Notes under the pieces: model-generated
Told to the model about the DNA's origin: nothing
What the model saw: the letters and a program-made list of their open reading frames with translations, nothing else
The model's database searches: none
NCBI RefSeq assembly: GCF_003641205.1
Contig: NZ_CP032762.1
Coordinates: 1,984,001-2,048,000 of the forward strand
Direction of reading: 5' to 3'
Source: Rhodococcus sp. P1Y
Lineage (GTDB): Bacteria; Actinomycetota; Actinomycetes; Mycobacteriales; Mycobacteriaceae
DNA length: 64,000 bases
Shown here: positions 1 through 64,000 of the stretch, piece by piece
How the letters are laid out: every line of letters begins with the position of its first letter
How positions within the stretch are numbered: the first letter of the stretch is position 1
Position numbers and translations under genes: made by a program

Positions 1-1
1 T

Positions 2-3000
2 CGGCGAGTGCTCATCGGCCTCGAAGGCCATGGCAGGGAGGAGAACATCGTTCCCGGTGCGGACCTGTCGCACACCGTCGGCTGGTTCACATCGTTCTTC
101 CCCGTGGTGCTGGACACCGCAGATGTCGATCCGGTCAACGCCGTCCTCGACCCGCAGAGCGCGGCGGAGGCGGTGCTTCGCGTCAAGGAACAACTCGCCG
201 CGGTCCCCGACCGCGGTATCGGTTTCGGGATGCTGTGGCAGCTGAATCCTGACGTGGGCACGCGGCTTGGGTCCGGGCGCGGTCCACAGATCGGGTTCAA
301 TTACCTCGGTCAGTTCGCTGGCGGAGACGCTGCCGATGAGAATGCGGCGTGGGATCTTGCGCCGGAACTGCCGGGTATCGACGCGTACGAGACAGCCGGT
401 CAAAGCATCGACTCGGCGGCCGATATCAACATAGCCGCGGTGCCCGAAGGCGACGGGTGGATGCTCAGCGGCGACATCGCTTACGCGTCCGGCGTCCTGA
501 CCGCGGACGAGGTCGCCGAGCTCGTCGAACTGTGGGTCCAGGCGCTGGGCGCTCTCGCCGAATACGCTCGCTCTGCGGTCCTGGTCAGGCGCTCGCCGTC
601 GGACGTTCTCGCCCCCGGCGTGACGCAAGCCGACCTCGAGCGCTGGGAGGGCTTCTACGGTGAGCTCGCCGATGTGCACCCGCTGACTCCGCTGCAGCAT
701 GGGCTCGTGCTGGAGTCGATGCTCGGTTCGAGTGACGGGGGAGTCGACGTCTACTCGGCTCAGACCGTGTATCACCTCGACGGTGCCGGTGAGCCCGATC
801 GATTCCGGGTTGCCCTTGACCAGTTGCTCGAGCGGTTCCCGAACATGAAGATCGCGATCGCTCATACGTCACGGGGCGAGTCCGTTGCAGTCGTGCCGGC
901 CGCCGTGGACCTCCCGGTCACCGTTATCGACGTCGCTGACGAGTCCGCCGTCGGTGAGGTCGCCGAGCGCGACCGCGCGACTCGCTTCGATTTCTCCCGT
1001 GCGCCGTTGGTGCGTGCGACGGTTGTGCGGTATCCGACCGGACACGCGTTCATCCTGACCATTCACCACGCACTCGTCGACGGTTGGTCGATGGTGCGAC
1101 TCCTCGAAACGATGTGGGAGGCGTACGGCCGGCCGGCCGAAGTGGTCGAACCGGACCTGTCGTTCGCGAAGTTCCTGTCCTGGATGACTGCACGCGATGC
1201 GCACGCCTCGCTGCAGCGGTGGGCCGAGGTGCTCGCCCCGGTCATCGAGTCGACCGTCGTTGCGCCGGGTGCCGCGGCGAGCGTCGCGAGTCTGCCCGAA
1301 GACATCGTGGTGACTCTCGACGCCGCGACGAGCGCCGCGCTCGCCGATGTGGCGCGATCTGCCGGCGCCACGATGAGCAGCCTGCTGCAGACCGTATGGG
1401 CGGTCTTCCTCAATACGATCACCGGTCAGAGCACGGTGGTCTTCGGTGCCGTCGTGTCGGGTCGTCCCCCCGAGGTCGACGCGGTCGAGGACGCAGTCGG
1501 TTCGTTCATCAACACGGTTCCGGTGGTCGTGCAGCTCGAGGGCAATGCGAGCCTCGCCGAGACGGTGCGCCGGGTGCAGGACCAGAACTCCGCGATCATC
1601 GAGCACCATCAGGTATCGCTCGCCGAGTTGCAGCGTCTGGGCGGACACCATCCGCTGTTCGACACGTTGATGGTTTACCAGAACTATCCGTCCGACTCCG
1701 AGACGCTCGAACTCGTCCGGGACAACGCTGGAATCAAGATTCTCGGCGAGTCCGGGCGGGAAGCGACGCACTACCCGCTCACGTTCGCCGCGCAAGCGGG
1801 CGCCGAGACGTGGGTGCGGTTGTCGTATCGGCCCGATCTGTTCGACGCCGAGGTTGCCACGAGGTTCACCACTGTTCTGAAACGCATCGTCGATGTGTTC
1901 GCAACCGACCCGGGCCGCTCGATCGCGTCGCTGGACGTGTTGCCCTCGCGCGACGTGGCGGCGGTGGCTGCGTGGTCTGCCGGTCCGGTTGTGTCGGTGG
2001 CGGATTCGACGTTGGATGCGTTGATCGCGAACCGTGTGACTGTCGCTCCGGATGCGCTCGCCGTCATAGACGACCGCGGATCCGAGTGGACGTACATCGA
2101 CTTCGATGCCCGGGTCAACGCGTTGGCACATGTGTTGATCGAGCACGGAGTACACGTAGGAGACCGGGTTGCAGTCATCCTGCCGCGGAGTCTCGACTTG
2201 GTCACCGCGCTGTTCGCGGTGATCCGAGCAGGGGCCGCGTATGTGCCGATCGATCCTGAGTATCCGGATGAACGGATCGGGCACATCCTCGACGACGCGG
2301 CCCCGGCCATGATCGTCACCGACGATTTCTTGAGCGACCCGGCAGTGGCTGCACGCCTCACACAGGGTGAGAGCGCGGCGCCGGTCCTGGCCCGGGCCCT
2401 GACCCCTGCCGACACCGCCTACGTGATTTTCACGTCCGGTACCACCGGACGCCCCAAAGGTGTCGCGATCTCCCACCGGGCGATCATCAACCGTCTTATC
2501 TGGATGGCCACCGACTACCGGATCGGCGCCGGCGATCGGATCCTGCAGAAAACACCGTCGGTGTTCGATGTCTCGGTGTGGGAATTCTTCCTCCCCGCCC
2601 TAGTCGGCGCCACCCTCGTCGTCGCGAAGGACGGCGGCCACAAAGACCCGTCGTATCTCGCCGAGATCATCGACCGCCACCGAATCACCGTCCTGCACTT
2701 CGTCCCCGCCATGCTCGCCGCATTCCTCACCGCCACCCCCGACCCGCACCGACTGACCTCGGTGCGGCGGGTGTTCTTCTCCGGCGAAGCCCTCCCCGCC
2801 GCGAACGCCGCCGCCGCCGACCGACTCTTCGCCGGCGCCGAACTCCACAACCTCTACGGCCCCACCGAAGCCGCCGTCGACGTCACCGCCGAACCCGTCC
2901 ACGCCGACGCGTTGACCGACACCGTGACCGTGCCGATCGGGGTGCCGGTGGCCAACACCGTCACCCGTGTACTCGACACCTGGCTACGCCCCGTACCCGT

Positions 3001-4561
3001 CGGTGTGACAGGGGAGCTCTACCTCGGCGGCACCCAACTCGCCGACGGCTACCTCTCCCGCCCCGACCTCACCGCCACCCGCTTCATCGCCATCGCCGCA
3101 GGCGAACGTCTCTACCGCACCGGCGATCTCGTCCGCTGGAACACCACCGGGCACCTCGACTACCTCGGGCGTTCGGACGATCAGGTCAAAATCCGCGGGT
3201 TCCGCATCGAACTCGACGAGATCCGCGTCGTCCTCGAGCACCACCCCGCCGTGTCGACCGCGATCGTCACCGCCGTCGACCACCCGAACGGCACCGGAAA
3301 ATACCTCGCCGCCTACCACACCGGCACCCAGGTCACCGGTGAGGAACTGCGCGCGTTCCTCACCGACCGGGTACCGGACTACATGGTCCCGACGGTGTTC
3401 ATCCCCATCGACACCGTCCCCGTCACCCCGAACGGCAAGCTCGACCGCCGGGCCTTGCCCACACCCGACCTCACAGCAGCCCGCGCCGGCGGACGGGAAC
3501 TTACGACCGACGTGGAGAAGGCCATCGGGCGGTTGTTCCGCGAGGTCTTGGGACTCGAAGTCGACACTGTGCTCAGCGCAGACGACCACTTCTTCCGTCT
3601 CGGCGGGCACTCGTTGCTCGCCGTCCGGTTGGTCGCGCGGGCGAACGAGGAGATCAGAACGTCGTTGCTTCTGAACGACGTGTTCCAGAACCCGACCGTT
3701 GCAAGTTTGGCTGTCGCAGCGCAGGTGCGCGCGGACAGTACGGTCACCTCGACCGACGTGTGCGACGCGATACTCGTCCCGCTGTCGCCGTCCTCGTCGG
3801 GGCGCTATCTGTTCTGTGCGCACACGATGTACGGCGGCGATGCTACTGCGTACGACGTGTTGGCCGAGTACGTGCCGGCCGGGCTGGGGATCGTGGGGTT
3901 GCAGGACCCGGCTCACGGCGGCGTCGACATCGAATTCGACACGCTCGCCGATCTGGCCGTCGTCTACGCGAATGCGGTGCAACGTGTGCAGTCGACCGGG
4001 CCGTACGACCTCCTCGGCTGGTCCTACGGCGGACACATCATGTTCGCTGTGGCACAGGAGCTTCGCTCGAGAGGAGAGGAGATCCACTCCTTGACGATCA
4101 TCGACACCTATCCGACGAGCGCCCACGAGGCGCCTGCGTCCGATGTGTCGCTCGTCGACGACCGGCAGGCCCAGCTGGAGTACCTGGAAGGCAGACGCGA
4201 GGACTTGTTCGCCATTCTCGGCGACGACGGAAGCCGCGCCTTGTTTGCGAACCAGACGCTCGTCAAAGCGTTCGCGGTGTCAGGCAGCCGATGTGAACAA
4301 CTCATGGCGCAACCCACCAGAGGCCGACTCGACTGCGCGTCGCTCGTCGTGGTGGCCCAGGAAACAATCGACAGTTTCGAAGCCCAGGGACTCACCGCTG
4401 GAGTCGACGCCTGGCGTACCCATCTCCCGCGGACCGTGATGACACAGGCCGACGGCGAAGACCACACGTCGGTGATCCTCACCGCAGGCGGCCGAGCCCA
4501 CTGGGGTGCACAGCTCACACGACTACTGGAACAAGGCGATGAAGGAGCCGAACAACAATGA
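2..4561 (+). CDS. Non-ribosomal peptide synthetase, C-terminal part (E-end, C-A-T-TE), 5' truncated by window
   Basis: The reading frame is open from the window edge, so the true start is upstream. In order: the tail of an epimerization domain (FNYLGQF near residue 97), a condensation domain (HHALVDGWS near 352), an adenylation domain (TSGTTGRPKG near 809), a carrier domain (LGGHSLL, Ser near 1202) and a thioesterase (GWSYGG near 1339, GEDH near 1485). Aligned from memory to GrsA/EntF, the A-domain pocket reads D-V-W-H-F-S-L-V-D, the EntF serine code. An upstream E domain means the previous residue is a D-amino acid, so the product probably ends D-Xaa-Ser and is released by the TE, as in vanchrobactin- or chrysobactin-type catecholates. 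It overlaps the carrier-protein gene by 4 bp. Family and order are clear. The product is inferred. Confidence 0.95.
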   Translation, partial: RRVLIGLEGHGREENIVPGADLSHTVGWFTSFFPVVLDTADVDPVNAVLDPQSAAEAVLRVKEQLAAVPDRGIGFGMLWQLNPDVGTRLGSGRGPQIGFNYLGQFAGGDAADENAAWDLAPELPGIDAYETAGQSIDSAADINIAAVPEGDGWMLSGDIAYASGVLTADEVAELVELWVQALGALAEYARSAVLVRRSPSDVLAPGVTQADLERWEGFYGELADVHPLTPLQHGLVLESMLGSSDGGVDVYSAQTVYHLDGAGEPDRFRVALDQLLERFPNMKIAIAHTSRGESVAVVPAAVDLPVTVIDVADESAVGEVAERDRATRFDFSRAPLVRATVVRYPTGHAFILTIHHALVDGWSMVRLLETMWEAYGRPAEVVEPDLSFAKFLSWMTARDAHASLQRWAEVLAPVIESTVVAPGAAASVASLPEDIVVTLDAATSAALADVARSAGATMSSLLQTVWAVFLNTITGQSTVVFGAVVSGRPPEVDAVEDAVGSFINTVPVVVQLEGNASLAETVRRVQDQNSAIIEHHQVSLAELQRLGGHHPLFDTLMVYQNYPSDSETLELVRDNAGIKILGESGREATHYPLTFAAQAGAETWVRLSYRPDLFDAEVATRFTTVLKRIVDVFATDPGRSIASLDVLPSRDVAAVAAWSAGPVVSVADSTLDALIANRVTVAPDALAVIDDRGSEWTYIDFDARVNALAHVLIEHGVHVGDRVAVILPRSLDLVTALFAVIRAGAAYVPIDPEYPDERIGHILDDAAPAMIVTDDFLSDPAVAARLTQGESAAPVLARALTPADTAYVIFTSGTTGRPKGVAISHRAIINRLIWMATDYRIGAGDRILQKTPSVFDVSVWEFFLPALVGATLVVAKDGGHKDPSYLAEIIDRHRITVLHFVPAMLAAFLTATPDPHRLTSVRRVFFSGEALPAANAAAADRLFAGAELHNLYGPTEAAVDVTAEPVHADALTDTVTVPIGVPVANTVTRVLDTWLRPVPVGVTGELYLGGTQLADGYLSRPDLTATRFIAIAAGERLYRTGDLVRWNTTGHLDYLGRSDDQVKIRGFRIELDEIRVVLEHHPAVSTAIVTAVDHPNGTGKYLAAYHTGTQVTGEELRAFLTDRVPDYMVPTVFIPIDTVPVTPNGKLDRRALPTPDLTAARAGGRELTTDVEKAIGRLFREVLGLEVDTVLSADDHFFRLGGHSLLAVRLVARANEEIRTSLLLNDVFQNPTVASLAVAAQVRADSTVTSTDVCDAILVPLSPSSSGRYLFCAHTMYGGDATAYDVLAEYVPAGLGIVGLQDPAHGGVDIEFDTLADLAVVYANAVQRVQSTGPYDLLGWSYGGHIMFAVAQELRSRGEEIHSLTIIDTYPTSAHEAPASDVSLVDDRQAQLEYLEGRREDLFAILGDDGSRALFANQTLVKAFAVSGSRCEQLMAQPTRGRLDCASLVVVAQETIDSFEAQGLTAGVDAWRTHLPRTVMTQADGEDHTSVILTAGGRAHWGAQLTRLLEQGDEGAEQQ

Positions 4562-4806
4562 TGCTGAGTAGCGAACAGGCACAGGAAGATGTCGCACACG
4601 TGCTGTACATGGCGGTAGACGAACTCGACCACGGGCTGGACCTGCGTGAGCAGGGGATGGATTCGGTGCGCGTGATGCAACTCGTCGAGCAGTGGCGCAC
4701 CGCAGGGGTAGAGAAGGTCGACTACATCGTGCTGGCGGAGGATCCACGGCTCGAACGTTGGCTCGAGGTCCTGGCGGACCTGCAGCAGCCTGCGGAATCG
4801 GTGTAG
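4558..4806 (+). CDS. Stand-alone aryl carrier protein of the siderophore synthetase
   Basis: An 82-residue protein that starts inside the NRPS stop (ATGA overlap) and is therefore probably translationally coupled. The core GMDSVRVMQLVEQWR carries the Asp-Ser phosphopantetheine site and closely resembles the C-terminal aryl carrier domain of EntB and DhbB (LDSVRMM...RW). It lacks the isochorismatase domain to which that carrier is fused in EntB. It would accept the aryl-AMP made by the ligase encoded convergently at 4867-6477 and present the aryl thioester to the first condensation domain. It resembles aryl carriers more than peptidyl carriers because the segment after the helix (VDYIVLAEDPRLERW) parallels EntB. 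Confidence 0.85.
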   Translation: MMLSSEQAQEDVAHVLYMAVDELDHGLDLREQGMDSVRVMQLVEQWRTAGVEKVDYIVLAEDPRLERWLEVLADLQQPAESV

Positions 4807-4812
4807 GGATAC

Positions 4813-4851
4813 ACGAGTGTGGGCCCGGATCAGATCCGAGCCCACACTCGT
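4813..4851. terminator. Bidirectional hairpin terminator between convergent siderophore operons
   Basis: A 12-bp perfect stem (4813-4824 with 4840-4851) encloses a further 5-bp stem (4826-4830 with 4834-4838). It fills the 60-bp gap between the carrier-protein gene and the ligase gene, which converge. No clear U-tract follows on either side. Confidence 0.7.
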
Positions 4852-4866
4852 TGCAGCGCAGTGTTT

Positions 4867-6477
4867 TTACTTTCGCTTACTGATCTTGCCGACAGCTGTC
4901 CGCTCGAACTCGGTGACCAGTTCGACCACGTCGGGCAGCTTGTAGGCGGCGAGACCTTTGCCCTTCAGGAACTGGCGAACCTTGGGTAGCGACAGCGTTT
5001 TCGGATCCACACCCGCGCGTGGCAGCAGGAAGGCCTTCACCCGTTCACCGAGGACGGCGTCGGGCATGCCTTGTACCGATGCTTCGTGGACCGATTCGTG
5101 TGCCAATAGCAGATCCTCGACCTCGGCGGGTGCGACTTTCTCACCGCCACGGTTGATCTGGTCCTTGGATCGTCCGGTGACCGTCAGGTAACCGTCGGCG
5201 TCCTGGACGACGATGTCGCCGGTTCGATAGAACCCGTCCTCGGTGAAGACATGCTGGTGCTGGGGGGCGTTGTAGTAGCCACGGATCGTGGAGGGTCCTC
5301 TGGTCAGAAGGTCACCGGCGCTGCCGATTTCGACGTCCATGTCGTGAGCGTCGACGACGCGGATTTCCTCGGCGTCGGTGGTCGGCCGGCCCTGGCGGGT
5401 GGTGATGATGTCCTCGCTCGCATCGAGTCGGGTGAAGGTGTGCAGTCCTTCGGCCATGCCGAAGGACTGTTGGACGGTTGCGACGAGCTCCGGCCGGACG
5501 CGCCGGGCCGAGTCGGGGCTGAACTTGGCGCCGCCGACCTGCATGACGGCGAGCGTGGACAGGTCGTGTTGCAGTTTCAGTGACGAGTTCAGCCAGGCGA
5601 GTGCAAGCGGGGGGACCAGCGCGACGATGGTGACGCCGTGCTCGGCGATGAGAGGGAAGGCGACGTCGGGGCTGCCGTTGGGAGCCATGACGACGGTGCC
5701 GCCGGCCGCCAGGGTGGAGAGGTATCCCGGGGAGCGCATCGCGAAGCTGTGCGACATCGGCAGCACGACGAGTTGCACGGTGTCGGAGGTGATGTCGGTC
5801 ATTGCCGCTGCGGCTCGGACGGACGCGAGGTAGGTCTCGTGGGTGTGCGGAACGAGCTTCGGGCGATCGGTCGTGCCGCCGGACAATGCCAGGAACGCGA
5901 CATCCGACGGCAGGGATCGCCGACGGTGTTCCAGTGTGCCCTGCGCAAGAAGCGGCTCGAGTCCACCGGAACCGACGATGATCGTGTGTTCGAGCGTGGA
6001 CGACGACGACTTCAGCTCGGCTGCGAGAGCCGCGAGATCGTTCCCGTCGTGTGCGGCGGTGGTGATGTACCCGCGGGCCGCAGACTCTTCGACAATGTAG
6101 CCGATTTCGTGCAGGCGCAGCGCAATCGGGGTGAGGACGGGTACTGCGCCGATCTCGTAGAGCGCGAACACCAGCGCCACGTAGTCGGGAATGTTCGGTA
6201 GGTGGACCACGACGCGGTCGCCCCGCCGGATTCCGAGCCGCTCGAACCCCGCCGCGAGCGTCAGAATCCGTTCGCCCAGTTGGCCGTACGTGATTCGGGT
6301 GTCACCGAAGATCAGGGCGACGTCCTCCGAGTGCTGTTCGATCGAGGCGAACAGGAACTCGGTGAACGTCTCGTCGAGCCAGATGCCCTTCTCGCGGTAC
6401 TTCTGCGCGAACTCGGGTGGATACGGGACGACTCCGTCCAGGACGAGGGGTGCGAGGTCGTGCGTGGACGCAGTCAT
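4867..6477 (-). CDS. dhbE: Dihydroxybenzoate-AMP ligase (DhbE/EntE family)
   Basis: This 536-residue stand-alone adenylation enzyme should activate a dihydroxybenzoic acid and load it on the carrier protein. It has the DhbE/EntE length and opening (VPYPPEFAQKYREKGIW), the P-loop SGGTTDRPKLVP at 199-210, and the hinge region NRGGEKVAPAEVE. Two departures stand out. The P-loop has Asp204 where Gly is usual. The acid-pocket motif reads PMSHSFAMRSPG (239-251), so the Asn that follows His in DhbE (His234-Asn235) and, as far as I recall, in 2,3-DHB and salicylate ligases is Ser244 here. That Asn contacts the 2-hydroxyl in DhbE. It lies 16 bp downstream of the dehydratase gene in the same operon. 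Family membership is firm. The exact acid is open. Confidence 0.93.
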   Translation of the reverse strand: MTASTHDLAPLVLDGVVPYPPEFAQKYREKGIWLDETFTEFLFASIEQHSEDVALIFGDTRITYGQLGERILTLAAGFERLGIRRGDRVVVHLPNIPDYVALVFALYEIGAVPVLTPIALRLHEIGYIVEESAARGYITTAAHDGNDLAALAAELKSSSSTLEHTIIVGSGGLEPLLAQGTLEHRRRSLPSDVAFLALSGGTTDRPKLVPHTHETYLASVRAAAAMTDITSDTVQLVVLPMSHSFAMRSPGYLSTLAAGGTVVMAPNGSPDVAFPLIAEHGVTIVALVPPLALAWLNSSLKLQHDLSTLAVMQVGGAKFSPDSARRVRPELVATVQQSFGMAEGLHTFTRLDASEDIITTRQGRPTTDAEEIRVVDAHDMDVEIGSAGDLLTRGPSTIRGYYNAPQHQHVFTEDGFYRTGDIVVQDADGYLTVTGRSKDQINRGGEKVAPAEVEDLLLAHESVHEASVQGMPDAVLGERVKAFLLPRAGVDPKTLSLPKVRQFLKGKGLAAYKLPDVVELVTEFERTAVGKISKRK

Positions 6478-6493
6478 CTGTACCTTTCGTGGT

Positions 6494-7315
6494 TCAGGTG
6501 GTCGTGTATTCGAGCCGGTTGATCAAGGCGCTGAGGGATTCCGCTCCGTGTGCGGCGACTTCGGCCGCAGGGCGTTCGCGGTAGCCGGGGTTGAAGATTT
6601 CCAGCGACAGTGGTCCGGTGTAGCCGGATTCGAGGAGTGCGGCGACGGGGGCGAAGACGTCGAAGTCGCCGTCGCCGGGGAAGCAGCGGTGGTTCCGACT
6701 CCACTGGATCAGTTCGAGGTCCATCCAGGGGGCGTCGGCTACTTGAACGAACCCGATGCTGCGGGGAACAAGGGCTTGCACGTCCGTGATGTCGTCGCCG
6801 ACGGCGTAGAGGTGGAAGGTGTCGACGACGAGGGACAGTGAAGGGTGGTCGGCGCGTGTGAGCGCGTCTTCGACGTCGGCGACTCGGTTGATGTGGGTGC
6901 CCCAGGCAAGGGCTTCGAACATGACGGTGGCGCCGTGTTCGGCTGCGGCGGCGCCGAGTGCGTGCAGCTGTGAGGCGGTGAGGTCCCGGTCGTCTATGGC
7001 GTCGGCGTCGGTGTTGGAGACGACGAGGATGGCGTCGGCCCCCAGAGCTTCCATGGTGTCGCATTCGCGGTGGAAGCGTTCGAGGACTTGGATGAATTCG
7101 GTGTCCGTGACGCCCTCGGCGCGCCGGAAGGGTTGGTAGAGATCGACCGTCAAGCCGAGATCGTTGCAACGCTGGGCAACTTCGGCGACGGTCAGCGGTG
7201 ATGCGGCGAGGTCCGCGTCGAGGATTTCGACGCCGTCGAAGCCTGCCGCGGCGATGCCGTCGAGTTTGTCCGCGAGGGTTCCGCCGAGCGACACGGTGGC
7301 GATGCAGGTCTTCAC
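6494..7315 (-). CDS. TIM-barrel isomerase-family enzyme, probable 3-dehydroshikimate dehydratase
   Basis: A 273-residue AP-endonuclease-2/xylose-isomerase-fold protein. Segments such as EALAWGTHINRV (134-145), DTFHLY (165-170), QVADAPWMDLELIQWSRNHR (191-210) and CFPGDGDFD are those of QuiC/AsbF-type 3-dehydroshikimate dehydratases. Likely metal ligands are Glu134, Asp165, Gln191 and Glu239. Such enzymes make protocatechuate (3,4-dihydroxybenzoate) either for catabolism or, in petrobactin, as the siderophore catechol. It lacks the C-terminal HPPD-like domain of Pseudomonas QuiC1. It sits between two iron-box-like sites and the aryl-AMP ligase gene, which argues for a siderophore role over catabolism. 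The alternative is another sugar isomerase activity. Confidence 0.8.
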   Translation of the reverse strand: MKTCIATVSLGGTLADKLDGIAAAGFDGVEILDADLAASPLTVAEVAQRCNDLGLTVDLYQPFRRAEGVTDTEFIQVLERFHRECDTMEALGADAILVVSNTDADAIDDRDLTASQLHALGAAAAEHGATVMFEALAWGTHINRVADVEDALTRADHPSLSLVVDTFHLYAVGDDITDVQALVPRSIGFVQVADAPWMDLELIQWSRNHRCFPGDGDFDVFAPVAALLESGYTGPLSLEIFNPGYRERPAAEVAAHGAESLSALINRLEYTTT

Positions 7316-7350
7316 AGGTGCTCCTCGGCGTAGGTCCGGCGAGGCCTGAC

Positions 7351-7369
7351 GTCAGATAGCCTAACCTTG
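7351..7369 (-). promoter_or_regulatory. IdeR/DtxR-type iron box, proximal to dehydratase gene
   Basis: Read on the minus strand, the 19-mer CAAGGTTAGGCTATCTGAC matches about 13 of 19 positions of the mycobacterial IdeR consensus TTAGGTTAGSCTAACCTAA. It lies 36-54 bp upstream of the dehydratase start, a normal operator position for iron repression. Confidence 0.65.
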
Positions 7370-7375
7370 CTCAGC

Positions 7376-7394
7376 TTAACCTAGCCTTACCTGA
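7376..7394 (-). promoter_or_regulatory. Second IdeR-type iron box overlapping the stop of the upstream ABC gene
   Basis: On the minus strand TCAGGTAAGGCTAGGTTAA matches about 14 of 19 positions of the IdeR consensus. It includes the stop codon of the ABC gene at 7376. With the site at 7351-7369 it forms a tandem operator, so the dehydratase-ligase pair can be iron-repressed independently of the transporter genes. Confidence 0.55.
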
Positions 7395-9145
7395 TTTCGG
7401 TGATGTATGTCGGCGCTGTACACAGACCACAGCTCGGCGTAGCGGCCCGCGGCATCGAGTAACTCCTCGTGGGTGCCTTCCTCGACGATCGACCCGTGTT
7501 CGAGGACGACGATGCGGTCGCACGCACGTGCCTGTGAGAGTCGATGCGCGATGACGATCGCCGACCGATCCTCCAGCGCCCTCGCCGTCGCCTGGTCGAG
7601 CAGAGCCGAGTTGCGCGAATCCGCTTCTGCCGTGGCCTCGTCCAGGATCGCGACTGCGGGGTCGTGCAGGACCAGCCTGGCCAGCGCGAGCAGCTGAACG
7701 TCCGCTGCGGTGATGCGGTGGCCTTCCTCGCCGAGTTCGGTGTCGAGGCCATCTGGGAGCGACGCGAGAAGGGAATCGCCGCCGACGAGTGACAGTGCGT
7801 GCGTCAGTGACTCGTCCGAAGCGTCCGGCGCGGCTAACGCCAGATTCTCGCGCAGAGTTGCCGAGAAGACCCGTCCCTCCTGGTTCAGGTACGCGATCTG
7901 TGATCGATGTACCGAAGCGTCGATGGTTCCACTGGCCGGCTCGCGCACCCCGGCAATCAGGCGGGCGAGCGTTGTCTTGCCCGAACCGCTCGTGCCGACG
8001 ATGGCGAGGTGTTCCCCGGCGTGGAGAGTCAGATCGATGCCGTTCAGAACCGGGTGCTCCGGTAGGTAGGAGAAGGATGCATCACGAACTGCGACGACGG
8101 GGCCGTCCTGCCCGACTACTGAAGCCGGCGCGGCCGCAGGGGGAGTGTAGTTCTTCGTGACACCCACGACCCGTGCGAGAGATGCTGCGGCGGACTGCAA
8201 GTCGTCCATGACGAACATCAGCATCGAGATCGGTCCGGTGACCTGCAGGAACAACAGCGACGCGGCGGTGATCGAACCCAGTGATGTGCCGTAGCGCGCA
8301 GCGAGGACGAACCCACATCCGACGATCAACAGCAGACAGATGGCCTCGGCGAGGTTGATGCGGCCGAAGAAGCGGTTCTGCATGATTCGAGCGCGCACCT
8401 CCCACCGGGCCACACCCCAAGTAGCGCTCTGGATTTCGTCGACACGAGCTTTGCCGGTCTGAAATGCGGTAACAGTGGGAAGCGCGGTGAGTGTGGTGAG
8501 TACGCGTTCGCCGCGAGTGCTGTCTGCCGAGCGCAGTGCTCCGTACACCGGCGGCACCGCCGGGAGATACCACCTCAATGCTCGTACGTACAGCGGCGTG
8601 GCAAGCAAGAATGCGATGCCGAAGCGCCAGTCGATGGCCGCCGCCCCGATGACGGTCAGCACGATCGTGAAGATCGCTGCCGACAGTGTCGGCAGAATCG
8701 ACGGGAGATCCTCGGACACGTTGCGTGTGTCGGAAGCGGCGCGAGTTACGATGTCTCCGAAACCCACTCGTTCCACTTCGGTCTCCGGCAGATCCAGTGT
8801 CGCCGACATGAACTTCTCACGCAGGTCCGCGACCATCATGTCGATGACGCGCCCGAGCGCGACCATGCCGAAGAACTCGACGATGCCGCCGATGAGGGCA
8901 GCCGCGACCAACGCAGTCAACTGCCACCAGAACACCGCGGGAACTTCCGACGCGCCGCTGGCGGTCACCGTGTCGACGATCCATCCGATGGTCAGTGGGA
9001 GGACGAGCGTCGTGGCCGCCGAGATCAGCAGCAGCAGGAGGATCCCCGCGATCCTCGCCTTCTTACCCTCTGCGAGTTCTGTTATCTCGTTGCGCATCTC
9101 GCGCCAGTCGGCGACCGGGAGACGCTGCACTTCGGAATCGCTCAC
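7376..9145 (-). CDS. ABC transporter, exporter fold, ATPase-competent half (IrtB-like)
   Basis: A 589-residue half-transporter with an N-terminal six-helix membrane domain (about 40-330) and a C-terminal nucleotide-binding domain. Walker A GTSGSGKTT (near 382), Walker B VAILDEATAEAD (near 500) and the H-loop IVIAHRLS (near 533) are intact. The signature LSGGQ is replaced by ITAADVQ (near 478). The partner gene upstream overlaps it by 4 bp and has the opposite defects, so the two should form one working ATP site. With a siderophore-interacting flavoprotein divergent from the pair, the arrangement recalls mycobacterial IrtAB, which imports ferric siderophores despite its exporter fold. Siderophore export is the alternative. 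Confidence 0.9.
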   Translation of the reverse strand: MSDSEVQRLPVADWREMRNEITELAEGKKARIAGILLLLLISAATTLVLPLTIGWIVDTVTASGASEVPAVFWWQLTALVAAALIGGIVEFFGMVALGRVIDMMVADLREKFMSATLDLPETEVERVGFGDIVTRAASDTRNVSEDLPSILPTLSAAIFTIVLTVIGAAAIDWRFGIAFLLATPLYVRALRWYLPAVPPVYGALRSADSTRGERVLTTLTALPTVTAFQTGKARVDEIQSATWGVARWEVRARIMQNRFFGRINLAEAICLLLIVGCGFVLAARYGTSLGSITAASLLFLQVTGPISMLMFVMDDLQSAAASLARVVGVTKNYTPPAAAPASVVGQDGPVVAVRDASFSYLPEHPVLNGIDLTLHAGEHLAIVGTSGSGKTTLARLIAGVREPASGTIDASVHRSQIAYLNQEGRVFSATLRENLALAAPDASDESLTHALSLVGGDSLLASLPDGLDTELGEEGHRITAADVQLLALARLVLHDPAVAILDEATAEADSRNSALLDQATARALEDRSAIVIAHRLSQARACDRIVVLEHGSIVEEGTHEELLDAAGRYAELWSVYSADIHHRNQVRLG

Positions 9146-10875
9146 GAAAGTTCTCCTGCGATGCTGTTCGTGGACACTGCGTGGAAGGCGGGCGAGGACG
9201 TGATGACGATCGTGGTGAATCCTTCTCGCGCCGAACGCACTCTGGTGGCGATGTCGTTCTCGGTGGCCGAGTCCACGGAATTCGTCGGATCGTGCAGGAC
9301 GAGTACCGGCGGCCGGCGATGTAGTGCGCGGGCGAGTGCCACGCGTTGTCGTTGGCCACCGGACAGGGTTCTGCCGCCGTCACCGATATGGGTGTCGTAG
9401 CCGTCGGGGAGTTCGTGCTCGAGGCTGTCGCAGCGGGCGGTCCGCAAGGCGTCGCGGGCTCGGGTGTGCTCGTCCGACCCCGGAACTGCCTCCGAGGATG
9501 CCACATTGGCGAACAACGTCGGTTCGAGGAGATCCGGCTGATGGGGTGCGACGAGTATGCGGCGTCGGACCTCGTCAGGGTCATGTTCTCGCAGGGGCCG
9601 TCCGTCGAGTGTGATGTTCGGGCTCTTGTCCTGCTCGCCGCGCGAGGTCAAGGTCATCGCGGCGACGAGCCCGTCGGCATCGATCGCGGACGGGTCGATC
9701 ACGAGAAATTCGCCGGGGGCGACGTCGATCGGGTCGGTCATCTGGGGCGGGTGGATCCTAAGCGTCGGAGACGCCGGGATCGGTTGGGTTCCGAGTGCCT
9801 CCGGATCGGGCCCGATGTGGAGTTGATCGAGAACACGCTTGGCTGACGACAACACCGTCGCACCCAGCGTTGCGGCGTCTTCGATGAGATTTCGCAGCGG
9901 ATCGAGGAGCACCTGTGCCATGGCGGCAGCGGCGATCAGACCACCGATCGAGATGGATCCGTTGAACGCGAGCGCCGCGGCGATGACGGTCACCACGCCA
10001 GCGAACAGACTGGTGAGAGCATTGTTGATGCCGATGACCGCGCCCTCCGCCTTGTTGGCCGCGAGAGTGCCGCGCAGGGCGGATCGGGACACGCCTCGGT
10101 AATGGTTCGCGGCGGCGCGCTGGGCGTGGATGCCCGAGATCACTCGGTACCCGGACACCAGATCGGCGGCGATACCTGCAGCGTCCGCGATACCTTCCTG
10201 TTCCTCTTCCGCGCGTTTCTGCAGTGGACGCGCGACAACGGCCATGAGTGCCAACAGCAACGGCGACCCGAGAATGACGGTCAGGCCGAGCATCGGGTGG
10301 ATCGCGAACAGCGACACAGCCGCGACGACGACGGCGACGACATTGCCGAGTGGGTACACCGCGAAATAGATTGCGCTGCTGGCCCGGTCGCTGTCGGAGG
10401 TTGCCACCGACAGCAGCCGCCCTGGAAGCTGCGGTCCACCGGCGGTTCCGCGTGCGTCGAGGATGCGCTCGATCACTCGCGACGACAGCTCGTACTTCGC
10501 ACGCTGTACAGCGAACCAACCGATGCGCCCGCCGAAGCGGTACGTCAGGTTGATGGCCACATAGAGGGCTGCGAGGACGGCGAGCCACTGCAGGAACCCG
10601 CCGACGGCCTCACCGGCAGGGGTGCCCGTGGTGACCGGCCCGATGCCGCGATCGATCGCAGCACCCAATGCCAGCGGAACGAGCGTCATCGCGGTGTTGT
10701 ACAGCACCAGGAGCAGGCACCCGAGTGCCGCATGCCAGCCGGCCGATCGGATGATCGACGCCGCCAGGCGCTGCGGCGACATGCCGTCGTGGATTCTGAT
10801 TCGGCGCTGGGGTGGCGTGTCCGGGATGTCGAAGAAGACAGGTATGTGCTTGGGCGGATTCCAGGCGGATGTCAT
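9142..10875 (-). CDS. ABC transporter, exporter fold, degenerate half (IrtA-like without flavin domain)
   Basis: A 577-residue half-transporter with a membrane domain (about 40-330) and a nucleotide-binding domain. The signature LSGGQRQR (near 506) is canonical. Walker A is missing (LVIDPSAIDADG where GxxGxGKST is expected, near 390). Walker B reads VLVLHDPT (His-Asp for Asp-Glu, near 527). The H-loop histidine is replaced in VITSSPAF (near 555). The half therefore cannot hydrolyse ATP alone and lends its signature to the partner. Unlike IrtA it carries no N-terminal siderophore-interacting domain, which is a separate divergent gene here. The ATG at 10875 lacks a clear ribosome binding site. 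Confidence 0.88.
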   Translation of the reverse strand: MTSAWNPPKHIPVFFDIPDTPPQRRIRIHDGMSPQRLAASIIRSAGWHAALGCLLLVLYNTAMTLVPLALGAAIDRGIGPVTTGTPAGEAVGGFLQWLAVLAALYVAINLTYRFGGRIGWFAVQRAKYELSSRVIERILDARGTAGGPQLPGRLLSVATSDSDRASSAIYFAVYPLGNVVAVVVAAVSLFAIHPMLGLTVILGSPLLLALMAVVARPLQKRAEEEQEGIADAAGIAADLVSGYRVISGIHAQRAAANHYRGVSRSALRGTLAANKAEGAVIGINNALTSLFAGVVTVIAAALAFNGSISIGGLIAAAAMAQVLLDPLRNLIEDAATLGATVLSSAKRVLDQLHIGPDPEALGTQPIPASPTLRIHPPQMTDPIDVAPGEFLVIDPSAIDADGLVAAMTLTSRGEQDKSPNITLDGRPLREHDPDEVRRRILVAPHQPDLLEPTLFANVASSEAVPGSDEHTRARDALRTARCDSLEHELPDGYDTHIGDGGRTLSGGQRQRVALARALHRRPPVLVLHDPTNSVDSATENDIATRVRSAREGFTTIVITSSPAFHAVSTNSIAGELS

Positions 10876-10918
10876 ATTTCGGCAGGCTCATGTTCCGGTG
10901 GGAGGGTACTCGGTCGGT

Positions 10919-10937
10919 TCACCATAGCCTCACCTAA
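10919..10937 (-). promoter_or_regulatory. Iron box for the ABC transporter operon
   Basis: On the minus strand TTAGGTGAGGCTATGGTGA matches about 14 of 19 positions of the IdeR consensus, with the left half almost perfect. It lies 44 bp upstream of the transporter start. Confidence 0.6.
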
Positions 10938-10969
10938 CTCGTATCGGACGCGGAAGGGTGAGTGAGGGC

Positions 10970-10988
10970 TGAGGGTAGGCTAGCCTAG
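10970..10988 (+). promoter_or_regulatory. Iron box for the siderophore-interacting protein gene
   Basis: TGAGGGTAGGCTAGCCTAG matches about 15 of 19 positions of the IdeR consensus and is the best such site in the window. It ends 48 bp before the flavoprotein start. With the site at 10919-10937 it makes the 161-bp divergent gap doubly iron-controlled. Confidence 0.7.
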
Positions 10989-11036
10989 GAGCCGCAGGCG
11001 CACGCCCGAACATCTGGACGAAGACGAGGACGACGA

Positions 11037-11924
11037 ATGACCGAGAAGGGTTTCTACTTCGCCGAAGTGGTCGCTGTCGAGCAATTGACTACACACATGG
11101 TCCGGGTGACATTCGGAGGTGACGATGTTGCTCGGTACGTCGGCATCGGAGCGCCCGACGAGTGTGTCACCATCTTCTTCGCCCGCGAAGGTGAGGAACG
11201 GCCGCCTGCCATGACCGAGATCGACGGCGAATGGTGGTACCACGACGTCGAGCCCGTTCCGGATGGGCGCAACTACACGGTGCGCCGAATCGACTCCGAG
11301 GCAGGGCAGCTCGTCATCGATTTCGTGGCGCACGAGGGTGGGGTCGCGGCGACCTGGGCGCTGAACGCAACCGTCGGACAGGTTGTTCTGTGGACTCGGC
11401 CCCGTTCCTGGTACGACATTCCCGAGACCGCGGAGTGGCAGCTGCTGGTTGCCGATATGACGGGACTGCCCGCATTGGGCCGCGTTATAGAAGAACTGCC
11501 TGCTGGCGCGAAGGCACATGCCATCGTCGAGGTGCTCGAACGTGGTGACATCCAGCAGTTCGAGACCGCGGGCGATGTCACGTTCGACTGGCGAATCGGT
11601 TCCGGCAACGGCGATTGCGCGAGCGTGCTGGAAAACGCTGTTCGTGACTACGCATTGCCCGAGGGCGAGGGGTACATCTGGTTCGCCGGAGAAGCGGCGT
11701 CATCGCGGACGGTGCGGAAGTACTTCCGCAAGGAACTCGGTTATCCCGTCCGGCAATTCGAGATCATCGGGTACTGGCGCGCCAACTCCGAACAGTGGTT
11801 GAAGAAGTACGAGAAGTACCAGGAAGAAGCGCTTGCCGTGTACAACGGCGCGCTCGAAGCCGGGCGCAGCCAGGGCGAGGCGAGCGAAGAATTCGACGCC
11901 TTGCTCGAGCGGGTAGGTCTGTAG
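11037..11924 (+). CDS. Siderophore-interacting protein (FAD/NAD(P)H ferric-siderophore reductase)
   Basis: A 295-residue protein of the ViuB/SIP family, which releases iron from imported ferric siderophores by reduction in the cytosol. The FAD domain has the family motif GRNYTVRRID near 79-88 and FVAHEGGVAATWA. The C-terminal NAD(P)H domain contains LLVADMTGLPALGRVIEEL and ends with GYWRANSEQW, a hallmark of the family. It is divergent from the ABC transporter pair and follows an iron box. The ATG at 11037 follows a purine-rich stretch (gacgaagacgagga). Confidence 0.93.
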   Translation: MTEKGFYFAEVVAVEQLTTHMVRVTFGGDDVARYVGIGAPDECVTIFFAREGEERPPAMTEIDGEWWYHDVEPVPDGRNYTVRRIDSEAGQLVIDFVAHEGGVAATWALNATVGQVVLWTRPRSWYDIPETAEWQLLVADMTGLPALGRVIEELPAGAKAHAIVEVLERGDIQQFETAGDVTFDWRIGSGNGDCASVLENAVRDYALPEGEGYIWFAGEAASSRTVRKYFRKELGYPVRQFEIIGYWRANSEQWLKKYEKYQEEALAVYNGALEAGRSQGEASEEFDALLERVGL

Positions 11925-12088
11925 GCGGCTTCGCCGCACAACCTGACCCACCACAACGGCGAGTTATTCACCTCCCATTCGATGTTGGTCGAGTGCTTCT
12001 CAAAGGTCCGGCTTCTGCCGGGGAGTGCTTGGCGAGACTTCGTTCGACTCAGTCATGCGGTACGACCGTGATTTCGAAAGGATCCACT

Positions 12089-13087
12089 TTGTCCGACACA
12101 CTTATTCGACGACGCGGTCTGCGTGTCCTTGCTGTCTTAGCAGGGGTTGCGATCGGTTTGTCCGGGTGCAGTAGTAGTGATAGCGGCACCACCGGCGATG
12201 CGAGCAACGACACCCGGGTGATCTCGACGGACAAAGGTGATGTCACCGTGCCTGCAGAACCGCAGCGCATTGCCGTTCTGTCGGCAGGCCTGGCCGGTTA
12301 CCTGTTCACGCTCGACGCGCCGATCGCGATCACCGATACCCGGTTGCTCGGTGTCACCAACCTCGACGGCGGGTTCCCGCCGCAGTGGGCAGAGAAGGCG
12401 GAGGAGCAGGGCACCAAGGAGCTCCCCGCAGGCGAGGCATTGAACATCGAGGCGATAGCGCAGGCCGAACCCGACCTCATCATCGGTGGTGGACAGGGCA
12501 TTTCAGCGGTCCAGGCCGACGAGGCGTACGACCAGTTGACTGCAATAGCGCCGACTGTGTTGATCCCGACGACCGTCAACACCTGGCAGGGCCAGCTCGA
12601 AGCCGTAGCCGATGCAGCAGGCGAGTCCGACAAGGTCGACGGGCTTCTTCAGGCGTACGACGACAAGGTGGCCGAGGTCAAGGACGCCATCACCGTTCCG
12701 GGATCGCCCGTCTCGTACCTGTTGTCGCTCAGCACCAACGAACCGGCGTTCATTCCTCAGACCGCTACGTTGCCGGACCTGCTGAAGAACGTCGGACTAG
12801 AGCCGGACGACGTGCTCACCAAGGCGAACAATCCCGAGCTGTACGGTTCGGGTGATTCGTTCATCATCAGCCCCGAACTTCTCGCGCCGGTCGCGAGCGC
12901 ACCGGTGATCATCGTCGTTCCGGTGGCCGGCCGGAGCCTGGAAGAACTGAAGCAGGATCCCGCCTACGCAGGCTTGCCGGCATTCGCGTCGGGCAACGTT
13001 TTCGAATTGCCCGCCACGAGTTACCGACCGGATTACGACGGGGTCATCTCGACCCTGGATCAGGTCCAGACGCTGTTCGCCAAGTAG
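12089..13087 (+). CDS. Ferric-siderophore ABC transporter substrate-binding lipoprotein
   Basis: A 332-residue FecB/FepB-type binding protein. A TTG start at 12089 is chosen because GAAAGGA at 12076-12082 sits at proper spacing. An in-frame GTG at 12068 is the alternative. The signal peptide ends in a lipobox (LSGC, Cys27), so the protein is anchored outside the membrane. The sequence IAVLSAGLAGYLFTLDAPIA and the EPDLIIGGG segment are typical of iron-siderophore receptors. No matching FecCD-type permease or ATPase is in the window, so its partners are elsewhere, unless it hands ligand to the IrtAB-like pair. No iron box is visible in the 164-bp upstream gap, which shows nothing else of note. 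Confidence 0.9.
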   Translation: MSDTLIRRRGLRVLAVLAGVAIGLSGCSSSDSGTTGDASNDTRVISTDKGDVTVPAEPQRIAVLSAGLAGYLFTLDAPIAITDTRLLGVTNLDGGFPPQWAEKAEEQGTKELPAGEALNIEAIAQAEPDLIIGGGQGISAVQADEAYDQLTAIAPTVLIPTTVNTWQGQLEAVADAAGESDKVDGLLQAYDDKVAEVKDAITVPGSPVSYLLSLSTNEPAFIPQTATLPDLLKNVGLEPDDVLTKANNPELYGSGDSFIISPELLAPVASAPVIIVVPVAGRSLEELKQDPAYAGLPAFASGNVFELPATSYRPDYDGVISTLDQVQTLFAK

Positions 13088-13534
13088 ATGGCAGGGACGG
13101 TACGTGAGGTCGAGGTCTTCCCGATCTGCATGCGCGAGATGGATGTCCTCGAGGTCGAGGACGTCACTCCTGGTATGCGACGGGTGATCCTGGGTGGGCC
13201 GTCGATGCGGAGTCACCACCGCGACGGCGTCGAGCTTCCCGACGTCAGGACAACAGGTTTCGACGACGACATCAAGCTGCTTCCGGTCGATCCCGCCACC
13301 GGATCCTTGCCGTTCGACATTCCGCGAAATCTGGACAACGGAACAGTGGACTGGCCTGCTGGGGCCTTTCCGTACAGCAGGACCTACACGGTCAGGAAGT
13401 TCGACGAATCCACCGGTGAGATGGCCGTCGATTTCGCGATTCACGACGGCGGTCTCGCATCCGACTGGGCGTATCGCGTGCAGCCGGGCGAGAAGATTCT
13501 GGTTGCCGGACCGAAGCACTCGTCCAGTCCCCGG
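13088..13534 (+). pseudogene. Siderophore-interacting protein, truncated after the FAD domain
   Basis: The first ~145 residues match the SIP family: VLEVEDVTPGMRRVILGGP near the start, the FAD motif YSRTYTVRKFD, and FAIHDGGLASDWAYRVQPGE. At LVAGPKHSS, where the NAD(P)H domain should begin, homology stops and the frame runs into a palindromic repeat and then antisense through the MFS gene. The whole C-terminal half, including the expected GYWR motif, is missing. It begins directly after the stop of the binding-protein gene, so it was once part of that operon. It is probably non-functional. Confidence 0.8.
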
Positions 13535-13584
13535 CCCAGTGGCGCGGTTAAGTGCCTTCCGCGGCACCTAATCGCGCCACTGGG
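13535..13584. repeat. Palindromic repeat family A, copy 1
   Basis: Left arm 13535-13556 and right arm 13563-13584 form a near-perfect 22-bp inverted repeat (core CAGTGGCGCGGTTAAGTGCC). It lies exactly where the truncated SIP gene ends and contains the MFS stop codon (13548-13550). Related copies are at 18062, 23324 and 37449. Confidence 0.85.
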
Positions 13585-14981
13585 GCGGAGCCCCGGCCGG
13601 GCATCAGGGCAGCGGCAAGGAGCATCAGGACCGCGGCCCCGAAGACACCGAGGAAGACCAGATGGATGGCGTCGGACAGTTGTTCGGGCTCCGGATCCCC
13701 TGAGACTCGGGCGTTGACGATCGCGCCGAAGACCGCGACGCCCACGGCGCTGCCGATGGACCGGGCGAACATGTTGGTGGACGTCGCGACGCCTCGCTCG
13801 GACCAATCGACCGCGGACTGCGCGGCGATCAACGTGGGGCTCGCGATGAGACCCATCCCGAGGCCGACGACGAAGCACACCGCGGCGATCATCCAGATCT
13901 GGGAGCCCTTGCCGATCAACGTCGCCAACCCGGTGCCGAGAACCGCGATGGAACCACCCGTCAACGCCGTGGCACGGAACCCGAAACGTAGATAGAACTT
14001 GCCCGACAGCGACGCGGCGATCGGCCAACCGAGCGTCAGAGTTGCCAGCGCGAACCCGGCCACGATGGCGCCGGTGCCGAGTACACCCTGAACGAAGGTC
14101 GGGACGTACGACGTCAACCCCAGCACCACCGCGCCGACGAGCAGGGAGACGAGACTGCTGACGACGAGTACGCGTCGCGTGAACACCCACAGCGGCAGGA
14201 TCGGTTCTTCAGCGCGGGTCTGCTGCCACGTGAACAGTGCGAGCGAGACGACGCCGAGGGCGAAGATCCCGACGGACATGCCCGACGCCCATGCCCACGT
14301 CTGACCGCCCTCCAACAACCCGAGCAGCAGTGCGGCGGCGCCGACGGTGAGCAGTCCGGCGCCAAGGTAGTCGATCTTGGGCTTCGAGCGCTCGACTGGC
14401 CCCTCGTGGAAGCGTCGGATCAGCATCCAGGCGGCCAACAGGCACAGCGGGATGTTGACGAAGAAGATCCATCGCCACGACAGGAACTCGGAGAAGATCC
14501 CGCCGAGGGCCGGTCCCAGCACCGACGACATCGCCCACACACTTGCCAGATAGCCCTGCACTTTCGCGCGTTCCTGCAGCGTGTAGATATCGCCCGCGAT
14601 CGTTATGGACATCGGCTGAACGGCGCCTGCGCCGAGGCCCTGGACCGCGCGGAACGCGATCAACGCAGGCATCGACCACGCCAGTCCGCACAGAATCGAG
14701 CCGAGCAGAAAGACGCCGATGCCCCAGAGCATGACCTTCTTGCGTCCGAACAAGTCGGCCAACTTGCCGTAGATCGGCACCGATACGGCCTGTGCCAGCA
14801 GGTAGATCGAGAACAACCAGGGAAACTGGCTGAAACCGCCGAGGTCGTCCACGATCGACAGGACGGCTGTCGCGATGATCGTCGAATCGAGCGCGACGAG
14901 GGAGGTGCTCAGCATCAGAGAAATGAGTACGGGCCCACGTTCGGAGCGGAAGCCGACGTCTGCGATCTTGTTCGTTGCCAT
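13548..14981 (-). CDS. MFS drug/metabolite exporter, DHA2 (EmrB/QacA) family, 14 helices
   Basis: About 477 residues from ATG 14981, with an alternative GTG at 15005. The profile is a 14-helix proton-coupled exporter: [15 protein letters not shown] in helix 1 (motif D1), [14 protein letters not shown] (motif A), and [23 protein letters not shown] (motif C region). It is divergent from purC, and an MFS gene also lies close to purC-ptrB in mycobacteria, so it is probably core genome and only a neighbour of the siderophore genes. Siderophore export cannot be excluded. Its last residues (about [12 protein letters not shown]) are encoded by the family A palindrome, suggesting that the original C-terminus was replaced. 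Confidence 0.88.
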
Positions 14982-15044
14982 CACCAACCATTGTTCTCCC
15001 GTCACCGAGGCACGGTGACATCAGGCCCAGATAGGGTTGGTTCC

Positions 15045-15929
15045 GTGCGCCCAACACTGAGTAGCTACCAGCATCTGGCCGGCGGCAAGGTTCGTGATCT
15101 CTACATCGTCGACGACGACCACCTTCTCCTCGTCGCAAGCGACCGCATCTCTGCCTACGACCACGTCCTCGACACTCCGATCCCCGACAAGGGACGTGTT
15201 CTGACGGCGATGAGCGTGTTCTTCTTCGAAGAACTCGGGGGAGTGAATCACCTCGCCGGCGATCCGCTCGACGAGCGGATTCCGCAGGAGCTGCTCGGCC
15301 GAGCACTCGTCGTCAAGCGTCTCGAGATGGTCCCGATCGAATGCGTCGCGCGTGGATACCTGACGGGCTCCGGCTTGTCGGACTACCAGAAGACCGGCGC
15401 GGTCTGCGGCGTCGCTCTGCCGGAGGGCCTTGTCGAATCGAGCAAGCTCGACGAGCCGATCTTCACTCCGGCGGCAAAGGCCGCCCTCGGTGAGCACGAC
15501 GAGAACGTGGATTACGCGGCCGTGGTCGACAAGGTCGGCGAAGAGCTGGCGTTCAAACTCCGCGAGGACACGCTCGAAATCTACGTCCGCGCTGCGAACT
15601 TCGCGCTGGATCGCGGAATCATCCTGGCCGATACCAAGTTCGAATTCGGGCAGGACTCGGACGGCAATCTCGTTCTCGCCGACGAGGTCCTGACGCCGGA
15701 CTCCTCGCGCTACTGGCCTGCTGACAGCTACTCCGAAGGGCGCGTCCAGCCGAGTTTCGACAAGCAATACGTTCGCGACTGGCTGACGGGCGAGTCGGGG
15801 TGGGATCGTCACGGCGACGCACCGCCACCAGCGCTGCCCGACGAGGTCGTCGCGGCGACACGTGCACGGTACATCGAGGCCTACGAACGTATTTCGGGCC
15901 TCAACTTCGACGATTGGGTCAAGCCATGA
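15045..15929 (+). CDS. purC: SAICAR synthase
   Basis: A 294-residue phosphoribosylaminoimidazole-succinocarboxamide synthase, which joins CAIR and aspartate in purine synthesis. [27 protein letters not shown] at the N-terminus is diagnostic (GKVR...YD region), with [12 protein letters not shown] and the ending SGLNFDDW also typical. The frame is open far upstream, but homology starts at GTG 15045. It overlaps the oligopeptidase start by 4 bp (ATGA). Confidence 0.96.
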
Positions 15930-18049
15930 CAGTTACTCCTCCTATTGCCAAGCAAGTCCCGCTCGAGCGCACCCACCACGGGGACACCTTCGTCGACAAC
16001 TACGAGTGGTTGCGTGCGAAGGAAGATCCCGAGGTGATCGCCTACCTCGAAGCCGAGAACGCGTACACGCAGCAGCAGACCGAAGGACTCGAAGAGCTAC
16101 GCGGCAAGATCTTCGACGAGATCAAATCGCGTACGCAGGAGGCGGACCTGTCGGTCCCGACCCGAGTCGGTAACTGGTGGTACTACTCGCGCACGTTGGA
16201 GGGCAAGTCGTACGGTCTCCAGTGCCGGTGCGCCGTAGATTCACCCGACGACTGGACGCCGCCGACTCTCTCCGGAGAGGTACCCGGTGAGCAAGTTCTT
16301 CTGGACTCCAACGTCGAGGCGGAGGGCCACTCCTTCTTCTCGCTCGGTGCCTTCTCCATCAGCGAGGACGGCAACCTGCTCGCCTATTCGACGGACACCG
16401 AGGGTGACGAGCGATACACGTTGCGCTTCAAGGATCTTCGCACCGGCGAACTGCTCGCCGACGAGATCGAGAAGGTGTCGACGGGTGCAACGTGGGCCGT
16501 GGACCACCAACACGTCTTCTATCAGACCGTCGACGAGTCCTGGCGTCCCGACACCGTGTGGCGTCACAAGCTCGGAACGCCCTCCTCGGAGGACGTCAAG
16601 GTCTTCCACGAGCCCGACGAAAGCTACTGGGTCGGGTTCGGGTCGACCCGCAGCGAGAAGTACCTGATGATCTGGGTCGGCTCGAAGATCACCTCGGAGT
16701 GCCTGGTCCTCGAATCCGAGAACCCCGAGGGCGAGTTCCGCGTCGTACTTCCCCGTGAGACCGGTGTCGAGTACAGCGTCGACCATGCTGTGGTCAAGGG
16801 AGAAGACCGATTCCTGATCCAGCACAACGGGTCCGTCAACGGATGGGGCACCGAGGGCGAGAAAGCGGAGAACTTCCTGCTCGCCGACGCACCCGTCGAC
16901 GATCCGTCGAATCAGACGATCCTGGTCCCGCACCGCGACGATGTTCGTCTCGAGGACGTCGACGCCTTTGCCGACCACCTCGTGCTCAACTACCGCCGCG
17001 AAGCGCTGACGCGACTGGCGATCTGGCCACTCGGACCCGAGGGCTACGGCGAATACAAGGAACTCGAATTCGACGAGGAACTCTTTGCCGTCGGTGCAGG
17101 CTCGAATCCCGAGTGGAAGCAGCCGTTGCTGCGTCTGGTGTACACCTCGTTCATCACTCCTGGCCAGGTCTACGACTACGACCTGGCGACGGGCGAGCTG
17201 CTCTTGCGTAAGTCGCAGCCGGTGCTGGGGGATTTCGATGCTTCCCAGTACGTCCAGCACCGTGATTGGGCGGTGGCACCGGACGGTACCCGGATTCCGC
17301 TGTCGATCGTCCTGCGCAAGGATGTTCCCGACGGGCCTGCACCCACGCTGCTGTACGGCTACGGCTCCTACGAGGCGTCGATGGATCCGGCGTTCTCGGT
17401 GGCACGACTCTCGCTGCTCGACCGCGGAATCGTGTTCGTCGTCGCACACGTGCGCGGTGGCGGCGAGATGGGCCGTCACTGGTACGAAAACGGCAAGACG
17501 CTCACGAAGAAGAACACCTTCACCGACTTCGTAGCGGCTGCACAGCATTTGATCGACAGTGGTCGCACGTCACCGAAGCACCTCGTCGCCGACGGTGGTA
17601 GCGCGGGCGGGCTGTTGATGGGAGCCGTCGCGAACCTGGCGCCCGAGCTGTTCAACGGGATTCTCGCCAACGTGCCGTTCGTCGATCCGTTGACCTCCAT
17701 TCTCGATCCGTCGCTACCGTTGACGGTCATCGAGTGGGACGAGTGGGGTAACCCGTTGGCGGACAAGGAAGTGTACGAGTACATGAAGTCGTACAGCCCT
17801 TACGAGAACATCGAGGCCAAGGACTACCCGGCGATCCTCGCGATCACTTCGATCAACGACACCAGGGTGCTCTACGTCGAACCCGCCAAATGGGTTGCGG
17901 CTCTGCGGGCTACCAAGACCGGTGATTCGGACTTGTTGCTCAAGACGGAAATGAGCGCAGGTCATGGCGGTGTCAGCGGTCGGTACGAGAAGTGGAAGGA
18001 AGCGGCGTTCGAGTACGCCTGGATCGTGCAGCAGACCGGCGCGGCCTGA
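15926..18049 (+). CDS. ptrB: Oligopeptidase B (prolyl oligopeptidase family S9A)
   Basis: A 707-residue cytosolic serine peptidase that cleaves short peptides, usually after basic residues. It has an N-terminal beta-propeller and a C-terminal alpha/beta-hydrolase domain. The nucleophile lies in [10 protein letters not shown] (Ser near 557), with the acid in SINDTRV (near 645) and the histidine in [10 protein letters not shown] (near 680). [16 protein letters not shown] is the family signature. The start overlaps the purC stop, so the two are co-translated, an arrangement shared with mycobacteria. Confidence 0.94.
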
Positions 18050-18061
18050 GATCTGTGGGCG

Positions 18062-18110
18062 CCCAGTGGCGTGGTTAGGTGCCTTCTAGGGCACTCAACC
18101 ATGCCACTGG
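18062..18110. repeat. Palindromic repeat family A, copy 2
   Basis: Arms 18062-18083 and about 18090-18110 pair with a few mismatches. It lies between two convergent genes (oligopeptidase and response regulator) and could act as a terminator. Confidence 0.8.
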
Positions 18111-18122
18111 TGGCGGAGCCGC

Positions 18123-18803
18123 CTACCGCCAGACGTACCGCACCTGGGGGCGACCGGCTTTGCCGTACTCGGTGTTTCGGGTGACCAGACCGTCGTCGGC
18201 GAGGCGTTCGAGGTAGCGCCAGGCCGTCACGCGGGACACTCCGACAAGCGCGGCGGCCTCGGACGCATTGAGGCCGCCCGGAGCGTCGCGAACGATGGCG
18301 GTGACACCGTCCATGGTCTGCGGCGCAATGCCTTTGGGTGTCGACGCTCGTTCGTCGGCCGTGCGCAGGTGCGACATCGCTCGATCGATGTCGCGCTGGC
18401 TCGCCGCGTTCTCGCCTGCGGGCAGTGCGTCGTGAAATTCGCGATATCGTTCGAGTTTGTCGCGAAATGCCGCGAACGTGAACGGCTTCAGTAGATACAG
18501 AACCACGCCGTGCGCCACCGCCGAGCGCACCACCGACAGGTCGCGCTCGGAGGTGATGGCTATGACGTCGGGACTCGGTCGCAGCCCTCCGAGTGCCGCG
18601 GCTACGTCGATGCCGTTGGCGTCGGGTAGTCCGATGTCCAGCAGCACCAGGTCGATCGGATCGACGGCCTCCGCGGCTGCTCGCAATGCGGCTGATCCGG
18701 TGTGCGCCATGGCGACGACGGTGAAGCCGGAAACCCGCTCGACATAGCTGCGGTGAGCCTCGGCGATGAGGGGTTCGTCCTCGACGATCAGTACGCGAAT
18801 CAT
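18123..18803 (-). CDS. Response regulator, CitB/DcuR family
   Basis: A 226-residue regulator with an N-terminal receiver domain (acidic pocket Glu8-Asp9, phospho-acceptor Asp56 in LLDIGLP, Lys in LLKPF) and a C-terminal helix-turn-helix (ASEAAALVGVSRVTAWRYLERL). This is the citrate/C4-dicarboxylate class. It follows the kinase gene by 13 bp in one operon, and the pair is divergent from dctA, which it most likely activates when a dicarboxylate is sensed outside. Confidence 0.92.
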   Translation of the reverse strand: MIRVLIVEDEPLIAEAHRSYVERVSGFTVVAMAHTGSAALRAAAEAVDPIDLVLLDIGLPDANGIDVAAALGGLRPSPDVIAITSERDLSVVRSAVAHGVVLYLLKPFTFAAFRDKLERYREFHDALPAGENAASQRDIDRAMSHLRTADERASTPKGIAPQTMDGVTAIVRDAPGGLNASEAAALVGVSRVTAWRYLERLADDGLVTRNTEYGKAGRPQVRYVWR

Positions 18804-18816
18804 TGCAGTGCCCGAC

Positions 18817-20358
18817 TCATGAGGCGTCGGCAGGGATAGTGACCGTCAGAACGGAACCGTAGGTGACCTCCGACGTCAGCGATCCGTGATAGCGCCCCAC
18901 GATCTGTGTCACGAGCGCGAGTCCGAGCCCGCGCGATCCGGATTTGGTGGAGTAGCCCCGCCGCAGCGCGTTCCGGAGAACATCCTCACCCATGCCCGGT
19001 CCGCTGTCGGAGACTCTGACCAGCAGTTCCGTCGCCGAATCACGAACGGTCACTTCGACCCACGGCTGTTCGGATTCCTTCGACGCATCGATTGCATTGT
19101 CTATCAGATTGCCGACCAGGGTGACCAATTCGCGTGGAGTGAGTATCCCGGCGTGATCGAGCGCGGTGTCCTCGGTGATGGTGAGTTCCACGCCCTGCTC
19201 GGCAGCCTGGCTCGCCTTTCCGAGTAGGAGTGCAGCGAGGGCAGGCTCGTTGACGGAGCCCATCAGCCGGTCGATGAGGTTCTGCGAGAGTTCGAGATCG
19301 GCCGTCGCGAATTCGACGGCTTCCTGCGGACGTCCCAATTCCACCATGGTGATGACCGTGTGCAACCGGTTGGCGGACTCGTGCGCCTGGGACCGCAGCG
19401 ATTCGGCGAAACTGCGCACCGAGTCCAGCTCGCCCATCACGCCTTGAAGCTCGGTTCGATCGCGAATGGTAAGGACGTCGCCGAGGCTTCGTCCCTCCCA
19501 CATCACCGGATCCTGATTGACGACGAGCACGCGGGTGTCGGTCAGGTGAAGTTCGCCGCCGGAACTCATGTCCCGCAACGACTCGGGAAGATCTTGGCGA
19601 CGGACCGGCCCGTCGGGAAGATCGAGAAGCCGCCTGGCTTCGTCGTTGACGATTTCGGCGGTATCGCCTTTGCCGAAGACGACCAGGCCCTCGCTGATCG
19701 AGTGGAGTACGGCGTCGTGATGCTCGTACATCGAACGCAGTTCGTCCGGCGCCATGCCGAGCGTTTGCCGACGCAGTCGCCGGCTCAGGGCTACCGAGCC
19801 TGCGGTCGCGACGATGAAGGCCGAGATGACGACCCCGATGATCAGCGGCAGCCCGGCCAAGAATTGGTCACTGATCTTGTCGCGGGTCACACCGGCCGAG
19901 ACGAGTCCGACGATGTCGCCGTCGACGTCGGTGACGGGCGTGACCGCGCGGATCGACGGGCCGAGAGAGCCGACGTATGTCTCCGTGAACGTCTCGCCCG
20001 CGAGAGCACGATCGATGTTTCCACTGAACGGCTGACCGATGAGGTCGACGGTCGTGTGGGTGAAACGCGTTCGGTCGGGGGCCATCACGACGATGAAGTC
20101 GACTCCTGTGATCGCTCGGATCCGTTCTGTCTCCGGTTGGAGGCGAGCCGTCGGGTCTTCGGACGCGATCGATATCGGCGTCGATGGTTCGTTCGCGATG
20201 CTGGCCGCGATGGCGGTCACCTCGCGTCGCGTCGCGTCGTCGCTGTTGGTTCTCTCGTTGACGATCGTCAGGAAGCCACCGGCGAGCACGATGACGGCCA
20301 TGACGATCAACTGCAGAACCAGGACTTGTCCCGCAACGCTCATCGGGCGCTTCGCCAC
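18817..20358 (-). CDS. Sensor histidine kinase, CitA/DcuS family
   Basis: About 513 residues from a GTG at 20358 preceded by GAGG at good spacing. The frame is open up to 20442 without a better start. One helix (VLVLQLIVMAVIVLAGGFL), an extracytoplasmic PAS-like sensor (about 50-170, with FIVVMAPDRTRFTHT), a second helix (LPLIIGVVISAFIVATAGSV), a cytosolic PAS domain, a dimerization helix with the phospho-acceptor His in SQAHESANRLHTV, and an HATPase domain (NLIDNAIDAS, GPGMG). The extracellular domain class binds di- and tricarboxylates. It pairs with the regulator downstream. Confidence 0.9.
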   Translation of the reverse strand: MAKRPMSVAGQVLVLQLIVMAVIVLAGGFLTIVNERTNSDDATRREVTAIAASIANEPSTPISIASEDPTARLQPETERIRAITGVDFIVVMAPDRTRFTHTTVDLIGQPFSGNIDRALAGETFTETYVGSLGPSIRAVTPVTDVDGDIVGLVSAGVTRDKISDQFLAGLPLIIGVVISAFIVATAGSVALSRRLRRQTLGMAPDELRSMYEHHDAVLHSISEGLVVFGKGDTAEIVNDEARRLLDLPDGPVRRQDLPESLRDMSSGGELHLTDTRVLVVNQDPVMWEGRSLGDVLTIRDRTELQGVMGELDSVRSFAESLRSQAHESANRLHTVITMVELGRPQEAVEFATADLELSQNLIDRLMGSVNEPALAALLLGKASQAAEQGVELTITEDTALDHAGILTPRELVTLVGNLIDNAIDASKESEQPWVEVTVRDSATELLVRVSDSGPGMGEDVLRNALRRGYSTKSGSRGLGLALVTQIVGRYHGSLTSEVTYGSVLTVTIPADAS

Positions 20359-20494
20359 GTCTCGTGCCTCGTTTCGGTAACCGGTTCTCGTGAACAGAAT
20401 GAACGTATCCGTGACTACGGTCACGATTTCCACCAACATCATCTTCTAGCAAGGCGTGATCCAACTCACTCCATAAGTCACAAAGGACGTACCC

Positions 20495-21907
20495 ATGACT
20501 ACCAGCATCGATGCTGACGGCAACGGAAACCCGGTCGCCGAACCCAAGAAGAAGCGCGACAGGACTCACTGGCTCTACATTGCGGTGATCATTGCCGTGA
20601 TCGGCGGCGTCATCGTCGGTCTGACGGCAAAGACGTTCGCGGTCGAGCTGGCAGTGCTCGGAACACTGTTCGTCAGCTTGATCAAGATGATGATCAGCCC
20701 GGTCATCTTCTGCACGATCGTGCTCGGCATCGGTTCGGTCCGGGCCGCCGCGAGTGTCGGCAAGGTCGGTGGCCTGGCCCTCGCTTACTTCATCGCGATG
20801 TCGACCATCGCCCTTGGAATCGGCATGGTCGTCGGTAACCTGATCCAGCCGGGCACCGGCCTGGACATCCCCTCTTCAGGAGCCGGCGAAGAGTACGCCA
20901 AGACCGCGGAGGGCGCCGGCGGCACGATGGACTTCATCGCCGGCATCATCCCCGAATCGCTGCTCTCGTCGCTGACTGCCGGATCCGTGCTGCAGACACT
21001 CTTCGTCGCGATCCTGGTCGGCTTCGCACTGCAGGCAATGGGCAAGCAAGGCGAAGGCATCCTCAAGGGCATCGGTGCAGTGCAGAAGCTCGTCTTCCGC
21101 ATCTTGACGATGATCCTGTGGCTCGCGCCGATCGGTGCCTTCGGCGCCATTGCAGGCGTCGTCGGCAAGACCGGCTTCGACGCAGTGATTCAGCTCGGCA
21201 CGCTGATGCTGGCGTTCTACATCACCTGCTTCATCTTCGTGTTCGGCTTCCTCGGAATGATCCTGAAGTTCGTCTCCGGCTTCTCGATCTTCAAGCTCGT
21301 CAAGTACCTCGCTCGTGAGTACCTGCTCATCGTCGCCACCAGCTCCTCCGAGTCGGCGCTGCCGCGTCTGATCGCCAAGATGGAGCACGTCGGAGTCGAG
21401 CGCACCACCGTCGGCATCGTCGTCCCGACCGGCTACTCGTTCAACCTGGACGGCACCGCGATCTACCTGACGATGGCCTCGATCTTCATCGCCGATGCCA
21501 TGAACATGCCGCTCTCGATCCCCGAGCAGTTCTCCTTGCTTCTGTTCATGATCATCGCGTCCAAGGGCGCGGCCGGTGTATCCGGTGCCGGTCTGGCAAC
21601 GTTGGCCGGCGGCCTGTCGAGCCACCGTCCCGAGCTCCTCGACGGCGTCGGCCTGATCGTCGGCATCGACCGGTTCATGTCCGAGGCTCGTGCGGTCACG
21701 AACTTCTCGGGCAACGCCGTCGCCACCCTGCTCATCGGCACTTGGACCAAGACGATCGACGCCTCACGCGTCAAGACCGTGCTCGACGGCGACATGCCGT
21801 TCGACGAGGAGACCATGGTCGACGACCACCTGCCCGAAGACGACAAGCGAGTGGTCGACGGCGATGACCGTCACGTCGCCCTCGATAAAGCCGTCGCCAA
21901 GGCATAG
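20495..21907 (+). CDS. dctA: C4-dicarboxylate:cation symporter, DAACS family
   Basis: A 470-residue symporter for succinate, fumarate and malate. It has eight predicted helices plus re-entrant loops, with family motifs IKMMISPVIFCTIVLGI, SSSESALPRLI, GYSFNLDGTAIYLTMA and NFSGNAVATLL. AAAGGA at 20482-20487 gives a good ribosome site for the ATG. The divergent CitA/CitB-type pair is its likely regulator. The charged C-terminal tail (last ~40 residues) is longer than usual. Two strong hairpins follow the gene. Confidence 0.94.
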   Translation: MTTSIDADGNGNPVAEPKKKRDRTHWLYIAVIIAVIGGVIVGLTAKTFAVELAVLGTLFVSLIKMMISPVIFCTIVLGIGSVRAAASVGKVGGLALAYFIAMSTIALGIGMVVGNLIQPGTGLDIPSSGAGEEYAKTAEGAGGTMDFIAGIIPESLLSSLTAGSVLQTLFVAILVGFALQAMGKQGEGILKGIGAVQKLVFRILTMILWLAPIGAFGAIAGVVGKTGFDAVIQLGTLMLAFYITCFIFVFGFLGMILKFVSGFSIFKLVKYLAREYLLIVATSSSESALPRLIAKMEHVGVERTTVGIVVPTGYSFNLDGTAIYLTMASIFIADAMNMPLSIPEQFSLLLFMIIASKGAAGVSGAGLATLAGGLSSHRPELLDGVGLIVGIDRFMSEARAVTNFSGNAVATLLIGTWTKTIDASRVKTVLDGDMPFDEETMVDDHLPEDDKRVVDGDDRHVALDKAVAKA

Positions 21908-21913
21908 AGACCC

Positions 21914-21946
21914 CACCTGGTGACGCGCACCCCCCGTCACCAGGTG
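21914..21946 (+). terminator. First hairpin after dctA
   Basis: A perfect 12-bp stem (21914-21925 with 21935-21946) and a 9-nt loop directly after the dctA stop. Confidence 0.6.
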
Positions 21947-21952
21947 TGTAGT

Positions 21953-21988
21953 ACAAGAGCGGCCCTCCTACCCGAGGGCCGCTCTTGT
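21953..21988 (+). terminator. Main dctA terminator hairpin
   Basis: A perfect 15-bp stem (21953-21967 with 21974-21988) with a 6-nt loop, followed by a short GT-rich tail. It is the second of two tandem hairpins. Confidence 0.8.
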
Positions 21989-22054
21989 GTGTGCGCGGAC
22001 AGGCTTCGTGCAGCCGACTCACCGAAAGTCGGTACCCACGGGTAAGTTCAGGGA

Positions 22055-22561
22055 ATGACTGAAGTCCAGAACATCGGCATCAACACGCTGGGCGGTGCGC
22101 CCACCTCGCTCGATGAGTACGCAGGGAGGGCGGTCTTGGTGGTCAATGTCGCCTCCAAGTGCGGCTTGACCCCGCAGTACGCCACGCTCGAGAAGCTGGC
22201 CACCGAATACGCGGCGAAGGGACTGTCGGTCATCGGCGTTCCCTGCAACCAGTTCGGCGGACAGGAACCCGGCACCGCCGAGGAGATCGAGACGTTCTGC
22301 TCGACCACCTACGGCGTCACTTTCCCCATCACGGAGAAGATCGAGGTCAACGGCGAGAACCGGCACCCGCTGTACGCCGAGCTCACCAAGACCGAGGATG
22401 CCGACGGCACCGCAGGCGACATCCAGTGGAACTTCGAGAAGTTCCTGATCTCGCCCGACGGCGTCGTCACCAACCGCTTTCGTCCTCGTACCGAACCGGA
22501 CGCGCCCGAGGTCCTCGCAGCGATCGACAAGATTCTGCCGAAGGAATCCATCGCCGTTTAG
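22055..22561 (+). CDS. Glutathione-peroxidase-family thiol peroxidase
   Basis: A 168-residue thioredoxin-fold peroxidase. The peroxidatic Cys is in NVASKCGLTPQY. The conserved Gln is in PCNQFGGQEPG, and the Trp-Asn in WNFEKFLI. It uses cysteine, not selenocysteine. In an organism that makes mycothiol (mshD is in this window), reduction is more likely by thioredoxin or mycoredoxin than by glutathione. Length and motifs are normal. Confidence 0.93.
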   Translation: MTEVQNIGINTLGGAPTSLDEYAGRAVLVVNVASKCGLTPQYATLEKLATEYAAKGLSVIGVPCNQFGGQEPGTAEEIETFCSTTYGVTFPITEKIEVNGENRHPLYAELTKTEDADGTAGDIQWNFEKFLISPDGVVTNRFRPRTEPDAPEVLAAIDKILPKESIAV

Positions 22562-22580
22562 CAGCGATCAATCCTGACGT

Positions 22581-22612
22581 CGAGCCTCGTTCACCCTGGT
22601 GTGCGAGGCTCG
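22581..22612 (+). terminator. Hairpin between peroxidase and next gene that also covers its ribosome site
   Basis: A 9-bp perfect stem (22581-22589 with 22604-22612). The right arm contains the GAGG that is the only visible ribosome binding site for the gene starting at 22617, so it may terminate the peroxidase transcript and restrain translation of the next gene. Confidence 0.5.
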
Positions 22613-22616
22613 CGGC

Positions 22617-23312
22617 ATGTCTGGAGCACTGATCGTGTCGGTGAGCGGAATCAGGGACGACACTTGCGAGTACGCGGCGGAGTTTGCACGCGAGCTCGAC
22701 AAGCGCGGTGTGGCGCTCTCACTCCTCGTTGCCCCGCGATTGAAGGACAAGTATCGGCTGACGCAGGACGAGAGCACCCAGGACTGGCTGCGTAACCGTC
22801 GGGACCTCGGCGACGCGATCATTCTGCACGGCTACGACCAGGCTGCGACGAAGAGCCGTCGCGCCGAATTCGCCACTCTTCCGCGGCACGAAGCGAAACT
22901 GAGATTGATGGCTGCCGATCGAGTGATGGAGCAAACCGGTCTGCGCACCCGGGTTTTCGCGGCGCCGCGGTGGATCGCGTCGCCCGGGGCGGTGTCCGCG
23001 CTCCCCGAAGCGGGGTTCCGGATGATCGCCGGGCTCAGCGGCATTCACGATCTGGAGTCGGGTGCGGTTGTACGGAGCCGGGTACTGGGGATCGGCGAGG
23101 GATTCAAGGCAGAACCCTGGTGGTGCAGGGCATTGGTGATCGGAGCCGGCCGGACTGCACGACGCGGCGGAACGGTTCGATTGGCAGTCAGCGCAAAGCA
23201 ACTCGGCCGCAGCGGCCCGCGTCAGGCGATCCTTGACGCCGTTGATCTCGCGCTCTACAGCGGCGCGACCCCCGGCGTCTACGAGCACGTCCGACGCATG
23301 AAGGCGGCATAG
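22617..23312 (+). CDS. DUF2334-like (polysaccharide-deacetylase-fold) protein
   Basis: A 231-residue cytosolic protein that opens ALIVSVSGIRDDTCEYAAEFARELDKRGV and has DAIILHGYDQ near the middle, as in the deacetylase-like DUF2334 group, whose members have a distorted NodB barrel. The HGYD motif fits a metal-binding histidine. Substrate is unknown. ATG 22617 is chosen over GTG 22599 because GAGG at 22605-22608 is correctly spaced from it. Confidence 0.7.
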   Translation: MSGALIVSVSGIRDDTCEYAAEFARELDKRGVALSLLVAPRLKDKYRLTQDESTQDWLRNRRDLGDAIILHGYDQAATKSRRAEFATLPRHEAKLRLMAADRVMEQTGLRTRVFAAPRWIASPGAVSALPEAGFRMIAGLSGIHDLESGAVVRSRVLGIGEGFKAEPWWCRALVIGAGRTARRGGTVRLAVSAKQLGRSGPRQAILDAVDLALYSGATPGVYEHVRRMKAA

Positions 23313-23323
23313 GCGGCTCCGCC

Positions 23324-23371
23324 GCCAGTGGCACGGACAAGTGCCCTCCAGGGGCCGGGGGCGCGCCACTA
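23324..23371. repeat. Palindromic repeat family A, copy 3 (degenerate)
   Basis: The left arm CAGTGGCACGGACAAGTGCC resembles the other copies. The right arm (ending GCGCGCCACT) has diverged, so pairing is only partial. It fills the gap after the DUF2334-like gene. Confidence 0.65.
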
Positions 23372-23454
23372 GGAGAGGCGGCCTTCGCTGTAACGGACCA
23401 GCTGGTCCGCGCTATGTAACCCTCGACGATGCAATCGATGTCGAGGCGGCGCTC

Positions 23455-24105
23455 ATGAAGAGACTTCTGCTCGTGGGACTCAGTGTCGTGGCCCTCGCGG
23501 CCTGCGGAAACACCGACGACGGGTCGGCTACGGCCGCCCGCGAATCGTCGGCAGCACCAGGACAACAGGCCGTGACGCCGACTGTGGCGCCCTCTGTCGG
23601 GGCCGTCCCCAACGTCGTGATCCCGAACTCCTTAAGTCAGATTCCCGCACTGCCGACGGAGGTCCGGATCCCGTCGGTCGACGCAACCCCTCAGGTGGTT
23701 CAACCTGTGGCGTGTATCGAGCCGGGCTCGTCCGTGGTGGTCGATGCGCTCGCTTCCATCCCTCAGTACTTCCCTGACGAAGCGTGGACGGCAGGTCGGA
23801 TGGGTGATCCGTGCGCGTCGTTCACGTGGGTTGAGGCGGCGGCGTCGCCCTACGCGACCGCAAGCACTCCGGAGCACATCCTGTTCTTCGCGGGCGGTGT
23901 CTACCTCGGTACGGCGACGGCAGCGCCGTACAGCTTTACGTCCGTGGTGGGGCAGACCGGGGACACCGTCACCGTGAACTACCGATGGCTGGTCGCCGAC
24001 GAGGCGTTTGCCAACCCCGAAGGAGGGCCAGCAGCTATCCGTTACCAGTGGGATGGCTCGCAGGTGAACATGCTGGACACCTTGCCGACGGAGGTAACCG
24101 GCTAA
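23455..24105 (+). CDS. Secreted lipoprotein, LppP/LprE-like
   Basis: A 216-residue lipoprotein. The signal peptide ends in the lipobox LAAC, followed by a Ser/Ala/Pro-rich linker to about residue 75. The folded part contains [11 protein letters not shown] and [21 protein letters not shown], which resemble the mycobacterial LppP/LprE family of unknown function. The frame extends upstream, but ATG 23455 gives the only sensible signal peptide. It converges with the hydrolase gene by a 4-bp overlap. Confidence 0.75.
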
Positions 24106-24746
24106 ATCTGGACCGACGTTTCCTCGTCGAATGTCCGGAACTCGGTGACCTCGTCGGCCATGTCCTTGAACCGCCCGTAGTAGATACCGCGAGCCTGCTC
24201 GGCGACGACGGCCTGATGGATCGGGAAGGCCACCCGCGGTGCCACGGCGCGAAGAAACTCGACGTTCTCCGACAACTTCGACCAGGGCGCAGCGGTGGGG
24301 AGCGCGAGCACGTCGACCTTCTGCTCGGGTACGAACAGGGAATCACCGGGATGCAGAAGCTGGCCAGGATTCTCCGGCGTTCCGAGCAGATAGCCAGTGT
24401 TGTCGATCACGGGCAGTTCGGGATGGATGACGGCATGTGTGCCGCCGACCCCGGTCACCTGGATGCCGCCGATCGAGAAGACGTCACCGGCATGGGTTGC
24501 CGTCCACCGCGCTCCGAGCTGCGATGCCGTCATCGGATCCGAGTACAACGCGGCACTCGGATTTCCGTCCAACAGTGCGGGGAGGCGCTCGAGGTCGACG
24601 TGATCCGGGTGCTGATGTGTGATGAGTACGGCGTCGAGACCGGTGATGCCCTCGAAGCCGTGCGAGAAGTTGCCGGGGTCGAAGAGCACGGTGGTGCCGT
24701 TCAGTTCGACGAGTACACAGGAATGTCCGAAGTGTGTCAGTCGCAT
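24102..24746 (-). CDS. Metallo-beta-lactamase-fold hydrolase (UlaG-like)
   Basis: A 214-residue zinc-dependent hydrolase. [14 protein letters not shown] at the N-terminus and the metal motif THQHPDHVD (HxHxDH) are clear, with later histidines in GGTHAVIH and FPIHQAVV. This subgroup includes UlaG lactonase and UPF0173 proteins. The substrate is not evident. The frame is open to 24866, but similarity starts at ATG 24746. Confidence 0.87.
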
Positions 24747-24834
24747 GACTCCACAGTAAGCGCAGTTTCGCGCCTGTCGCTGGGGCTGCGTAGACTCCTG
24801 TCCTGCCGGTACCGAACTTTCAAGGAGCTCACTC

Positions 24835-25071
24835 GTGGCCCGAGTTGTTGTCGATGTCATGCCCAAGGCCGAAATCCTCGATCCCCAGGGTCAGGCAATT
24901 GCAGGTGCGCTCGGTCGCCTCGGCGTAGCAGGAGTGTCCGACGTGCGCCAGGGCAAGCGATTCGAGCTCGAGGTCGACGACAGCGTCGACGACGCCGAGC
25001 TCGAAAAGATCGCGGAATCGCTGCTCGCCAACACGGTGATCGAGGACTGGAAGGTCACCCGAGAAGCATGA
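24835..25071 (+). CDS. purS: FGAM synthase subunit PurS
   Basis: A 78-residue subunit that bridges PurL and PurQ in formylglycinamidine ribonucleotide synthase. [21 protein letters not shown] and FELEVDD are family hallmarks. AAGGAGC at 24820-24826 precedes the GTG start. Its stop overlaps the purQ start (ATGA). Confidence 0.96.
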
Positions 25072-25760
25072 GCGCTCGCAACTTGTCCGCCCGCGTGGGG
25101 GTCATTACCTTCCCCGGAACTCTCGACGACGTCGACGCCTCCCGCGCCGTCACGTTGGCAGGCGGCGAGCCAGTCAGCCTGTGGCACGCCGACGCCGACT
25201 TGAAGAACGTCGACGCCATCGTCGTCCCAGGCGGCTTCTCCTACGGCGATTACCTGCGCGCTGGAGCGATCGCCCGGTTCGCACCGGTCATGGAATCGGT
25301 CGTGAAGGCAGCCGAGGGCGGCATGCCGGTGCTCGGTATCTGCAACGGTTTCCAGGTGCTGTGCGAGGTAGGCCTGCTCCCCGGTGCGCTGACACGCAAC
25401 GAGGGACTGCATTTCGTGTGCCGTGACCAGTGGCTGAAGGTCGAGAACGCGGACACCGCATGGTCCTCGCGCTACGAGACCGGGGCCGAGATCCTCATCC
25501 CCGTCAAAAACGCCGAAGGCCGCTTCCAGGCGTCTGCGAATGTGCTCGACGAACTCGAAGGTGAAGGCCGAGTTGTGTTCCGCTACAGCGGATCCAACCC
25601 GAACGGTTCGCAGCGCGATATCGCGGGCATCTCGTCGGCCAACGGTCGTGTCGTCGGACTGATGCCGCACCCCGAGCACGCCACCGAGGCTCTCACCGGC
25701 CCGAGCGACGACGGTCTCGGAATCTTCTACTCGGCATTGGACGCCATCATTTCTGCTTAA
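25068..25760 (+). CDS. purQ: FGAM synthase glutaminase subunit PurQ
   Basis: A 230-residue class I glutamine amidotransferase that feeds ammonia to PurL. The nucleophile Cys is in GICNGFQVL and the His-Glu pair in PHPEHATE. It overlaps purS by 4 bp. In this genome purL lies about 6.5 kb downstream. The stop codon (25758-25760) falls inside the first unit of a 33-bp tandem repeat. Confidence 0.96.
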
Positions 25761-25826
25761 CTGGGTCGTTCCGCGGGCTCCACTCCTGCTTAACTGGGTC
25801 GTTCCGCGGGCTCCACTCCTGCTTAA
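25754..25826. repeat. Repeat family C, two tandem 33-bp units plus partial third
   Basis: Units start at 25754 and 25787 (TGCTTAACTGGGTCGTTCCG, then CGGGCTCCACTCC), with a 7-bp partial at 25820. The purQ stop codon is inside unit 1. An inverted, slightly diverged pair of the same unit lies at 36983-37047. Confidence 0.85.
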
Positions 25827-25857
25827 GTGTCGGTGGCCACGGTTAGTCTCTTGCGTC

Positions 25858-26202
25858 ATGACGCTGACTCCGGCAATGATCACTTCGATTCCGCCGATCC
25901 CGGACCGCTTGCACAGTGGTGGGCGGATCGGACCGGCGGAAACATCGAGCAGGAGAACGACGGTTGGTTCTACACCGTTGCCCTCCCATCCGTGCCCTAC
26001 CTGCTCGCATTCCAGAAGGTCGACGACCCGACGCAGGGCAAGAACCGCATTCATCTGGATTTGACGACGTCCGACCTCGACGCGGAGGTGACCGGCCTGG
26101 TGGGTTCGGGCGCTTCGGAGGTCGATCGTCATACGATGGGCGACTTTCGATGGGTCACACTGGCAGACCCCGACGGCAATGTCTTCTGTGTATCCGGGGG
26201 GG
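25858..26202 (+). pseudogene. VOC/glyoxalase-family protein, frameshifted and interrupted at its 3' end by an IS110 element
   Basis: ATG 25858 encodes MTLTPAMIT. The typical continuation FDSADPGPLAQWWADRTGG is found only one frame over, so one base (probably a T near 25880) is missing. The rest, including IHLDLTTSDLDAEV and ADPDGNVFCVSG, is a normal small vicinal-oxygen-chelate domain of about 115 residues. The insertion sequence enters in the G-run after FCVSG. The sequence after the second IS copy (29085-29090, CACTAG) restores an ending of His-stop, so almost the entire gene survives. A frame starting further upstream (25827) reads through the same domain without a natural start. Confidence 0.75.
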
Positions 26203-26219
26203 TGTCCCTATGTTTTCTG

Positions 26220-27413
26220 TCAAGCTGCGTGAGCTGCGGGCGGTTGGTAAAGGGTCTTGTTCTTGAGCATGGCGAACAGGACGTCGCACCGGCGTCGAGC
26301 TAGGCAGATGAGGGCTGCGTTGTGTTTCTTGCCTTCGGCTCGCTTGCGGTCGTAGTAGGCGCGACTGGTGGGGTCGTGCAGTGCGGCGAAGGCCGAAAGG
26401 AACAACGCTCGTTTGAGTTTGCGGTTTCCTGATCTCGCTGGGTGCTCACCTCGGATCGAGGTGCCGGATCGGTGGGTCACGGGTGCGATGCCGGCGTAGG
26501 CGGCCAGGTGTCCTGCTGTTTTGAATGCCGAACCGTCACCGACTTCGAGAAGGATGCGTGCAGCTGTCCTGATTCCGACGCCAGGCATCGAGATCAGGAC
26601 CGAGGAAAGAGGGTGGGCATCGAGCATCCTCTCCACGTCCAGGCCGATTGCTTTCCGTTGTTGCAGTGTCTCTTTGAGAGAATCTGCAAGTTTTGGTAGG
26701 ACAGTCTCGGCAGCCGCGGACCCAGGGACTACGACGGTCTGGTCCTCGAGTGCGGTGTAGATTTCTACCACCAGTCGGGCGCCCATTCGTGGGGCGTTCT
26801 TCGCAGCGATGGCGGTCAGCTTTCGTTTGCCAGCAGTGCGAATGCCGGCGGGGCCACCGCACCGGGAGAGGATTTCGAGCACGGCGGGGTGGGTGACTCG
26901 CGGTCCGAGTACTCGTTCGAGCGCGGGGTGGATGCTGGTCAGTAGTCCCCGGATTCGGTTGCTGACGCGGGTTGCTTCGCCGGCAAGGTCGTCGTCGAAA
27001 CCGATCAGAACACTGAGCTCGGCGAGTGTGTCATCGCCTGTGTCGACCCGCCGCAGCGTGTGCGGCATGGTCCTGGCCGTGTCGGCGATGATGAACGCGT
27101 CGCGCGCGTCGGTCTTGGCCTGCCCTGGATACAGGTCTGCGATTCGGCGCATCGACAGGCCCGGAAGGTACGCCACTCGGTGACCGCAGGAGCGGGCGAC
27201 GGTGACCGGTAGCGCACCGATCGTGTTGGGTTGATCGACCACGATCAACACCGGTCCGTGCGCGGAGAGGCGGTCGAAAACTGTGCGTAGACGAGCCTCG
27301 TCGTTGGGTAGTGCTTTGTCGTATAGGCGGGTGCCGTCGACGGCGAGACCGACAGCGTGATGCTCGGATTTTCCCACGTCAATGCCGCAAAACACGGCGT
27401 AACTCGTGTCCAT
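26220..27413 (-). CDS. IS110-family DEDD transposase, intact
   Basis: About 397 residues from ATG 27413, with further frame to 27458. The N-terminal RuvC-like DEDD domain opens with CGIDVGKSEHHAV and includes KTDARDAFIIADTA. The C-terminal transposase_20 domain has ISMPGVGIRTAARILLEVGD, GHLAAYAGIAPVTHRSGTS and the catalytic-Ser segment SGNRKLKRALFLSAFAA. Such recombinases are guided by a bridge RNA encoded next to the gene. The stop codon overlaps a TTGACA hexamer at the element's right end. Confidence 0.95.
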   Translation of the reverse strand: MDTSYAVFCGIDVGKSEHHAVGLAVDGTRLYDKALPNDEARLRTVFDRLSAHGPVLIVVDQPNTIGALPVTVARSCGHRVAYLPGLSMRRIADLYPGQAKTDARDAFIIADTARTMPHTLRRVDTGDDTLAELSVLIGFDDDLAGEATRVSNRIRGLLTSIHPALERVLGPRVTHPAVLEILSRCGGPAGIRTAGKRKLTAIAAKNAPRMGARLVVEIYTALEDQTVVVPGSAAAETVLPKLADSLKETLQQRKAIGLDVERMLDAHPLSSVLISMPGVGIRTAARILLEVGDGSAFKTAGHLAAYAGIAPVTHRSGTSIRGEHPARSGNRKLKRALFLSAFAALHDPTSRAYYDRKRAEGKKHNAALICLARRRCDVLFAMLKNKTLYQPPAAHAA

Positions 27414-27642
27414 GAAGCAGTCCTTCGTCCGGTGTACCGCCGGTCGCCGATCCGACATCGATACCCGACACCCACGTTATGAAGAGACCTGCTCACGATC
27501 AGCGGCCCTGTCCCTATCAGCGGTTCATCGATGCCACCACACCCGGCGACACCACCCCCCGGATCATTGATGACAGGGGCAAGAAGTCATACCAGGTCTG
27601 GCGACCGCAGCCCTCGGTTTCAAGGACCGCCTAAAAGATAAC
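27414..27642 (-). ncRNA. Candidate bridge-RNA region of IS110 copy 1
   Basis: About 230 bp of non-coding DNA between the element's end and the transposase start, on the transposase's 5' side, where IS110-group elements encode their bridge RNA. I can place the region from this architecture, but I have not identified the donor and target loops. The same stretch, without changes that I could see, is present in copy 2 at 28852-29080. Confidence 0.45.
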
Positions 27643-27646
27643 GGGG

Positions 27647-29084
27647 GGTGTCCCTATGTTTTCTGTCAAGCTGCGTGAGCTGCGGGCGGTTGGTAAAGGG
27701 TCTTGTTCTTGAGCATGGCGAACAGGACGTCGCACCGGCGTCGAGCTAGGCAGATGAGGGCTGCGTTGTGTTTCTTGCCTTCGGCTCGCTTGCGGTCGTA
27801 GTAGGCGCGACTGGTGGGGTCGTGCAGTGCGGCGAAGGCCGAAAGGAACAACGCTCGTTTGAGTTTGCGGTTTCCTGATCTCGCTGGGTGCTCACCTCGG
27901 ATCGAGGTGCCGGATCGGTGGGTCACGGGTGCGATGCCGGCGTAGGCGGCCAGGTGTCCTGCTGTTTTGAATGCCGAACCGTCACCGACTTCGAGAAGGA
28001 TGCGTGCAGCTGTCCTGATTCCGACGCCAGGCATCGAGATCAGGACCGAGGAAAGAGGGTGGGCATCGAGCATCCTCTCCACGTCCAGGCCGATTGCTTT
28101 CCGTTGTTGCAGTGTCTCTTTGAGAGAATCTGCAAGTTTTGGTACAGTCTCGGCAGCCGCGGACCCAGGGACTACGACGGTCTGGTCCTCGAGTGCGGTG
28201 TAGATTTCTACCACCAGTCGGGCGCCCATTCGTGGGGCGTTCTTCGCAGCGATGGCGGTCAGCTTTCGTTTGCCAGCAGTGCGAATGCCGGCGGGCCACC
28301 GCACCGGGAGAGGATTTCGAGCACGGCGGGGTGGGTGACTCGCGGTCCGAGTACTCGTTCGAGCGCGGGTGGATGCTGGTCAGTAGTCCCCGGATTCGGT
28401 TGCTGACGCGGGTTGCTTCGCCGGCAAGGTCGTCGTCGAAACCGATCAGAACACTGAGCTCGGCGAGTGTGTCATCGCCTGTGTCGACCCGCCGCAGCGT
28501 GCGGCATGGTCCTGGCCGTGTCGGCGATGATGAACGCGTCGCGCGCGTCGGTCTTGGCCTGCCCTGGATACAGGTCTGCGATTCGGCGCATCGACAGGCC
28601 CGGAAGGTACGCCACTCGGTGACCGCAGGAGCGGGCGACGGTGACCGGTAGCGCACCGATCGTGTTGGGTTGATCGACCACGATCAACACCGGTCCGTGC
28701 GCGGAGAGGCGGTCGAAAACTGTGCGTAGACGAGCCTCGTCGTTGGGTGTGCTTTGTCGTATAGGCGGGTGCCGTCGACGGCGAGACCGACAGCGTGATG
28801 CTCGGATTTTCCCACGTCAATGCCGCAAAACACGGCGTAACTCGTGTCCATGAAGCAGTCCTTCGTCCGGTGTACCGCCGGTCGCCGATCCGACATCGAT
28901 ACCCGACACCCACGTTATGAAGAGACCTGCTCACGATCAGCGGCCCTGTCCCTATCAGCGGTTCATCGATGCCACCACACCCGGCGACACCACCCCCCGG
29001 ATCATTGATGACAGGGGCAAGAAGTCATACCAGGTCTGGCGACCGCAGCCCTCGGTTTCAAGGACCGCCTAAAAGATAACGGGG
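27647..29084 (-). mobile_element. IS110-family insertion sequence, copy 2 (tandem, deletions only)
   Basis: A second copy in direct tandem with copy 1. By eye it is identical except for five short deletions totalling 8 bp. The right flank CACTAG completes the interrupted VOC gene, so both copies occupy one insertion point. Confidence 0.88.
27666..28851 (-). pseudogene. IS110 transposase copy 2, frameshifted
   Basis: The same protein as copy 1, but broken by 1-bp deletions near 28293, 28367 and 28748 and a 2-bp deletion near 28499, plus an in-frame 3-bp deletion near 28144. No substitutions were noticed. Deletions without substitutions, several in G-runs, suggest sequencing or assembly error in an unpolished repeat as much as true decay. 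Confidence 0.8.
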
Positions 29085-29086
29085 CA

Positions 29087-29965
29087 CTAGAGCTCGTGTA
29101 GCTCGCGGAGCGTTGCCGCGAACACCCCTGCCGATGCATCGCCGCTGACCTGGCAGTACTCGCCGTCTCTCCAGAAGTACACGTGGTCGGACAACGGATT
29201 GGGCGTATCTCTCGACAACATCTGCGCGACGCCGACCATCAGCTCTGCCGCGCGCGCGGTTTCCTCGAACGTGCGTGGAAGGAAGTTGTCGATCTCGTAC
29301 GCGTTGGGGATCGTGAACAGAACGCCGAAAGGCGCCTCGTCCAGGTAGCGATCGATGAACGTAGGCATGTCGGCCACCTTCGACGCGAGGTAGATGGAGT
29401 CGCCGCGCAACACGTCGATGGTGATGTTGTCCTTGATCATCGACTCGCGGCGGTCGAACTTCATCGCTGCAGTGTTCGCGCGTCCGAATGCCCACGCCGT
29501 CTCCAGGTCTCGACCTACGAGCGCAACGTCGGGCAGCGTCAACGCGAGGTCCGGGAACGTCAGATTCAACATGCGCCTCGGCGAATCGAAGGCGTCGACC
29601 AGCGGACGCGTATACGAGAACTCGTTCAGTTGCCGCAGAAGGCTCGCAGGCGCGACCCGCTCACGCAAGCGCATGTAGAACTCGTCGTCGGGCATGGAGG
29701 CGATGTGCGCCGGATCGCTGTATTTCTGCATGTCCAACAGCGTCGTCACGTGTGCTTCGACGACGTCGTTCCAGGAACTGTTCGAGTAGTTCAGGCACCG
29801 ATCCACCAGGTTGTCCAACCCCACGTAGCCACCCGAATCGAGCCGCAGCGTGACGGCGTTCACTTTCGTGGCGCGAATGCCACGCCGTGTGAGTGAGGCC
29901 ATCACTTTCTTGCGAATGATCGCGACGGTGGTTGCCCTGGATGCATGTTCGGCTAGATCGCTCAT
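29087..29965 (-). CDS. Conserved-looking protein of unknown function
   Basis: A 292-residue soluble protein with no signal peptide, membrane helix or catalytic motif that I recognise. It opens [25 protein letters not shown]. The middle is rich in acidic and aromatic residues ([26 protein letters not shown]), and the C-terminal third ([40 protein letters not shown]) looks like a folded alpha/beta domain. Its stop codon interlocks with the displaced stop of the VOC gene, so the two were originally convergent. Codon use fits its neighbours. Confidence 0.75.
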
Positions 29966-30030
29966 TTTCGTCCCCCGGGTTGCGTGTGCTCCTTGGTCTG
30001 TTCGACGCAGCTACTGACACAATGGTTCCC

Positions 30031-31326
30031 ATGCCGTTCAGTGTTTCTGCGTCTGCTGCCGCTCTGTGCAACTTCGTCGACGTCTCACCGTCGCCCTTCC
30101 ATGTGTGCCGCACGGTTGCGGTGCAACTGGAGGAAGCGGGGTTCGTACGCGTCGACGAAACGGAGGCCTGGCCTACCGAGGTGGGCCGGTATTACCTCAT
30201 CCGCGGCGGCTCCCTCGTCGCATGGAGCACGGAGAGCGATCGCACGGGCCCCGCTCTTGCCGGCCACCCGTTCCGGATTGTCGGCGGTCATACCGACAGT
30301 CCCAACCTGCGCGTCAAGCAGCACCCTGATCTGGAGTCCGCAGGGTGGCAGATGGTGGGACTGGAGCCGTACGGCGGCGCATGGCTCAACTCCTGGCTGG
30401 ACCGTGATCTCGGAATTTCCGGGCGCTTGAGTGTGCGCGACGGAAACGGCCTACGGGAGGTCCTCGTCAAGATCGACGAGCCCATCCTGCGTGTACCCCA
30501 ACTGGCGATCCATCTGTCCGAGGATCGCAAGGGCGTGACGCTGGATCCTCAGCGGCACGTCAATGCCATTTGGGGAGTGGGCAATTCGCCCCGTTCATTC
30601 CTCGATTTCGTTGCCGAACGTGAAGGCGTCGACCCGTCGTCCGTTCTCGGTTGGGAACTGATGACCCACGATCTCGCGCCGAGTGCGGTCGTCGGCGTCG
30701 AGAACGAATTGGTCAGTGCGCCGAGGCTCGACAATCAGGGAACCTGTTATGCCGGAACGCAAGCGCTCCTCGCGGCCGTCCGGAACCCGACGGCCTTCAC
30801 CCCCGTGTTGGCACTGTTCGACCACGAAGAAGTCGGCAGCATGTCCGACCGCGGCGCGTTCTCGGACCTGTTGAACACGGTGCTCGAGCGAATCGTGTTG
30901 GGCCGCGGCGGGGGTCGCGAAGAGTTCCTGCGCGCTATGGCCGGATCCATCTGCGCGTCGGGCGACATGGCACACGCAACACACCCCAACTACCCCGACC
31001 GGCACGAGCCCGCACACCGGATCGAACTCGGTGGCGGCCCTGTGCTCAAGGTCAACCAAAATCTCAGATACGCAACCGATTCCGAGGGTGCCGGTGCATT
31101 CGCGTTGGCGTGCGAGCAGGCTGGGGTTCCGTTGCAGCGCTATGTCCACCGGGCTGATCTGCCCTGTGGTTCGACGATCGGACCGATAACCGCCTCGCGG
31201 ACGGGAGTGTCGACCGTGGACGTCGGTGCGGCTCAGCTCGCGATGCACTCCTCGCGCGAGCTGATGGGTGCATCGGACGTGAAGGCCTACGCCGACGCAT
31301 TGGGCGCATTCCTGGCTCCGGCCTGA
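30031..31326 (+). CDS. Aspartyl aminopeptidase, M18 family
   Basis: A 431-residue zinc aminopeptidase that removes acidic N-terminal residues. Metal-binding segments are [28 protein letters not shown] and [12 protein letters not shown] near the C-terminal third, with [21 protein letters not shown] near the end. An ATG at 30022 is also in frame. Neither start has a clear ribosome site. An M18 peptidase also occurs between purQ and purL in mycobacteria, so its place here is conserved. Confidence 0.92.
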
Positions 31327-31343
31327 GCGCGGCCCGCCCCGCC

Positions 31344-31385
31344 CGTGCGTGCGTAGTTACGGCGGGCGGGAATTACGCACGCACG
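31344..31385. repeat. Palindromic repeat family B, copy 1
   Basis: Arms 31344-31358 and 31371-31385 (CGTGCGTGCGTAGTT and its complement, one mismatch) around a GC-rich loop. It lies between the convergent aminopeptidase and phosphorylase genes. Confidence 0.75.
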
Positions 31386-31399
31386 ACCTGCTCAAGCCT

Positions 31400-31441
31400 C
31401 GTGAGTGCGTAATTACGTCGGGCGGTACTTATTTGCGCACG
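31400..31441. repeat. Palindromic repeat family B, copy 2
   Basis: Arms 31400-31415 and 31427-31441 pair imperfectly and resemble copy 1. The right arm encodes the last residues and stop of the nucleoside phosphorylase gene (stop at 31429-31431). Confidence 0.65.
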
Positions 31442-32202
31442 GGCGCGAAGCGCAGGCACGCATCGGCCGCCAGCCAGAACAACTGTTCACGAACGGTGCC
31501 CGCTTTGGTCCATCCCCGGTGCTCCCAGTCGGCGGCGAGGGAATCACCCGCGTACAGCAGTTGGGCGAACTGGACCCCGCGGTACTGGGCGACTGCGCAG
31601 AAGGCCGACGCCTCCATGTCGACCGTCAAGCACCCCTCGTCGACGCGTCGGGACACGCGGCTGCGGGTCTCGCGGTAGAGGGCGTCGGTGGTCCACGACC
31701 GACCGGTGACGAAGGAAATTCCGGCCTCGGTCAGAACGCTCTGGAGTACAGCAACCCCGGCAGGGTCGGCCTCGACCACTCGGCCCGGGGGCAGGTAGTG
31801 GAACGAGGTGCCCTCGTCGCGGATGGCGCTGTCGACGACCATCACGTGGCCCATGCCGAGCTGATCGGTGAGAGCGCCTGCTCCGCCGACAGCCACGAAC
31901 TCCGAGCATCCGAGCGCGATCGCTTCTTCCAGGAACAGTGCAGCCAACGGGGCGCCGACGCCCGGATGGAACACCGCCAGTCGCTCGCCGCCGCGCTCCA
32001 CCTCGTAGACGGGGTGCTCACCGTGCTCGGATCTGAGCACCGACAACACCCGTGCCTTGCCCTGACCGGCTATGGATTCGATCACTTCGGCGAAGAAGCA
32101 CACCACGGCTTTCCTGGGGATATCCACACCCTTGACCACCATCTGAGGCGTCAGGACGCCTGATTCGTCCAAATCGTTCTCTGTCAGCGCGATGTCCACC
32201 AA
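31429..32202 (-). CDS. Nucleoside phosphorylase (PNP/UDP family)
   Basis: About 257 residues. Family motifs are [39 protein letters not shown] and the base-binding/catalytic segment [17 protein letters not shown]. It should cleave a purine or pyrimidine nucleoside with phosphate for salvage. The VDMEAS form is nearest to uridine phosphorylases. The start is uncertain: TTG 32202 or GTG 32199, neither with a good ribosome site. It is divergent from purL. The last codons lie in a family B repeat. Confidence 0.88.
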
Positions 32203-32304
32203 GCCATGCTTACACGAGGGTTTGCATGCTGCTTTTGGGGCCTGTCACCCTGCGCGGATAGACTCTCCGAAGGCATTTCGCTCCAGGAAGGGACCCCACT
32301 CCTC

Positions 32305-34596
<2,292 letters not shown>

Positions 34597-34600
34597 GTCA

Positions 34601-36391
34601 GTGACCACGGAGGAGGTATCGCACAACGATCTCAGCACCGTAGAGCGTGAACACACGCACTACCGACTGCCGATCGACTTTGCCGTACCTTCTCCCGAAA
34701 AACATCCCTTTGTCATGTGGGCGTGGGGTCTGCTGAAGCTGGACTTCACCGGCATCGTGTTCGGCGCGCTGTTCTTCTGCTGGTCGCTCACTCCGTCTCT
34801 GCTGCCGCGTGATTGGCTGTTCCAAGGATTGATAGGCGGAATCAACGCCGCCATCGGCTACGGTTTCGGCGTCGTCGTCGGGTGGGCCGTGACGCGGTGG
34901 TTTCTCGCCGGCAAGTCGTGGTGGCCGCTGCCGCGCAAGGTGGAGTTGCGGATCAAGTTCGCGTTCGTGCCGATCGCGATCTTCGTGGCGTTGTACATGT
35001 TGTATCTGTCCGCCGGGTGGCAGCGTGAACTAGCTGCGCTCATGGATGCCGAGGGCACGACGACCACGGGATATTTCCGGACCGGTGCGCTGAGTATCGG
35101 TGTTGCTGCCCTGTTCATCTCGGGAATGCGCGTACTGCGTGATCTAGTACGGTTCCTGGCTCGCCAGATGAACAAGGTCGTCAAGATGCCCCGCGAGGTC
35201 GCCAACGTCATCGGGGTCGTGCTGGTGGTCGTCCTCGTCATCGCGCTCGTGCAGGGCGTTCTGCTGCGTGCGGTCTCCGAGGTGACCAACTCGATCTTCA
35301 GCCTGCAGAACAGCGAAACCCGCGAAGGCGCAGTGCAACCGACGGTGCCCGAGCGCTCCGGCAGCCCGGAATCATTGGCCCCGTGGGACTCCCTCGGATT
35401 CGAGGGCCGCAACTTCGTGTCCAGCGGGCTGAGCGCCGACGAGATCTCCGAGGGACTCGGCAGGCCTGCGCTTCAACCGATCCGTGCCTACGCGGGCCTC
35501 GAAACTGCGGAGACACAGGACGAACGGCTCGACATCGTCGTGCAGGAACTCGAACGAACCGGTGCTTTCCAGCGCCAGGCACTCGTCGTCGTTCCCACCA
35601 CCGGAACCGGATGGGTCAACCCGACGGCCATCGAAGCAGAGGAGCTCATGTTCGGCGGCGACGTCGCTACTGTCGCCGCGCAGTACTCCTACCTGCCCAG
35701 TTGGATCTCGTTCCTCGCCGAACGCGACAAGGCCGCCGAAGCCGGTCGGGCGCTCATCGACAAGGTGCACCAGCGGTGGCTCCAGGAACCCGAGGAGACC
35801 CGTCCACGGTTCTACGTCTACGGCGAGAGCCTCGGTACCGCGTCCGGCGAAGGAGCCTTCGACGGTCTTGCCGACATCCGCGACACCGTCGACGGTGTCC
35901 TGTGGGTGGGACCGCCGAACTCCAATCGGCTGTGGGGTCAGTTCGTGACTCGCCGCGATCCGGGAAGCCCAGAGGTGCGGCCCGTGTACGCCGACGGTCT
36001 CGTCGTTCGCTTCGCCGACAATTCGTCCGGCATCCCGCCTGAAGGCGAGCCGTGGCTCAGCCCGCGGATTCTGTACGTGCAGCACGCCTCGGACCCAGTG
36101 GTGTGGTGGTCGCCGGACCTGCTGTTCGAGCGTCCCGACTGGCTCGCCGAGGCACCGGGGCCGGACCGTCTGCCGGACATGCGGTGGTTCCCGATCGTCA
36201 CGTTCTGGCAGGTCGCAGCCGACCTCACCAACGCGGCGGGCGTGCCGGACGGGCATGGACACAACTACGGAACGCTCGTCCTCGACGGATGGGTCTCGGT
36301 CGCCGCACCCGCGGGTTGGACCGACGAGGACACCGAAAAGGTGCGCTCGGTGATGGACGAGTACGCAGGTCGGGACGGCCCCGAGAAGTGA
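34601..36391 (+). CDS. Membrane-anchored alpha/beta hydrolase (Abhydrolase_9 family)
   Basis: A 596-residue protein. The N-terminal ~230 residues hold about five hydrophobic helices (IVFGALFFCWSLTPSLLPRDW, the usual opening of this family, through VVLVVVLVIALVQGVLL). The C-terminal domain contains ALVVVPTTGTGWVNP and a nucleophile elbow YGESLGT, probably facing outward. Substrate is unknown; a lipid or ester is plausible. GTG 34601 is 4 bp after the purL stop. The CPBP protease gene overlaps its stop by 4 bp. Confidence 0.85.
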   Translation: MTTEEVSHNDLSTVEREHTHYRLPIDFAVPSPEKHPFVMWAWGLLKLDFTGIVFGALFFCWSLTPSLLPRDWLFQGLIGGINAAIGYGFGVVVGWAVTRWFLAGKSWWPLPRKVELRIKFAFVPIAIFVALYMLYLSAGWQRELAALMDAEGTTTTGYFRTGALSIGVAALFISGMRVLRDLVRFLARQMNKVVKMPREVANVIGVVLVVVLVIALVQGVLLRAVSEVTNSIFSLQNSETREGAVQPTVPERSGSPESLAPWDSLGFEGRNFVSSGLSADEISEGLGRPALQPIRAYAGLETAETQDERLDIVVQELERTGAFQRQALVVVPTTGTGWVNPTAIEAEELMFGGDVATVAAQYSYLPSWISFLAERDKAAEAGRALIDKVHQRWLQEPEETRPRFYVYGESLGTASGEGAFDGLADIRDTVDGVLWVGPPNSNRLWGQFVTRRDPGSPEVRPVYADGLVVRFADNSSGIPPEGEPWLSPRILYVQHASDPVVWWSPDLLFERPDWLAEAPGPDRLPDMRWFPIVTFWQVAADLTNAAGVPDGHGHNYGTLVLDGWVSVAAPAGWTDEDTEKVRSVMDEYAGRDGPEK

Positions 36392-36966
36392 AAGCCCTCG
36401 TGCTCGGTGCAGTGACGACTGCGTGGAGCGGTGCCGTCGTCCCTCGGCTGGCACTCTCCGACCGCCGTCGCGCAGTGGTGAACACAGCTTTCGGGGTATC
36501 GCTCGCCGCTGTCACCCGAGCACCTCTCGGCCTGAAGAACTGGAGAAGCGGTCTGGCGTGGGGTCTCGGCGCCGCGGCGGTGCCCGTCGCGGCATCGGCG
36601 GTGGTCGCGTCCGTACCGTCGTTGGTCCAGCGGGTTCGACCGTCGGACGACGACTTGGCCGAGTGGGTACTGTTCCGGATCCCGATCGGCACCGTCCTCA
36701 CCGAGGAACTCACCTTCAGAGCCGTGCTCGACGCCGCATCACCGGGTTCGTCGCCGATCTTCTTCGGACTCTGGCACATTCACCCTGCGCGTGCGGCGGG
36801 GGATTCCGTCGCTCTGACAGTGGTGGGGACCTTCTTCGCGGGTGTGCTGTTCTCGTGGTTGCGCCGGAGAAGTGGCAGTGTTCTGGCGCCGATGATGCTG
36901 CACTACGCCGTCAACGCGTCGGGAGCGGTTCTGGCTGTGCGTGCACGTGACCTGGTCGCTCGATAG
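36388..36966 (+). CDS. CPBP-family intramembrane metalloprotease
   Basis: A 192-residue protein with all three motifs of the CAAX-protease/bacteriocin-processing family: EELTFR (EExxxR), FFGLWHIHP (FxxxH) and HYAVNASG (HxxxN). It has about five hydrophobic stretches. The GTG start sits in a GTGA overlap with the hydrolase gene, indicating coupled translation. The target is unknown. Confidence 0.9.
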   Translation: MKALVLGAVTTAWSGAVVPRLALSDRRRAVVNTAFGVSLAAVTRAPLGLKNWRSGLAWGLGAAAVPVAASAVVASVPSLVQRVRPSDDDLAEWVLFRIPIGTVLTEELTFRAVLDAASPGSSPIFFGLWHIHPARAAGDSVALTVVGTFFAGVLFSWLRRRSGSVLAPMMLHYAVNASGAVLAVRARDLVAR

Positions 36967-36982
36967 CGGTGCCCTCGTGGCG

Positions 36983-37047
36983 GGAGTGGAGCCTGCAGGA
37001 ACGACCCAGATAAGGGAGTAGGAGCCTGCAGGAACGACCCGAATAAG
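36983..37047. repeat. Repeat family C, inverted orientation, two units
   Basis: Units at 36983-37014 and 37015-37047 (GGAGCCTGCAGGAACGACCC core) are the reverse complement of the 25754-25826 units with a few changes. They occupy the gap after the CPBP gene. Confidence 0.8.
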
Positions 37048-37056
37048 CTGATCGGC

Positions 37057-37443
37057 ATGGCTCCGACCAAAACCGTCACCCCGGAACAAGTACGCACCGC
37101 GGTACTGGCGGTCGCGGACTGGGTGCGTGACGGCTCGGTCGACAAGCCGCCCCGCGCTGCCGTGGCCGACGCAGTACGCACCACCGTCCGCACGCTCGCC
37201 CAGGTCGCACCGGGTTCGAGCGTCGAAGTGCGGGTTCCGCCGTTCGTCGCGGTGCAGTGCATCACCGGACCCCGGCACACCCGTGGGACACCGCCCAACG
37301 TCGTCGAGACCGATCCCCGGACGTGGCTCGAGGTGGCGACGGGAACCCGTAGCTTCGAGGATGCGCTGGCCGACGGATCCATCACTGCATCGGGCAGTCG
37401 CGCCGCCGAAGTGGGCCACTGGCTGCCGATTCTTCGTGCCTGA
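37057..37443 (+). CDS. SCP-like (sterol carrier family) protein
   Basis: A 128-residue soluble protein that matches the small actinobacterial sterol-carrier-like family found directly before purF in mycobacteria. It has an N-terminal helix pair followed by VEVRVPPFVAVQCITGPRHTRGTPPNVVETDP. The last part (WLEVATGTRSFEDALADG) is the SCP2-like hydrophobic groove region. No ligand is known. Position and sequence support the call. Confidence 0.75.
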   Translation: MAPTKTVTPEQVRTAVLAVADWVRDGSVDKPPRAAVADAVRTTVRTLAQVAPGSSVEVRVPPFVAVQCITGPRHTRGTPPNVVETDPRTWLEVATGTRSFEDALADGSITASGSRAAEVGHWLPILRA

Positions 37444-37448
37444 CGGCC

Positions 37449-37494
37449 CAGTGGCACGGATAAGTGCCCCGGGCGGCACTTATCCGTGCCACTG
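37449..37494. repeat. Palindromic repeat family A, copy 4 (perfect)
   Basis: Perfect 20-bp arms (37449-37468 and 37475-37494, CAGTGGCACGGATAAGTGCC and its complement) with a 6-bp loop. It lies between the SCP-like gene and purF and is the best-preserved member of the family. Confidence 0.88.
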
Positions 37495-37621
37495 AGGTGG
37501 CCAGCCGGTTACCGCAAAACGGACGGCCGGGGAATGTCACCCGCCCACGATGCGTTGAGTTGGCTCGTGTGCCCGTAGACTGGGCCATGCCCCTCACCCC
37601 GTCCCCTTAGGGAGCAGTGCT

Positions 37622-39187
37622 GTGACCTCTGCCGATATTTCGGTAACAAGTCCAAACCTTCTGCTAGGCAAACCCATAGACGAACCCGAGAACGAGCCTC
37701 GTGAAGAGTGCGGCGTATTCGGTGTGTGGGCTCCGGGGGAGGATGTGGCGAAGCTCTCGTACTACGGGTTGTATGCGCTGCAGCACAGGGGACAGGAAGC
37801 CGCCGGAATCGCTGTGTCCGACGGTTCGCAGGTTCTGGTGTTCAAGGACCTCGGTCTCGTAAGCCAGGTGTTCGACGAGCAGACACTCGGTGCCATGCCG
37901 GGCCACGTCGCCATCGGACATTGCAGGTACTCGACCAGTGGGTCGGTCACCTGGGAGAACGCGCAGCCAATCTTTCGCACCACCAAGGCGGGCACGGGCA
38001 TCGCCCTCGGCCACAACGGCAACCTCGTCAACTTCGCCGAACTCGCGACGCGAGCACGTGAAGAAGGTCTCATCAGCGACCGACTGCAGGGCAACGGGAC
38101 ATCGGATTCCGACGTCGTGGCCGCTCTCCTCGCGCACAAGGCCGCCGACTGCACCATCGAGCAGGCAGCGATGGAATTGTTGCCGACGCTCAAGGGAGCG
38201 TTCTGCCTGACCTTCATGGACGAGCACACGCTCTACGCCGCTCGGGACCCGCACGGTGTTCGACCGCTGTGCCTCGGACGACTCGATCGCGGCTGGGTCG
38301 TCGCCAGCGAGACCGCAGCCCTCGACATCGTCGGCGCAGCATTCGTGCGTGACATCGAGCCGGGTGAGCTCCTCGCCATCGACGCGGACGGTGTCCGCTC
38401 GTCGCGTTTCGCAGCTCCGGAACCCAAAGGCTGTGTCTTCGAATACGTCTACCTCGCACGGCCGGACAGCGTCATCGGCGGTCGCTCGGTGCATTCCACT
38501 CGCGTCGAGATCGGCCGTCGTCTTGCCGAGGAGCATCCAGCCGAAGGTGACCTCGTGATTCCGGTGCCGGAGTCGGGAACGCCCGCCGCAGTCGGCTTCG
38601 CCCAGGGTTCGGGAATTCCGTACGGCCAGGGCCTGATGAAGAATGCCTATGTCGGGCGCACGTTCATCCAGCCGTCGCAGACAATTCGTCAGCTCGGCAT
38701 CCGGCTCAAACTGAATCCTCTCAAAGAGGTCATTCGCGGCAAAAGGCTCGTCGTAGTGGACGATTCGATTGTTCGTGGCAACACTCAGCGCGCCCTCATC
38801 CGAATGTTGCGTGAAGCCGGTGCACTCGAAATTCACGTGCGCATCGCGTCACCGCCGGTGCGGTGGCCGTGCTTCTACGGCATCGACTTCGCCTCTCCTG
38901 CAGAGCTCATCGCCAACGGCGTGGACTCGGAGGACGGCATCCTCGAAGGGGTGCGTCAGGCGATCGGTGCCGATTCCCTCGGATACATTTCGACGGAGGG
39001 CATGATCGCGGCGTCGGAGCAACCGGAATCGCGTCTCTGCACAGCCTGTTTCACGGGTAAGTACCCCATCGAGCTTCCGGCGGACAACGCCCTGGGCAAG
39101 CACGTACTGGAAGGGATGCTGGCAACAGCGGCGGGACAGAGCAGTGATCCCACCAACGCGAACGTGAGTGCGCTGAGCCGTCCCTGA
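37622..39187 (+). CDS. purF: Amidophosphoribosyltransferase
   Basis: A 521-residue enzyme that makes phosphoribosylamine, the first committed purine step. A propeptide of about 29 residues precedes the catalytic Cys in EECGVFGVWA, exposed by self-cleavage. The glutaminase region has QHRGQEAAGIAV and GHCRYSTSG. The PRTase site is RLVVVDDSIVRGNTQR. Cysteines near the C-terminus (LCTACFTGKYP) fit the Fe-S-containing class. GTG 37622 follows AGGGAG. Confidence 0.96.
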   Translation: MTSADISVTSPNLLLGKPIDEPENEPREECGVFGVWAPGEDVAKLSYYGLYALQHRGQEAAGIAVSDGSQVLVFKDLGLVSQVFDEQTLGAMPGHVAIGHCRYSTSGSVTWENAQPIFRTTKAGTGIALGHNGNLVNFAELATRAREEGLISDRLQGNGTSDSDVVAALLAHKAADCTIEQAAMELLPTLKGAFCLTFMDEHTLYAARDPHGVRPLCLGRLDRGWVVASETAALDIVGAAFVRDIEPGELLAIDADGVRSSRFAAPEPKGCVFEYVYLARPDSVIGGRSVHSTRVEIGRRLAEEHPAEGDLVIPVPESGTPAAVGFAQGSGIPYGQGLMKNAYVGRTFIQPSQTIRQLGIRLKLNPLKEVIRGKRLVVVDDSIVRGNTQRALIRMLREAGALEIHVRIASPPVRWPCFYGIDFASPAELIANGVDSEDGILEGVRQAIGADSLGYISTEGMIAASEQPESRLCTACFTGKYPIELPADNALGKHVLEGMLATAAGQSSDPTNANVSALSRP

Positions 39188-39299
39188 CGCCCTCGCTCGC
39201 AAAAATGTTTGCCGCGTTTCCTGTTTGCCACATATTCGAAACAGCTGATCGGTAACGTCCGGAACAAGTACGGACAACCGAACAGATTGAGGCATACAG

Positions 39300-40940
39300 A
39301 TGATCCTGTCGCCCGGTAACGGTCGCAGTTCCAGGTTCACCAGAACGTTCGTCGGCATTGCGGCTACATCCGCAGTGGTGCTGGCCGTGGCCGCATGCGG
39401 CTCGGGCCGAACGGACGACAATGCGGCGTCGAGTGGCGACGGTGGTGGCGACACCATCACCGTCGGAACCACCGATCAGGTCACGTCGATCGACCCCGCA
39501 GGTTCGTACGACAACGGTTCTTTCATGATCATGAATCAGGTTTACCCATTCCTGATGAACTTCGCTCCGGGCAGCTCCGAGCTCGAACCGGACGCCGCCG
39601 AAAGTTGCGAATTCAGCGAGCCGACCGTCTACACCTGCACCCTGAAGGACGATCTCACGTTCGCCAACGGTAATGCGCTCACCAGCGAGAGTGTCAAGTT
39701 CTCGTTCGATCGCATCGTGGCCATCAATGATCCGAACGGGCCGGCATCGCTGCTCACCAACCTCGACAGTGTTGCAACTCCCGACGAGAAGACCGTCGAG
39801 TTCACACTGAAGACACCGAACGACCAGACATTCGCGCAGATACTTGCGACGCCTGCGGGCCCGATCGTCGACCAGACGGTATTCCCGGCCGATGCGGTTC
39901 TCGATGACGACGCGATCGTCGCGGGCAAGCCGTTCGCGGGTCCATTCTCGATCGGCAGCTATGACAAGAACGGCCTCGTGAGCTTCGCCGCGAACGGTGA
40001 CTACAAGGGAATTCTGGGCGCGCCGAGCACGTCGAACATCTCGCTCAAGTACTACACCAGTTCGGACAACCTCAAGCTCGACATCCAGAACAAGGCGATC
40101 GACGTTGCGTGGCGTTCGCTCACACCGACCGACATCGATTCTCTCGATAGCGTCGACGGATTGACGGTCCACGAGGGACCTGGTGGAGAAAGCCGCTACA
40201 TGGTGTTCAACATGAACACGATGCCCGGCGACACACCCGAGCAGAAGTTGGCCGTGCGCAAAGCAATTGCGGCATCGGTCGACCGGCAGGCACTCTCGGA
40301 TGGCGTCTACAAGGGCACCTTCACCCCGCTCTACTCGGTGGTTCCTTCCGGTCTCGACGGCTCGAACAAGGCCTTCGGCGATGTCTACGGCGAAACCCCG
40401 AACAGGGAGGACGCTGCCGGATTCCTCAGTGCCGCAGGCATTGCGACGCCCGTTCAGCTCAATCTGCAGTACAACCCGGACCACTACGGTTCGAGCTCGT
40501 CCGAGGAATATGCTGCGATCAAGAGCCAGCTCGACGCAACGGGGCTGTTCGACGTCAACCTGCAGTCGACCGAGTGGACCACGTACAACAAGGAACGCGT
40601 CGCCGACGCCTACCCGGTGTATCAGCTGGGCTGGTTCCCGGACTTCCCGGACGCCGACAACTACCTGACGCCGTTCTTCGCACCGGACAACTTCCTGCAG
40701 TCGCACTTCGAAAGCCCGGCGATCACGGCGCTTCTCGACAAGGAACGTACGACGACGGACGAAGCCGAACGCATGGAGGTCATCGGCGACATTCAGACCG
40801 AGCTCGCCACCAACTACATCCCGACGCTTCCGCTGCTCGAGGGCAAGCAGATCGCGGTGTCGGTCGACGAGATCAGCGGTGTCGACGACACCCTCGATGC
40901 GTCGTTCAAGTTCCGTTTCACACCACTCGCACGAGGCTGA
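39300..40940 (+). CDS. Peptide ABC transporter substrate-binding lipoprotein (family 5)
   Basis: A 546-residue DppA/OppA-type lipoprotein. Its signal peptide ends in the lipobox VAAC. TVGTTDQVTSIDPAGSYD and LKDDLTFANGNALTSESVKFSFDRI are typical of family 5 binding proteins. GAGG at the usual distance precedes ATG 39300. First gene of a four-gene transporter operon with its own 112-bp upstream gap after purF, in which no operator is evident. Confidence 0.93.
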   Translation: MILSPGNGRSSRFTRTFVGIAATSAVVLAVAACGSGRTDDNAASSGDGGGDTITVGTTDQVTSIDPAGSYDNGSFMIMNQVYPFLMNFAPGSSELEPDAAESCEFSEPTVYTCTLKDDLTFANGNALTSESVKFSFDRIVAINDPNGPASLLTNLDSVATPDEKTVEFTLKTPNDQTFAQILATPAGPIVDQTVFPADAVLDDDAIVAGKPFAGPFSIGSYDKNGLVSFAANGDYKGILGAPSTSNISLKYYTSSDNLKLDIQNKAIDVAWRSLTPTDIDSLDSVDGLTVHEGPGGESRYMVFNMNTMPGDTPEQKLAVRKAIAASVDRQALSDGVYKGTFTPLYSVVPSGLDGSNKAFGDVYGETPNREDAAGFLSAAGIATPVQLNLQYNPDHYGSSSSEEYAAIKSQLDATGLFDVNLQSTEWTTYNKERVADAYPVYQLGWFPDFPDADNYLTPFFAPDNFLQSHFESPAITALLDKERTTTDEAERMEVIGDIQTELATNYIPTLPLLEGKQIAVSVDEISGVDDTLDASFKFRFTPLARG

Positions 40941-40944
40941 CGCC

Positions 40945-42045
40945 GTGCCCACTACCGCGCCTGTCAGCGGAGTGGAAGGCAACAACGAGAAGCTCGTCCA
41001 GCAAGCGAGCGCGCCGTCACGATACGGCGCGCTCGCTCGCTATCTCGGGATCAGATTCCTGCTGATCATCCCGACGGCGTGGATTCTGGTCACCGTTGTC
41101 TTCTTTCTCATGCGCGTGATCGGCGATCCGATCACCGCGGCACTCGGAGGGCGGCTGCCCGCCGAGCAGATCGCTCAACGTAAAGCCGAGGCCGGATACG
41201 ACCGTCCGATATTGACGCAGTACTGGGAGTATCTGAAGGGTCTGCTCACGGGCGACTTCGGAAAGTCCGCGACGGACAATCGGGAAATCGCCGACGTGTT
41301 GCTCGTGAACGGCGCCGCCACCTTGGAACTCGCGTTCTGGGCGTTGCTCGTTGCATTCCTCGTGGGTGTGCCGCTGGGGTTCTTCGCAGCGACCCACCGT
41401 GACCGGTTCGGCGACGCCTCGCTTCGGATCTTCGCGATTCTGGCGTACGCAGCACCGGTGTTCTTTGTCGGTATGTTGCTCAAACTGCTGTTCGCGGTGA
41501 AGTTGGGCTGGCTACCGGTCGCGGGTCGCGCAAGCACGAATGTCGAACTGGCATTGCAGAACGTCTCGCCGAAAACCAACATCCTGTTGATCGACTCGGT
41601 GTTGTACGGCGAACCGGCGTACACGGGTGACGTTCTGAAACATGCGGTACTGCCGGCCATTGCACTCGGCTTGCTCACGGCAGGGGTCTTTCTCCGGCTG
41701 GTGCGAGTGAACCTTCTGCAGACGCTGCAGTCCGGCTACGTCGAAGCGGCCAGGGCACGTGGTGTGAGCAGCCGGACCGTCACGCTGCGGCACGCATTCC
41801 GCAACGCGATGATCCCGATCGTCACGGTGATGGGTCTGCAGATCGCGACGCTGCTCGGCGGAGCGGTACTGACGGAGACGACGTTCGAGTGGAAGGGTCT
41901 CGGGTACGAACTCGCGCGTTACCTCAGCGCACGAGACTTCGTCGCCGTGCAAGGAATCGTGACTTTTCTTGCTCTGGTCGTCGCCGTCGTCAGCTTCGTC
42001 ACCGACGCGATCGTGGCACTCATCGACCCGAGAGTGAGGTTCTAG
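40945..42045 (+). CDS. Peptide ABC transporter permease, DppB type
   Basis: A 366-residue permease with about six helices and a long hydrophilic N-terminus. Family segments are WILVTVVFFLMRVIGDP, YWEYLKGLLTGDFGKS and the EAA loop EAARARGVSSRTVTLRHAFRNAMIP. GTG 40945 has GAGG eight bases upstream. It ends directly before the next gene. Confidence 0.93.
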   Translation: MPTTAPVSGVEGNNEKLVQQASAPSRYGALARYLGIRFLLIIPTAWILVTVVFFLMRVIGDPITAALGGRLPAEQIAQRKAEAGYDRPILTQYWEYLKGLLTGDFGKSATDNREIADVLLVNGAATLELAFWALLVAFLVGVPLGFFAATHRDRFGDASLRIFAILAYAAPVFFVGMLLKLLFAVKLGWLPVAGRASTNVELALQNVSPKTNILLIDSVLYGEPAYTGDVLKHAVLPAIALGLLTAGVFLRLVRVNLLQTLQSGYVEAARARGVSSRTVTLRHAFRNAMIPIVTVMGLQIATLLGGAVLTETTFEWKGLGYELARYLSARDFVAVQGIVTFLALVVAVVSFVTDAIVALIDPRVRF

Positions 42046-43005
42046 ATGAGTACCGAAGTTGTTCTCGCACAGGTCGATGCAGGCCGGCCGCATCGTCGCG
42101 GATTTCCTGGTCTTGCATTTGTGCGTTCCACGTCCGGCGTGCAACGGGCCACATTGATCGTCGGGCTGGTACTGATGGCGATCTTCATCCTCGCTGCAGT
42201 GTTCGCGCCGTTGCTGGCACCGTACGGCTTTTCGCAGACAAGTGACGACGGCGGAGAATTTGCGCGTCAGTCGGCGCCGTCCGCGCAGCACATTTTCGGT
42301 ACGTCGGTGCGCGGGGAAGACGTATTCTCGCGAGTGATCTACGGTGCTCGAACAGCATTGATGGTCATCGCAAGTTCGTTGATCCTGTCCATCGTGATCG
42401 GAGTTCCGCTCGGATTGGCGTCGGGCTACATCGGTCGGTGGTTCGATCGAGTTCTCGTGCTGTTCATGGACGCGATGTACGCGTTTCCGTCGTTGCTTCT
42501 GGCGGTTGTCATCTCGATCGTCGTCGCGGGAGGTCAGTCGAGCAGCTTCGGTGGTATCGCCTCGGCTGCCATCGCGATCACGGCGATCTTCGTTCCGCAG
42601 TACTTCCGCGTCGTACGCAATGCGACGGTTGCCGTCAAGACCGAACCCTATGTCGACGCCGCTCGCGTGACCGGTGCCAGCACGGTTCGAATCCTGTTCC
42701 GGCACATCCTGTCCAACGTAGTTCAGACTCTCCCGGTCATCATCACGCTGAACGCGGCCGAGGCAATCCTGACTCTCGCCGGCCTCGGATTCCTCGGCTT
42801 CGGGATCGAACCGACGTCGGCATCGGAATGGGGATACGACATCAACAAGGCTCTGCCCGATATCTCCAACGGCATCTGGTGGACTTCGGTGTTCCCGGGT
42901 CTCGGCATCGTGTTGATTGTTCTCGGTATGACGATGGTCGGCGAGAGCGCAAGCGAAACGATGAATCCGCTTCTCCGTACACGAAAGAAGAGGGTGAAGG
43001 CATGA
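42046..43005 (+). CDS. Peptide ABC transporter permease, DppC type
   Basis: A 319-residue permease. HIFGTSVRGEDVFSRVIYGARTAL and the EAA loop YVDAARVTGASTVRILFRHILSN identify the DppC group. The start abuts the DppB stop, and the stop overlaps the ATPase start by 4 bp. Confidence 0.93.
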   Translation: MSTEVVLAQVDAGRPHRRGFPGLAFVRSTSGVQRATLIVGLVLMAIFILAAVFAPLLAPYGFSQTSDDGGEFARQSAPSAQHIFGTSVRGEDVFSRVIYGARTALMVIASSLILSIVIGVPLGLASGYIGRWFDRVLVLFMDAMYAFPSLLLAVVISIVVAGGQSSSFGGIASAAIAITAIFVPQYFRVVRNATVAVKTEPYVDAARVTGASTVRILFRHILSNVVQTLPVIITLNAAEAILTLAGLGFLGFGIEPTSASEWGYDINKALPDISNGIWWTSVFPGLGIVLIVLGMTMVGESASETMNPLLRTRKKRVKA

Positions 43006-44606
43006 CCGACGCGGCGTTGAAGCTCACGGGGCTTTCCGTCACCTTCTCTACCGACAGCGGCGACGTCGACGCCGTCACGGAGGTGTCGTTCGAGGTCCGG
43101 CCGGGTGAAGTGCTTGCCGTCGTGGGGGAGTCGGGCTCGGGCAAGTCGGTCAGCGTGCGGTCTGCGATCGGGCTTCTGCCCGATACAGCTCGGGTGGCCG
43201 GATCCGTCGTACTCGGCGGAACCGAGGTGACCGAGCTATCGGACAAGGCGTGGGAAAAGCTTCGCGGCCAGTCGATCTCGATGATCTTCCAGGAGCCGGG
43301 AAGCGCACTCGACCCACTGTTCACCGTCGGATTTCAGATCGTGGAGGCACTGCGTGCGCACCCACGTGACGACGGAAAACGCATGGACAAGAAGGCAGCC
43401 AAGGCTCGCGCCGTCGAACTGCTGACGATGGTCGGACTGCCCGATCCGGAGCAACGGTTCGGGTACTACCCCCACGAACTCTCGGGCGGCCAGAAGCAGC
43501 GCGTCATGATCGCTATCGCAATTTCCTGCGAGGCGAAGGTCATCATCGCCGACGAGCCGACAACGGCTCTCGACGTCACAGTCCAAGCGGAGATCCTCGA
43601 CTTGCTCAGGGATCTGCGAGACCGCCTGGGCTGCGCAATTGTGCTGATCACGCACAGTATGGGAGTGGTATCGAACCTCGCCGACAGGGTCGTGGTGATG
43701 AACCACGGCACGGTCGTCGAGGAAGCTCCGGTGCGCGAGCTGTTCGACAGTCCGAAGGAGGACTACACCAAAAAGCTCCTCGCCGCGGTGCCGAAACTCG
43801 CTCCCGCAGCATCGGACAAATTCGTGGACAAGTCGGGCGAGCCGGTTCTTAGAGTGCGAGACCTCGTCGTCCAGTTCGGCGGTGGCGTCGGCAGCAAGGC
43901 GTTCCGTGCTGTCGACGACGTGTCCTTCGACATTCACCGTGGTGAGACCCTGGGGCTCGTCGGCGAATCGGGTTCGGGAAAGTCGACCATCGGTAGATGT
44001 GTCGCAGCACTGCAAAAACCGACCAGTGGGACGGTGACGGTGATGGGTCAGGAGCTCTCCGGCATGTCCCAGCGACAGTTGCGGCCGTTGCGCAAGCGAT
44101 TCGGGTTCGTCTTCCAGGACCCGGCGACGTCGTTGAATCCGCGCTTGACCGTGGGGCAATGTATTGCCGAACCGATGGTGGTGCACAAGTACGGCAGTAG
44201 CGACGCCATCACGGCCAGGACGAGAGAGCTCCTCGACGCCGTCCAGCTGCCGTCGGGAACCGAGAAGCGATACCCGCACGAGCTGTCGGGCGGACAGCGC
44301 CAGCGGATCAGTTTGGCGAGAGCTCTCGTGCTGCAGCCGGACCTGCTGGTCGCGGATGAGCCGACATCCGCGCTCGATGTGTCCGTTCAAGCTGCGGTGC
44401 TCGATCTGTTCGAGGGGCTGCAGCAGGAATTCGGGTTCGCATGCCTGTTCGTCAGTCACGACCTTGCGGTCGTGGATCGGGTGTCGCATCAGGTGGCGGT
44501 GCTCAAGGACGGCGGTCTCGTGGAGATGGGGACGCCGTGGAAGATCCTCCGGTCGCCGGAGGAGGACTACACCAAGCGGCTGTTGGCGGCGATTCCGACG
44601 GTGTAG
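43002..44606 (+). CDS. Peptide ABC transporter ATPase, fused DppD-DppF type
   Basis: A 534-residue protein with two complete ATPase domains, so one gene replaces the usual pair. Domain 1: Walker A GESGSGKS, signature LSGGQKQR, Walker B VIIADEPTTALD. Domain 2: GESGSGKST, LSGGQRQR, LLVADEPTSALD. The fusion is common in actinobacteria. Domain 1 lacks the long C-terminal Cys-rich oligopeptide extension seen in some DppD proteins. Confidence 0.94.
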   Translation: MTDAALKLTGLSVTFSTDSGDVDAVTEVSFEVRPGEVLAVVGESGSGKSVSVRSAIGLLPDTARVAGSVVLGGTEVTELSDKAWEKLRGQSISMIFQEPGSALDPLFTVGFQIVEALRAHPRDDGKRMDKKAAKARAVELLTMVGLPDPEQRFGYYPHELSGGQKQRVMIAIAISCEAKVIIADEPTTALDVTVQAEILDLLRDLRDRLGCAIVLITHSMGVVSNLADRVVVMNHGTVVEEAPVRELFDSPKEDYTKKLLAAVPKLAPAASDKFVDKSGEPVLRVRDLVVQFGGGVGSKAFRAVDDVSFDIHRGETLGLVGESGSGKSTIGRCVAALQKPTSGTVTVMGQELSGMSQRQLRPLRKRFGFVFQDPATSLNPRLTVGQCIAEPMVVHKYGSSDAITARTRELLDAVQLPSGTEKRYPHELSGGQRQRISLARALVLQPDLLVADEPTSALDVSVQAAVLDLFEGLQQEFGFACLFVSHDLAVVDRVSHQVAVLKDGGLVEMGTPWKILRSPEEDYTKRLLAAIPTV

Positions 44607-44656
44607 GCGCCGCGAAGCACCCCATGAACGGGCTCTCCGGTACCGTTAGACCGCAA

Positions 44657-44677
44657 TTGCGCGCAAAAATCGCGCAA
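44657..44677. promoter_or_regulatory. 7-bp inverted repeat in front of purM
   Basis: TTGCGCG (44657-44663) and CGCGCAA (44671-44677) flank an A-rich spacer, 28 bp before the purM start. It may be an operator or a weak terminator for the transporter operon. Confidence 0.35.
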
Positions 44678-44704
44678 CGATCACGAACACAAGGCTGGAG
44701 CCGC

Positions 44705-45805
44705 ATGACCGAGGAAACCCGACCACCCCGCGCAACCTCCTCGGGTGGTGCTTCCTACGCCGCGGCCGGTGTCGATATCGCCGCAGGTGACCGGGCTGTC
44801 GAACTGTTCGCGCCGCTCGCAAAGAGGGCCAGCCGTCCCGAGGTCATGGGCGGCATCGGTGGCTTCGCCGGGCTGTTCGCGCTCAAGGGTGACTACAAGG
44901 AGCCCATCCTCGCGGCGTCCACGGACGGCGTCGGCACCAAGATTGCCGTCGCACAGGCTCTGGGCAAGCACGACACACTCGGGCTCGACCTGGTTGCCAT
45001 GGTGGTCGACGATCTCGTCGTGTGCGGCGCGGAGCCGCTGTTCCTGCAGGACTACATCGCCGTCGGACGCGTCGTCCCCGAGATGGTGGCCGAGCTCGTC
45101 AAAGGCATCGCCGACGGCTGCATCATCGCAGGCTGCGCGTTGCTCGGCGGCGAGACGGCCGAGCACCCGGGCCTGATGGCAGACGGAGACTACGACCTGT
45201 CGGCTACCGGCGTCGGCGTCGTCGAAGCCGACGCGGTACTGGGACCCGATCGCGTGCGGCCGGGCGACGTAGTCATCGCAATGGGATCGTCCGGGTTGCA
45301 CTCCAACGGATACTCGCTGGCGCGCAAGGTTCTGCTGGAGATCAATCACATGGACCTCGGCGGCCACGTCGAAGAATTCGGTCGCACCCTAGGTGAAGAG
45401 TTGCTCGAGCCCACCAAGATCTACGCCAAGGATTGCTTGGCGTTGGCTGCGGAGACCGACGTTCGAACCTTCTGCCACGTCACTGGTGGGGGACTCGCGG
45501 GCAACTTGGCCCGCGTCATGCCTGCTGGCCTCGTCGCTGAGTTGGATCGCACCACGTGGAGTCCTGCGCCGGTGTTCTCGCTCATCGCTCAGCGCGGACG
45601 TGTCGAGCGCGCCGAAATGGAGCAGACGTTCAACATGGGTGTCGGCATGGTCGCCATCGTTGCGCCCGAGGACGTCGACCGCGCTCTGGCCGTGTTGACG
45701 GCTCGCCACATCGATTGCTGGACGCTGGGGACGGTCAAGAAGTCGTCGGACAAGTCCGCCGAGACTGAGCGCGCCGTGCTGCTGGGCAACCACCCGCGCT
45801 TCTGA
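44705..45805 (+). CDS. purM: AIR synthetase
   Basis: A 366-residue phosphoribosylformylglycinamidine cyclo-ligase. STDGVGTKIAVAQALGKHDTLGLDLVAM, GGETAEHPGLM and CHVTGGGLAGNLARV are family signatures. In mycobacteria it directly follows purF. Here the four-gene peptide transporter stands between them, leaving purM with its own 98-bp leader. A 23-bp hairpin follows. Confidence 0.96.
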   Translation: MTEETRPPRATSSGGASYAAAGVDIAAGDRAVELFAPLAKRASRPEVMGGIGGFAGLFALKGDYKEPILAASTDGVGTKIAVAQALGKHDTLGLDLVAMVVDDLVVCGAEPLFLQDYIAVGRVVPEMVAELVKGIADGCIIAGCALLGGETAEHPGLMADGDYDLSATGVGVVEADAVLGPDRVRPGDVVIAMGSSGLHSNGYSLARKVLLEINHMDLGGHVEEFGRTLGEELLEPTKIYAKDCLALAAETDVRTFCHVTGGGLAGNLARVMPAGLVAELDRTTWSPAPVFSLIAQRGRVERAEMEQTFNMGVGMVAIVAPEDVDRALAVLTARHIDCWTLGTVKKSSDKSAETERAVLLGNHPRF

Positions 45806-45830
45806 CGTCGGAGCTCACTTCCGAGCACGA

Positions 45831-45879
45831 ACATACGACTGAGGGGGAGCCGCACCGCGGCTCCCCCTCAGTCGTATGT
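45831..45879. terminator. 23-bp perfect hairpin between purM and the DUF3073 gene
   Basis: Arms 45831-45853 and 45857-45879 are perfectly complementary with a 3-nt loop. It lies between convergent genes and should stop transcription from both sides. Confidence 0.85.
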
Positions 45880-45889
45880 CAATCGCTGG

Positions 45890-46105
45890 TCAGCGTCGCC
45901 AGTCCTCGTATTCATCCTCTTCGACGCGGGAATAGCCGTCCGCGTCCGAAGAGGAGATGCCGCCCGAGGTGATACCGCCACGGTGGGAATTGGACGAACC
46001 TCCGGAGAGCTCTCTTTGCAGACTCTCCAAGTCCGTTGTCGGTGAGCTGTACTTGAGCTCACGAGCGACCTTTGTCTGCTTTGCCTTAGCCCTGCCTCGG
46101 CCCAT
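45890..46105 (-). CDS. DUF3073 small protein
   Basis: A 71-residue, highly charged protein. MGRGRAKAKQTKVARELKYSSP is the signature of the actinobacterial DUF3073 family, found next to purM in mycobacteria as well. The N-terminus is very basic and the C-terminus acidic (VEEDEYEDWRR), with little predicted structure. Function is unknown. The 208-bp gap on its 5' side (46106-46313) shows only promoter-like AT-richer sequence. Confidence 0.93.
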   Translation of the reverse strand: MGRGRAKAKQTKVARELKYSSPTTDLESLQRELSGGSSNSHRGGITSGGISSSDADGYSRVEEDEYEDWRR

Positions 46106-46313
46106 GGCGTTGCCCCCTCGCGGACTTGCGGGGCGGCCTGGGGAAATTTGGGCGCCCCGTTAGATTTGGTATTTCTTCCTGGCACACACTCTAGCGCGCG
46201 AATCGTCCAGATGCTCATACAGAGTCCGTGTCCCGCATGTTTGCTTCATCTCAGTACCGGGCATTGGACCTTCTACCTGCGTAAATGTCTTAAGGCTCGG
46301 TAAGGGTCACGAT

Positions 46314-46946
46314 TCATGTACTTCTTTTCAACGCCGCTGTCGCGTCGCGCTCGACTTTCGGCGGCAACCCCGGGGCGCTGAGGAGTTTCGCCAACCCTGC
46401 GGGGTTGGTTCCGCGGAACAGGTCCCTGACGGTCACCCCGTGGTCCGGAACGCGGCCCGGAAGAATCGATGCCCCGCGCTGGACGGTCCCAGGTTCGACG
46501 ACCCGGAAGTACGCACCGACGTCAGCGCGCTCGGTGAACCGCTTCAGCCAACCCGGCTCGTCGACCCAGCGTGCGAACGTCCCGCACGGCTTTCTGGCGA
46601 TCGTGACTTCGAGGACGACATCGCCGATGTGCCAGTGCGAGCCGACAACGGCGTCGGTCACCTCGATTCCCGATGTCCTGAGGTTCTCCCCGAACCAGCC
46701 CGGCTCGACCGGTCGTCCGAGTTCGGAGGCCCAGCGTTGGGCCTCCGCCTCGTCGTACACGTATACGGCTTGGTCAACCCCGCCATGGAATTTCGTATCC
46801 CGACTGTGGTCACCGGCTAGGCCCAATTCGTGAACGTCGACCGGGCCGTCTACAGGCCTCTTGTCGATGGCGCTGCCGGAGACCCCGCGTCGTCCGATGG
46901 GCACGTCGGCGTGAACGACACACACCGCTTCGACGCGAGCCGTCAC
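46314..46946 (-). CDS. MOSC-domain protein (YiiM-like)
   Basis: About 210 residues from GTG 46946, which overlaps the upstream stop as GTGA. VHELGLAGDHSRDTKFHGGVDQAVYVYD and GWFGENLRTSG are MOSC motifs. The cysteine in IARKPCGTFARW is the conserved residue of the domain, used in molybdenum-cofactor or sulfur-transfer chemistry. YiiM-type proteins reduce N-hydroxylated compounds. The frame is open further upstream, but only inside ygfZ. Confidence 0.88.
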   Translation of the reverse strand: MTARVEAVCVVHADVPIGRRGVSGSAIDKRPVDGPVDVHELGLAGDHSRDTKFHGGVDQAVYVYDEAEAQRWASELGRPVEPGWFGENLRTSGIEVTDAVVGSHWHIGDVVLEVTIARKPCGTFARWVDEPGWLKRFTERADVGAYFRVVEPGTVQRGASILPGRVPDHGVTVRDLFRGTNPAGLAKLLSAPGLPPKVERDATAALKRST

Positions 46947-48073
46947 CGGCCGCGCAACCGATCGATTGCGGCCCGCCCTGCCTGCACGTCGTCGTAGCTC
47001 GGGATCGAATCGGGATCGATCGACGCGGCGCACGGTCCGGCAACCAGTTCGGTGTCGGCGGGAACGGTTCGCTTGACCAGTGCGAGGGCAACAGGACCTA
47101 GTTCGAAGTGATCGATGACAGTCCCCAGTCGGCCGACGGTACGACCGTCTGCAGTGATGGCGTCACCGGTCTCCGGTCGCCCTTCAGCCGATCCGTCGAG
47201 GTGCAGGAGAACGAGATGGCGAGGGGGCCTGCCCAGGTTGTGCACGCGCGACACTGTCTCCTGGCCGCGGTAACAGCCCTTCTCGAGGTGTACTGCCCCT
47301 GGATCGGTCACTCCACCGATCCACCGCACCTCGTGAGGGATCGTCTTCTCGTCGGTGTCGACACCGACACGAGGCCTGATCGACTCGACACGAAGGGCGT
47401 CGAACGTCCAGGTTCCGGCTGGTGTCGCACCGGCGTCGCGCAGTCTCGTGAACCACTCCGCCAATGCGGGACGGGGAACCAACAGGTCGAACGCGTTGGG
47501 GCCCGGCCACGGCATCCGGCGGACGAAGCCGCCGCCGCTCAGAGCGGTGGCATCGTAGTTCTCGGTGGGGACCGATACACCGAGGGCGTCGAGGACGCGC
47601 GCGGAATCCGCTCCGAGCAGCGAAAGCACGGCAAGTTCGCTGCCCTCGCGCGGTTCGGCCTTCGACCAGAACACCATCTTCTTCAGAAATGCCAGCAAAT
47701 CGGGGCCGGTCGACGCTTCGGTGTCGATCCAGGTGATCCCGTCCAAGTCGGTCTGGACGAAGTGATGCTCTACGCGGCCGTTGACGTCGAGCGACAAATT
47801 CTCCGCGGAGTGACCGTCGGGCAAGTTCGAGACGAGTTGGCTCGAGATCGTGTTGAGCCAGGTCAACCGTTCCTCGCCACCTATCGCGATGACGAAACGG
47901 TTCGATCGGTCGATGACGGCCGCCTTCGACGTCGCGTCGCGTTGCTCGCCGAACGGATTGCCGTAGTGCCACGCCACGGCGCTGTCGACTGTGTCCTCCG
48001 GTGACGGCACCGCGTCGGGAAGGGTGAGAAGAGGGCTCAGGCGGATCATGGCGGTATCGGACACGGCTTCCAT
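46943..48073 (-). CDS. ygfZ: YgfZ/GcvT-like folate-binding Fe-S cluster repair protein
   Basis: A 376-residue protein with the diagnostic motif KGCYRGQETVSR, whose Cys is needed in YgfZ. NRFVIAIGGEERLTWLNTISSQ is the GcvT-like folate-binding beginning. YgfZ uses tetrahydrofolate to help maintain some iron-sulfur enzymes. It is divergent from the pabC-like gene, whose product makes a folate precursor; the pair is conserved in mycobacteria. The 14-bp intergenic gap leaves little room for separate promoters. Confidence 0.92.
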   Translation of the reverse strand: MEAVSDTAMIRLSPLLTLPDAVPSPEDTVDSAVAWHYGNPFGEQRDATSKAAVIDRSNRFVIAIGGEERLTWLNTISSQLVSNLPDGHSAENLSLDVNGRVEHHFVQTDLDGITWIDTEASTGPDLLAFLKKMVFWSKAEPREGSELAVLSLLGADSARVLDALGVSVPTENYDATALSGGGFVRRMPWPGPNAFDLLVPRPALAEWFTRLRDAGATPAGTWTFDALRVESIRPRVGVDTDEKTIPHEVRWIGGVTDPGAVHLEKGCYRGQETVSRVHNLGRPPRHLVLLHLDGSAEGRPETGDAITADGRTVGRLGTVIDHFELGPVALALVKRTVPADTELVAGPCAASIDPDSIPSYDDVQAGRAAIDRLRGR

Positions 48074-48087
48074 CGTAGGCTGGACGT

Positions 48088-48966
48088 ATGTCGGAGCGAG
48101 TAGTTGTCACCCTGGACGGGCAGGTTCACGATCCGGATGCGCCGCTTCTGTACGCCGATGACCTGGCCGCTGTGCGTGGGGACGGGGTGTTCGAGACGAT
48201 TCTCGTGCGCGGTGGGGCGCCGTGTGGTGTGGAACTTCACCTGGCCAGGTTGCTTGCGTCGGCGGCGGCGTTGGATCTGCCGACGCCGGATCGGGACGAT
48301 TGGCGGCTTGTTGTCGGCCTAGCCGTCGACGAGTGGACGAGAACTTCAGATGACGAGGGTGCGCTGCGGCTGGTGCTGAGTCGTGGCCGCGAAGGGGGCG
48401 GTGAGCCGACGGGGTATGCCACGGTGGGGCCGCTGCACGAGCGAGTGACTCGGGCTCGCGCCGACGGCGTGGCAGCCATCACCCTGGCCCGTGGCTATTC
48501 GGTGGATTTTGCCGCACAAGCCCCCTGGCAGCTGCTCGGGGCGAAGACGTTGTCGTATGCGACGAACATGGCTGCGTTACGGCACGCCGCGCGTCTCGGG
48601 GCCGACGACGTGATCTACACGAGCAGTGAAGGGCGCGTTCTGGAAGGTCCTCGCTCGACCGTGGTGCTCGCGCGCGGTAAGACACTCATCACACCACCGG
48701 CAGAGCATGGAATCCTCTCGGGGACGACAGTGGAGGCGTTGTTTCAGGTCGCCTCGGACAAAGGATTCGACTGTGAGCGGTCGGACGTTTTCCCTGCGGA
48801 TCTCATTGCCGCAGATGGTGTTTGGTTGATCTCGAGCATTACTCTCGCTGCAAGGGTCGTCTCGCTGAACGGGGTCGTACTGCCGGTGCCGTCGATCGCC
48901 GACGACGTCCGGTCGATGGTCGATACGGCGGTGGAGACCATCGGCGACGAGGTCTCCGACGCTTGA
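48088..48966 (+). CDS. pabC: Aminodeoxychorismate lyase-type class IV PLP enzyme
   Basis: A 292-residue fold-type IV PLP protein. The PLP lysine lies in LLGAKTLSYATNMAALR, and ADDVIYTSSEGRVLEG is the family's next block. Position beside ygfZ supports 4-amino-4-deoxychorismate lyase (p-aminobenzoate for folate). D-amino-acid aminotransferase is the alternative within this fold. Confidence 0.87.
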   Translation: MSERVVVTLDGQVHDPDAPLLYADDLAAVRGDGVFETILVRGGAPCGVELHLARLLASAAALDLPTPDRDDWRLVVGLAVDEWTRTSDDEGALRLVLSRGREGGGEPTGYATVGPLHERVTRARADGVAAITLARGYSVDFAAQAPWQLLGAKTLSYATNMAALRHAARLGADDVIYTSSEGRVLEGPRSTVVLARGKTLITPPAEHGILSGTTVEALFQVASDKGFDCERSDVFPADLIAADGVWLISSITLAARVVSLNGVVLPVPSIADDVRSMVDTAVETIGDEVSDA

Positions 48967-48968
48967 GC

Positions 48969-48988
48969 TACTACTACACGTAGTAGTA
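48969..48988. promoter_or_regulatory. 9-bp dyad operator upstream of cydA
   Basis: TACTACTAC and GTAGTAGTA are separated by 2 bp, a perfect dyad 70 bp before the cydA start. The TACTAC/GTAGTA form is that of BlaI/MecI-type operators. The cognate repressor is not in the window. Confidence 0.6.
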
Positions 48989-49058
48989 CTCTCGAACTTG
49001 CTGGGGCACGCCCGTAAGCAGCGGAATCTTCCCGCGGGCCGAAAAGTTCGGAGTAGTC

Positions 49059-50513
49059 ATGGACGCCTTGGACGTCTCGCGGTGGCAGTTCGGAATCACC
49101 ACCGTCTACCACTTCATTCTGGTGCCGCTGACAATCGGTCTTGCGCCGATCGTCGCGGCGATGCAGACGATGTGGGTCATCACCAAGAAAGACTCCTGGT
49201 ATCGACTGACGAAGTTCTTCGGCAAGCTGTTCCTCATCAACTTCGCGCTCGGCGTCGCGACCGGAATCGTGCAGGAATTTCAGTTCGGCATGAACTGGAG
49301 TGAGTACTCTCGCTTCGTCGGTGACGTGTTCGGAGCGCCCCTGGCGCTGGAAGGGCTCGTCGCGTTCTTCCTCGAGTCCACATTCCTGGGTCTGTGGATA
49401 TTCGGTTGGGGACGCCTCCCGAAACTTGTTCACTTGGCCACGATCTGGCTCGTCGCCATCGGCGTCAACGCATCCGCATACTTCATCATCGCAGCCAACT
49501 CGTGGATGCAGCACCCGGTCGGTGCGCGGTACAACCCGGACACCGGTCGCGCGGAACTCACGAGCATCTGGGAGTTGATGACCAACAGCACTGCGCTCGC
49601 AGCTTTTCCGCACGCGGTCGCGGGTGCGTTCCTGACCGCCGCCACGTTCGTTGCGGGAATCTCGGGCTGGTGGATGGTCCGTGAGGCACGCAAGGGCAAA
49701 TCCGAGAACTCGCGCAGCATGTTCCGCCCCGCAGCGCGACTGTCGTTCGTGGTCATGATCGTTGCGGGTGGTGCGCTCGCGATCACCGGCGACATTCAGG
49801 GCAAGCTGATGTTCGAGCAACAGCCGATGAAGATGGCATCGGCGGAATCGTTGTGCGACACGGAAACCGGTGCCTCCTTCTCGCTTCTGACCGTCGGTAC
49901 GCACAACAACTGCGAATCGGTCACCCACTTGATTTCGATACCGGGCTTGACCTCGTTCCTCGCCGAGAACGACTTCGGTGCGACGGTGCAGGGCGTCAAC
50001 CAACTCCAGGAGCAGTACGAGCAGCAGTTCGGACCCGGAAACTACAAGCCGAACCTGTTCGTCACGTACTGGGCGTTCCGCATGATGATCGGCCTCGCAG
50101 CAGGATCGGCGCTGTTGGCGCTGGCCGGTCTGTGGGTGACCAGGGGTGGCCGCGTCCCTGATCAGCGGTGGTTCTCGTGGCTCAGCCTCGCAGCCATCCC
50201 GACGCCGTTCCTCGCCAACAGTGCAGGCTGGATCTTCACCGAAATGGGCCGTCAACCCTGGGTGGTGGCACCGAACCTGAACGGAATCGATCAGATCAGG
50301 CTCACCGTGGACCAAGGGGTGTCGGATCATCCAGTGGGATTGGTCGTGGCCTCGCTCGTGACGTTCACCGTGCTCTACGCGGCCCTCGGGTGTGTGTGGT
50401 TCTTCCTCATCCGCCGCTACGTCGTGGAGGGCCCGCTCGAGCACGACGCACATCCGCATGCGGAAGTGGACTCCGAAGACGAAGATTCCGAACAACTCTC
50501 GTTCGCGTACTAG
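49059..50513 (+). CDS. cydA: Cytochrome bd oxidase subunit I
   Basis: A 484-residue quinol oxidase subunit. The heme ligand His18 is in TTVYHFILVPLTIG. Family motifs are GLWIFGWGRLP, QHPVG and the C-terminal EMGRQPW. The quinol loop (about 250-330) is of the short type. Cytochrome bd gives respiration at low oxygen and under NO or cyanide stress. Followed 12 bp later by cydB. Confidence 0.96.
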   Translation: MDALDVSRWQFGITTVYHFILVPLTIGLAPIVAAMQTMWVITKKDSWYRLTKFFGKLFLINFALGVATGIVQEFQFGMNWSEYSRFVGDVFGAPLALEGLVAFFLESTFLGLWIFGWGRLPKLVHLATIWLVAIGVNASAYFIIAANSWMQHPVGARYNPDTGRAELTSIWELMTNSTALAAFPHAVAGAFLTAATFVAGISGWWMVREARKGKSENSRSMFRPAARLSFVVMIVAGGALAITGDIQGKLMFEQQPMKMASAESLCDTETGASFSLLTVGTHNNCESVTHLISIPGLTSFLAENDFGATVQGVNQLQEQYEQQFGPGNYKPNLFVTYWAFRMMIGLAAGSALLALAGLWVTRGGRVPDQRWFSWLSLAAIPTPFLANSAGWIFTEMGRQPWVVAPNLNGIDQIRLTVDQGVSDHPVGLVVASLVTFTVLYAALGCVWFFLIRRYVVEGPLEHDAHPHAEVDSEDEDSEQLSFAY

Positions 50514-50525
50514 GGAAAGAAGACC

Positions 50526-51569
50526 ATGGGACTCGAACAAGTCTGGTTTGTCGCGATAGCGTTCCTGTTCGTCGGATACTTCGTACTCGAAGGCTTCGAC
50601 TTCGGTGTCGGGATGTTGATGCCGGTATTCGGTCGCCACCAGGATGCCGAGCTGGGGGAAAGGCGGCGCCGGGCCGTACTCAACACCATCGGGCCGGTCT
50701 GGGACGGCAACGAGGTCTGGCTCATCACCGCCGGTGGAGCGCTGTTCGCGGCGTTCCCCGAGTGGTACGCGACGTTGTTCTCGGGCTTCTATCTTCCGTT
50801 GCTGCTCATCCTTGTGGCCCTGATTCTGCGCATCTGCGCCATCGAGTATCGGGGCAAGATCGACGATCCCGTCTGGCGCCGGCGGTGCGACATCGGAATC
50901 GGTATCGGATCCTGGGTCCCCGCGGTGCTGTGGGGAGTTGCCTTCGCCAATATCGTCAGCGGGGTGGCGATCGACGAGAACAAGAAAGTCACAGCTGGGT
51001 TCTTCGACCTGCTCGGGCCGTACGCACTCCTCGGCGGCGCCACCATGGCACTGGTGTTCGCGTTGCACGGCGCGGTGTTCATCGCGCTGAAGACCTCGGG
51101 CGACGTCCACTCGGATGCAGTGAAATTGGCAGCGAGACTATCGATTCCGGCGGTCGTCGTCGGCGGTGGATTCGCGTTGTGGACGCAGTTGGCCTATGGC
51201 AAGTCCTGGACCTGGATTCTGGTCGGCCTCGCGGCGGTATCGCTGATCGCAGTGGTAGCACTGACCGCGCGAGTTCGGGAGGGGTGGGCGTTCGTGTTCA
51301 CCACCGTCGCAATCATCGCGGTCGTGGTCCTGCTGTTCGCGTCTCTGTTCCCCAACGTCATGCCCTCGACGACCGACGCCTCCTACAGCCTCACCATCGA
51401 CAATGCGTCGTCGAGCCCGTACACGTTGAAGGTAATGACCTGGGCGGCAGCCTTCATGGCACCGGTCGTCATGGGATATCAGGCGTGGACCTACTGGGTG
51501 TTCCGCAAGCGTATCGGCGCAGCGCACATCCCGGACTCGATCGGATTGTCACTCGGTCGCACCAAGTGA
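50526..51569 (+). CDS. cydB: Cytochrome bd oxidase subunit II
   Basis: A 347-residue subunit with about eight helices. FVGYFVLEGFDFGVGMLMPV and NTIGPVWDGNEVWLITAGGA are diagnostic. Its stop overlaps the cydD start (GTGA). Confidence 0.96.
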   Translation: MGLEQVWFVAIAFLFVGYFVLEGFDFGVGMLMPVFGRHQDAELGERRRRAVLNTIGPVWDGNEVWLITAGGALFAAFPEWYATLFSGFYLPLLLILVALILRICAIEYRGKIDDPVWRRRCDIGIGIGSWVPAVLWGVAFANIVSGVAIDENKKVTAGFFDLLGPYALLGGATMALVFALHGAVFIALKTSGDVHSDAVKLAARLSIPAVVVGGGFALWTQLAYGKSWTWILVGLAAVSLIAVVALTARVREGWAFVFTTVAIIAVVVLLFASLFPNVMPSTTDASYSLTIDNASSSPYTLKVMTWAAAFMAPVVMGYQAWTYWVFRKRIGAAHIPDSIGLSLGRTK

Positions 51570-53227
51570 CCACCACCTCACGGGGTCCCGTCGACCCGAG
51601 GTTGTGGCGCTACTCGCGCCCCGCCCGTCGGTACCTGGTCATGATCGTCGCGCTGGCGCTGGTGGACACCGCGGCGATCATCACGACGGCGGTCATGCTC
51701 GGCACCGTATTGGCTGGCGTCATCACCTCCGACGCACGCGCAGTGGCAGATTGGGCGCCCCAGCTTTGGATCATGTTCGGAGCCATCGTAGTTCGCACGT
51801 CGACGGCATGGTTTCAATCTCGATACGGACACCGAGCCGCGTCCAGAGTCGTGGAGGAACTCGAGAACGATGTGCTGGCAGCGGCGTCGCACCTGGACCC
51901 GCGGGAGCTCGACGCCGAACGTGAGGCGATCGCTACCGTCGTGACCAGGGCTCTGGGCGGTCTTGCGCCGTACCTGACGGGCTACGTGCCGGCGTTGGTG
52001 CTGGCTGCGACGTTGACGCCGATCACGCTCCTGGCAATTTCTGCACAGGATGTGACGTCGGCTGCGATCGTGTTCGTCACGTTGCCGCTCATACCGGTCT
52101 TCATGATCTTGATCGGGTTGCTGACCAAGGGCAGAGCCGAGAACACTCTGGAGTCGATGACGAGGCTGTCGGCCCAGTTGCTCGATCTGCTCGCGGGCCT
52201 TCCCACCTTGCGCGCCCTGGGCCGGGAGAACGGTCCGGGAGCACGCGTACGCGCACTCGGTGACGCTCATCGGCGAGCGACCATGCGGGCGCTGAAGATC
52301 GCGTTCCTGTCGTCGATGGTGCTCGAACTGCTTGCGACCCTCTGCGTTGCGCTCGTTGCGGTAAGTATCGGCTTGCGCCTCGTGTTCGGCGACATGGCGC
52401 TCGAAGCAGGCATCATCGCACTCGTTCTGGCCCCCGAGGTCTATGTTCCGCTACGCCGCGTCGGAGCACAGTTCCACGCGGCCGAAGACGGAGTCGTCGC
52501 CGCCGGCAGAGCTTTCGCGATTCTGGATCGCCCGAGGGCCAGCGGCACAGGTTCCGCGGTCGTCGACGCCGAGGGGGCTCGAATCGAGCTCGAGAATGTC
52601 TCGGTGGATGCCCGCGGTGGCAGTGCTCCGTACCGCGTCAGGGCCGAGTTCGCGCCCGGCTCGGTGACCGTGCTGGCCGGACCGAACGGCGCCGGAAAAT
52701 CGACAGTGCTGAGCGTCGTTCTGGGTCTGACTGCTCCGAGTTCGGGCTCGGTTCGAGTGAGTGGGCACGACCTGAGGGATCTGGAGCCGAGGTCGTGGTG
52801 GGATCAGGTTGCGTGGCTACCTCAACGGCCCGTGCTGCTCCCGGGGAGCTTGGACGCAAATCTCGTCCTGACCGGAACTCGTCCTGACCCCGATACTCTC
52901 GAAAGGATTTGCACAGCAACTGGATTCGACGACGTACTCCGCAGGCTACCCGACGGCTGGGACACCGAGGTGGGCACCGGGGGAGTAGGCCTGTCGCTCG
53001 GAGAACTGCAGCGACTTGCCCTGACGCGTGTTCTCACCTCGCGTGCCCCCGTGATGCTGCTGGACGAGCCCACAGCGCATCTCGACGAGATCGCCGAAGC
53101 TCGTGTGCTGGCCGCGATACGAGCCGTCGCGGCGCAGGGCCGGACGGTGGTGATCGTCGGGCATCGTCCCGCCGTTCTCGCATGTGCTGACTCGATCGTG
53201 CAGATAGGCGCACATCATGTTCGGTGA
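51566..53227 (+). CDS. cydD: Cytochrome bd assembly ABC transporter subunit CydD
   Basis: A 553-residue exporter-type half-transporter. Six helices are followed by an ATPase domain with Walker A GPNGAGKST, a variant signature LSLGELQR and Walker B VMLLDEPTAHLD. With CydC it forms the reductant (cysteine/glutathione-type) exporter or heme-linked factor needed to assemble cytochrome bd. GTG 51566 is coupled to cydB. The frame is open far upstream only as an overlap with cydA and cydB. Confidence 0.93.
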   Translation: MTTTSRGPVDPRLWRYSRPARRYLVMIVALALVDTAAIITTAVMLGTVLAGVITSDARAVADWAPQLWIMFGAIVVRTSTAWFQSRYGHRAASRVVEELENDVLAAASHLDPRELDAEREAIATVVTRALGGLAPYLTGYVPALVLAATLTPITLLAISAQDVTSAAIVFVTLPLIPVFMILIGLLTKGRAENTLESMTRLSAQLLDLLAGLPTLRALGRENGPGARVRALGDAHRRATMRALKIAFLSSMVLELLATLCVALVAVSIGLRLVFGDMALEAGIIALVLAPEVYVPLRRVGAQFHAAEDGVVAAGRAFAILDRPRASGTGSAVVDAEGARIELENVSVDARGGSAPYRVRAEFAPGSVTVLAGPNGAGKSTVLSVVLGLTAPSSGSVRVSGHDLRDLEPRSWWDQVAWLPQRPVLLPGSLDANLVLTGTRPDPDTLERICTATGFDDVLRRLPDGWDTEVGTGGVGLSLGELQRLALTRVLTSRAPVMLLDEPTAHLDEIAEARVLAAIRAVAAQGRTVVIVGHRPAVLACADSIVQIGAHHVR

Positions 53228-54806
53228 CCTCCCGAGAGCCCTCGGGCTGTTCGAGCTGCGACCGGCCAGAGTCGCAATCGCAGTAACCGCGGGCGTCGCG
53301 GCTCTGGGAAGCGCTCTCACCCTCGCCGCGGTGTCGGCATGGTTGATCACGCGCGCGTGGCAGATGCCGCCGGTTCTCGACCTGACCGTCGCCGTCGTTG
53401 CTGTACGCGCACTTGGGATTTCACGCGGCGTGTTCCGATACCTCGAGCGCTTGGCTACTCACGACACGGCCCTGCGCGGGATGACGTCCGGCCGTACTCG
53501 TCTCTACGAACGCCTCGCCGACGGTGCGCCTGCAGCCACGTCGACGCTGCGCCGCGGCGAGCTCATGGCCAGGGCGGGAGCAGACATCGACGCTCTCGGT
53601 GACGTGGTCGTACGAGCCGTCGTGCCCATCTTCGTGTCGGCGATTCTGATGGTCGCGTCCACGGCCGTGCTGGCGTTCGTCTCTCCCGCCGCAGCACTGA
53701 TTCTTTTTGCTGCGTTACTCGTTGCGGGTGTGGCCGCGCCGGTTCTCGCAGGACGGGCCTCGAGAATCAGGGAGAACGAAGGCTCGGCGGCCAGAACGGC
53801 GTTCACCGAAGCGGCTGTCCGTGCGCTCGATCACGGCGCGGAGTTGCGGGTGGCAGGCAGGCTCGACTCCACTCTCGCGGAGGCGAAAGCGGCCAATCGT
53901 GCGTCGGTGTCCGCCCGCGACCGGGCAACGCGGCCAGGCGCATTTGCCGACGCCGCACTGCCGTTGTCCATCGGCGCGTCCGTGCTCGGATCTCTTCTCG
54001 TCGGAATCACGCTGTTCGGTCCGACAGGAGGGACCGAAGGCGGGATGACGCCGATGGCCCTCGCGATCATCGTGCTCGTTCCCCTTGCGGCATTCGAGGC
54101 GGCGTCGGTGTTGCCGTCGGCGGCGGTTGCATGGACCCGGGCAGGGTCCGCAGCGACGCGGATCGTGGCGTTGCTCGACGCCGCGGAACCTCAGGGGCGT
54201 GGTCACGCCCGCGAGAGGAAACTTGCCCGGCCGACTGCGGAGGGCGCAGCGTCTCAGCTGAACGCGTTGCCACGCGGCAGCCGGGTCGCCGTCGTCGGAC
54301 CAAGTGGATCGGGCAAGACGACGCTGCTCATGGGCCTTGCGGGGCTGATTCCATCGTCCGCGCAGATCGAGGGGGCGCGGTTCTTCGCCGAGGATGCACA
54401 CCTGTTCGAGACGTCCATTCTGGAGAACCTCCGTGTCGTCCGCGGTGATGTGACGAGGGACGAGGCGCTCGGTGCGCTGAAATCGGTCGGCTCGGGGGAC
54501 TGGATCGCCGCGTTGCCGGACGGGGTCGACACCACATTGGTGGGCGGTGCCGGCGCGGTGTCCGGTGGCCAGCGTCGACGCCTCCTCCTGGCGCGTGCGC
54601 TTCTGTCCGACGCGCCCGTCTTGCTGCTCGACGAACCGACCGAACACCTCGACGACGTGAGCGGCGCGCGATTGCTTCGCCAACTGCTCGACAGCGACGG
54701 GGGACTGGTCGACCCCGCCCGTTCGGTGGTGGTCGTGACGCATCGATTACCGCCGGACACCCGTGCTGACCAGGTGATCGAGTTGCTCGGTTCGCCGACA
54801 GAATAA
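53217..54806 (+). CDS. cydC: Cytochrome bd assembly ABC transporter subunit CydC
   Basis: A 529-residue half-transporter partner of CydD. SAWLITRAWQMPPVLDLTVAVVAVRALGISRGVFRYLERL is the CydC opening. The ATPase domain has GPSGSGKTT, VSGGQRRR and VLLLDEPTEHLD. ATG 53217 overlaps the cydD 3' end by 11 bp. The four cyd genes form one tight operon inserted between pabC and nitrobindin, which are neighbours in mycobacteria. Confidence 0.93.
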   Translation: MFGDLPRALGLFELRPARVAIAVTAGVAALGSALTLAAVSAWLITRAWQMPPVLDLTVAVVAVRALGISRGVFRYLERLATHDTALRGMTSGRTRLYERLADGAPAATSTLRRGELMARAGADIDALGDVVVRAVVPIFVSAILMVASTAVLAFVSPAAALILFAALLVAGVAAPVLAGRASRIRENEGSAARTAFTEAAVRALDHGAELRVAGRLDSTLAEAKAANRASVSARDRATRPGAFADAALPLSIGASVLGSLLVGITLFGPTGGTEGGMTPMALAIIVLVPLAAFEAASVLPSAAVAWTRAGSAATRIVALLDAAEPQGRGHARERKLARPTAEGAASQLNALPRGSRVAVVGPSGSGKTTLLMGLAGLIPSSAQIEGARFFAEDAHLFETSILENLRVVRGDVTRDEALGALKSVGSGDWIAALPDGVDTTLVGGAGAVSGGQRRRLLLARALLSDAPVLLLDEPTEHLDDVSGARLLRQLLDSDGGLVDPARSVVVVTHRLPPDTRADQVIELLGSPTE

Positions 54807-54851
54807 TCCTTTGCGGAGCGCCGAATCCGGGCGTACTTTGGCCTTACACGA

Positions 54852-55032
54852 GAGAGGAGGTGGTCTGAAGTTGCATAACTCTAGGACGCGTGAGGTGGCT
54901 GCCCGCTAGCCGCTACCGCTGACGGATTCACCACCGCGCGAGCGGCGAGCGAATCCCAGGCAGCTACCCGGCCCCCGAGCCCTCGGTCCGTCCGACCGAG
55001 ACCTGAGAAACACAGGTATGGTTCGGGGGCCG
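54852..55032 (+). ncRNA. Candidate structured RNA / leader-type attenuator region, family unknown
   Basis: Two nested structures. First: 54894-54903 pairs with 54959-54968 (10 bp, one G-U) around an inner 6-bp stem (54924-54929 with 54951-54956). Second: 54969-54981 pairs with 55020-55032 (13 bp, one G-U) around two hairpins (54982-54988 with 54994-55000; 55001-55005 with 55013-55017). A very strong ribosome site opens the region, and a 12-codon ORF runs into the first stem. No sense-strand gene follows. The 54807-54851 stretch between cydC and this region may hold its promoter. Confidence 0.5.
54871..54909 (+). CDS. 12-codon leader-like ORF
   Basis: TTG start 10 bp after AGGAGG (54855-54860), whose extension AGGAGGTGGTCT nearly matches the full anti-Shine-Dalgarno complement. 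It encodes LHNSRTREVAAR and stops at 54907-54909. Its last six codons form the 5' strand of the first stem, so a translating or stalled ribosome would change the fold. The exact start is inferred from the ribosome site. Confidence 0.5.
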   Translation: MHNSRTREVAAR

Positions 55033-55085
55033 TTCGCATGTGTACCCGTTGCAGCCGTTGATTGGCCGAGGAGATCGGAAGCGGA

Positions 55086-55760
55086 TCAGCCGATGTAGCG
55101 GACGAGGCGGGCAGACAGACGCGGTGCGAGCTCGCCGTCTGCGCCGATACGCTCTTCGACGTACGCCAGATCCGCACCTTCGACGATCCCGTACAGACGC
55201 TTTGCGCCGCCGACAAGGGCGCCGGAGGTGGATCGGATCACTACGTCGGTTGCGAGCTCCCACGACGACTGGTTGAGCGCATGGCCGTAGAAGAGTTCGA
55301 CGACGCCGGTGCTGTGCGTCAACAGGAACTCGATGACCTCTTCGTTCTCGCTGCCCTTGGGGCCGTCGCCACCACTGATTCGCCAGAACCCCGCTTCGCG
55401 GAGGTCGGGGTGCGCGTAGTTGCCGTCGGAGTCCACACGCCACGACCGAGATTCCCAGACCAGGTAGGCACCGCCGTCGTGAGATACGACTATCTGCTGA
55501 CCGAATGCGTATTCCTGACCCGACTCCGGGTCGCGGCCTTCACCTTCGCCGCGCCACACGCCGACCAGGGGCAGCAGGGCTAGCAAGGCTGGGTTCAGGT
55601 CCGGACCGAGGCGCAGGTTCGCGGTGTCCTCGGGATGCGGAAGGTCAGGGAGGGTCGGAATGTTGCGCGTCGACGAGGACGCGAACTTGTCGGCGGCCTC
55701 GGCGATTGCGTCGTTGGCGGACCGAGTGCCGTCCGTTCCGTCGGCGGCGGGCTCACTCAC
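55086..55760 (-). CDS. Nitrobindin-family heme protein (FABP-like, DUF1794)
   Basis: A 224-residue protein. After a disordered N-terminus of about 60 residues comes a ten-stranded barrel starting with [11 protein letters not shown] (the GxWxGxG signature) and ending with SARLVRYIG. Members of this family bind heme and isomerise peroxynitrite. The mycobacterial equivalent is also next to the sseC-cysA cluster. GTG 55760 overlaps the stop of a small upstream ORF (GTGA). Confidence 0.9.
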
Positions 55761-55855
55761 GATTCGTCGGTGACCAGGCGGTAGACGACGTAAAGCGAGA
55801 ACGCGATGATGGCGACTGCGGCAAGCGCAAGCAGGACCTCGAAGAAGATGACCAC
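55757..55855 (-). CDS. 32-residue single-helix membrane protein, probably leaderless
   Basis: Reads [20 protein letters not shown] followed by [12 protein letters not shown]: one hydrophobic helix with a charged tail. Its stop overlaps the nitrobindin start by 4 bp, so the two are coupled. A TAAACT hexamer lies exactly 7 bp before the GTG, the geometry of a leaderless actinobacterial promoter, and no ribosome site is present. Function unknown. Confidence 0.6.
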
Positions 55856-56089
55856 GAGTTGGAGTTTAGACCTAGTTCGACCGCCGACCGAAATGCGGTC
55901 CTGTGTCCTCGGCAACGCAATAGTGGCTTGTCCCAATGATCAACCGCGCGAATGGTCGCTTGTACATTGTGTGTCTACAAGTGGCGTTCGACACGGTACC
56001 TTTCCACCTGAGCGTCGGGCTCGGGGAATGTTCGGCCCGGCGCTGATGTGTGTCTCGACATTTTTCCGGTACTGGGGAAGGACCTGTTC

Positions 56090-57628
56090 ATGCCGCGCCA
56101 TTTTCGTGCTGGCTCGTTGTTATCTGTTTCCACGGCGATGGCAGCGGCGTTGCTCCTGGTAGTGCCCTCGGCAGCGTCAGCGGCTCCAGGCTCCGGCTCT
56201 TCGGTGACGGGTTCGGCTGAGAGCGGTTCCTCGGGGTCCTCGGACGGACCGAATATCGATCCGAACAACTACGCGCAGGATTGCCCCGACGTTCTGATGT
56301 TGGCTGTGACTGGCGCGACCGACTCCGAGTCGGATCGCGATCCTCTCAACGAGGAGCCGCGCTCACCGCTGTCGAACTGGGTGGGAAATGTCACACTGCC
56401 TGCCGGCCAAGCCAGCGCGAACAACCCAGGTTCCGTCGGATGGCTCTACGTTCCGTACGCATCCACCTACGGTGTGGACATACTCTCCGACGTGCCGACG
56501 TATCAGGACTCGGTCGCCGAAGGAATCGCCGCGACCAATCGCCTGCTGGACGAGTACAAGACCAAATGCGGAGACGCGACGAAATTTGTCCTGCTCGGCT
56601 ACAGCGTCGGCGGCGAGGTCATCGAGCGCGTGTCGATGGACATCGGACATCGAGATCCGGACGCGCTCGTCGCGGGCGACGACATTGCAGGCGTCGTGAT
56701 GATCGGTGCCCCGTACCGTCCGGCCGGTGTGCCGAACTTCGACGAACCCGGCCCGACCAACGGTGGTTTCCAGTCGCAGACACCGAAGGACTACGGGACA
56801 CTCAACGACAAGGTGACGTGGTCGTGCAGGCCGTACGACCTTGCGTGTGATGCTCCGGACAACATCGTCGCGCTGCAGTTGGCCCTCGGCGTTCTGGGCC
56901 AGATGCGGTTGACCGTGCTCAATCCGATTCAGACCCTCGCAGACTTTGCGCGTACCGTCGCCTCGATCGCCACTCGCGCCATCGTGGACATCGCGACGAA
57001 CAAGAATTGGCTCGACTCCGACGAGACGCTGCTCGAGGTTCTGCTCAAGGTGTCCGATCGCCTGTACGAGGTGGACGAGCAGAAAGCATGGGCTCAGCTG
57101 ACTCCCGATCAGTTGCTCGACGATCTGAACTGGGCGATGGGACCGGGCGCCGACAAAGTCCGCGAGAAGCTTCACCGAGAAGGCGTCGGACTCGTCGAGA
57201 ACAACAAGGGGATCGTCGACGTCGCCATCGGCCCGTACATCTTCATCGGGTTCCTGCAGCATCTCCTGTACTGGAACAACAATCCGGGAGACGGTCGCGA
57301 ATGGGAGAGCGAGAAGATCGTCGCCTGGGTGACCGACCTGGCACAGACCGAGCGCGAGAAGAAGAACGTCGACGACGCGCCCCTCGCCCCGTCCGAGGTG
57401 GACCCGGCTCCGGAGCCGGATGCGCAGCAGTTGCCCGAAGCGGCGCGCGAGCCCGATCCGCAGGCATTGCCGACGCCGGGCACACGCACCCGCGACAGTG
57501 ACCTCGGAGCGTTCCTGGAATCGCTCGGAATCGTGCCACCCGGAGTCTTCCCGCCGCAGTACTCCACAGTTCCCGAGCGCACGACCGATCCGTCGACTGA
57601 CATCGTTCCGGAGACGTCGCAGGGCTGA
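56090..57628 (+). CDS. Secreted cutinase-like serine esterase
   Basis: A 512-residue secreted protein. A signal peptide (to PSAASA, about residue 32) is followed by a Ser/Gly linker, then a cutinase-type alpha/beta hydrolase: CPDVLMLAVTGATDS and the nucleophile elbow LLGYSVGGEV. Paired cysteines (CPD...KCGD, SCRPYDLACD) suggest disulfides. It is much longer than simple cutinases (about 220), with an extra helical region and a Pro/Glu-rich tail. GGGGAAGGA precedes ATG 56090. A cell-envelope lipid or ester is a likely target. It separates nitrobindin from the sulfur operon. Confidence 0.85.
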   Translation: MPRHFRAGSLLSVSTAMAAALLLVVPSAASAAPGSGSSVTGSAESGSSGSSDGPNIDPNNYAQDCPDVLMLAVTGATDSESDRDPLNEEPRSPLSNWVGNVTLPAGQASANNPGSVGWLYVPYASTYGVDILSDVPTYQDSVAEGIAATNRLLDEYKTKCGDATKFVLLGYSVGGEVIERVSMDIGHRDPDALVAGDDIAGVVMIGAPYRPAGVPNFDEPGPTNGGFQSQTPKDYGTLNDKVTWSCRPYDLACDAPDNIVALQLALGVLGQMRLTVLNPIQTLADFARTVASIATRAIVDIATNKNWLDSDETLLEVLLKVSDRLYEVDEQKAWAQLTPDQLLDDLNWAMGPGADKVREKLHREGVGLVENNKGIVDVAIGPYIFIGFLQHLLYWNNNPGDGREWESEKIVAWVTDLAQTEREKKNVDDAPLAPSEVDPAPEPDAQQLPEAAREPDPQALPTPGTRTRDSDLGAFLESLGIVPPGVFPPQYSTVPERTTDPSTDIVPETSQG

Positions 57629-57645
57629 ACTCGCTGACCCTGGGG

Positions 57646-57668
57646 TGACCGAATGAGTCATTCGGTCA
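57646..57668 (+). terminator. Hairpin after the esterase gene
   Basis: TGACCGAATGA and its complement (57646-57656, 57658-57668) form an 11-bp dyad 18 bp after the stop, flanked by complementary GGGG/CCCC runs. Confidence 0.6.
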
Positions 57669-57705
57669 ATCCCCGGGGGCAGGCCAACACGCCAGGAGAC
57701 AGAAA

Positions 57706-57734
57706 GAGCCCCGCACCCATTGGGTGCGGGGCTC
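57706..57734. terminator. Bidirectional terminator between esterase and sulfur operon
   Basis: A 13-bp perfect stem (57706-57718 with 57722-57734) with a 3-nt loop, GC-rich, between convergent genes. Confidence 0.8.
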
Positions 57735-57752
57735 CGTCGTTCTACGAAAAGG

Positions 57753-58058
57753 TCAGACTCCGACGGTCACGTCCGCCGAGTGGATGCCTGCACCCTGGGG
57801 AGCGATGTCGGCCTGGCCGTTGCCCGACGCCGACAGCGCCCGCAGCGTCCAGGTGCCCGGCGCTGCGAAGAAGCGGAAATCCCCGGTTCCCGACGCCACG
57901 ACCTCTGCCGTGAATTCGCCGGTCCCGTCGAGCAAACGCACGAAAGCGCCGCCTACGGGTTCGCCGTCAGTGGCGAGGACACGGCCGGTGATGACCGTTT
58001 CCTTCTCCACGTCGACGCCTGCCGGAATGGTCTGGCCCTGTACTGGTGCGCCACACAT
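57753..58058 (-). CDS. sseC: DUF1416 (SseC-like) sulfur-metabolism protein
   Basis: A 101-residue protein starting MCGAPVQGQTIPAGVDVEKETV, with a carboxypeptidase-regulatory-like beta-sandwich (ITGRVLATDGEPVGGAFVRLLD). DUF1416 proteins follow thiosulfate sulfurtransferase in most actinobacteria and are called SseC. The Cys at position 2 may matter. One base separates it from the sulfurtransferase gene. Confidence 0.9.
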   Translation of the reverse strand: MCGAPVQGQTIPAGVDVEKETVITGRVLATDGEPVGGAFVRLLDGTGEFTAEVVASGTGDFRFFAAPGTWTLRALSASGNGQADIAPQGAGIHSADVTVGV

Positions 58059-58059
58059 G

Positions 58060-58896
58060 TCAGTGAACCTCCAACTCGATCGGTGCTCCGACGAGGGAGC
58101 CGTACTCCACCCAGCTGCCGTCGTAGTTCTTCACGTCGGACTTGCCGAGTAGTTCCTTCAGCACGAACCACGTGTGGCTCGAGCGCTCGCCGATGCGGCA
58201 GTAGGCGATGGTTGCCTTGCCGTCGTCGTAGCCCTTTTCCTTGTAGAGCGCCTCTAGTGCGTCGTCGTCCTTGAACGTGCCGTCCTCGTTGGCAGTGGTG
58301 CTCCACGGGATGTTGATGGCGCTCGGGACGTGTCCGCGCTGCTGCGCCTGCTCCTGCGGGAGGTGTGCGGGCGCGAGAATCTTGCCGGAGAACTCGTCGG
58401 GCGAACGCACGTCGATCAGGTTCTTGTTTCCGATGGCGTCGATGACCTCGTCGCGGAATGCGCGAATCGACAGGTCGGGAGCCTCGGCGCGGTACTGGGT
58501 CGTCTCGCGGGTGACGACATCCTTCGAGAGGGGACGGCCGTCGAGTTCCCACTTCTTGCGTCCACCGTCGATGAGCTTGACGTCCTTGTGGCCGTACAGC
58601 TTGAAGTACCAGTACGCGTACGCGGCGAACCAGTTGTTGTTTCCGCCGTAGAGAACGATGGTGTCGTCGTTGGAGATGCCCTTTGACGAGAGCAGATCCG
58701 AGAACTGATCCTGACCCAGGAAGTCGCGGCGAACCGCATCCTGAAGGTCCTTGCGCCAGTCGAGCTTCACTGCGCCTTCGATGTGACCGCCGTCGTAGGC
58801 GCTCGCGTCTTCGTCTACCTCGACGAAGACGGTCTTCGGGGCGTTCAGGTTCTGCTCGGCCCAGTCGGCAGAGACCAGGACGTCGGAGCGGGCCAT
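58060..58896 (-). CDS. cysA: Thiosulfate sulfurtransferase (rhodanese)
   Basis: A 278-residue tandem-rhodanese enzyme. VSADWAEQNLNAPKTVFVEVDED opens domain 1. The active-site loop of domain 2 is CRIGERSSHT. It moves sulfane sulfur from thiosulfate to a thiol acceptor. The gene order DUF4395-cysA-sseC and the polycysteine leader upstream tie it to cysteine supply. Confidence 0.93.
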   Translation of the reverse strand: MARSDVLVSADWAEQNLNAPKTVFVEVDEDASAYDGGHIEGAVKLDWRKDLQDAVRRDFLGQDQFSDLLSSKGISNDDTIVLYGGNNNWFAAYAYWYFKLYGHKDVKLIDGGRKKWELDGRPLSKDVVTRETTQYRAEAPDLSIRAFRDEVIDAIGNKNLIDVRSPDEFSGKILAPAHLPQEQAQQRGHVPSAINIPWSTTANEDGTFKDDDALEALYKEKGYDDGKATIAYCRIGERSSHTWFVLKELLGKSDVKNYDGSWVEYGSLVGAPIELEVH

Positions 58897-58944
58897 GGGT
58901 TTCCTTTCGATCTTTCTTTACTTCGGTCAGTGGAGGGTGATGCG

Positions 58945-59412
58945 TCAGGCGCGAGCGGATTGTGTCCGGAAACGCGCCACGAGTGGGTAGATCTGGCAAC
59001 CGAGGCAGAACGCGAACGCCGCGTTCAAGAACGCGGCGAACAGCGCGAATCCGGTGGCGACTGCGCCGACAACGGGTGCTCCGAGCGCGAAGCCGAGCAC
59101 TCCCACGGCGGCGAAGACGAATCCGACGAGTTGCGCGAACTTCAGTGGTGCGACGGGCTCGCGCTCGATGGTTGCCGACAGACGAGGCGCAACGAAAGTC
59201 GCGAACACGGTGCCGTAGGGGCTACGACGGGGTCCGAGAGCCGCGCCGATCGCGAAGACGACTGCCTGAACTGCCAACAGAACAGCGGCTGCTGTGGTGC
59301 TGAACGTGGTCAGGGCAAGTACGAGTACGAGTACGACCGTCGTTGTCCACGCGGCGAAGCGTGGCCCTCGAACGTCGACCTGGGTGGCGGCGGAGGTTGT
59401 GTCATGGGACAT
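58945..59412 (-). CDS. DUF4395 membrane protein
   Basis: A 155-residue protein with four hydrophobic helices. The C-terminal FCLGCQIYPLVARF carries the CxxC of the DUF4395 family, typically encoded beside thioredoxin and rhodanese genes. A role in transmembrane thiol or sulfur transfer is plausible. ATG 59412 begins MSHDTTSAATQVDVRGPRF, where similarity starts. Confidence 0.85.
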   Translation of the reverse strand: MSHDTTSAATQVDVRGPRFAAWTTTVVLVLVLALTTFSTTAAAVLLAVQAVVFAIGAALGPRRSPYGTVFATFVAPRLSATIEREPVAPLKFAQLVGFVFAAVGVLGFALGAPVVGAVATGFALFAAFLNAAFAFCLGCQIYPLVARFRTQSARA

Positions 59413-59528
59413 ATGTGTGGGTGCTCCTGCGTTCGTACACATGAACGGGCTGAAGGGCGGCGAACATGGGTTCACCGGCTATCTCGAACTCAGCGATCGT
59501 CCGGAAAGAGCGGACGGCGTTTCGGATA

Positions 59529-59615
59529 TCAGCAGCAGCGACAGCAACAACCGCCCAGCCGGCACAGATCTACTGTGCGACGACTGGTGAGCAACAGCTC
59601 ATGGCGGAAAGACAC
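59529..59615 (-). CDS. Leaderless polycysteine leader peptide (cysteine attenuator)
   Basis: A 28-codon ORF from GTG 59615, in two parts VSFRHELLLTSRR and TVDLCRLGGCCCRCC, then stop. Five of the last six residues are Cys. RRxVDLCR is the common core of actinobacterial cysteine leader peptides. TAGGAT at 59623-59628 is exactly 7 bp before the GTG, so the transcript should start at the codon. It lies 117 bp before the DUF4395-cysA-sseC operon. Low cysteinyl-tRNA would stall ribosomes in the Cys run and raise expression. Confidence 0.8.
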   Translation of the reverse strand: MSFRHELLLTSRRTVDLCRLGGCCCRCC

Positions 59616-59651
59616 ACCCGGCATCCTACCGGAGAACTGCGACCAGCAGAA

Positions 59652-60083
59652 CTACTGGTTCGTCAGTGCCGAACGAAGAGCCTCGGACTTGGGGACGCCC
59701 GATATGCGAGCCTTCTCGTTCAGGTCCTCGTCCAGGACGAACGTCGTCGGTAAGGACATCACGTTCATCGCGCGTGCCAGCGCGGGATACGCATCGATGT
59801 CCAACTCCAGTTCGACGGGCCCGTCGAACTCCTCGGATCCTCCGACTTCGTCGACGACCTGTCCGACGACCCGGCGCACCGCGGCGCACGGTCCGCACCA
59901 CTCGGCCGAGAAGTGCAGCACCGTCTTGGCGCCTCCAACGGCACCCGCTTCCACGAGAAGGGAATGCAGTTCCGGCGATCCCGACGAGTTCGACGTTCGA
60001 ACCTCACCGGCGCGGGACCGAAGCGCGAGGCCGACGATGGTCCCCGCAGCAAGAACCACCACCAGAATTGTGATTCCGATCAT
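59652..60083 (-). CDS. Membrane-anchored thioredoxin-like protein (ThiX)
   Basis: A 143-residue protein. An N-terminal anchor (MIGITILVVVLAAGTIVGLAL) leads to an extracytoplasmic thioredoxin domain with the active site AEWCGPCAAVRR and the cis-Pro in MSLPTTFVLD. ATG 60083 overlaps the LmeA-like stop (ATGA). The sulfur operon leader follows downstream. Confidence 0.9.
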   Translation of the reverse strand: MIGITILVVVLAAGTIVGLALRSRAGEVRTSNSSGSPELHSLLVEAGAVGGAKTVLHFSAEWCGPCAAVRRVVGQVVDEVGGSEEFDGPVELELDIDAYPALARAMNVMSLPTTFVLDEDLNEKARISGVPKSEALRSALTNQ

Positions 60084-60871
60084 GGCTGCTCGATCTGGTT
60101 CAGGTCGATCGTCACGTTCCTCGCGTCGCCTTCGATGACGATCTGCGAGCCCTCGGCGTACACGTCGGTGGGCAGGATTCCGAACGGCAGGCTCTGCCTG
60201 TCGATCGTCTTGGTGAACAAGCCGAGCACTGTGGACTTCGCGAAATCGGGGATGGTGAAATCTGCGTCGCCCTCTGGACCGAAGTAGAAGTCGCTCGCGA
60301 CGATGTCCACGCTGTCGCCGTCGAGAATCAGGTCGGCCTGCACGCTCACCTTCACATCCCCGAGCGGTCCGACCGGGACCGTGCCGGTGAGTACGACGCC
60401 ACCGCTCGTGGTCATTCCCGAGCCGCCGGAACCGCCGGTGCCGTCCGATTTGTCGGCCGGCGGTGCGGAAACCTCCAGGTCGACGATGTTCAAGAACCGG
60501 CCGAGGTCGGTTGCCTCGATCCGCACGCGTCCGTCGAGTTCGTCGACGGGCACGGCTTCGACCGACCCTCCGACCAAGTCGGACAGCGGAACCGCGACGC
60601 CGCGAAGGTTGGCTTCGATGGTGGTCGATCCGACGTAATCGTTGGGTACGTCCTGGGCTCGGATCTCGACGTTCTGATATTTGCCGTCGGCCGCCTGGGG
60701 CAGAAACGGGAAACCGTGGATTATCACCTGCGGGTCGGAGGAGAGGTCGCCACCGTCTCGGATCGCGCGCGAAACGCGATACTCGGAATACGCTGCCGCT
60801 CCGAAATCGACCAGGAGGGCAAGAGCGACGAGGCTCACGAGTCCGATGATCAGTTTGCGCATGCCGACCAT
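60080..60871 (-). CDS. LmeA-like envelope protein (DUF2993)
   Basis: About 263 residues from ATG 60871, or 60862. The N-terminal helix MRKLIIGLVSLVALALLVDF is a signal or anchor. The DUF2993 part includes VIIHGFPFLPQAADGKYQNVEI and ILPTDVYAEGSQIVIEGDA. A Gly/Ser-rich loop (TGGSGGSG) interrupts it. The mycobacterial LmeA at this position supports lipomannan elongation. It is divergent from the GlnR-like gene. Confidence 0.85.
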   Translation of the reverse strand: MVGMRKLIIGLVSLVALALLVDFGAAAYSEYRVSRAIRDGGDLSSDPQVIIHGFPFLPQAADGKYQNVEIRAQDVPNDYVGSTTIEANLRGVAVPLSDLVGGSVEAVPVDELDGRVRIEATDLGRFLNIVDLEVSAPPADKSDGTGGSGGSGMTTSGGVVLTGTVPVGPLGDVKVSVQADLILDGDSVDIVASDFYFGPEGDADFTIPDFAKSTVLGLFTKTIDRQSLPFGILPTDVYAEGSQIVIEGDARNVTIDLNQIEQP

Positions 60872-60992
60872 TGTGACCGACGAATCGGGCACGGCGGGCG
60901 GCCGACCGCGCGGACACGCTAGTCTGATTGCTTGAACAAGCAGTCGACTTCGCATGGGGAGACGACGTGACAGCGGTAAGAATGGAGGCTGC

Positions 60993-61769
60993 GTGGAGCT
61001 CCTGCTTCTGACCTCCGATCCAAACCCGGAGGCCGTCCTGCCCTCCCTTGCGCTACTCGCGCATCACGTGCGACCGGCACCGACCGAGGTGTCCTCGCTT
61101 CTCGAAGCAGGTTCCGCGGACATCGCGTTGGTCGACGCCCGTACCGACTTGGCCGCTGCCCGTGGTCTGTGTCGACTCCTCGGCAGCACCGGCTCTGCTA
61201 TCCCGGTCGTCGCAGTACTCACCGAGGGCGGCCTCGTCGCCGTCAACTCCGACTGGGGCCTGGACGACATCTTGCTTCCGGGTACCGGTCCGGCTGAACT
61301 CGACGCTCGCCTGCGGTTGCTCGTCGGTCGCTCGGGCGGTGTCGCGAGCCAAGAAGCGTCGGGAAAGATCACCCTGGGCGAACTGGTCATCGACGAGGGC
61401 ACCTACACGGCGCGTCTACGCGGCCGTCCGCTCGACCTGACTTACAAAGAGTTCGAACTTCTCAAGTATCTCGCTCAGCACGCGGGACGTGTGTTCACAC
61501 GTGCGCAGCTGCTTCAAGAAGTCTGGGGTTACGACTTCTTCGGTGGCACTCGGACCGTCGACGTCCACGTTCGGCGTCTGCGAGCCAAGTTGGGAAGCGA
61601 ATACGAGTCGCTCATCGGCACCGTCCGGAACGTCGGCTACAAGGCGGTTCGACCGAGCCGCAACGCAAAAGGCGGTCCAGCTGCCGACAACCTCGACGGC
61701 CAGGGCAGCGACAGTGACAGTGACGAGTTCAGTGCACTCGGCAGCGCGACACACGGAAGTTCGAACTGA
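60993..61769 (+). CDS. GlnR-like winged-helix response-regulator-family protein
   Basis: A 258-residue protein with a receiver-like N-domain ([15 protein letters not shown]; the Asp is at the phospho-acceptor position but the acidic pocket is reduced) and an OmpR-type DNA-binding domain ([55 protein letters not shown]). It matches the orphan regulator before mshD in mycobacteria (Rv0818), related to GlnR of nitrogen control. The acidic Ser/Asp-rich tail is distinctive. GTG 60993 follows GGAGG. Confidence 0.88.
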
Positions 61770-61775
61770 CCGACC

Positions 61776-62684
61776 ATGACTACCTCCTTCGATATCGCCC
61801 GGCTCGACTCTGCCTCGATCACTTCGGTTGTCGCCGAACAGATTCTGTCCATGGTGTCCTCGGCCGCCGAAGCGGACGGCACTGCGCCTCTGTCCGAGCA
61901 AGCGGTCAAAGCGGTTTCGGCCGACGGTGATCAGGTGCACCTCGTCGCGACGAGCGGTTCGACGGTCGTCGGATACGCAGGGATCGCCCCCGGCTCGCCT
62001 GCCATGGCGGAAGCCGTCGTACATCCGGATTTTCGCGGTCACGGTACGGGCAGAGCCCTCGTCGAACGCGCACTGACGGAGATCGGCGACGGCACGCGGA
62101 TCTGGGCACACGGAAATCTCGAACCGGCGCAGTCGGTTGCGCGCTCGCTCGGACTGGAGATTGCCCGCGAGCTGCTTCAGCTCCGCCGACCCCTCGCGAC
62201 CCCTGAACTTCCCGATGTTGCTCTGCAGCAGGGTATTTCGCTGAGAACCTACCGCGGGCACCAGGACGACGCCGAGTTGTTGCGCGTGAACAACGCAGCA
62301 TTTTCCTGGCACCCGGAGCAAGGCGGATGGACCGGGAAGGACATCGAAGAGCGACGAAACGAAGGCTGGTTCGACCCGGCCGGTGTGTTTCTCGCGTTCG
62401 AAGAGGGCACGGATACACTGCTCGGTTTCCACTGGACAAAGGTGCATCCGGCCGAAGCAGGCGAGGACGAGATCGGCGAGGTCTACATCGTCGGAATCGA
62501 CCCGCAGGCGCAGGGTCGCGGTCTCGGACGAATCCTGACTCTGGCCGGACTTCACTATCTGAAGAGCCGGAATCTGACGGACGTTCTGCTCTACGTCGAG
62601 GCGGACAACGCCGCAGCTGTGCATACATACGAGCGGCTCGGTTTCACCCGATTCCATGTCGACGCCGCGTACGCCCGTCCCTGA
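61776..62684 (+). CDS. mshD: Mycothiol synthase
   Basis: A 302-residue tandem-GNAT acetyltransferase that acetylates Cys-GlcN-Ins, the last step of mycothiol synthesis. Domain 1 has [20 protein letters not shown]; domain 2 has [15 protein letters not shown] and [24 protein letters not shown]. It ends [11 protein letters not shown]. It starts 6 bp after the GlnR-like gene, so they are probably co-transcribed. Confidence 0.95.
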
Positions 62685-62705
62685 ACCGGACATACTGCCC
62701 ATTCT

Positions 62706-62727
62706 GTTCATCTTCCGTTCACCATCC
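62706..62727 (+). promoter_or_regulatory. PHO box upstream of pstS
   Basis: Two adjacent 11-bp direct repeats, GTTCATCTTCC and GTTCACCATCC, match the PhoP-type direct-repeat unit of actinobacteria (GTTCACC...). They begin 183 bp before the pstS start. The rest of the 204-bp gap is unremarkable. Confidence 0.65.
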
Positions 62728-62888
62728 CGGGGGTAACCGTCAACCGGCTCCCCTTACCTTTTCTCTGGGCGGCGCCGACGCTGCCCGGTGCGAGGGTCAT
62801 TCCCAGGGCCTGCATCTTTATCTTCGTCGTCCGAGCGCAGTGAAGCCTCGGCTGACGAACACGGCACAAGATTCCCCGGAGGAAACAG

Positions 62889-63986
62889 GTGAAGCTCAAG
62901 CGCAGCGCGTCTCTCGTAGGCGCAGTGGCGATCAGCGCCATGCTGCTGACCGCATGCGGCAGTGACGCGAACGTCGAGACTGCTGAGGGCACGGACTCTG
63001 CAGCCACGTGTGAGGGCAAGTCCCCGCTGACCGGCGAAGGCTCGTCCGCGCAGCAGAACGCAATGTCCAACTTCACGTCGATCTACTCGGGCATCTGCGC
63101 AGGCAAGGCCGTCGAGTACACGACCAGTGGATCCGGCAACGGCCGTACCCAGTTCGTGGCAGGCCTCGTCGACTTCGCCGGCTCCGACTCGTCCATCAAG
63201 GACGAGCAGGCAGCCCAGGCCGCCGAGCGTTGCGCCAGCAACCCGGCGTGGAACCTCCCGCTCGTCTTCGGACCTGTCGCCATCGCCTACAACGTCGAGG
63301 GAGTCGACAACCTCGTCGTCAACCCTGACGTCGCAGCGCAGATCTTCACCGGCAAGATCACCACCTGGAACGATCCGGCGATCGCCGCACTGAACGAGGG
63401 CGCAACGCTCCCGTCCACGCCGATCACCCCGATCTACCGCTCCGATTCCTCGGGCACCAGCGACAACTTCCAGCGCTTCCTCGCGGCGTCCGCGCCCGAG
63501 GCGTGGACCCTCGACCACAGCTCCGACTGGGCAGGTGGCGTCGGCGAAGGCGCAAACGGCTCGTCCGGCGTCGCACAGGCAGTCAAGGCCACCCCCGGCT
63601 CGATCACGTACGTCGAGAAGGGCTTCGCCGACCAGGAGAGCCTCGGCAAGGCGTCGGTCGACTTCGGTAACGGACCCGTCGAGCTCAGCAGTGAGACCGC
63701 TGCAGCGGCCATCGACAGCGCAACGTTCAAGGGCGAGGGCAACGACCTCGTCATCGACATCGACGCTCTGTACGGCAGTGACGCGGCCGACACGTACCCG
63801 TTGGTCCTCGCGACCTACGAGATCGTCTGCTCCAAGGGATACGACGCCGAGACCTCGGCAGCAGTCAAGTCGTTCCTGCTCAGCGCAGCCAACGAAGGAC
63901 AGCAGGGCCTCGAAGAAGCCGGCTACGTCCCGCTTCCCGAGACCTTCAAAGAGCGTCTGGTCACTGCGATCAACGCCATCGCCTGA
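62889..63986 (+). CDS. pstS: Phosphate ABC transporter binding lipoprotein
   Basis: A 365-residue phosphate-binding protein. The signal peptide ends in a lipobox (LLTAC). GEGSSAQQNAMSNF, VEYTTSGSGNGRTQF, DFAGSDSSIKDEQ and YRSDSSGTSDNFQRFLA are the phosphate-binding loops of PstS. GGAGGAAACAGG precedes the GTG start. The rest of the pst operon should lie beyond the window. Confidence 0.95.
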   Translation: MKLKRSASLVGAVAISAMLLTACGSDANVETAEGTDSAATCEGKSPLTGEGSSAQQNAMSNFTSIYSGICAGKAVEYTTSGSGNGRTQFVAGLVDFAGSDSSIKDEQAAQAAERCASNPAWNLPLVFGPVAIAYNVEGVDNLVVNPDVAAQIFTGKITTWNDPAIAALNEGATLPSTPITPIYRSDSSGTSDNFQRFLAASAPEAWTLDHSSDWAGGVGEGANGSSGVAQAVKATPGSITYVEKGFADQESLGKASVDFGNGPVELSSETAAAAIDSATFKGEGNDLVIDIDALYGSDAADTYPLVLATYEIVCSKGYDAETSAAVKSFLLSAANEGQQGLEEAGYVPLPETFKERLVTAINAIA

Positions 63987-64000
63987 TTCAATGAGACTTT

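Follow-up and report, generated by a model that had tools for sequence, protein, structure and literature searches.

Which dihydroxybenzoate does the siderophore cluster of Rhodococcus sp. P1Y attach to its peptide, and which enzyme supplies it? The window, the whole stretch of 64,000 nucleotides analysed here, contains an aryl-acid ligase next to a 3-dehydroshikimate dehydratase, both at the positions first proposed for them (Table 1). The original prediction was a catechol derived from 3,4- rather than 2,3-dihydroxybenzoate (DHB). With a probability of roughly 83%, we conclude that the cluster product is a peptide siderophore carrying a 3,4-DHB catechol, built via dehydratase, ligase, carrier and NRPS.

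Table 1. Features of the siderophore cluster, in positions of the window.
Feature	Position	Strand	Remarks
3' part of three-module NRPS	2..4561	+	gene of 4281 aa, with its start at genome position 1975716, before the window
Free-standing aryl carrier protein, 82 aa, LREQGMDSVRVMQL	4558..4806	+	start codon overlaps NRPS stop
Aryl-acid AMP ligase, DhbE/EntE kind, altered acid pocket; proposed 3,4-DHB ligase	4867..6477	-	536 aa
Ligase His346 (= DhbE V337)	5440..5442	-	alignment
Ligase Ser338 (= DhbE V329), equated with BasE V336 facing ring carbon 4	5464..5466	-	BasE distance: PMC12005286
Ligase pocket segment His243-Ser244-Phe-Ala-Met-Arg248-Ser249-Pro250 (= DhbE H234-P241)	5728..5751	-	
Single-domain QuiC-type 3-dehydroshikimate dehydratase, expected product 3,4-DHB	6494..7315	-	273 aa
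ABC transporter, membrane and ATPase domains	7376..9145	-	PF00664, PF00005
Second ABC transporter, membrane and ATPase domains	9142..10875	-	PF00664, PF00005
Siderophore-interacting FAD protein	11037..11924	+	PF04954, PF08021
Fe-siderophore binding protein	11795..13087	+	NF008200 148 bits, below cut-off 205; PF01497

The ligase finds its best solved matches among 2,3-DHB and salicylate ligases (6e8o, E 2.4e-158; DhbE, 1md9, E 1e-149), and the homology to the 2,3-DHB-AMP ligase DhbE covers the full length (residues 13-535). On the TIGR02275 equivalog model for EntE/DhbE it reaches 555.8 bits, below the curated cut-off of 723.55. Alignment with DhbE places the differences in the acid pocket, with N235 replaced by S244, S239 by R248, V329 by S338 and V337 by H346. 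In this family, N235 contacts the 2-hydroxyl and S240 the 3-hydroxyl of the acid (PMC11253843). The first of these contacts is missing in the ligase, which has Ser244 instead, and the second is retained as Ser249. His243-Ser244 had been set against a usual His-Asn, and His-Asn is indeed found in all of the best five solved ligases with alignments (6e8o, 1md9 DhbE, 5wm2, 7tyb PchD and 9bhy). Among 21 aligned ligases with the HS...RS type of pocket, H243, R248, S249 and P250 are invariant and S244 is almost invariant. The next-best relative of the ligase in the genome (L022; 33 percent, 223 bits) has a His-Asn pocket. Exchanges at the same sites have been made in the laboratory. EntE N235G/A/S/T alter specificity (PMC10296737), and BasE V336A/G raise the efficiency on 4-fluoro- and 4-methylsalicylate 8.5 to 89 fold (PMC12005286). 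Ligases with the HS...RS pocket, here termed HS_R, would be the natural counterpart of such re-specification of aryl-acid ligases.

For the dehydratase, the nearest solved relative is the N-terminal domain of QuiC (5hmq, 3e-69). All 10 active-site residues given for QuiC1/QsuB (list from PMC7442255) are present at the same numbers and are invariant across 18 aligned dehydratase relatives. With model NF042435 the protein scores 262 of 1200 bits, and its alignment is confined to positions 1-264 of the 635 in the model; it lies below the cut-off and lacks the two-domain architecture. AsbF (3dx5) is reached by profile only at E 0.0015 and is not among the 4 single-sequence matches. The QuiC half of the earlier QuiC/AsbF-like label therefore stands, the AsbF half is loose, and an AsbF orthologue is rejected because AsbF is this remote. 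Some relatives carry the dehydratase in fused form. In all eight proteins of 358-373 aa that were read, a carrier domain is fused at the dehydratase N-terminus, and 4 of the 5 such fusions scanned give a Pfam carrier match. Their hosts are several Pseudonocardia and Demetria.

A separate carrier is encoded in the window by a reading frame absent from the original prediction. Its PF00550 score of 21.9 bits is barely above the cut-off of 20.8, the DS attachment motif is present, and among its 13 solved matches the EntB carrier domain (2fq1, E 2.2e-5) ranks first. The carrier also occurs in the loci of relatives; none was found in the HS-type locus L033. The NRPS contains 3 adenylation, 4 condensation-type and 3 carrier domains and 1 thioesterase (Pfam scan, L008:6716-19558), and its first adenylation domain is closest to a linear gramicidin synthase module. 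Upstream lies a second NRPS that is broken into fragments in the P1Y genome, and the strain may for this reason be unable to produce the siderophore.

The genes for a 2,3-DHB supply were searched in the window and in the genome. As originally noted, no isochorismate-pathway gene is in the window: the 5 isochorismatase-domain matches and the 4 isochorismate-synthase-model matches of the genome all fall outside it, and it holds no DhbA-model match above the cut-off. Across the whole genome, 0 of 108 DhbA/EntA matches are over the curated cut-off, the best reaching 177 of 300 bits. One isochorismate synthase in the genome is over its cut-off. It lies at a distant locus between genes for a HAD phosphatase and an O-succinylhomoserine sulfhydrylase, a setting from which we infer a role in menaquinone synthesis. 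The combination of EntA and EntC that marks a 2,3-DHB cluster is thus found neither in the cluster nor elsewhere in the genome. Supply from a remote entABC set was rejected on the EntA result and on the unrelated genes around the isochorismate synthase. Use of 3,4-DHB by an NIS pathway was likewise rejected, as the genome has no match to an NIS synthetase (IucA/IucC) at E<=0.001.

Among 120 homologues of the ligase, pockets fall into three classes. The 59 HS_R ligases have S/A at DhbE position 235 (Ser 57, Ala 2, Asn 0), R at 239 and S/G/T at 329; Val at 337 is kept in 26 of them. The 48 ligases with His-Asn (HN) have N, S and V at 235, 239 and 329. The remaining 13, the HS subclass HS_MST, share S244, R248, S249 and S338 with HS_R and have no dehydratase; in G798 the sole dehydratase match is on a different contig, inside a long frame. 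The pocket letters by themselves are therefore no proof of 3,4-DHB. HS_R and HS_MST form one clade (SH-aLRT 98) with HS_MST derived inside it, which means that the pocket change arose once and that co-occurrence counts are not independent. Ser at 329 is also present in all 18 named HN loci, partly due to the scan peptide QQSFGMAE, and so is not special to HS_R.

Read with this dependence in mind, the pocket tracks the dehydratase. In 28 named loci, the dehydratase adjoins the ligase in 10/10 of HS type versus 0/18 of HN type, the latter being mostly salicylate-like (16 of the 18 with the CPG of salicylate-type ligases). The two genes also adjoin in all five genomes of the genus that carry an HS_R ligase. 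No dehydratase lies near an HN ligase within 1.5 kb at 28 loci of the order sample or at the 3 loci examined at 20 kb; the order and phylum samples contain few HS-type genomes. On contigs of at least 5 kb, ligase and dehydratase occur on contigs of equal size for 19/46 HS_R versus 0/42 HN ligases. G247, a Pseudonocardia-type HS_R genome, seemed an exception with no dehydratase in the 20 kb around its ligase and was rejected as such, since its dehydratase sits some 16 kb from the ligase, on the same strand and immediately after a carrier domain. At E<=1e-60, the EntA model has no match in the six HS_R-ligase genomes searched (G000, G783, G799, G778, G795 and G247), and it has one in 10/10 genomes whose ligase is of the 2,3-DHB type; in 6 of them the match exceeds the curated cut-off of 300 bits, and in the other 4 it scores 291-300 bits. 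The exchange of the 2-hydroxyl-reading Asn for Ser, the lack of an EntA-type gene in the genome and a pocket that follows the dehydratase and not EntA in relatives all favour the predicted 3,4-catecholate at the level of sequence. The word rare in that prediction needs revision. Both an HS-pocket ligase and a close dehydratase are listed for Rhodococcus artemisiae, Rhodococcoides fascians, Williamsia, Pseudonocardia, Demetria, Nesterenkonia, Microbacterium, Micromonospora, Actinoplanes, Actinomadura and Kineosporia, where for Microbacterium, Actinoplanes, Actinomadura flavalba and Kineosporia babensis both proteins are listed on contigs of unequal size, as co-listing rather than adjacency. For Gordonia the ligase only is listed.

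We propose that the dehydratase converts 3-dehydroshikimate from the shikimate pathway to 3,4-DHB, which the ligase would adenylate and load onto the carrier. The aryl group would then pass to an amino acid through a condensation domain in the NRPS encoded next to the carrier. The ligase presumably descends from 2,3-DHB-type ligases. Loss of Asn235 would remove the 2-hydroxyl contact, Ser in place of V329 could give space for the 4-hydroxyl, and Ser240 may still hold the 3-hydroxyl. Beyond this strain, we think it likely that one actinobacterial EntE-type lineage switched from 2,3- to 3,4-DHB (N235 to S, S239 to R, V329 to S/G), with a dehydroshikimate dehydratase, sometimes carrier-fused, replacing the isochorismate route. 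This lineage would have founded a class of NRPS 3,4-catecholate siderophores across many genera that is named 2,3-type and would be missed by chelator-based genome mining with EntA + EntC.

Other explanations have to be weighed against the 3,4-DHB pathway. The ligase may still activate 2,3-DHB, or salicylate, obtained from distant genes or from outside, with the dehydratase as an unrelated neighbour. Its overall sequence is nearest to 2,3-DHB ligases, the genome has the one isochorismate synthase above cut-off, and rhodochelin, according to the cited part of PMC5550956, requires genes beyond its cluster. BasE variants opened at carbon 4 can also still bind 2,3-DHB, V336A and V336G accepting it at 1.11 and 0.54 of wild type (PMC12005286), so the V329 change by itself would not exclude this acid. 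We nevertheless regard this explanation as quite improbable given the failure of the EntA search, the probable menaquinone setting of the synthase and the loss of Asn235 from every HS_R ligase; it also leaves the dehydratase linkage and the carrier fusions without explanation. A modification of 3,4-DHB before activation (e.g. methylation, amination or further hydroxylation), so that a derivative is the true acid, appears improbable as well. With V329 and V337 exchanged, the widened pocket could hold more than a hydroxyl, and the HS_MST ligase in G798 sits with hydroxylase-type, methyltransferase and DapB-like genes, which suggests that the HS_R/HS_MST clade seems to have switched substrate earlier. 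Against a derivative, no gene lies between dehydratase and ligase, neither in the 17 bases that separate them in the window nor in the 33 to 100 bases at the 10 HS-type named loci; a tailoring gene farther off may nevertheless exist in these clusters, which were annotated in part.

That the dehydratase is a catabolic enzyme (quinate/shikimate to protocatechuate), placed here by chance, is hardly credible and was dropped. QuiC as nearest solved relative agrees with it, as do more distant dehydratase copies (42-45 percent) found within long frames of relatives. The protein of the window is a single domain of 273 aa, however, G778, G799, G795 and G247 hold the long-frame copy additionally and elsewhere, and the catabolic view does not fit the fusions to an aryl carrier domain.

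In the petrobactin pathway (AsbF-AsbC-AsbD-AsbE), as outlined in the cited part of PMC6836290, 3,4-DHB comes from a dehydratase and is then attached to a small carrier by a ligase. The genes described here suggest the same logic. In contrast to petrobactin, where NIS synthetases act on citrate and spermidine, the partner here is an NRPS and the genome lacks IucA/IucC; the dehydratase is QuiC-like with AsbF remote. With the starter systems of enterobactin and bacillibactin (EntA, EntB, EntC, EntE / DhbACEB) the cluster shares a stand-alone homologous ligase and an EntB-type carrier feeding an NRPS, but it differs in the genome without EntA over cut-off, the window without isochorismatase and the changed 2-hydroxyl-reading residue. 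The EntB carrier is fused to isochorismatase, and the carrier fused to dehydratase in some relatives mirrors this arrangement. Compared with two-domain QuiC1/QsuB, the shared active site is here found in a single domain in a siderophore cluster, with an N-terminal aryl carrier in some relatives. Heterobactin, rhodochelin and rhequibactin are likewise NRPS siderophores of the Rhodococcus genus group. Heterobactin and rhodochelin use 2,3-DHB. Rhequibactin differs from the present cluster by its Ent/DhbCAEB homologues, as given in the cited part of PMC2947987.

A 2026 eLife census of peptide metallophores (PMC12971057) names, in the part cited here, 2,3-DHB as the catechol, detected by EntA + EntC, and reports ten clusters without a chelator pathway anywhere in the genome; the terms AsbF, dehydroshikimate, 4-dihydroxybenz, petrobactin and protocatech do not occur in its main text. 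The main texts of the kineochelins and Rothia papers have 0 occurrences of dihydroxybenz or DHB, and the serpentinite paper has 0 of dihydroxybenz. In the Brevibacterium paper, one strain has genes of the 2,3 type, and a further catecholate cluster is given with no genes named for the acid. The term 4-dihydroxybenz occurs once in the cahuitamycin paper (PMC4757757). Many HS_R ligases carry a 2,3-type name in databases, which the proposed 3,4-DHB specificity would correct. The HS...RSP ligase together with a clustered single-domain dehydratase is a signature that could become a detection rule. Among the remaining genes of the cluster, the Fe-siderophore binding protein probably has its true start further downstream than annotated in Table 1.

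In the complete, single-contig genome of Rhodococcus sp. P1Y (5,868,661 bases; window at 1984001-2048000), the original prediction paired a DhbE-type ligase with a QuiC-like dehydratase and read the pair as part of a 3,4-catecholate siderophore cluster. The pairing is confirmed by two open reading frames with solved-structure matches, and the reading is supported by the pocket changes, the dehydratase linkage, the absence of EntA and a carrier fusion. From these comparisons, we put the probability that the cluster uses 3,4-dihydroxybenzoate (3,4-DHB) as the acid of an NRPS siderophore at roughly 0.83. The overall logic of the cluster resembles that of enterobactin, the acid and its supply those of petrobactin. 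The ligase shares 92 percent identity with its counterpart in Rhodococcoides fascians A44A, and the dehydratase 98 percent with a protein filed under Rhodococcus sovatensis.

Features of the cluster and its surroundings, in window coordinates
Feature	Position	Strand	Description
Carrier ORF	4558-4806	+	82 codons, overlaps NRPS stop codon
Ligase	4867-6477	-	lengthwise alignment to 2,3-DHB and salicylate ligases of known structure
Dehydratase	6494-7315	-	273 aa, AP_endonuc_2 TIM barrel (Pfam scan)
Siderophore-interacting protein	13088-13717	+	FAD-binding domain PF08021 only, PF04954 absent; overlaps MFS gene on opposite strand

At 555.8 bits, the ligase stays under the 723.55 bits that the 2,3-DHB ligase model sets for an equivalog. 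In the alignment with solved ligases, DhbE H234, N235, Y236 and S239 correspond to H243, S244, F245 and R248, and S240, V329 and V337 to S249, S338 and H346; the predicted His-Ser in place of His-Asn is thus borne out. The 2-hydroxyl is bonded by N235 and the 3-hydroxyl by S240 (excerpt of the review PMC11253843), and exchange of EntE N235 for G, A, S or T alters acid specificity (excerpt of PMC10296737). BasE V336 is taken to correspond to DhbE V329, since the named pocket residues keep a constant offset of 7 (N242/N235, S247/S240, V344/V337). BasE V336 lies 3.6 Å from ring carbon 4, and V336A and V336G increase catalytic efficiency on 4-fluoro- and 4-methylsalicylate 8.5 to 89 fold, with 2,3-DHB still accepted (excerpts of PMC12005286). 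A ring hydroxylated at positions 3 and 4, not at 2, would fit the changed pocket. Many ligases with the HS...RS pocket bear the database name 2,3-dihydroxybenzoate-AMP ligase, a naming that hides the family.

The 120 best ligase homologues comprise 48 with N at DhbE 235 (HN), 59 with S or A at 235 and R at 239, R being part of the definition (HS_R), and 13 that share G at 333 as a subclass (HS_MST); none of the 120 without N235 falls outside the latter two classes. Position 329 played no part in defining the classes; it carries S, G or T in 59/59 HS_R and V in 48/48 HN. Taken alone it is not diagnostic, since in the named genome collection the 18 HN loci, which the scan query peptide QQSFGMAE partly picked out, all have Ser there too. 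At position 337, 33 of the HS_R ligases have H, T or A and 26 have V, and position 240 is Ser in 120/120 homologues and in 27 of the 28 HN loci of the order sample (L061-L088). In a tree of 64 ligases with the pocket columns left out, HS_R and HS_MST form one clade (SH-aLRT 98), within which HS_MST is nested as a single clade; rooted on four salicylate-like loci, HN is paraphyletic around it. The one clade implies a single pocket switch, and the class counts therefore represent conservation afterwards, not independent events.

Names among the HS_MST ligases, whose motif is HSMSTRSPG ... GMGEGLVVSNP, include Parafrankia, Phytohabitans, Kineosporia and Pseudonocardia. One of these ligases lies at 9866-11488 (-) of locus L118 (G798:C21:222000-241999), together with a DapB-like reductase, a TcuA-like dehydrogenase, an aromatic-hydroxylase-type flavoprotein and methyltransferases. 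No dehydratase is found on this contig at E<=1e-12. HS_MST ligases probably activate another acid, for which pyridine carboxylate is a guess.

In QuiC (5hmq), the dehydratase matches the N-terminal domain, with E 3e-69 as single sequence and 1.1e-112 with a profile; unlike QuiC, it has no second domain. The ten active-site residues reported for QuiC1/QsuB (Arg64, Leu97, Glu134, Leu136, Asp165, His168, Gln191, Ser206, Arg210, Glu239; excerpt of PMC7442255) are all present at identical numbers, and across 18 aligned relatives none of them varies, in keeping with the QuiC-like assignment. The expected product is 3,4-DHB. The next-best relative in the host genome has 27 percent identity. Database names of such dehydratases are sugar phosphate isomerase, TIM barrel protein or 4-hydroxyphenylpyruvate dioxygenase, which likewise obscures the family.

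The named collection holds 28 ligase loci. At all 10 HS-type loci (L032-L040, L042), among which equal scores make near copies possible (L034, L036, L039; L032, L040), the dehydratase adjoins the ligase on its 5' side and on the same strand; it occurs at 0/18 HN-type loci (L041, L043-L059; up to 10 kb each side), 16 of which carry the CPG of salicylate-type ligases. Neither the 28 order-sample nor 7 further genus HN loci (L111-L117) have one within 1.5 kb, nor do three HN loci viewed at 20 kb (L104, L105, L119). An HS_R ligase is present in 5 genomes of the 37-genome genus sample, with an adjoining dehydratase in 5/5. Of the HS_R ligases whose contig reaches 5 kb, 19/46 lie on a contig of the same size as a listed dehydratase's, 6 of these 19 exceeding 1 Mb, where sharing says little on adjacency; the corresponding counts are 0/42 for HN and 0/13 for HS_MST. 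This comparison used the first 72 of 120 listed dehydratases, minus one without contig, and left out one HN ligase without contig; on contigs below 5 kb, sharing is seen for 0 of 13 HS_R and 0 of 5 HN. L039 bears the record title Kitasatospora arboriphila NRRL B-24581. Compared with the window, its identities (ligase 65.478, dehydratase 62.313 percent) equal those of Williamsia muralis L034, so a wrong name or contamination of the record is possible.

The EntA model was run on 16 genomes. At E<=1e-60 it finds no match in the six with an HS_R ligase (G000, G783, G799, G778, G795, G247), and one each in ten with a 2,3-DHB-type ligase (G160, G305, G361, G780, G792, G794, G797, G798, G805, G808), six over the 300-bit cut-off and four at 291.5 to 299.7. 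These ten are all nine genus-search genomes with an HN ligase plus G361; G798 carries an HS_MST ligase as well, and G247 also a salicylate-like HN ligase with CPG. The same six have a close dehydratase (59 to 100 percent identity). In the ten, either no dehydratase is seen or one at 42-45 percent identity, whose frame of 667 to 936 codons is two-domain by length. The predicted lack of isochorismate-pathway genes in the window holds; genome-wide, 0/108 matches lie over the DhbA cut-off. Domain-level isochorismatase matches number 5 in the host genome and 0 in the window, and the one isochorismate synthase over cut-off in the genome lies between a HAD phosphatase and an O-succinylhomoserine sulfhydrylase. 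The next-best ligase relative in the host genome (L022; 33 percent identity, 223 bits) reads His-Asn. 3,4-DHB from AsbF is called the typical moiety of NIS siderophores (excerpt of PMC13251462). IucA/IucC have no match in the host genome.

The carrier ORF lies narrowly above the Pfam carrier cut-off (21.9 vs 20.8 bits); among solved proteins, EntB comes out as its best relative, through its carrier part. Carrier-like ORFs occur at the matching place in L121, L032 and L040, directly 5' of the dehydratase in seven Williamsia-type loci (L034-L039, L042). The HS_MST locus L118 has one too, and at L033 the search gave none. In eight proteins of 358-373 aa (5 Pseudonocardia, 1 Demetria, 2 others), the N-terminus of the dehydratase is a carrier domain, with a Pfam carrier match in 4/5 scanned; other Pseudonocardia dehydratases, with 289-291 aa, leave no room for such a domain. 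EntB is an isochorismatase joined to its carrier, and in these fusions the dehydratase takes the place of the isochorismatase. The fusion is the strongest sign that the ligase would load the dehydratase product.

No NRPS siderophore with 3,4-DHB appears in the titles or abstract openings listed by searches of an open-access library, and the covered parts of the peptide-metallophore census PMC12971057 hold no 3,4-DHB rule. Within that coverage, neither the combination nor the enzyme family has a description; a report in subscription journals, which lie outside that scope, could exist.

The adjoining NRPS contains three adenylation, four condensation-type and three carrier domains and a thioesterase (Pfam scan). 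At 39 kb upstream, a lysine/ornithine N-monooxygenase matches with 323 bits, which makes a mixed catechol-hydroxamate product plausible. Further NRPS sequence is found upstream of the window in several broken frames (genome 1952463-1970867 (-), L007 and L008) and includes an adenylation domain that resembles the final one in the intact NRPS. In G783, a close relative, the matching region is open over long frames of 3439 and 3110 codons. The fragmentation may be decay or a sequencing fault, and with this NRPS fragmented, strain P1Y may fail to make the product. Further into the window, the siderophore-interacting protein looks truncated.
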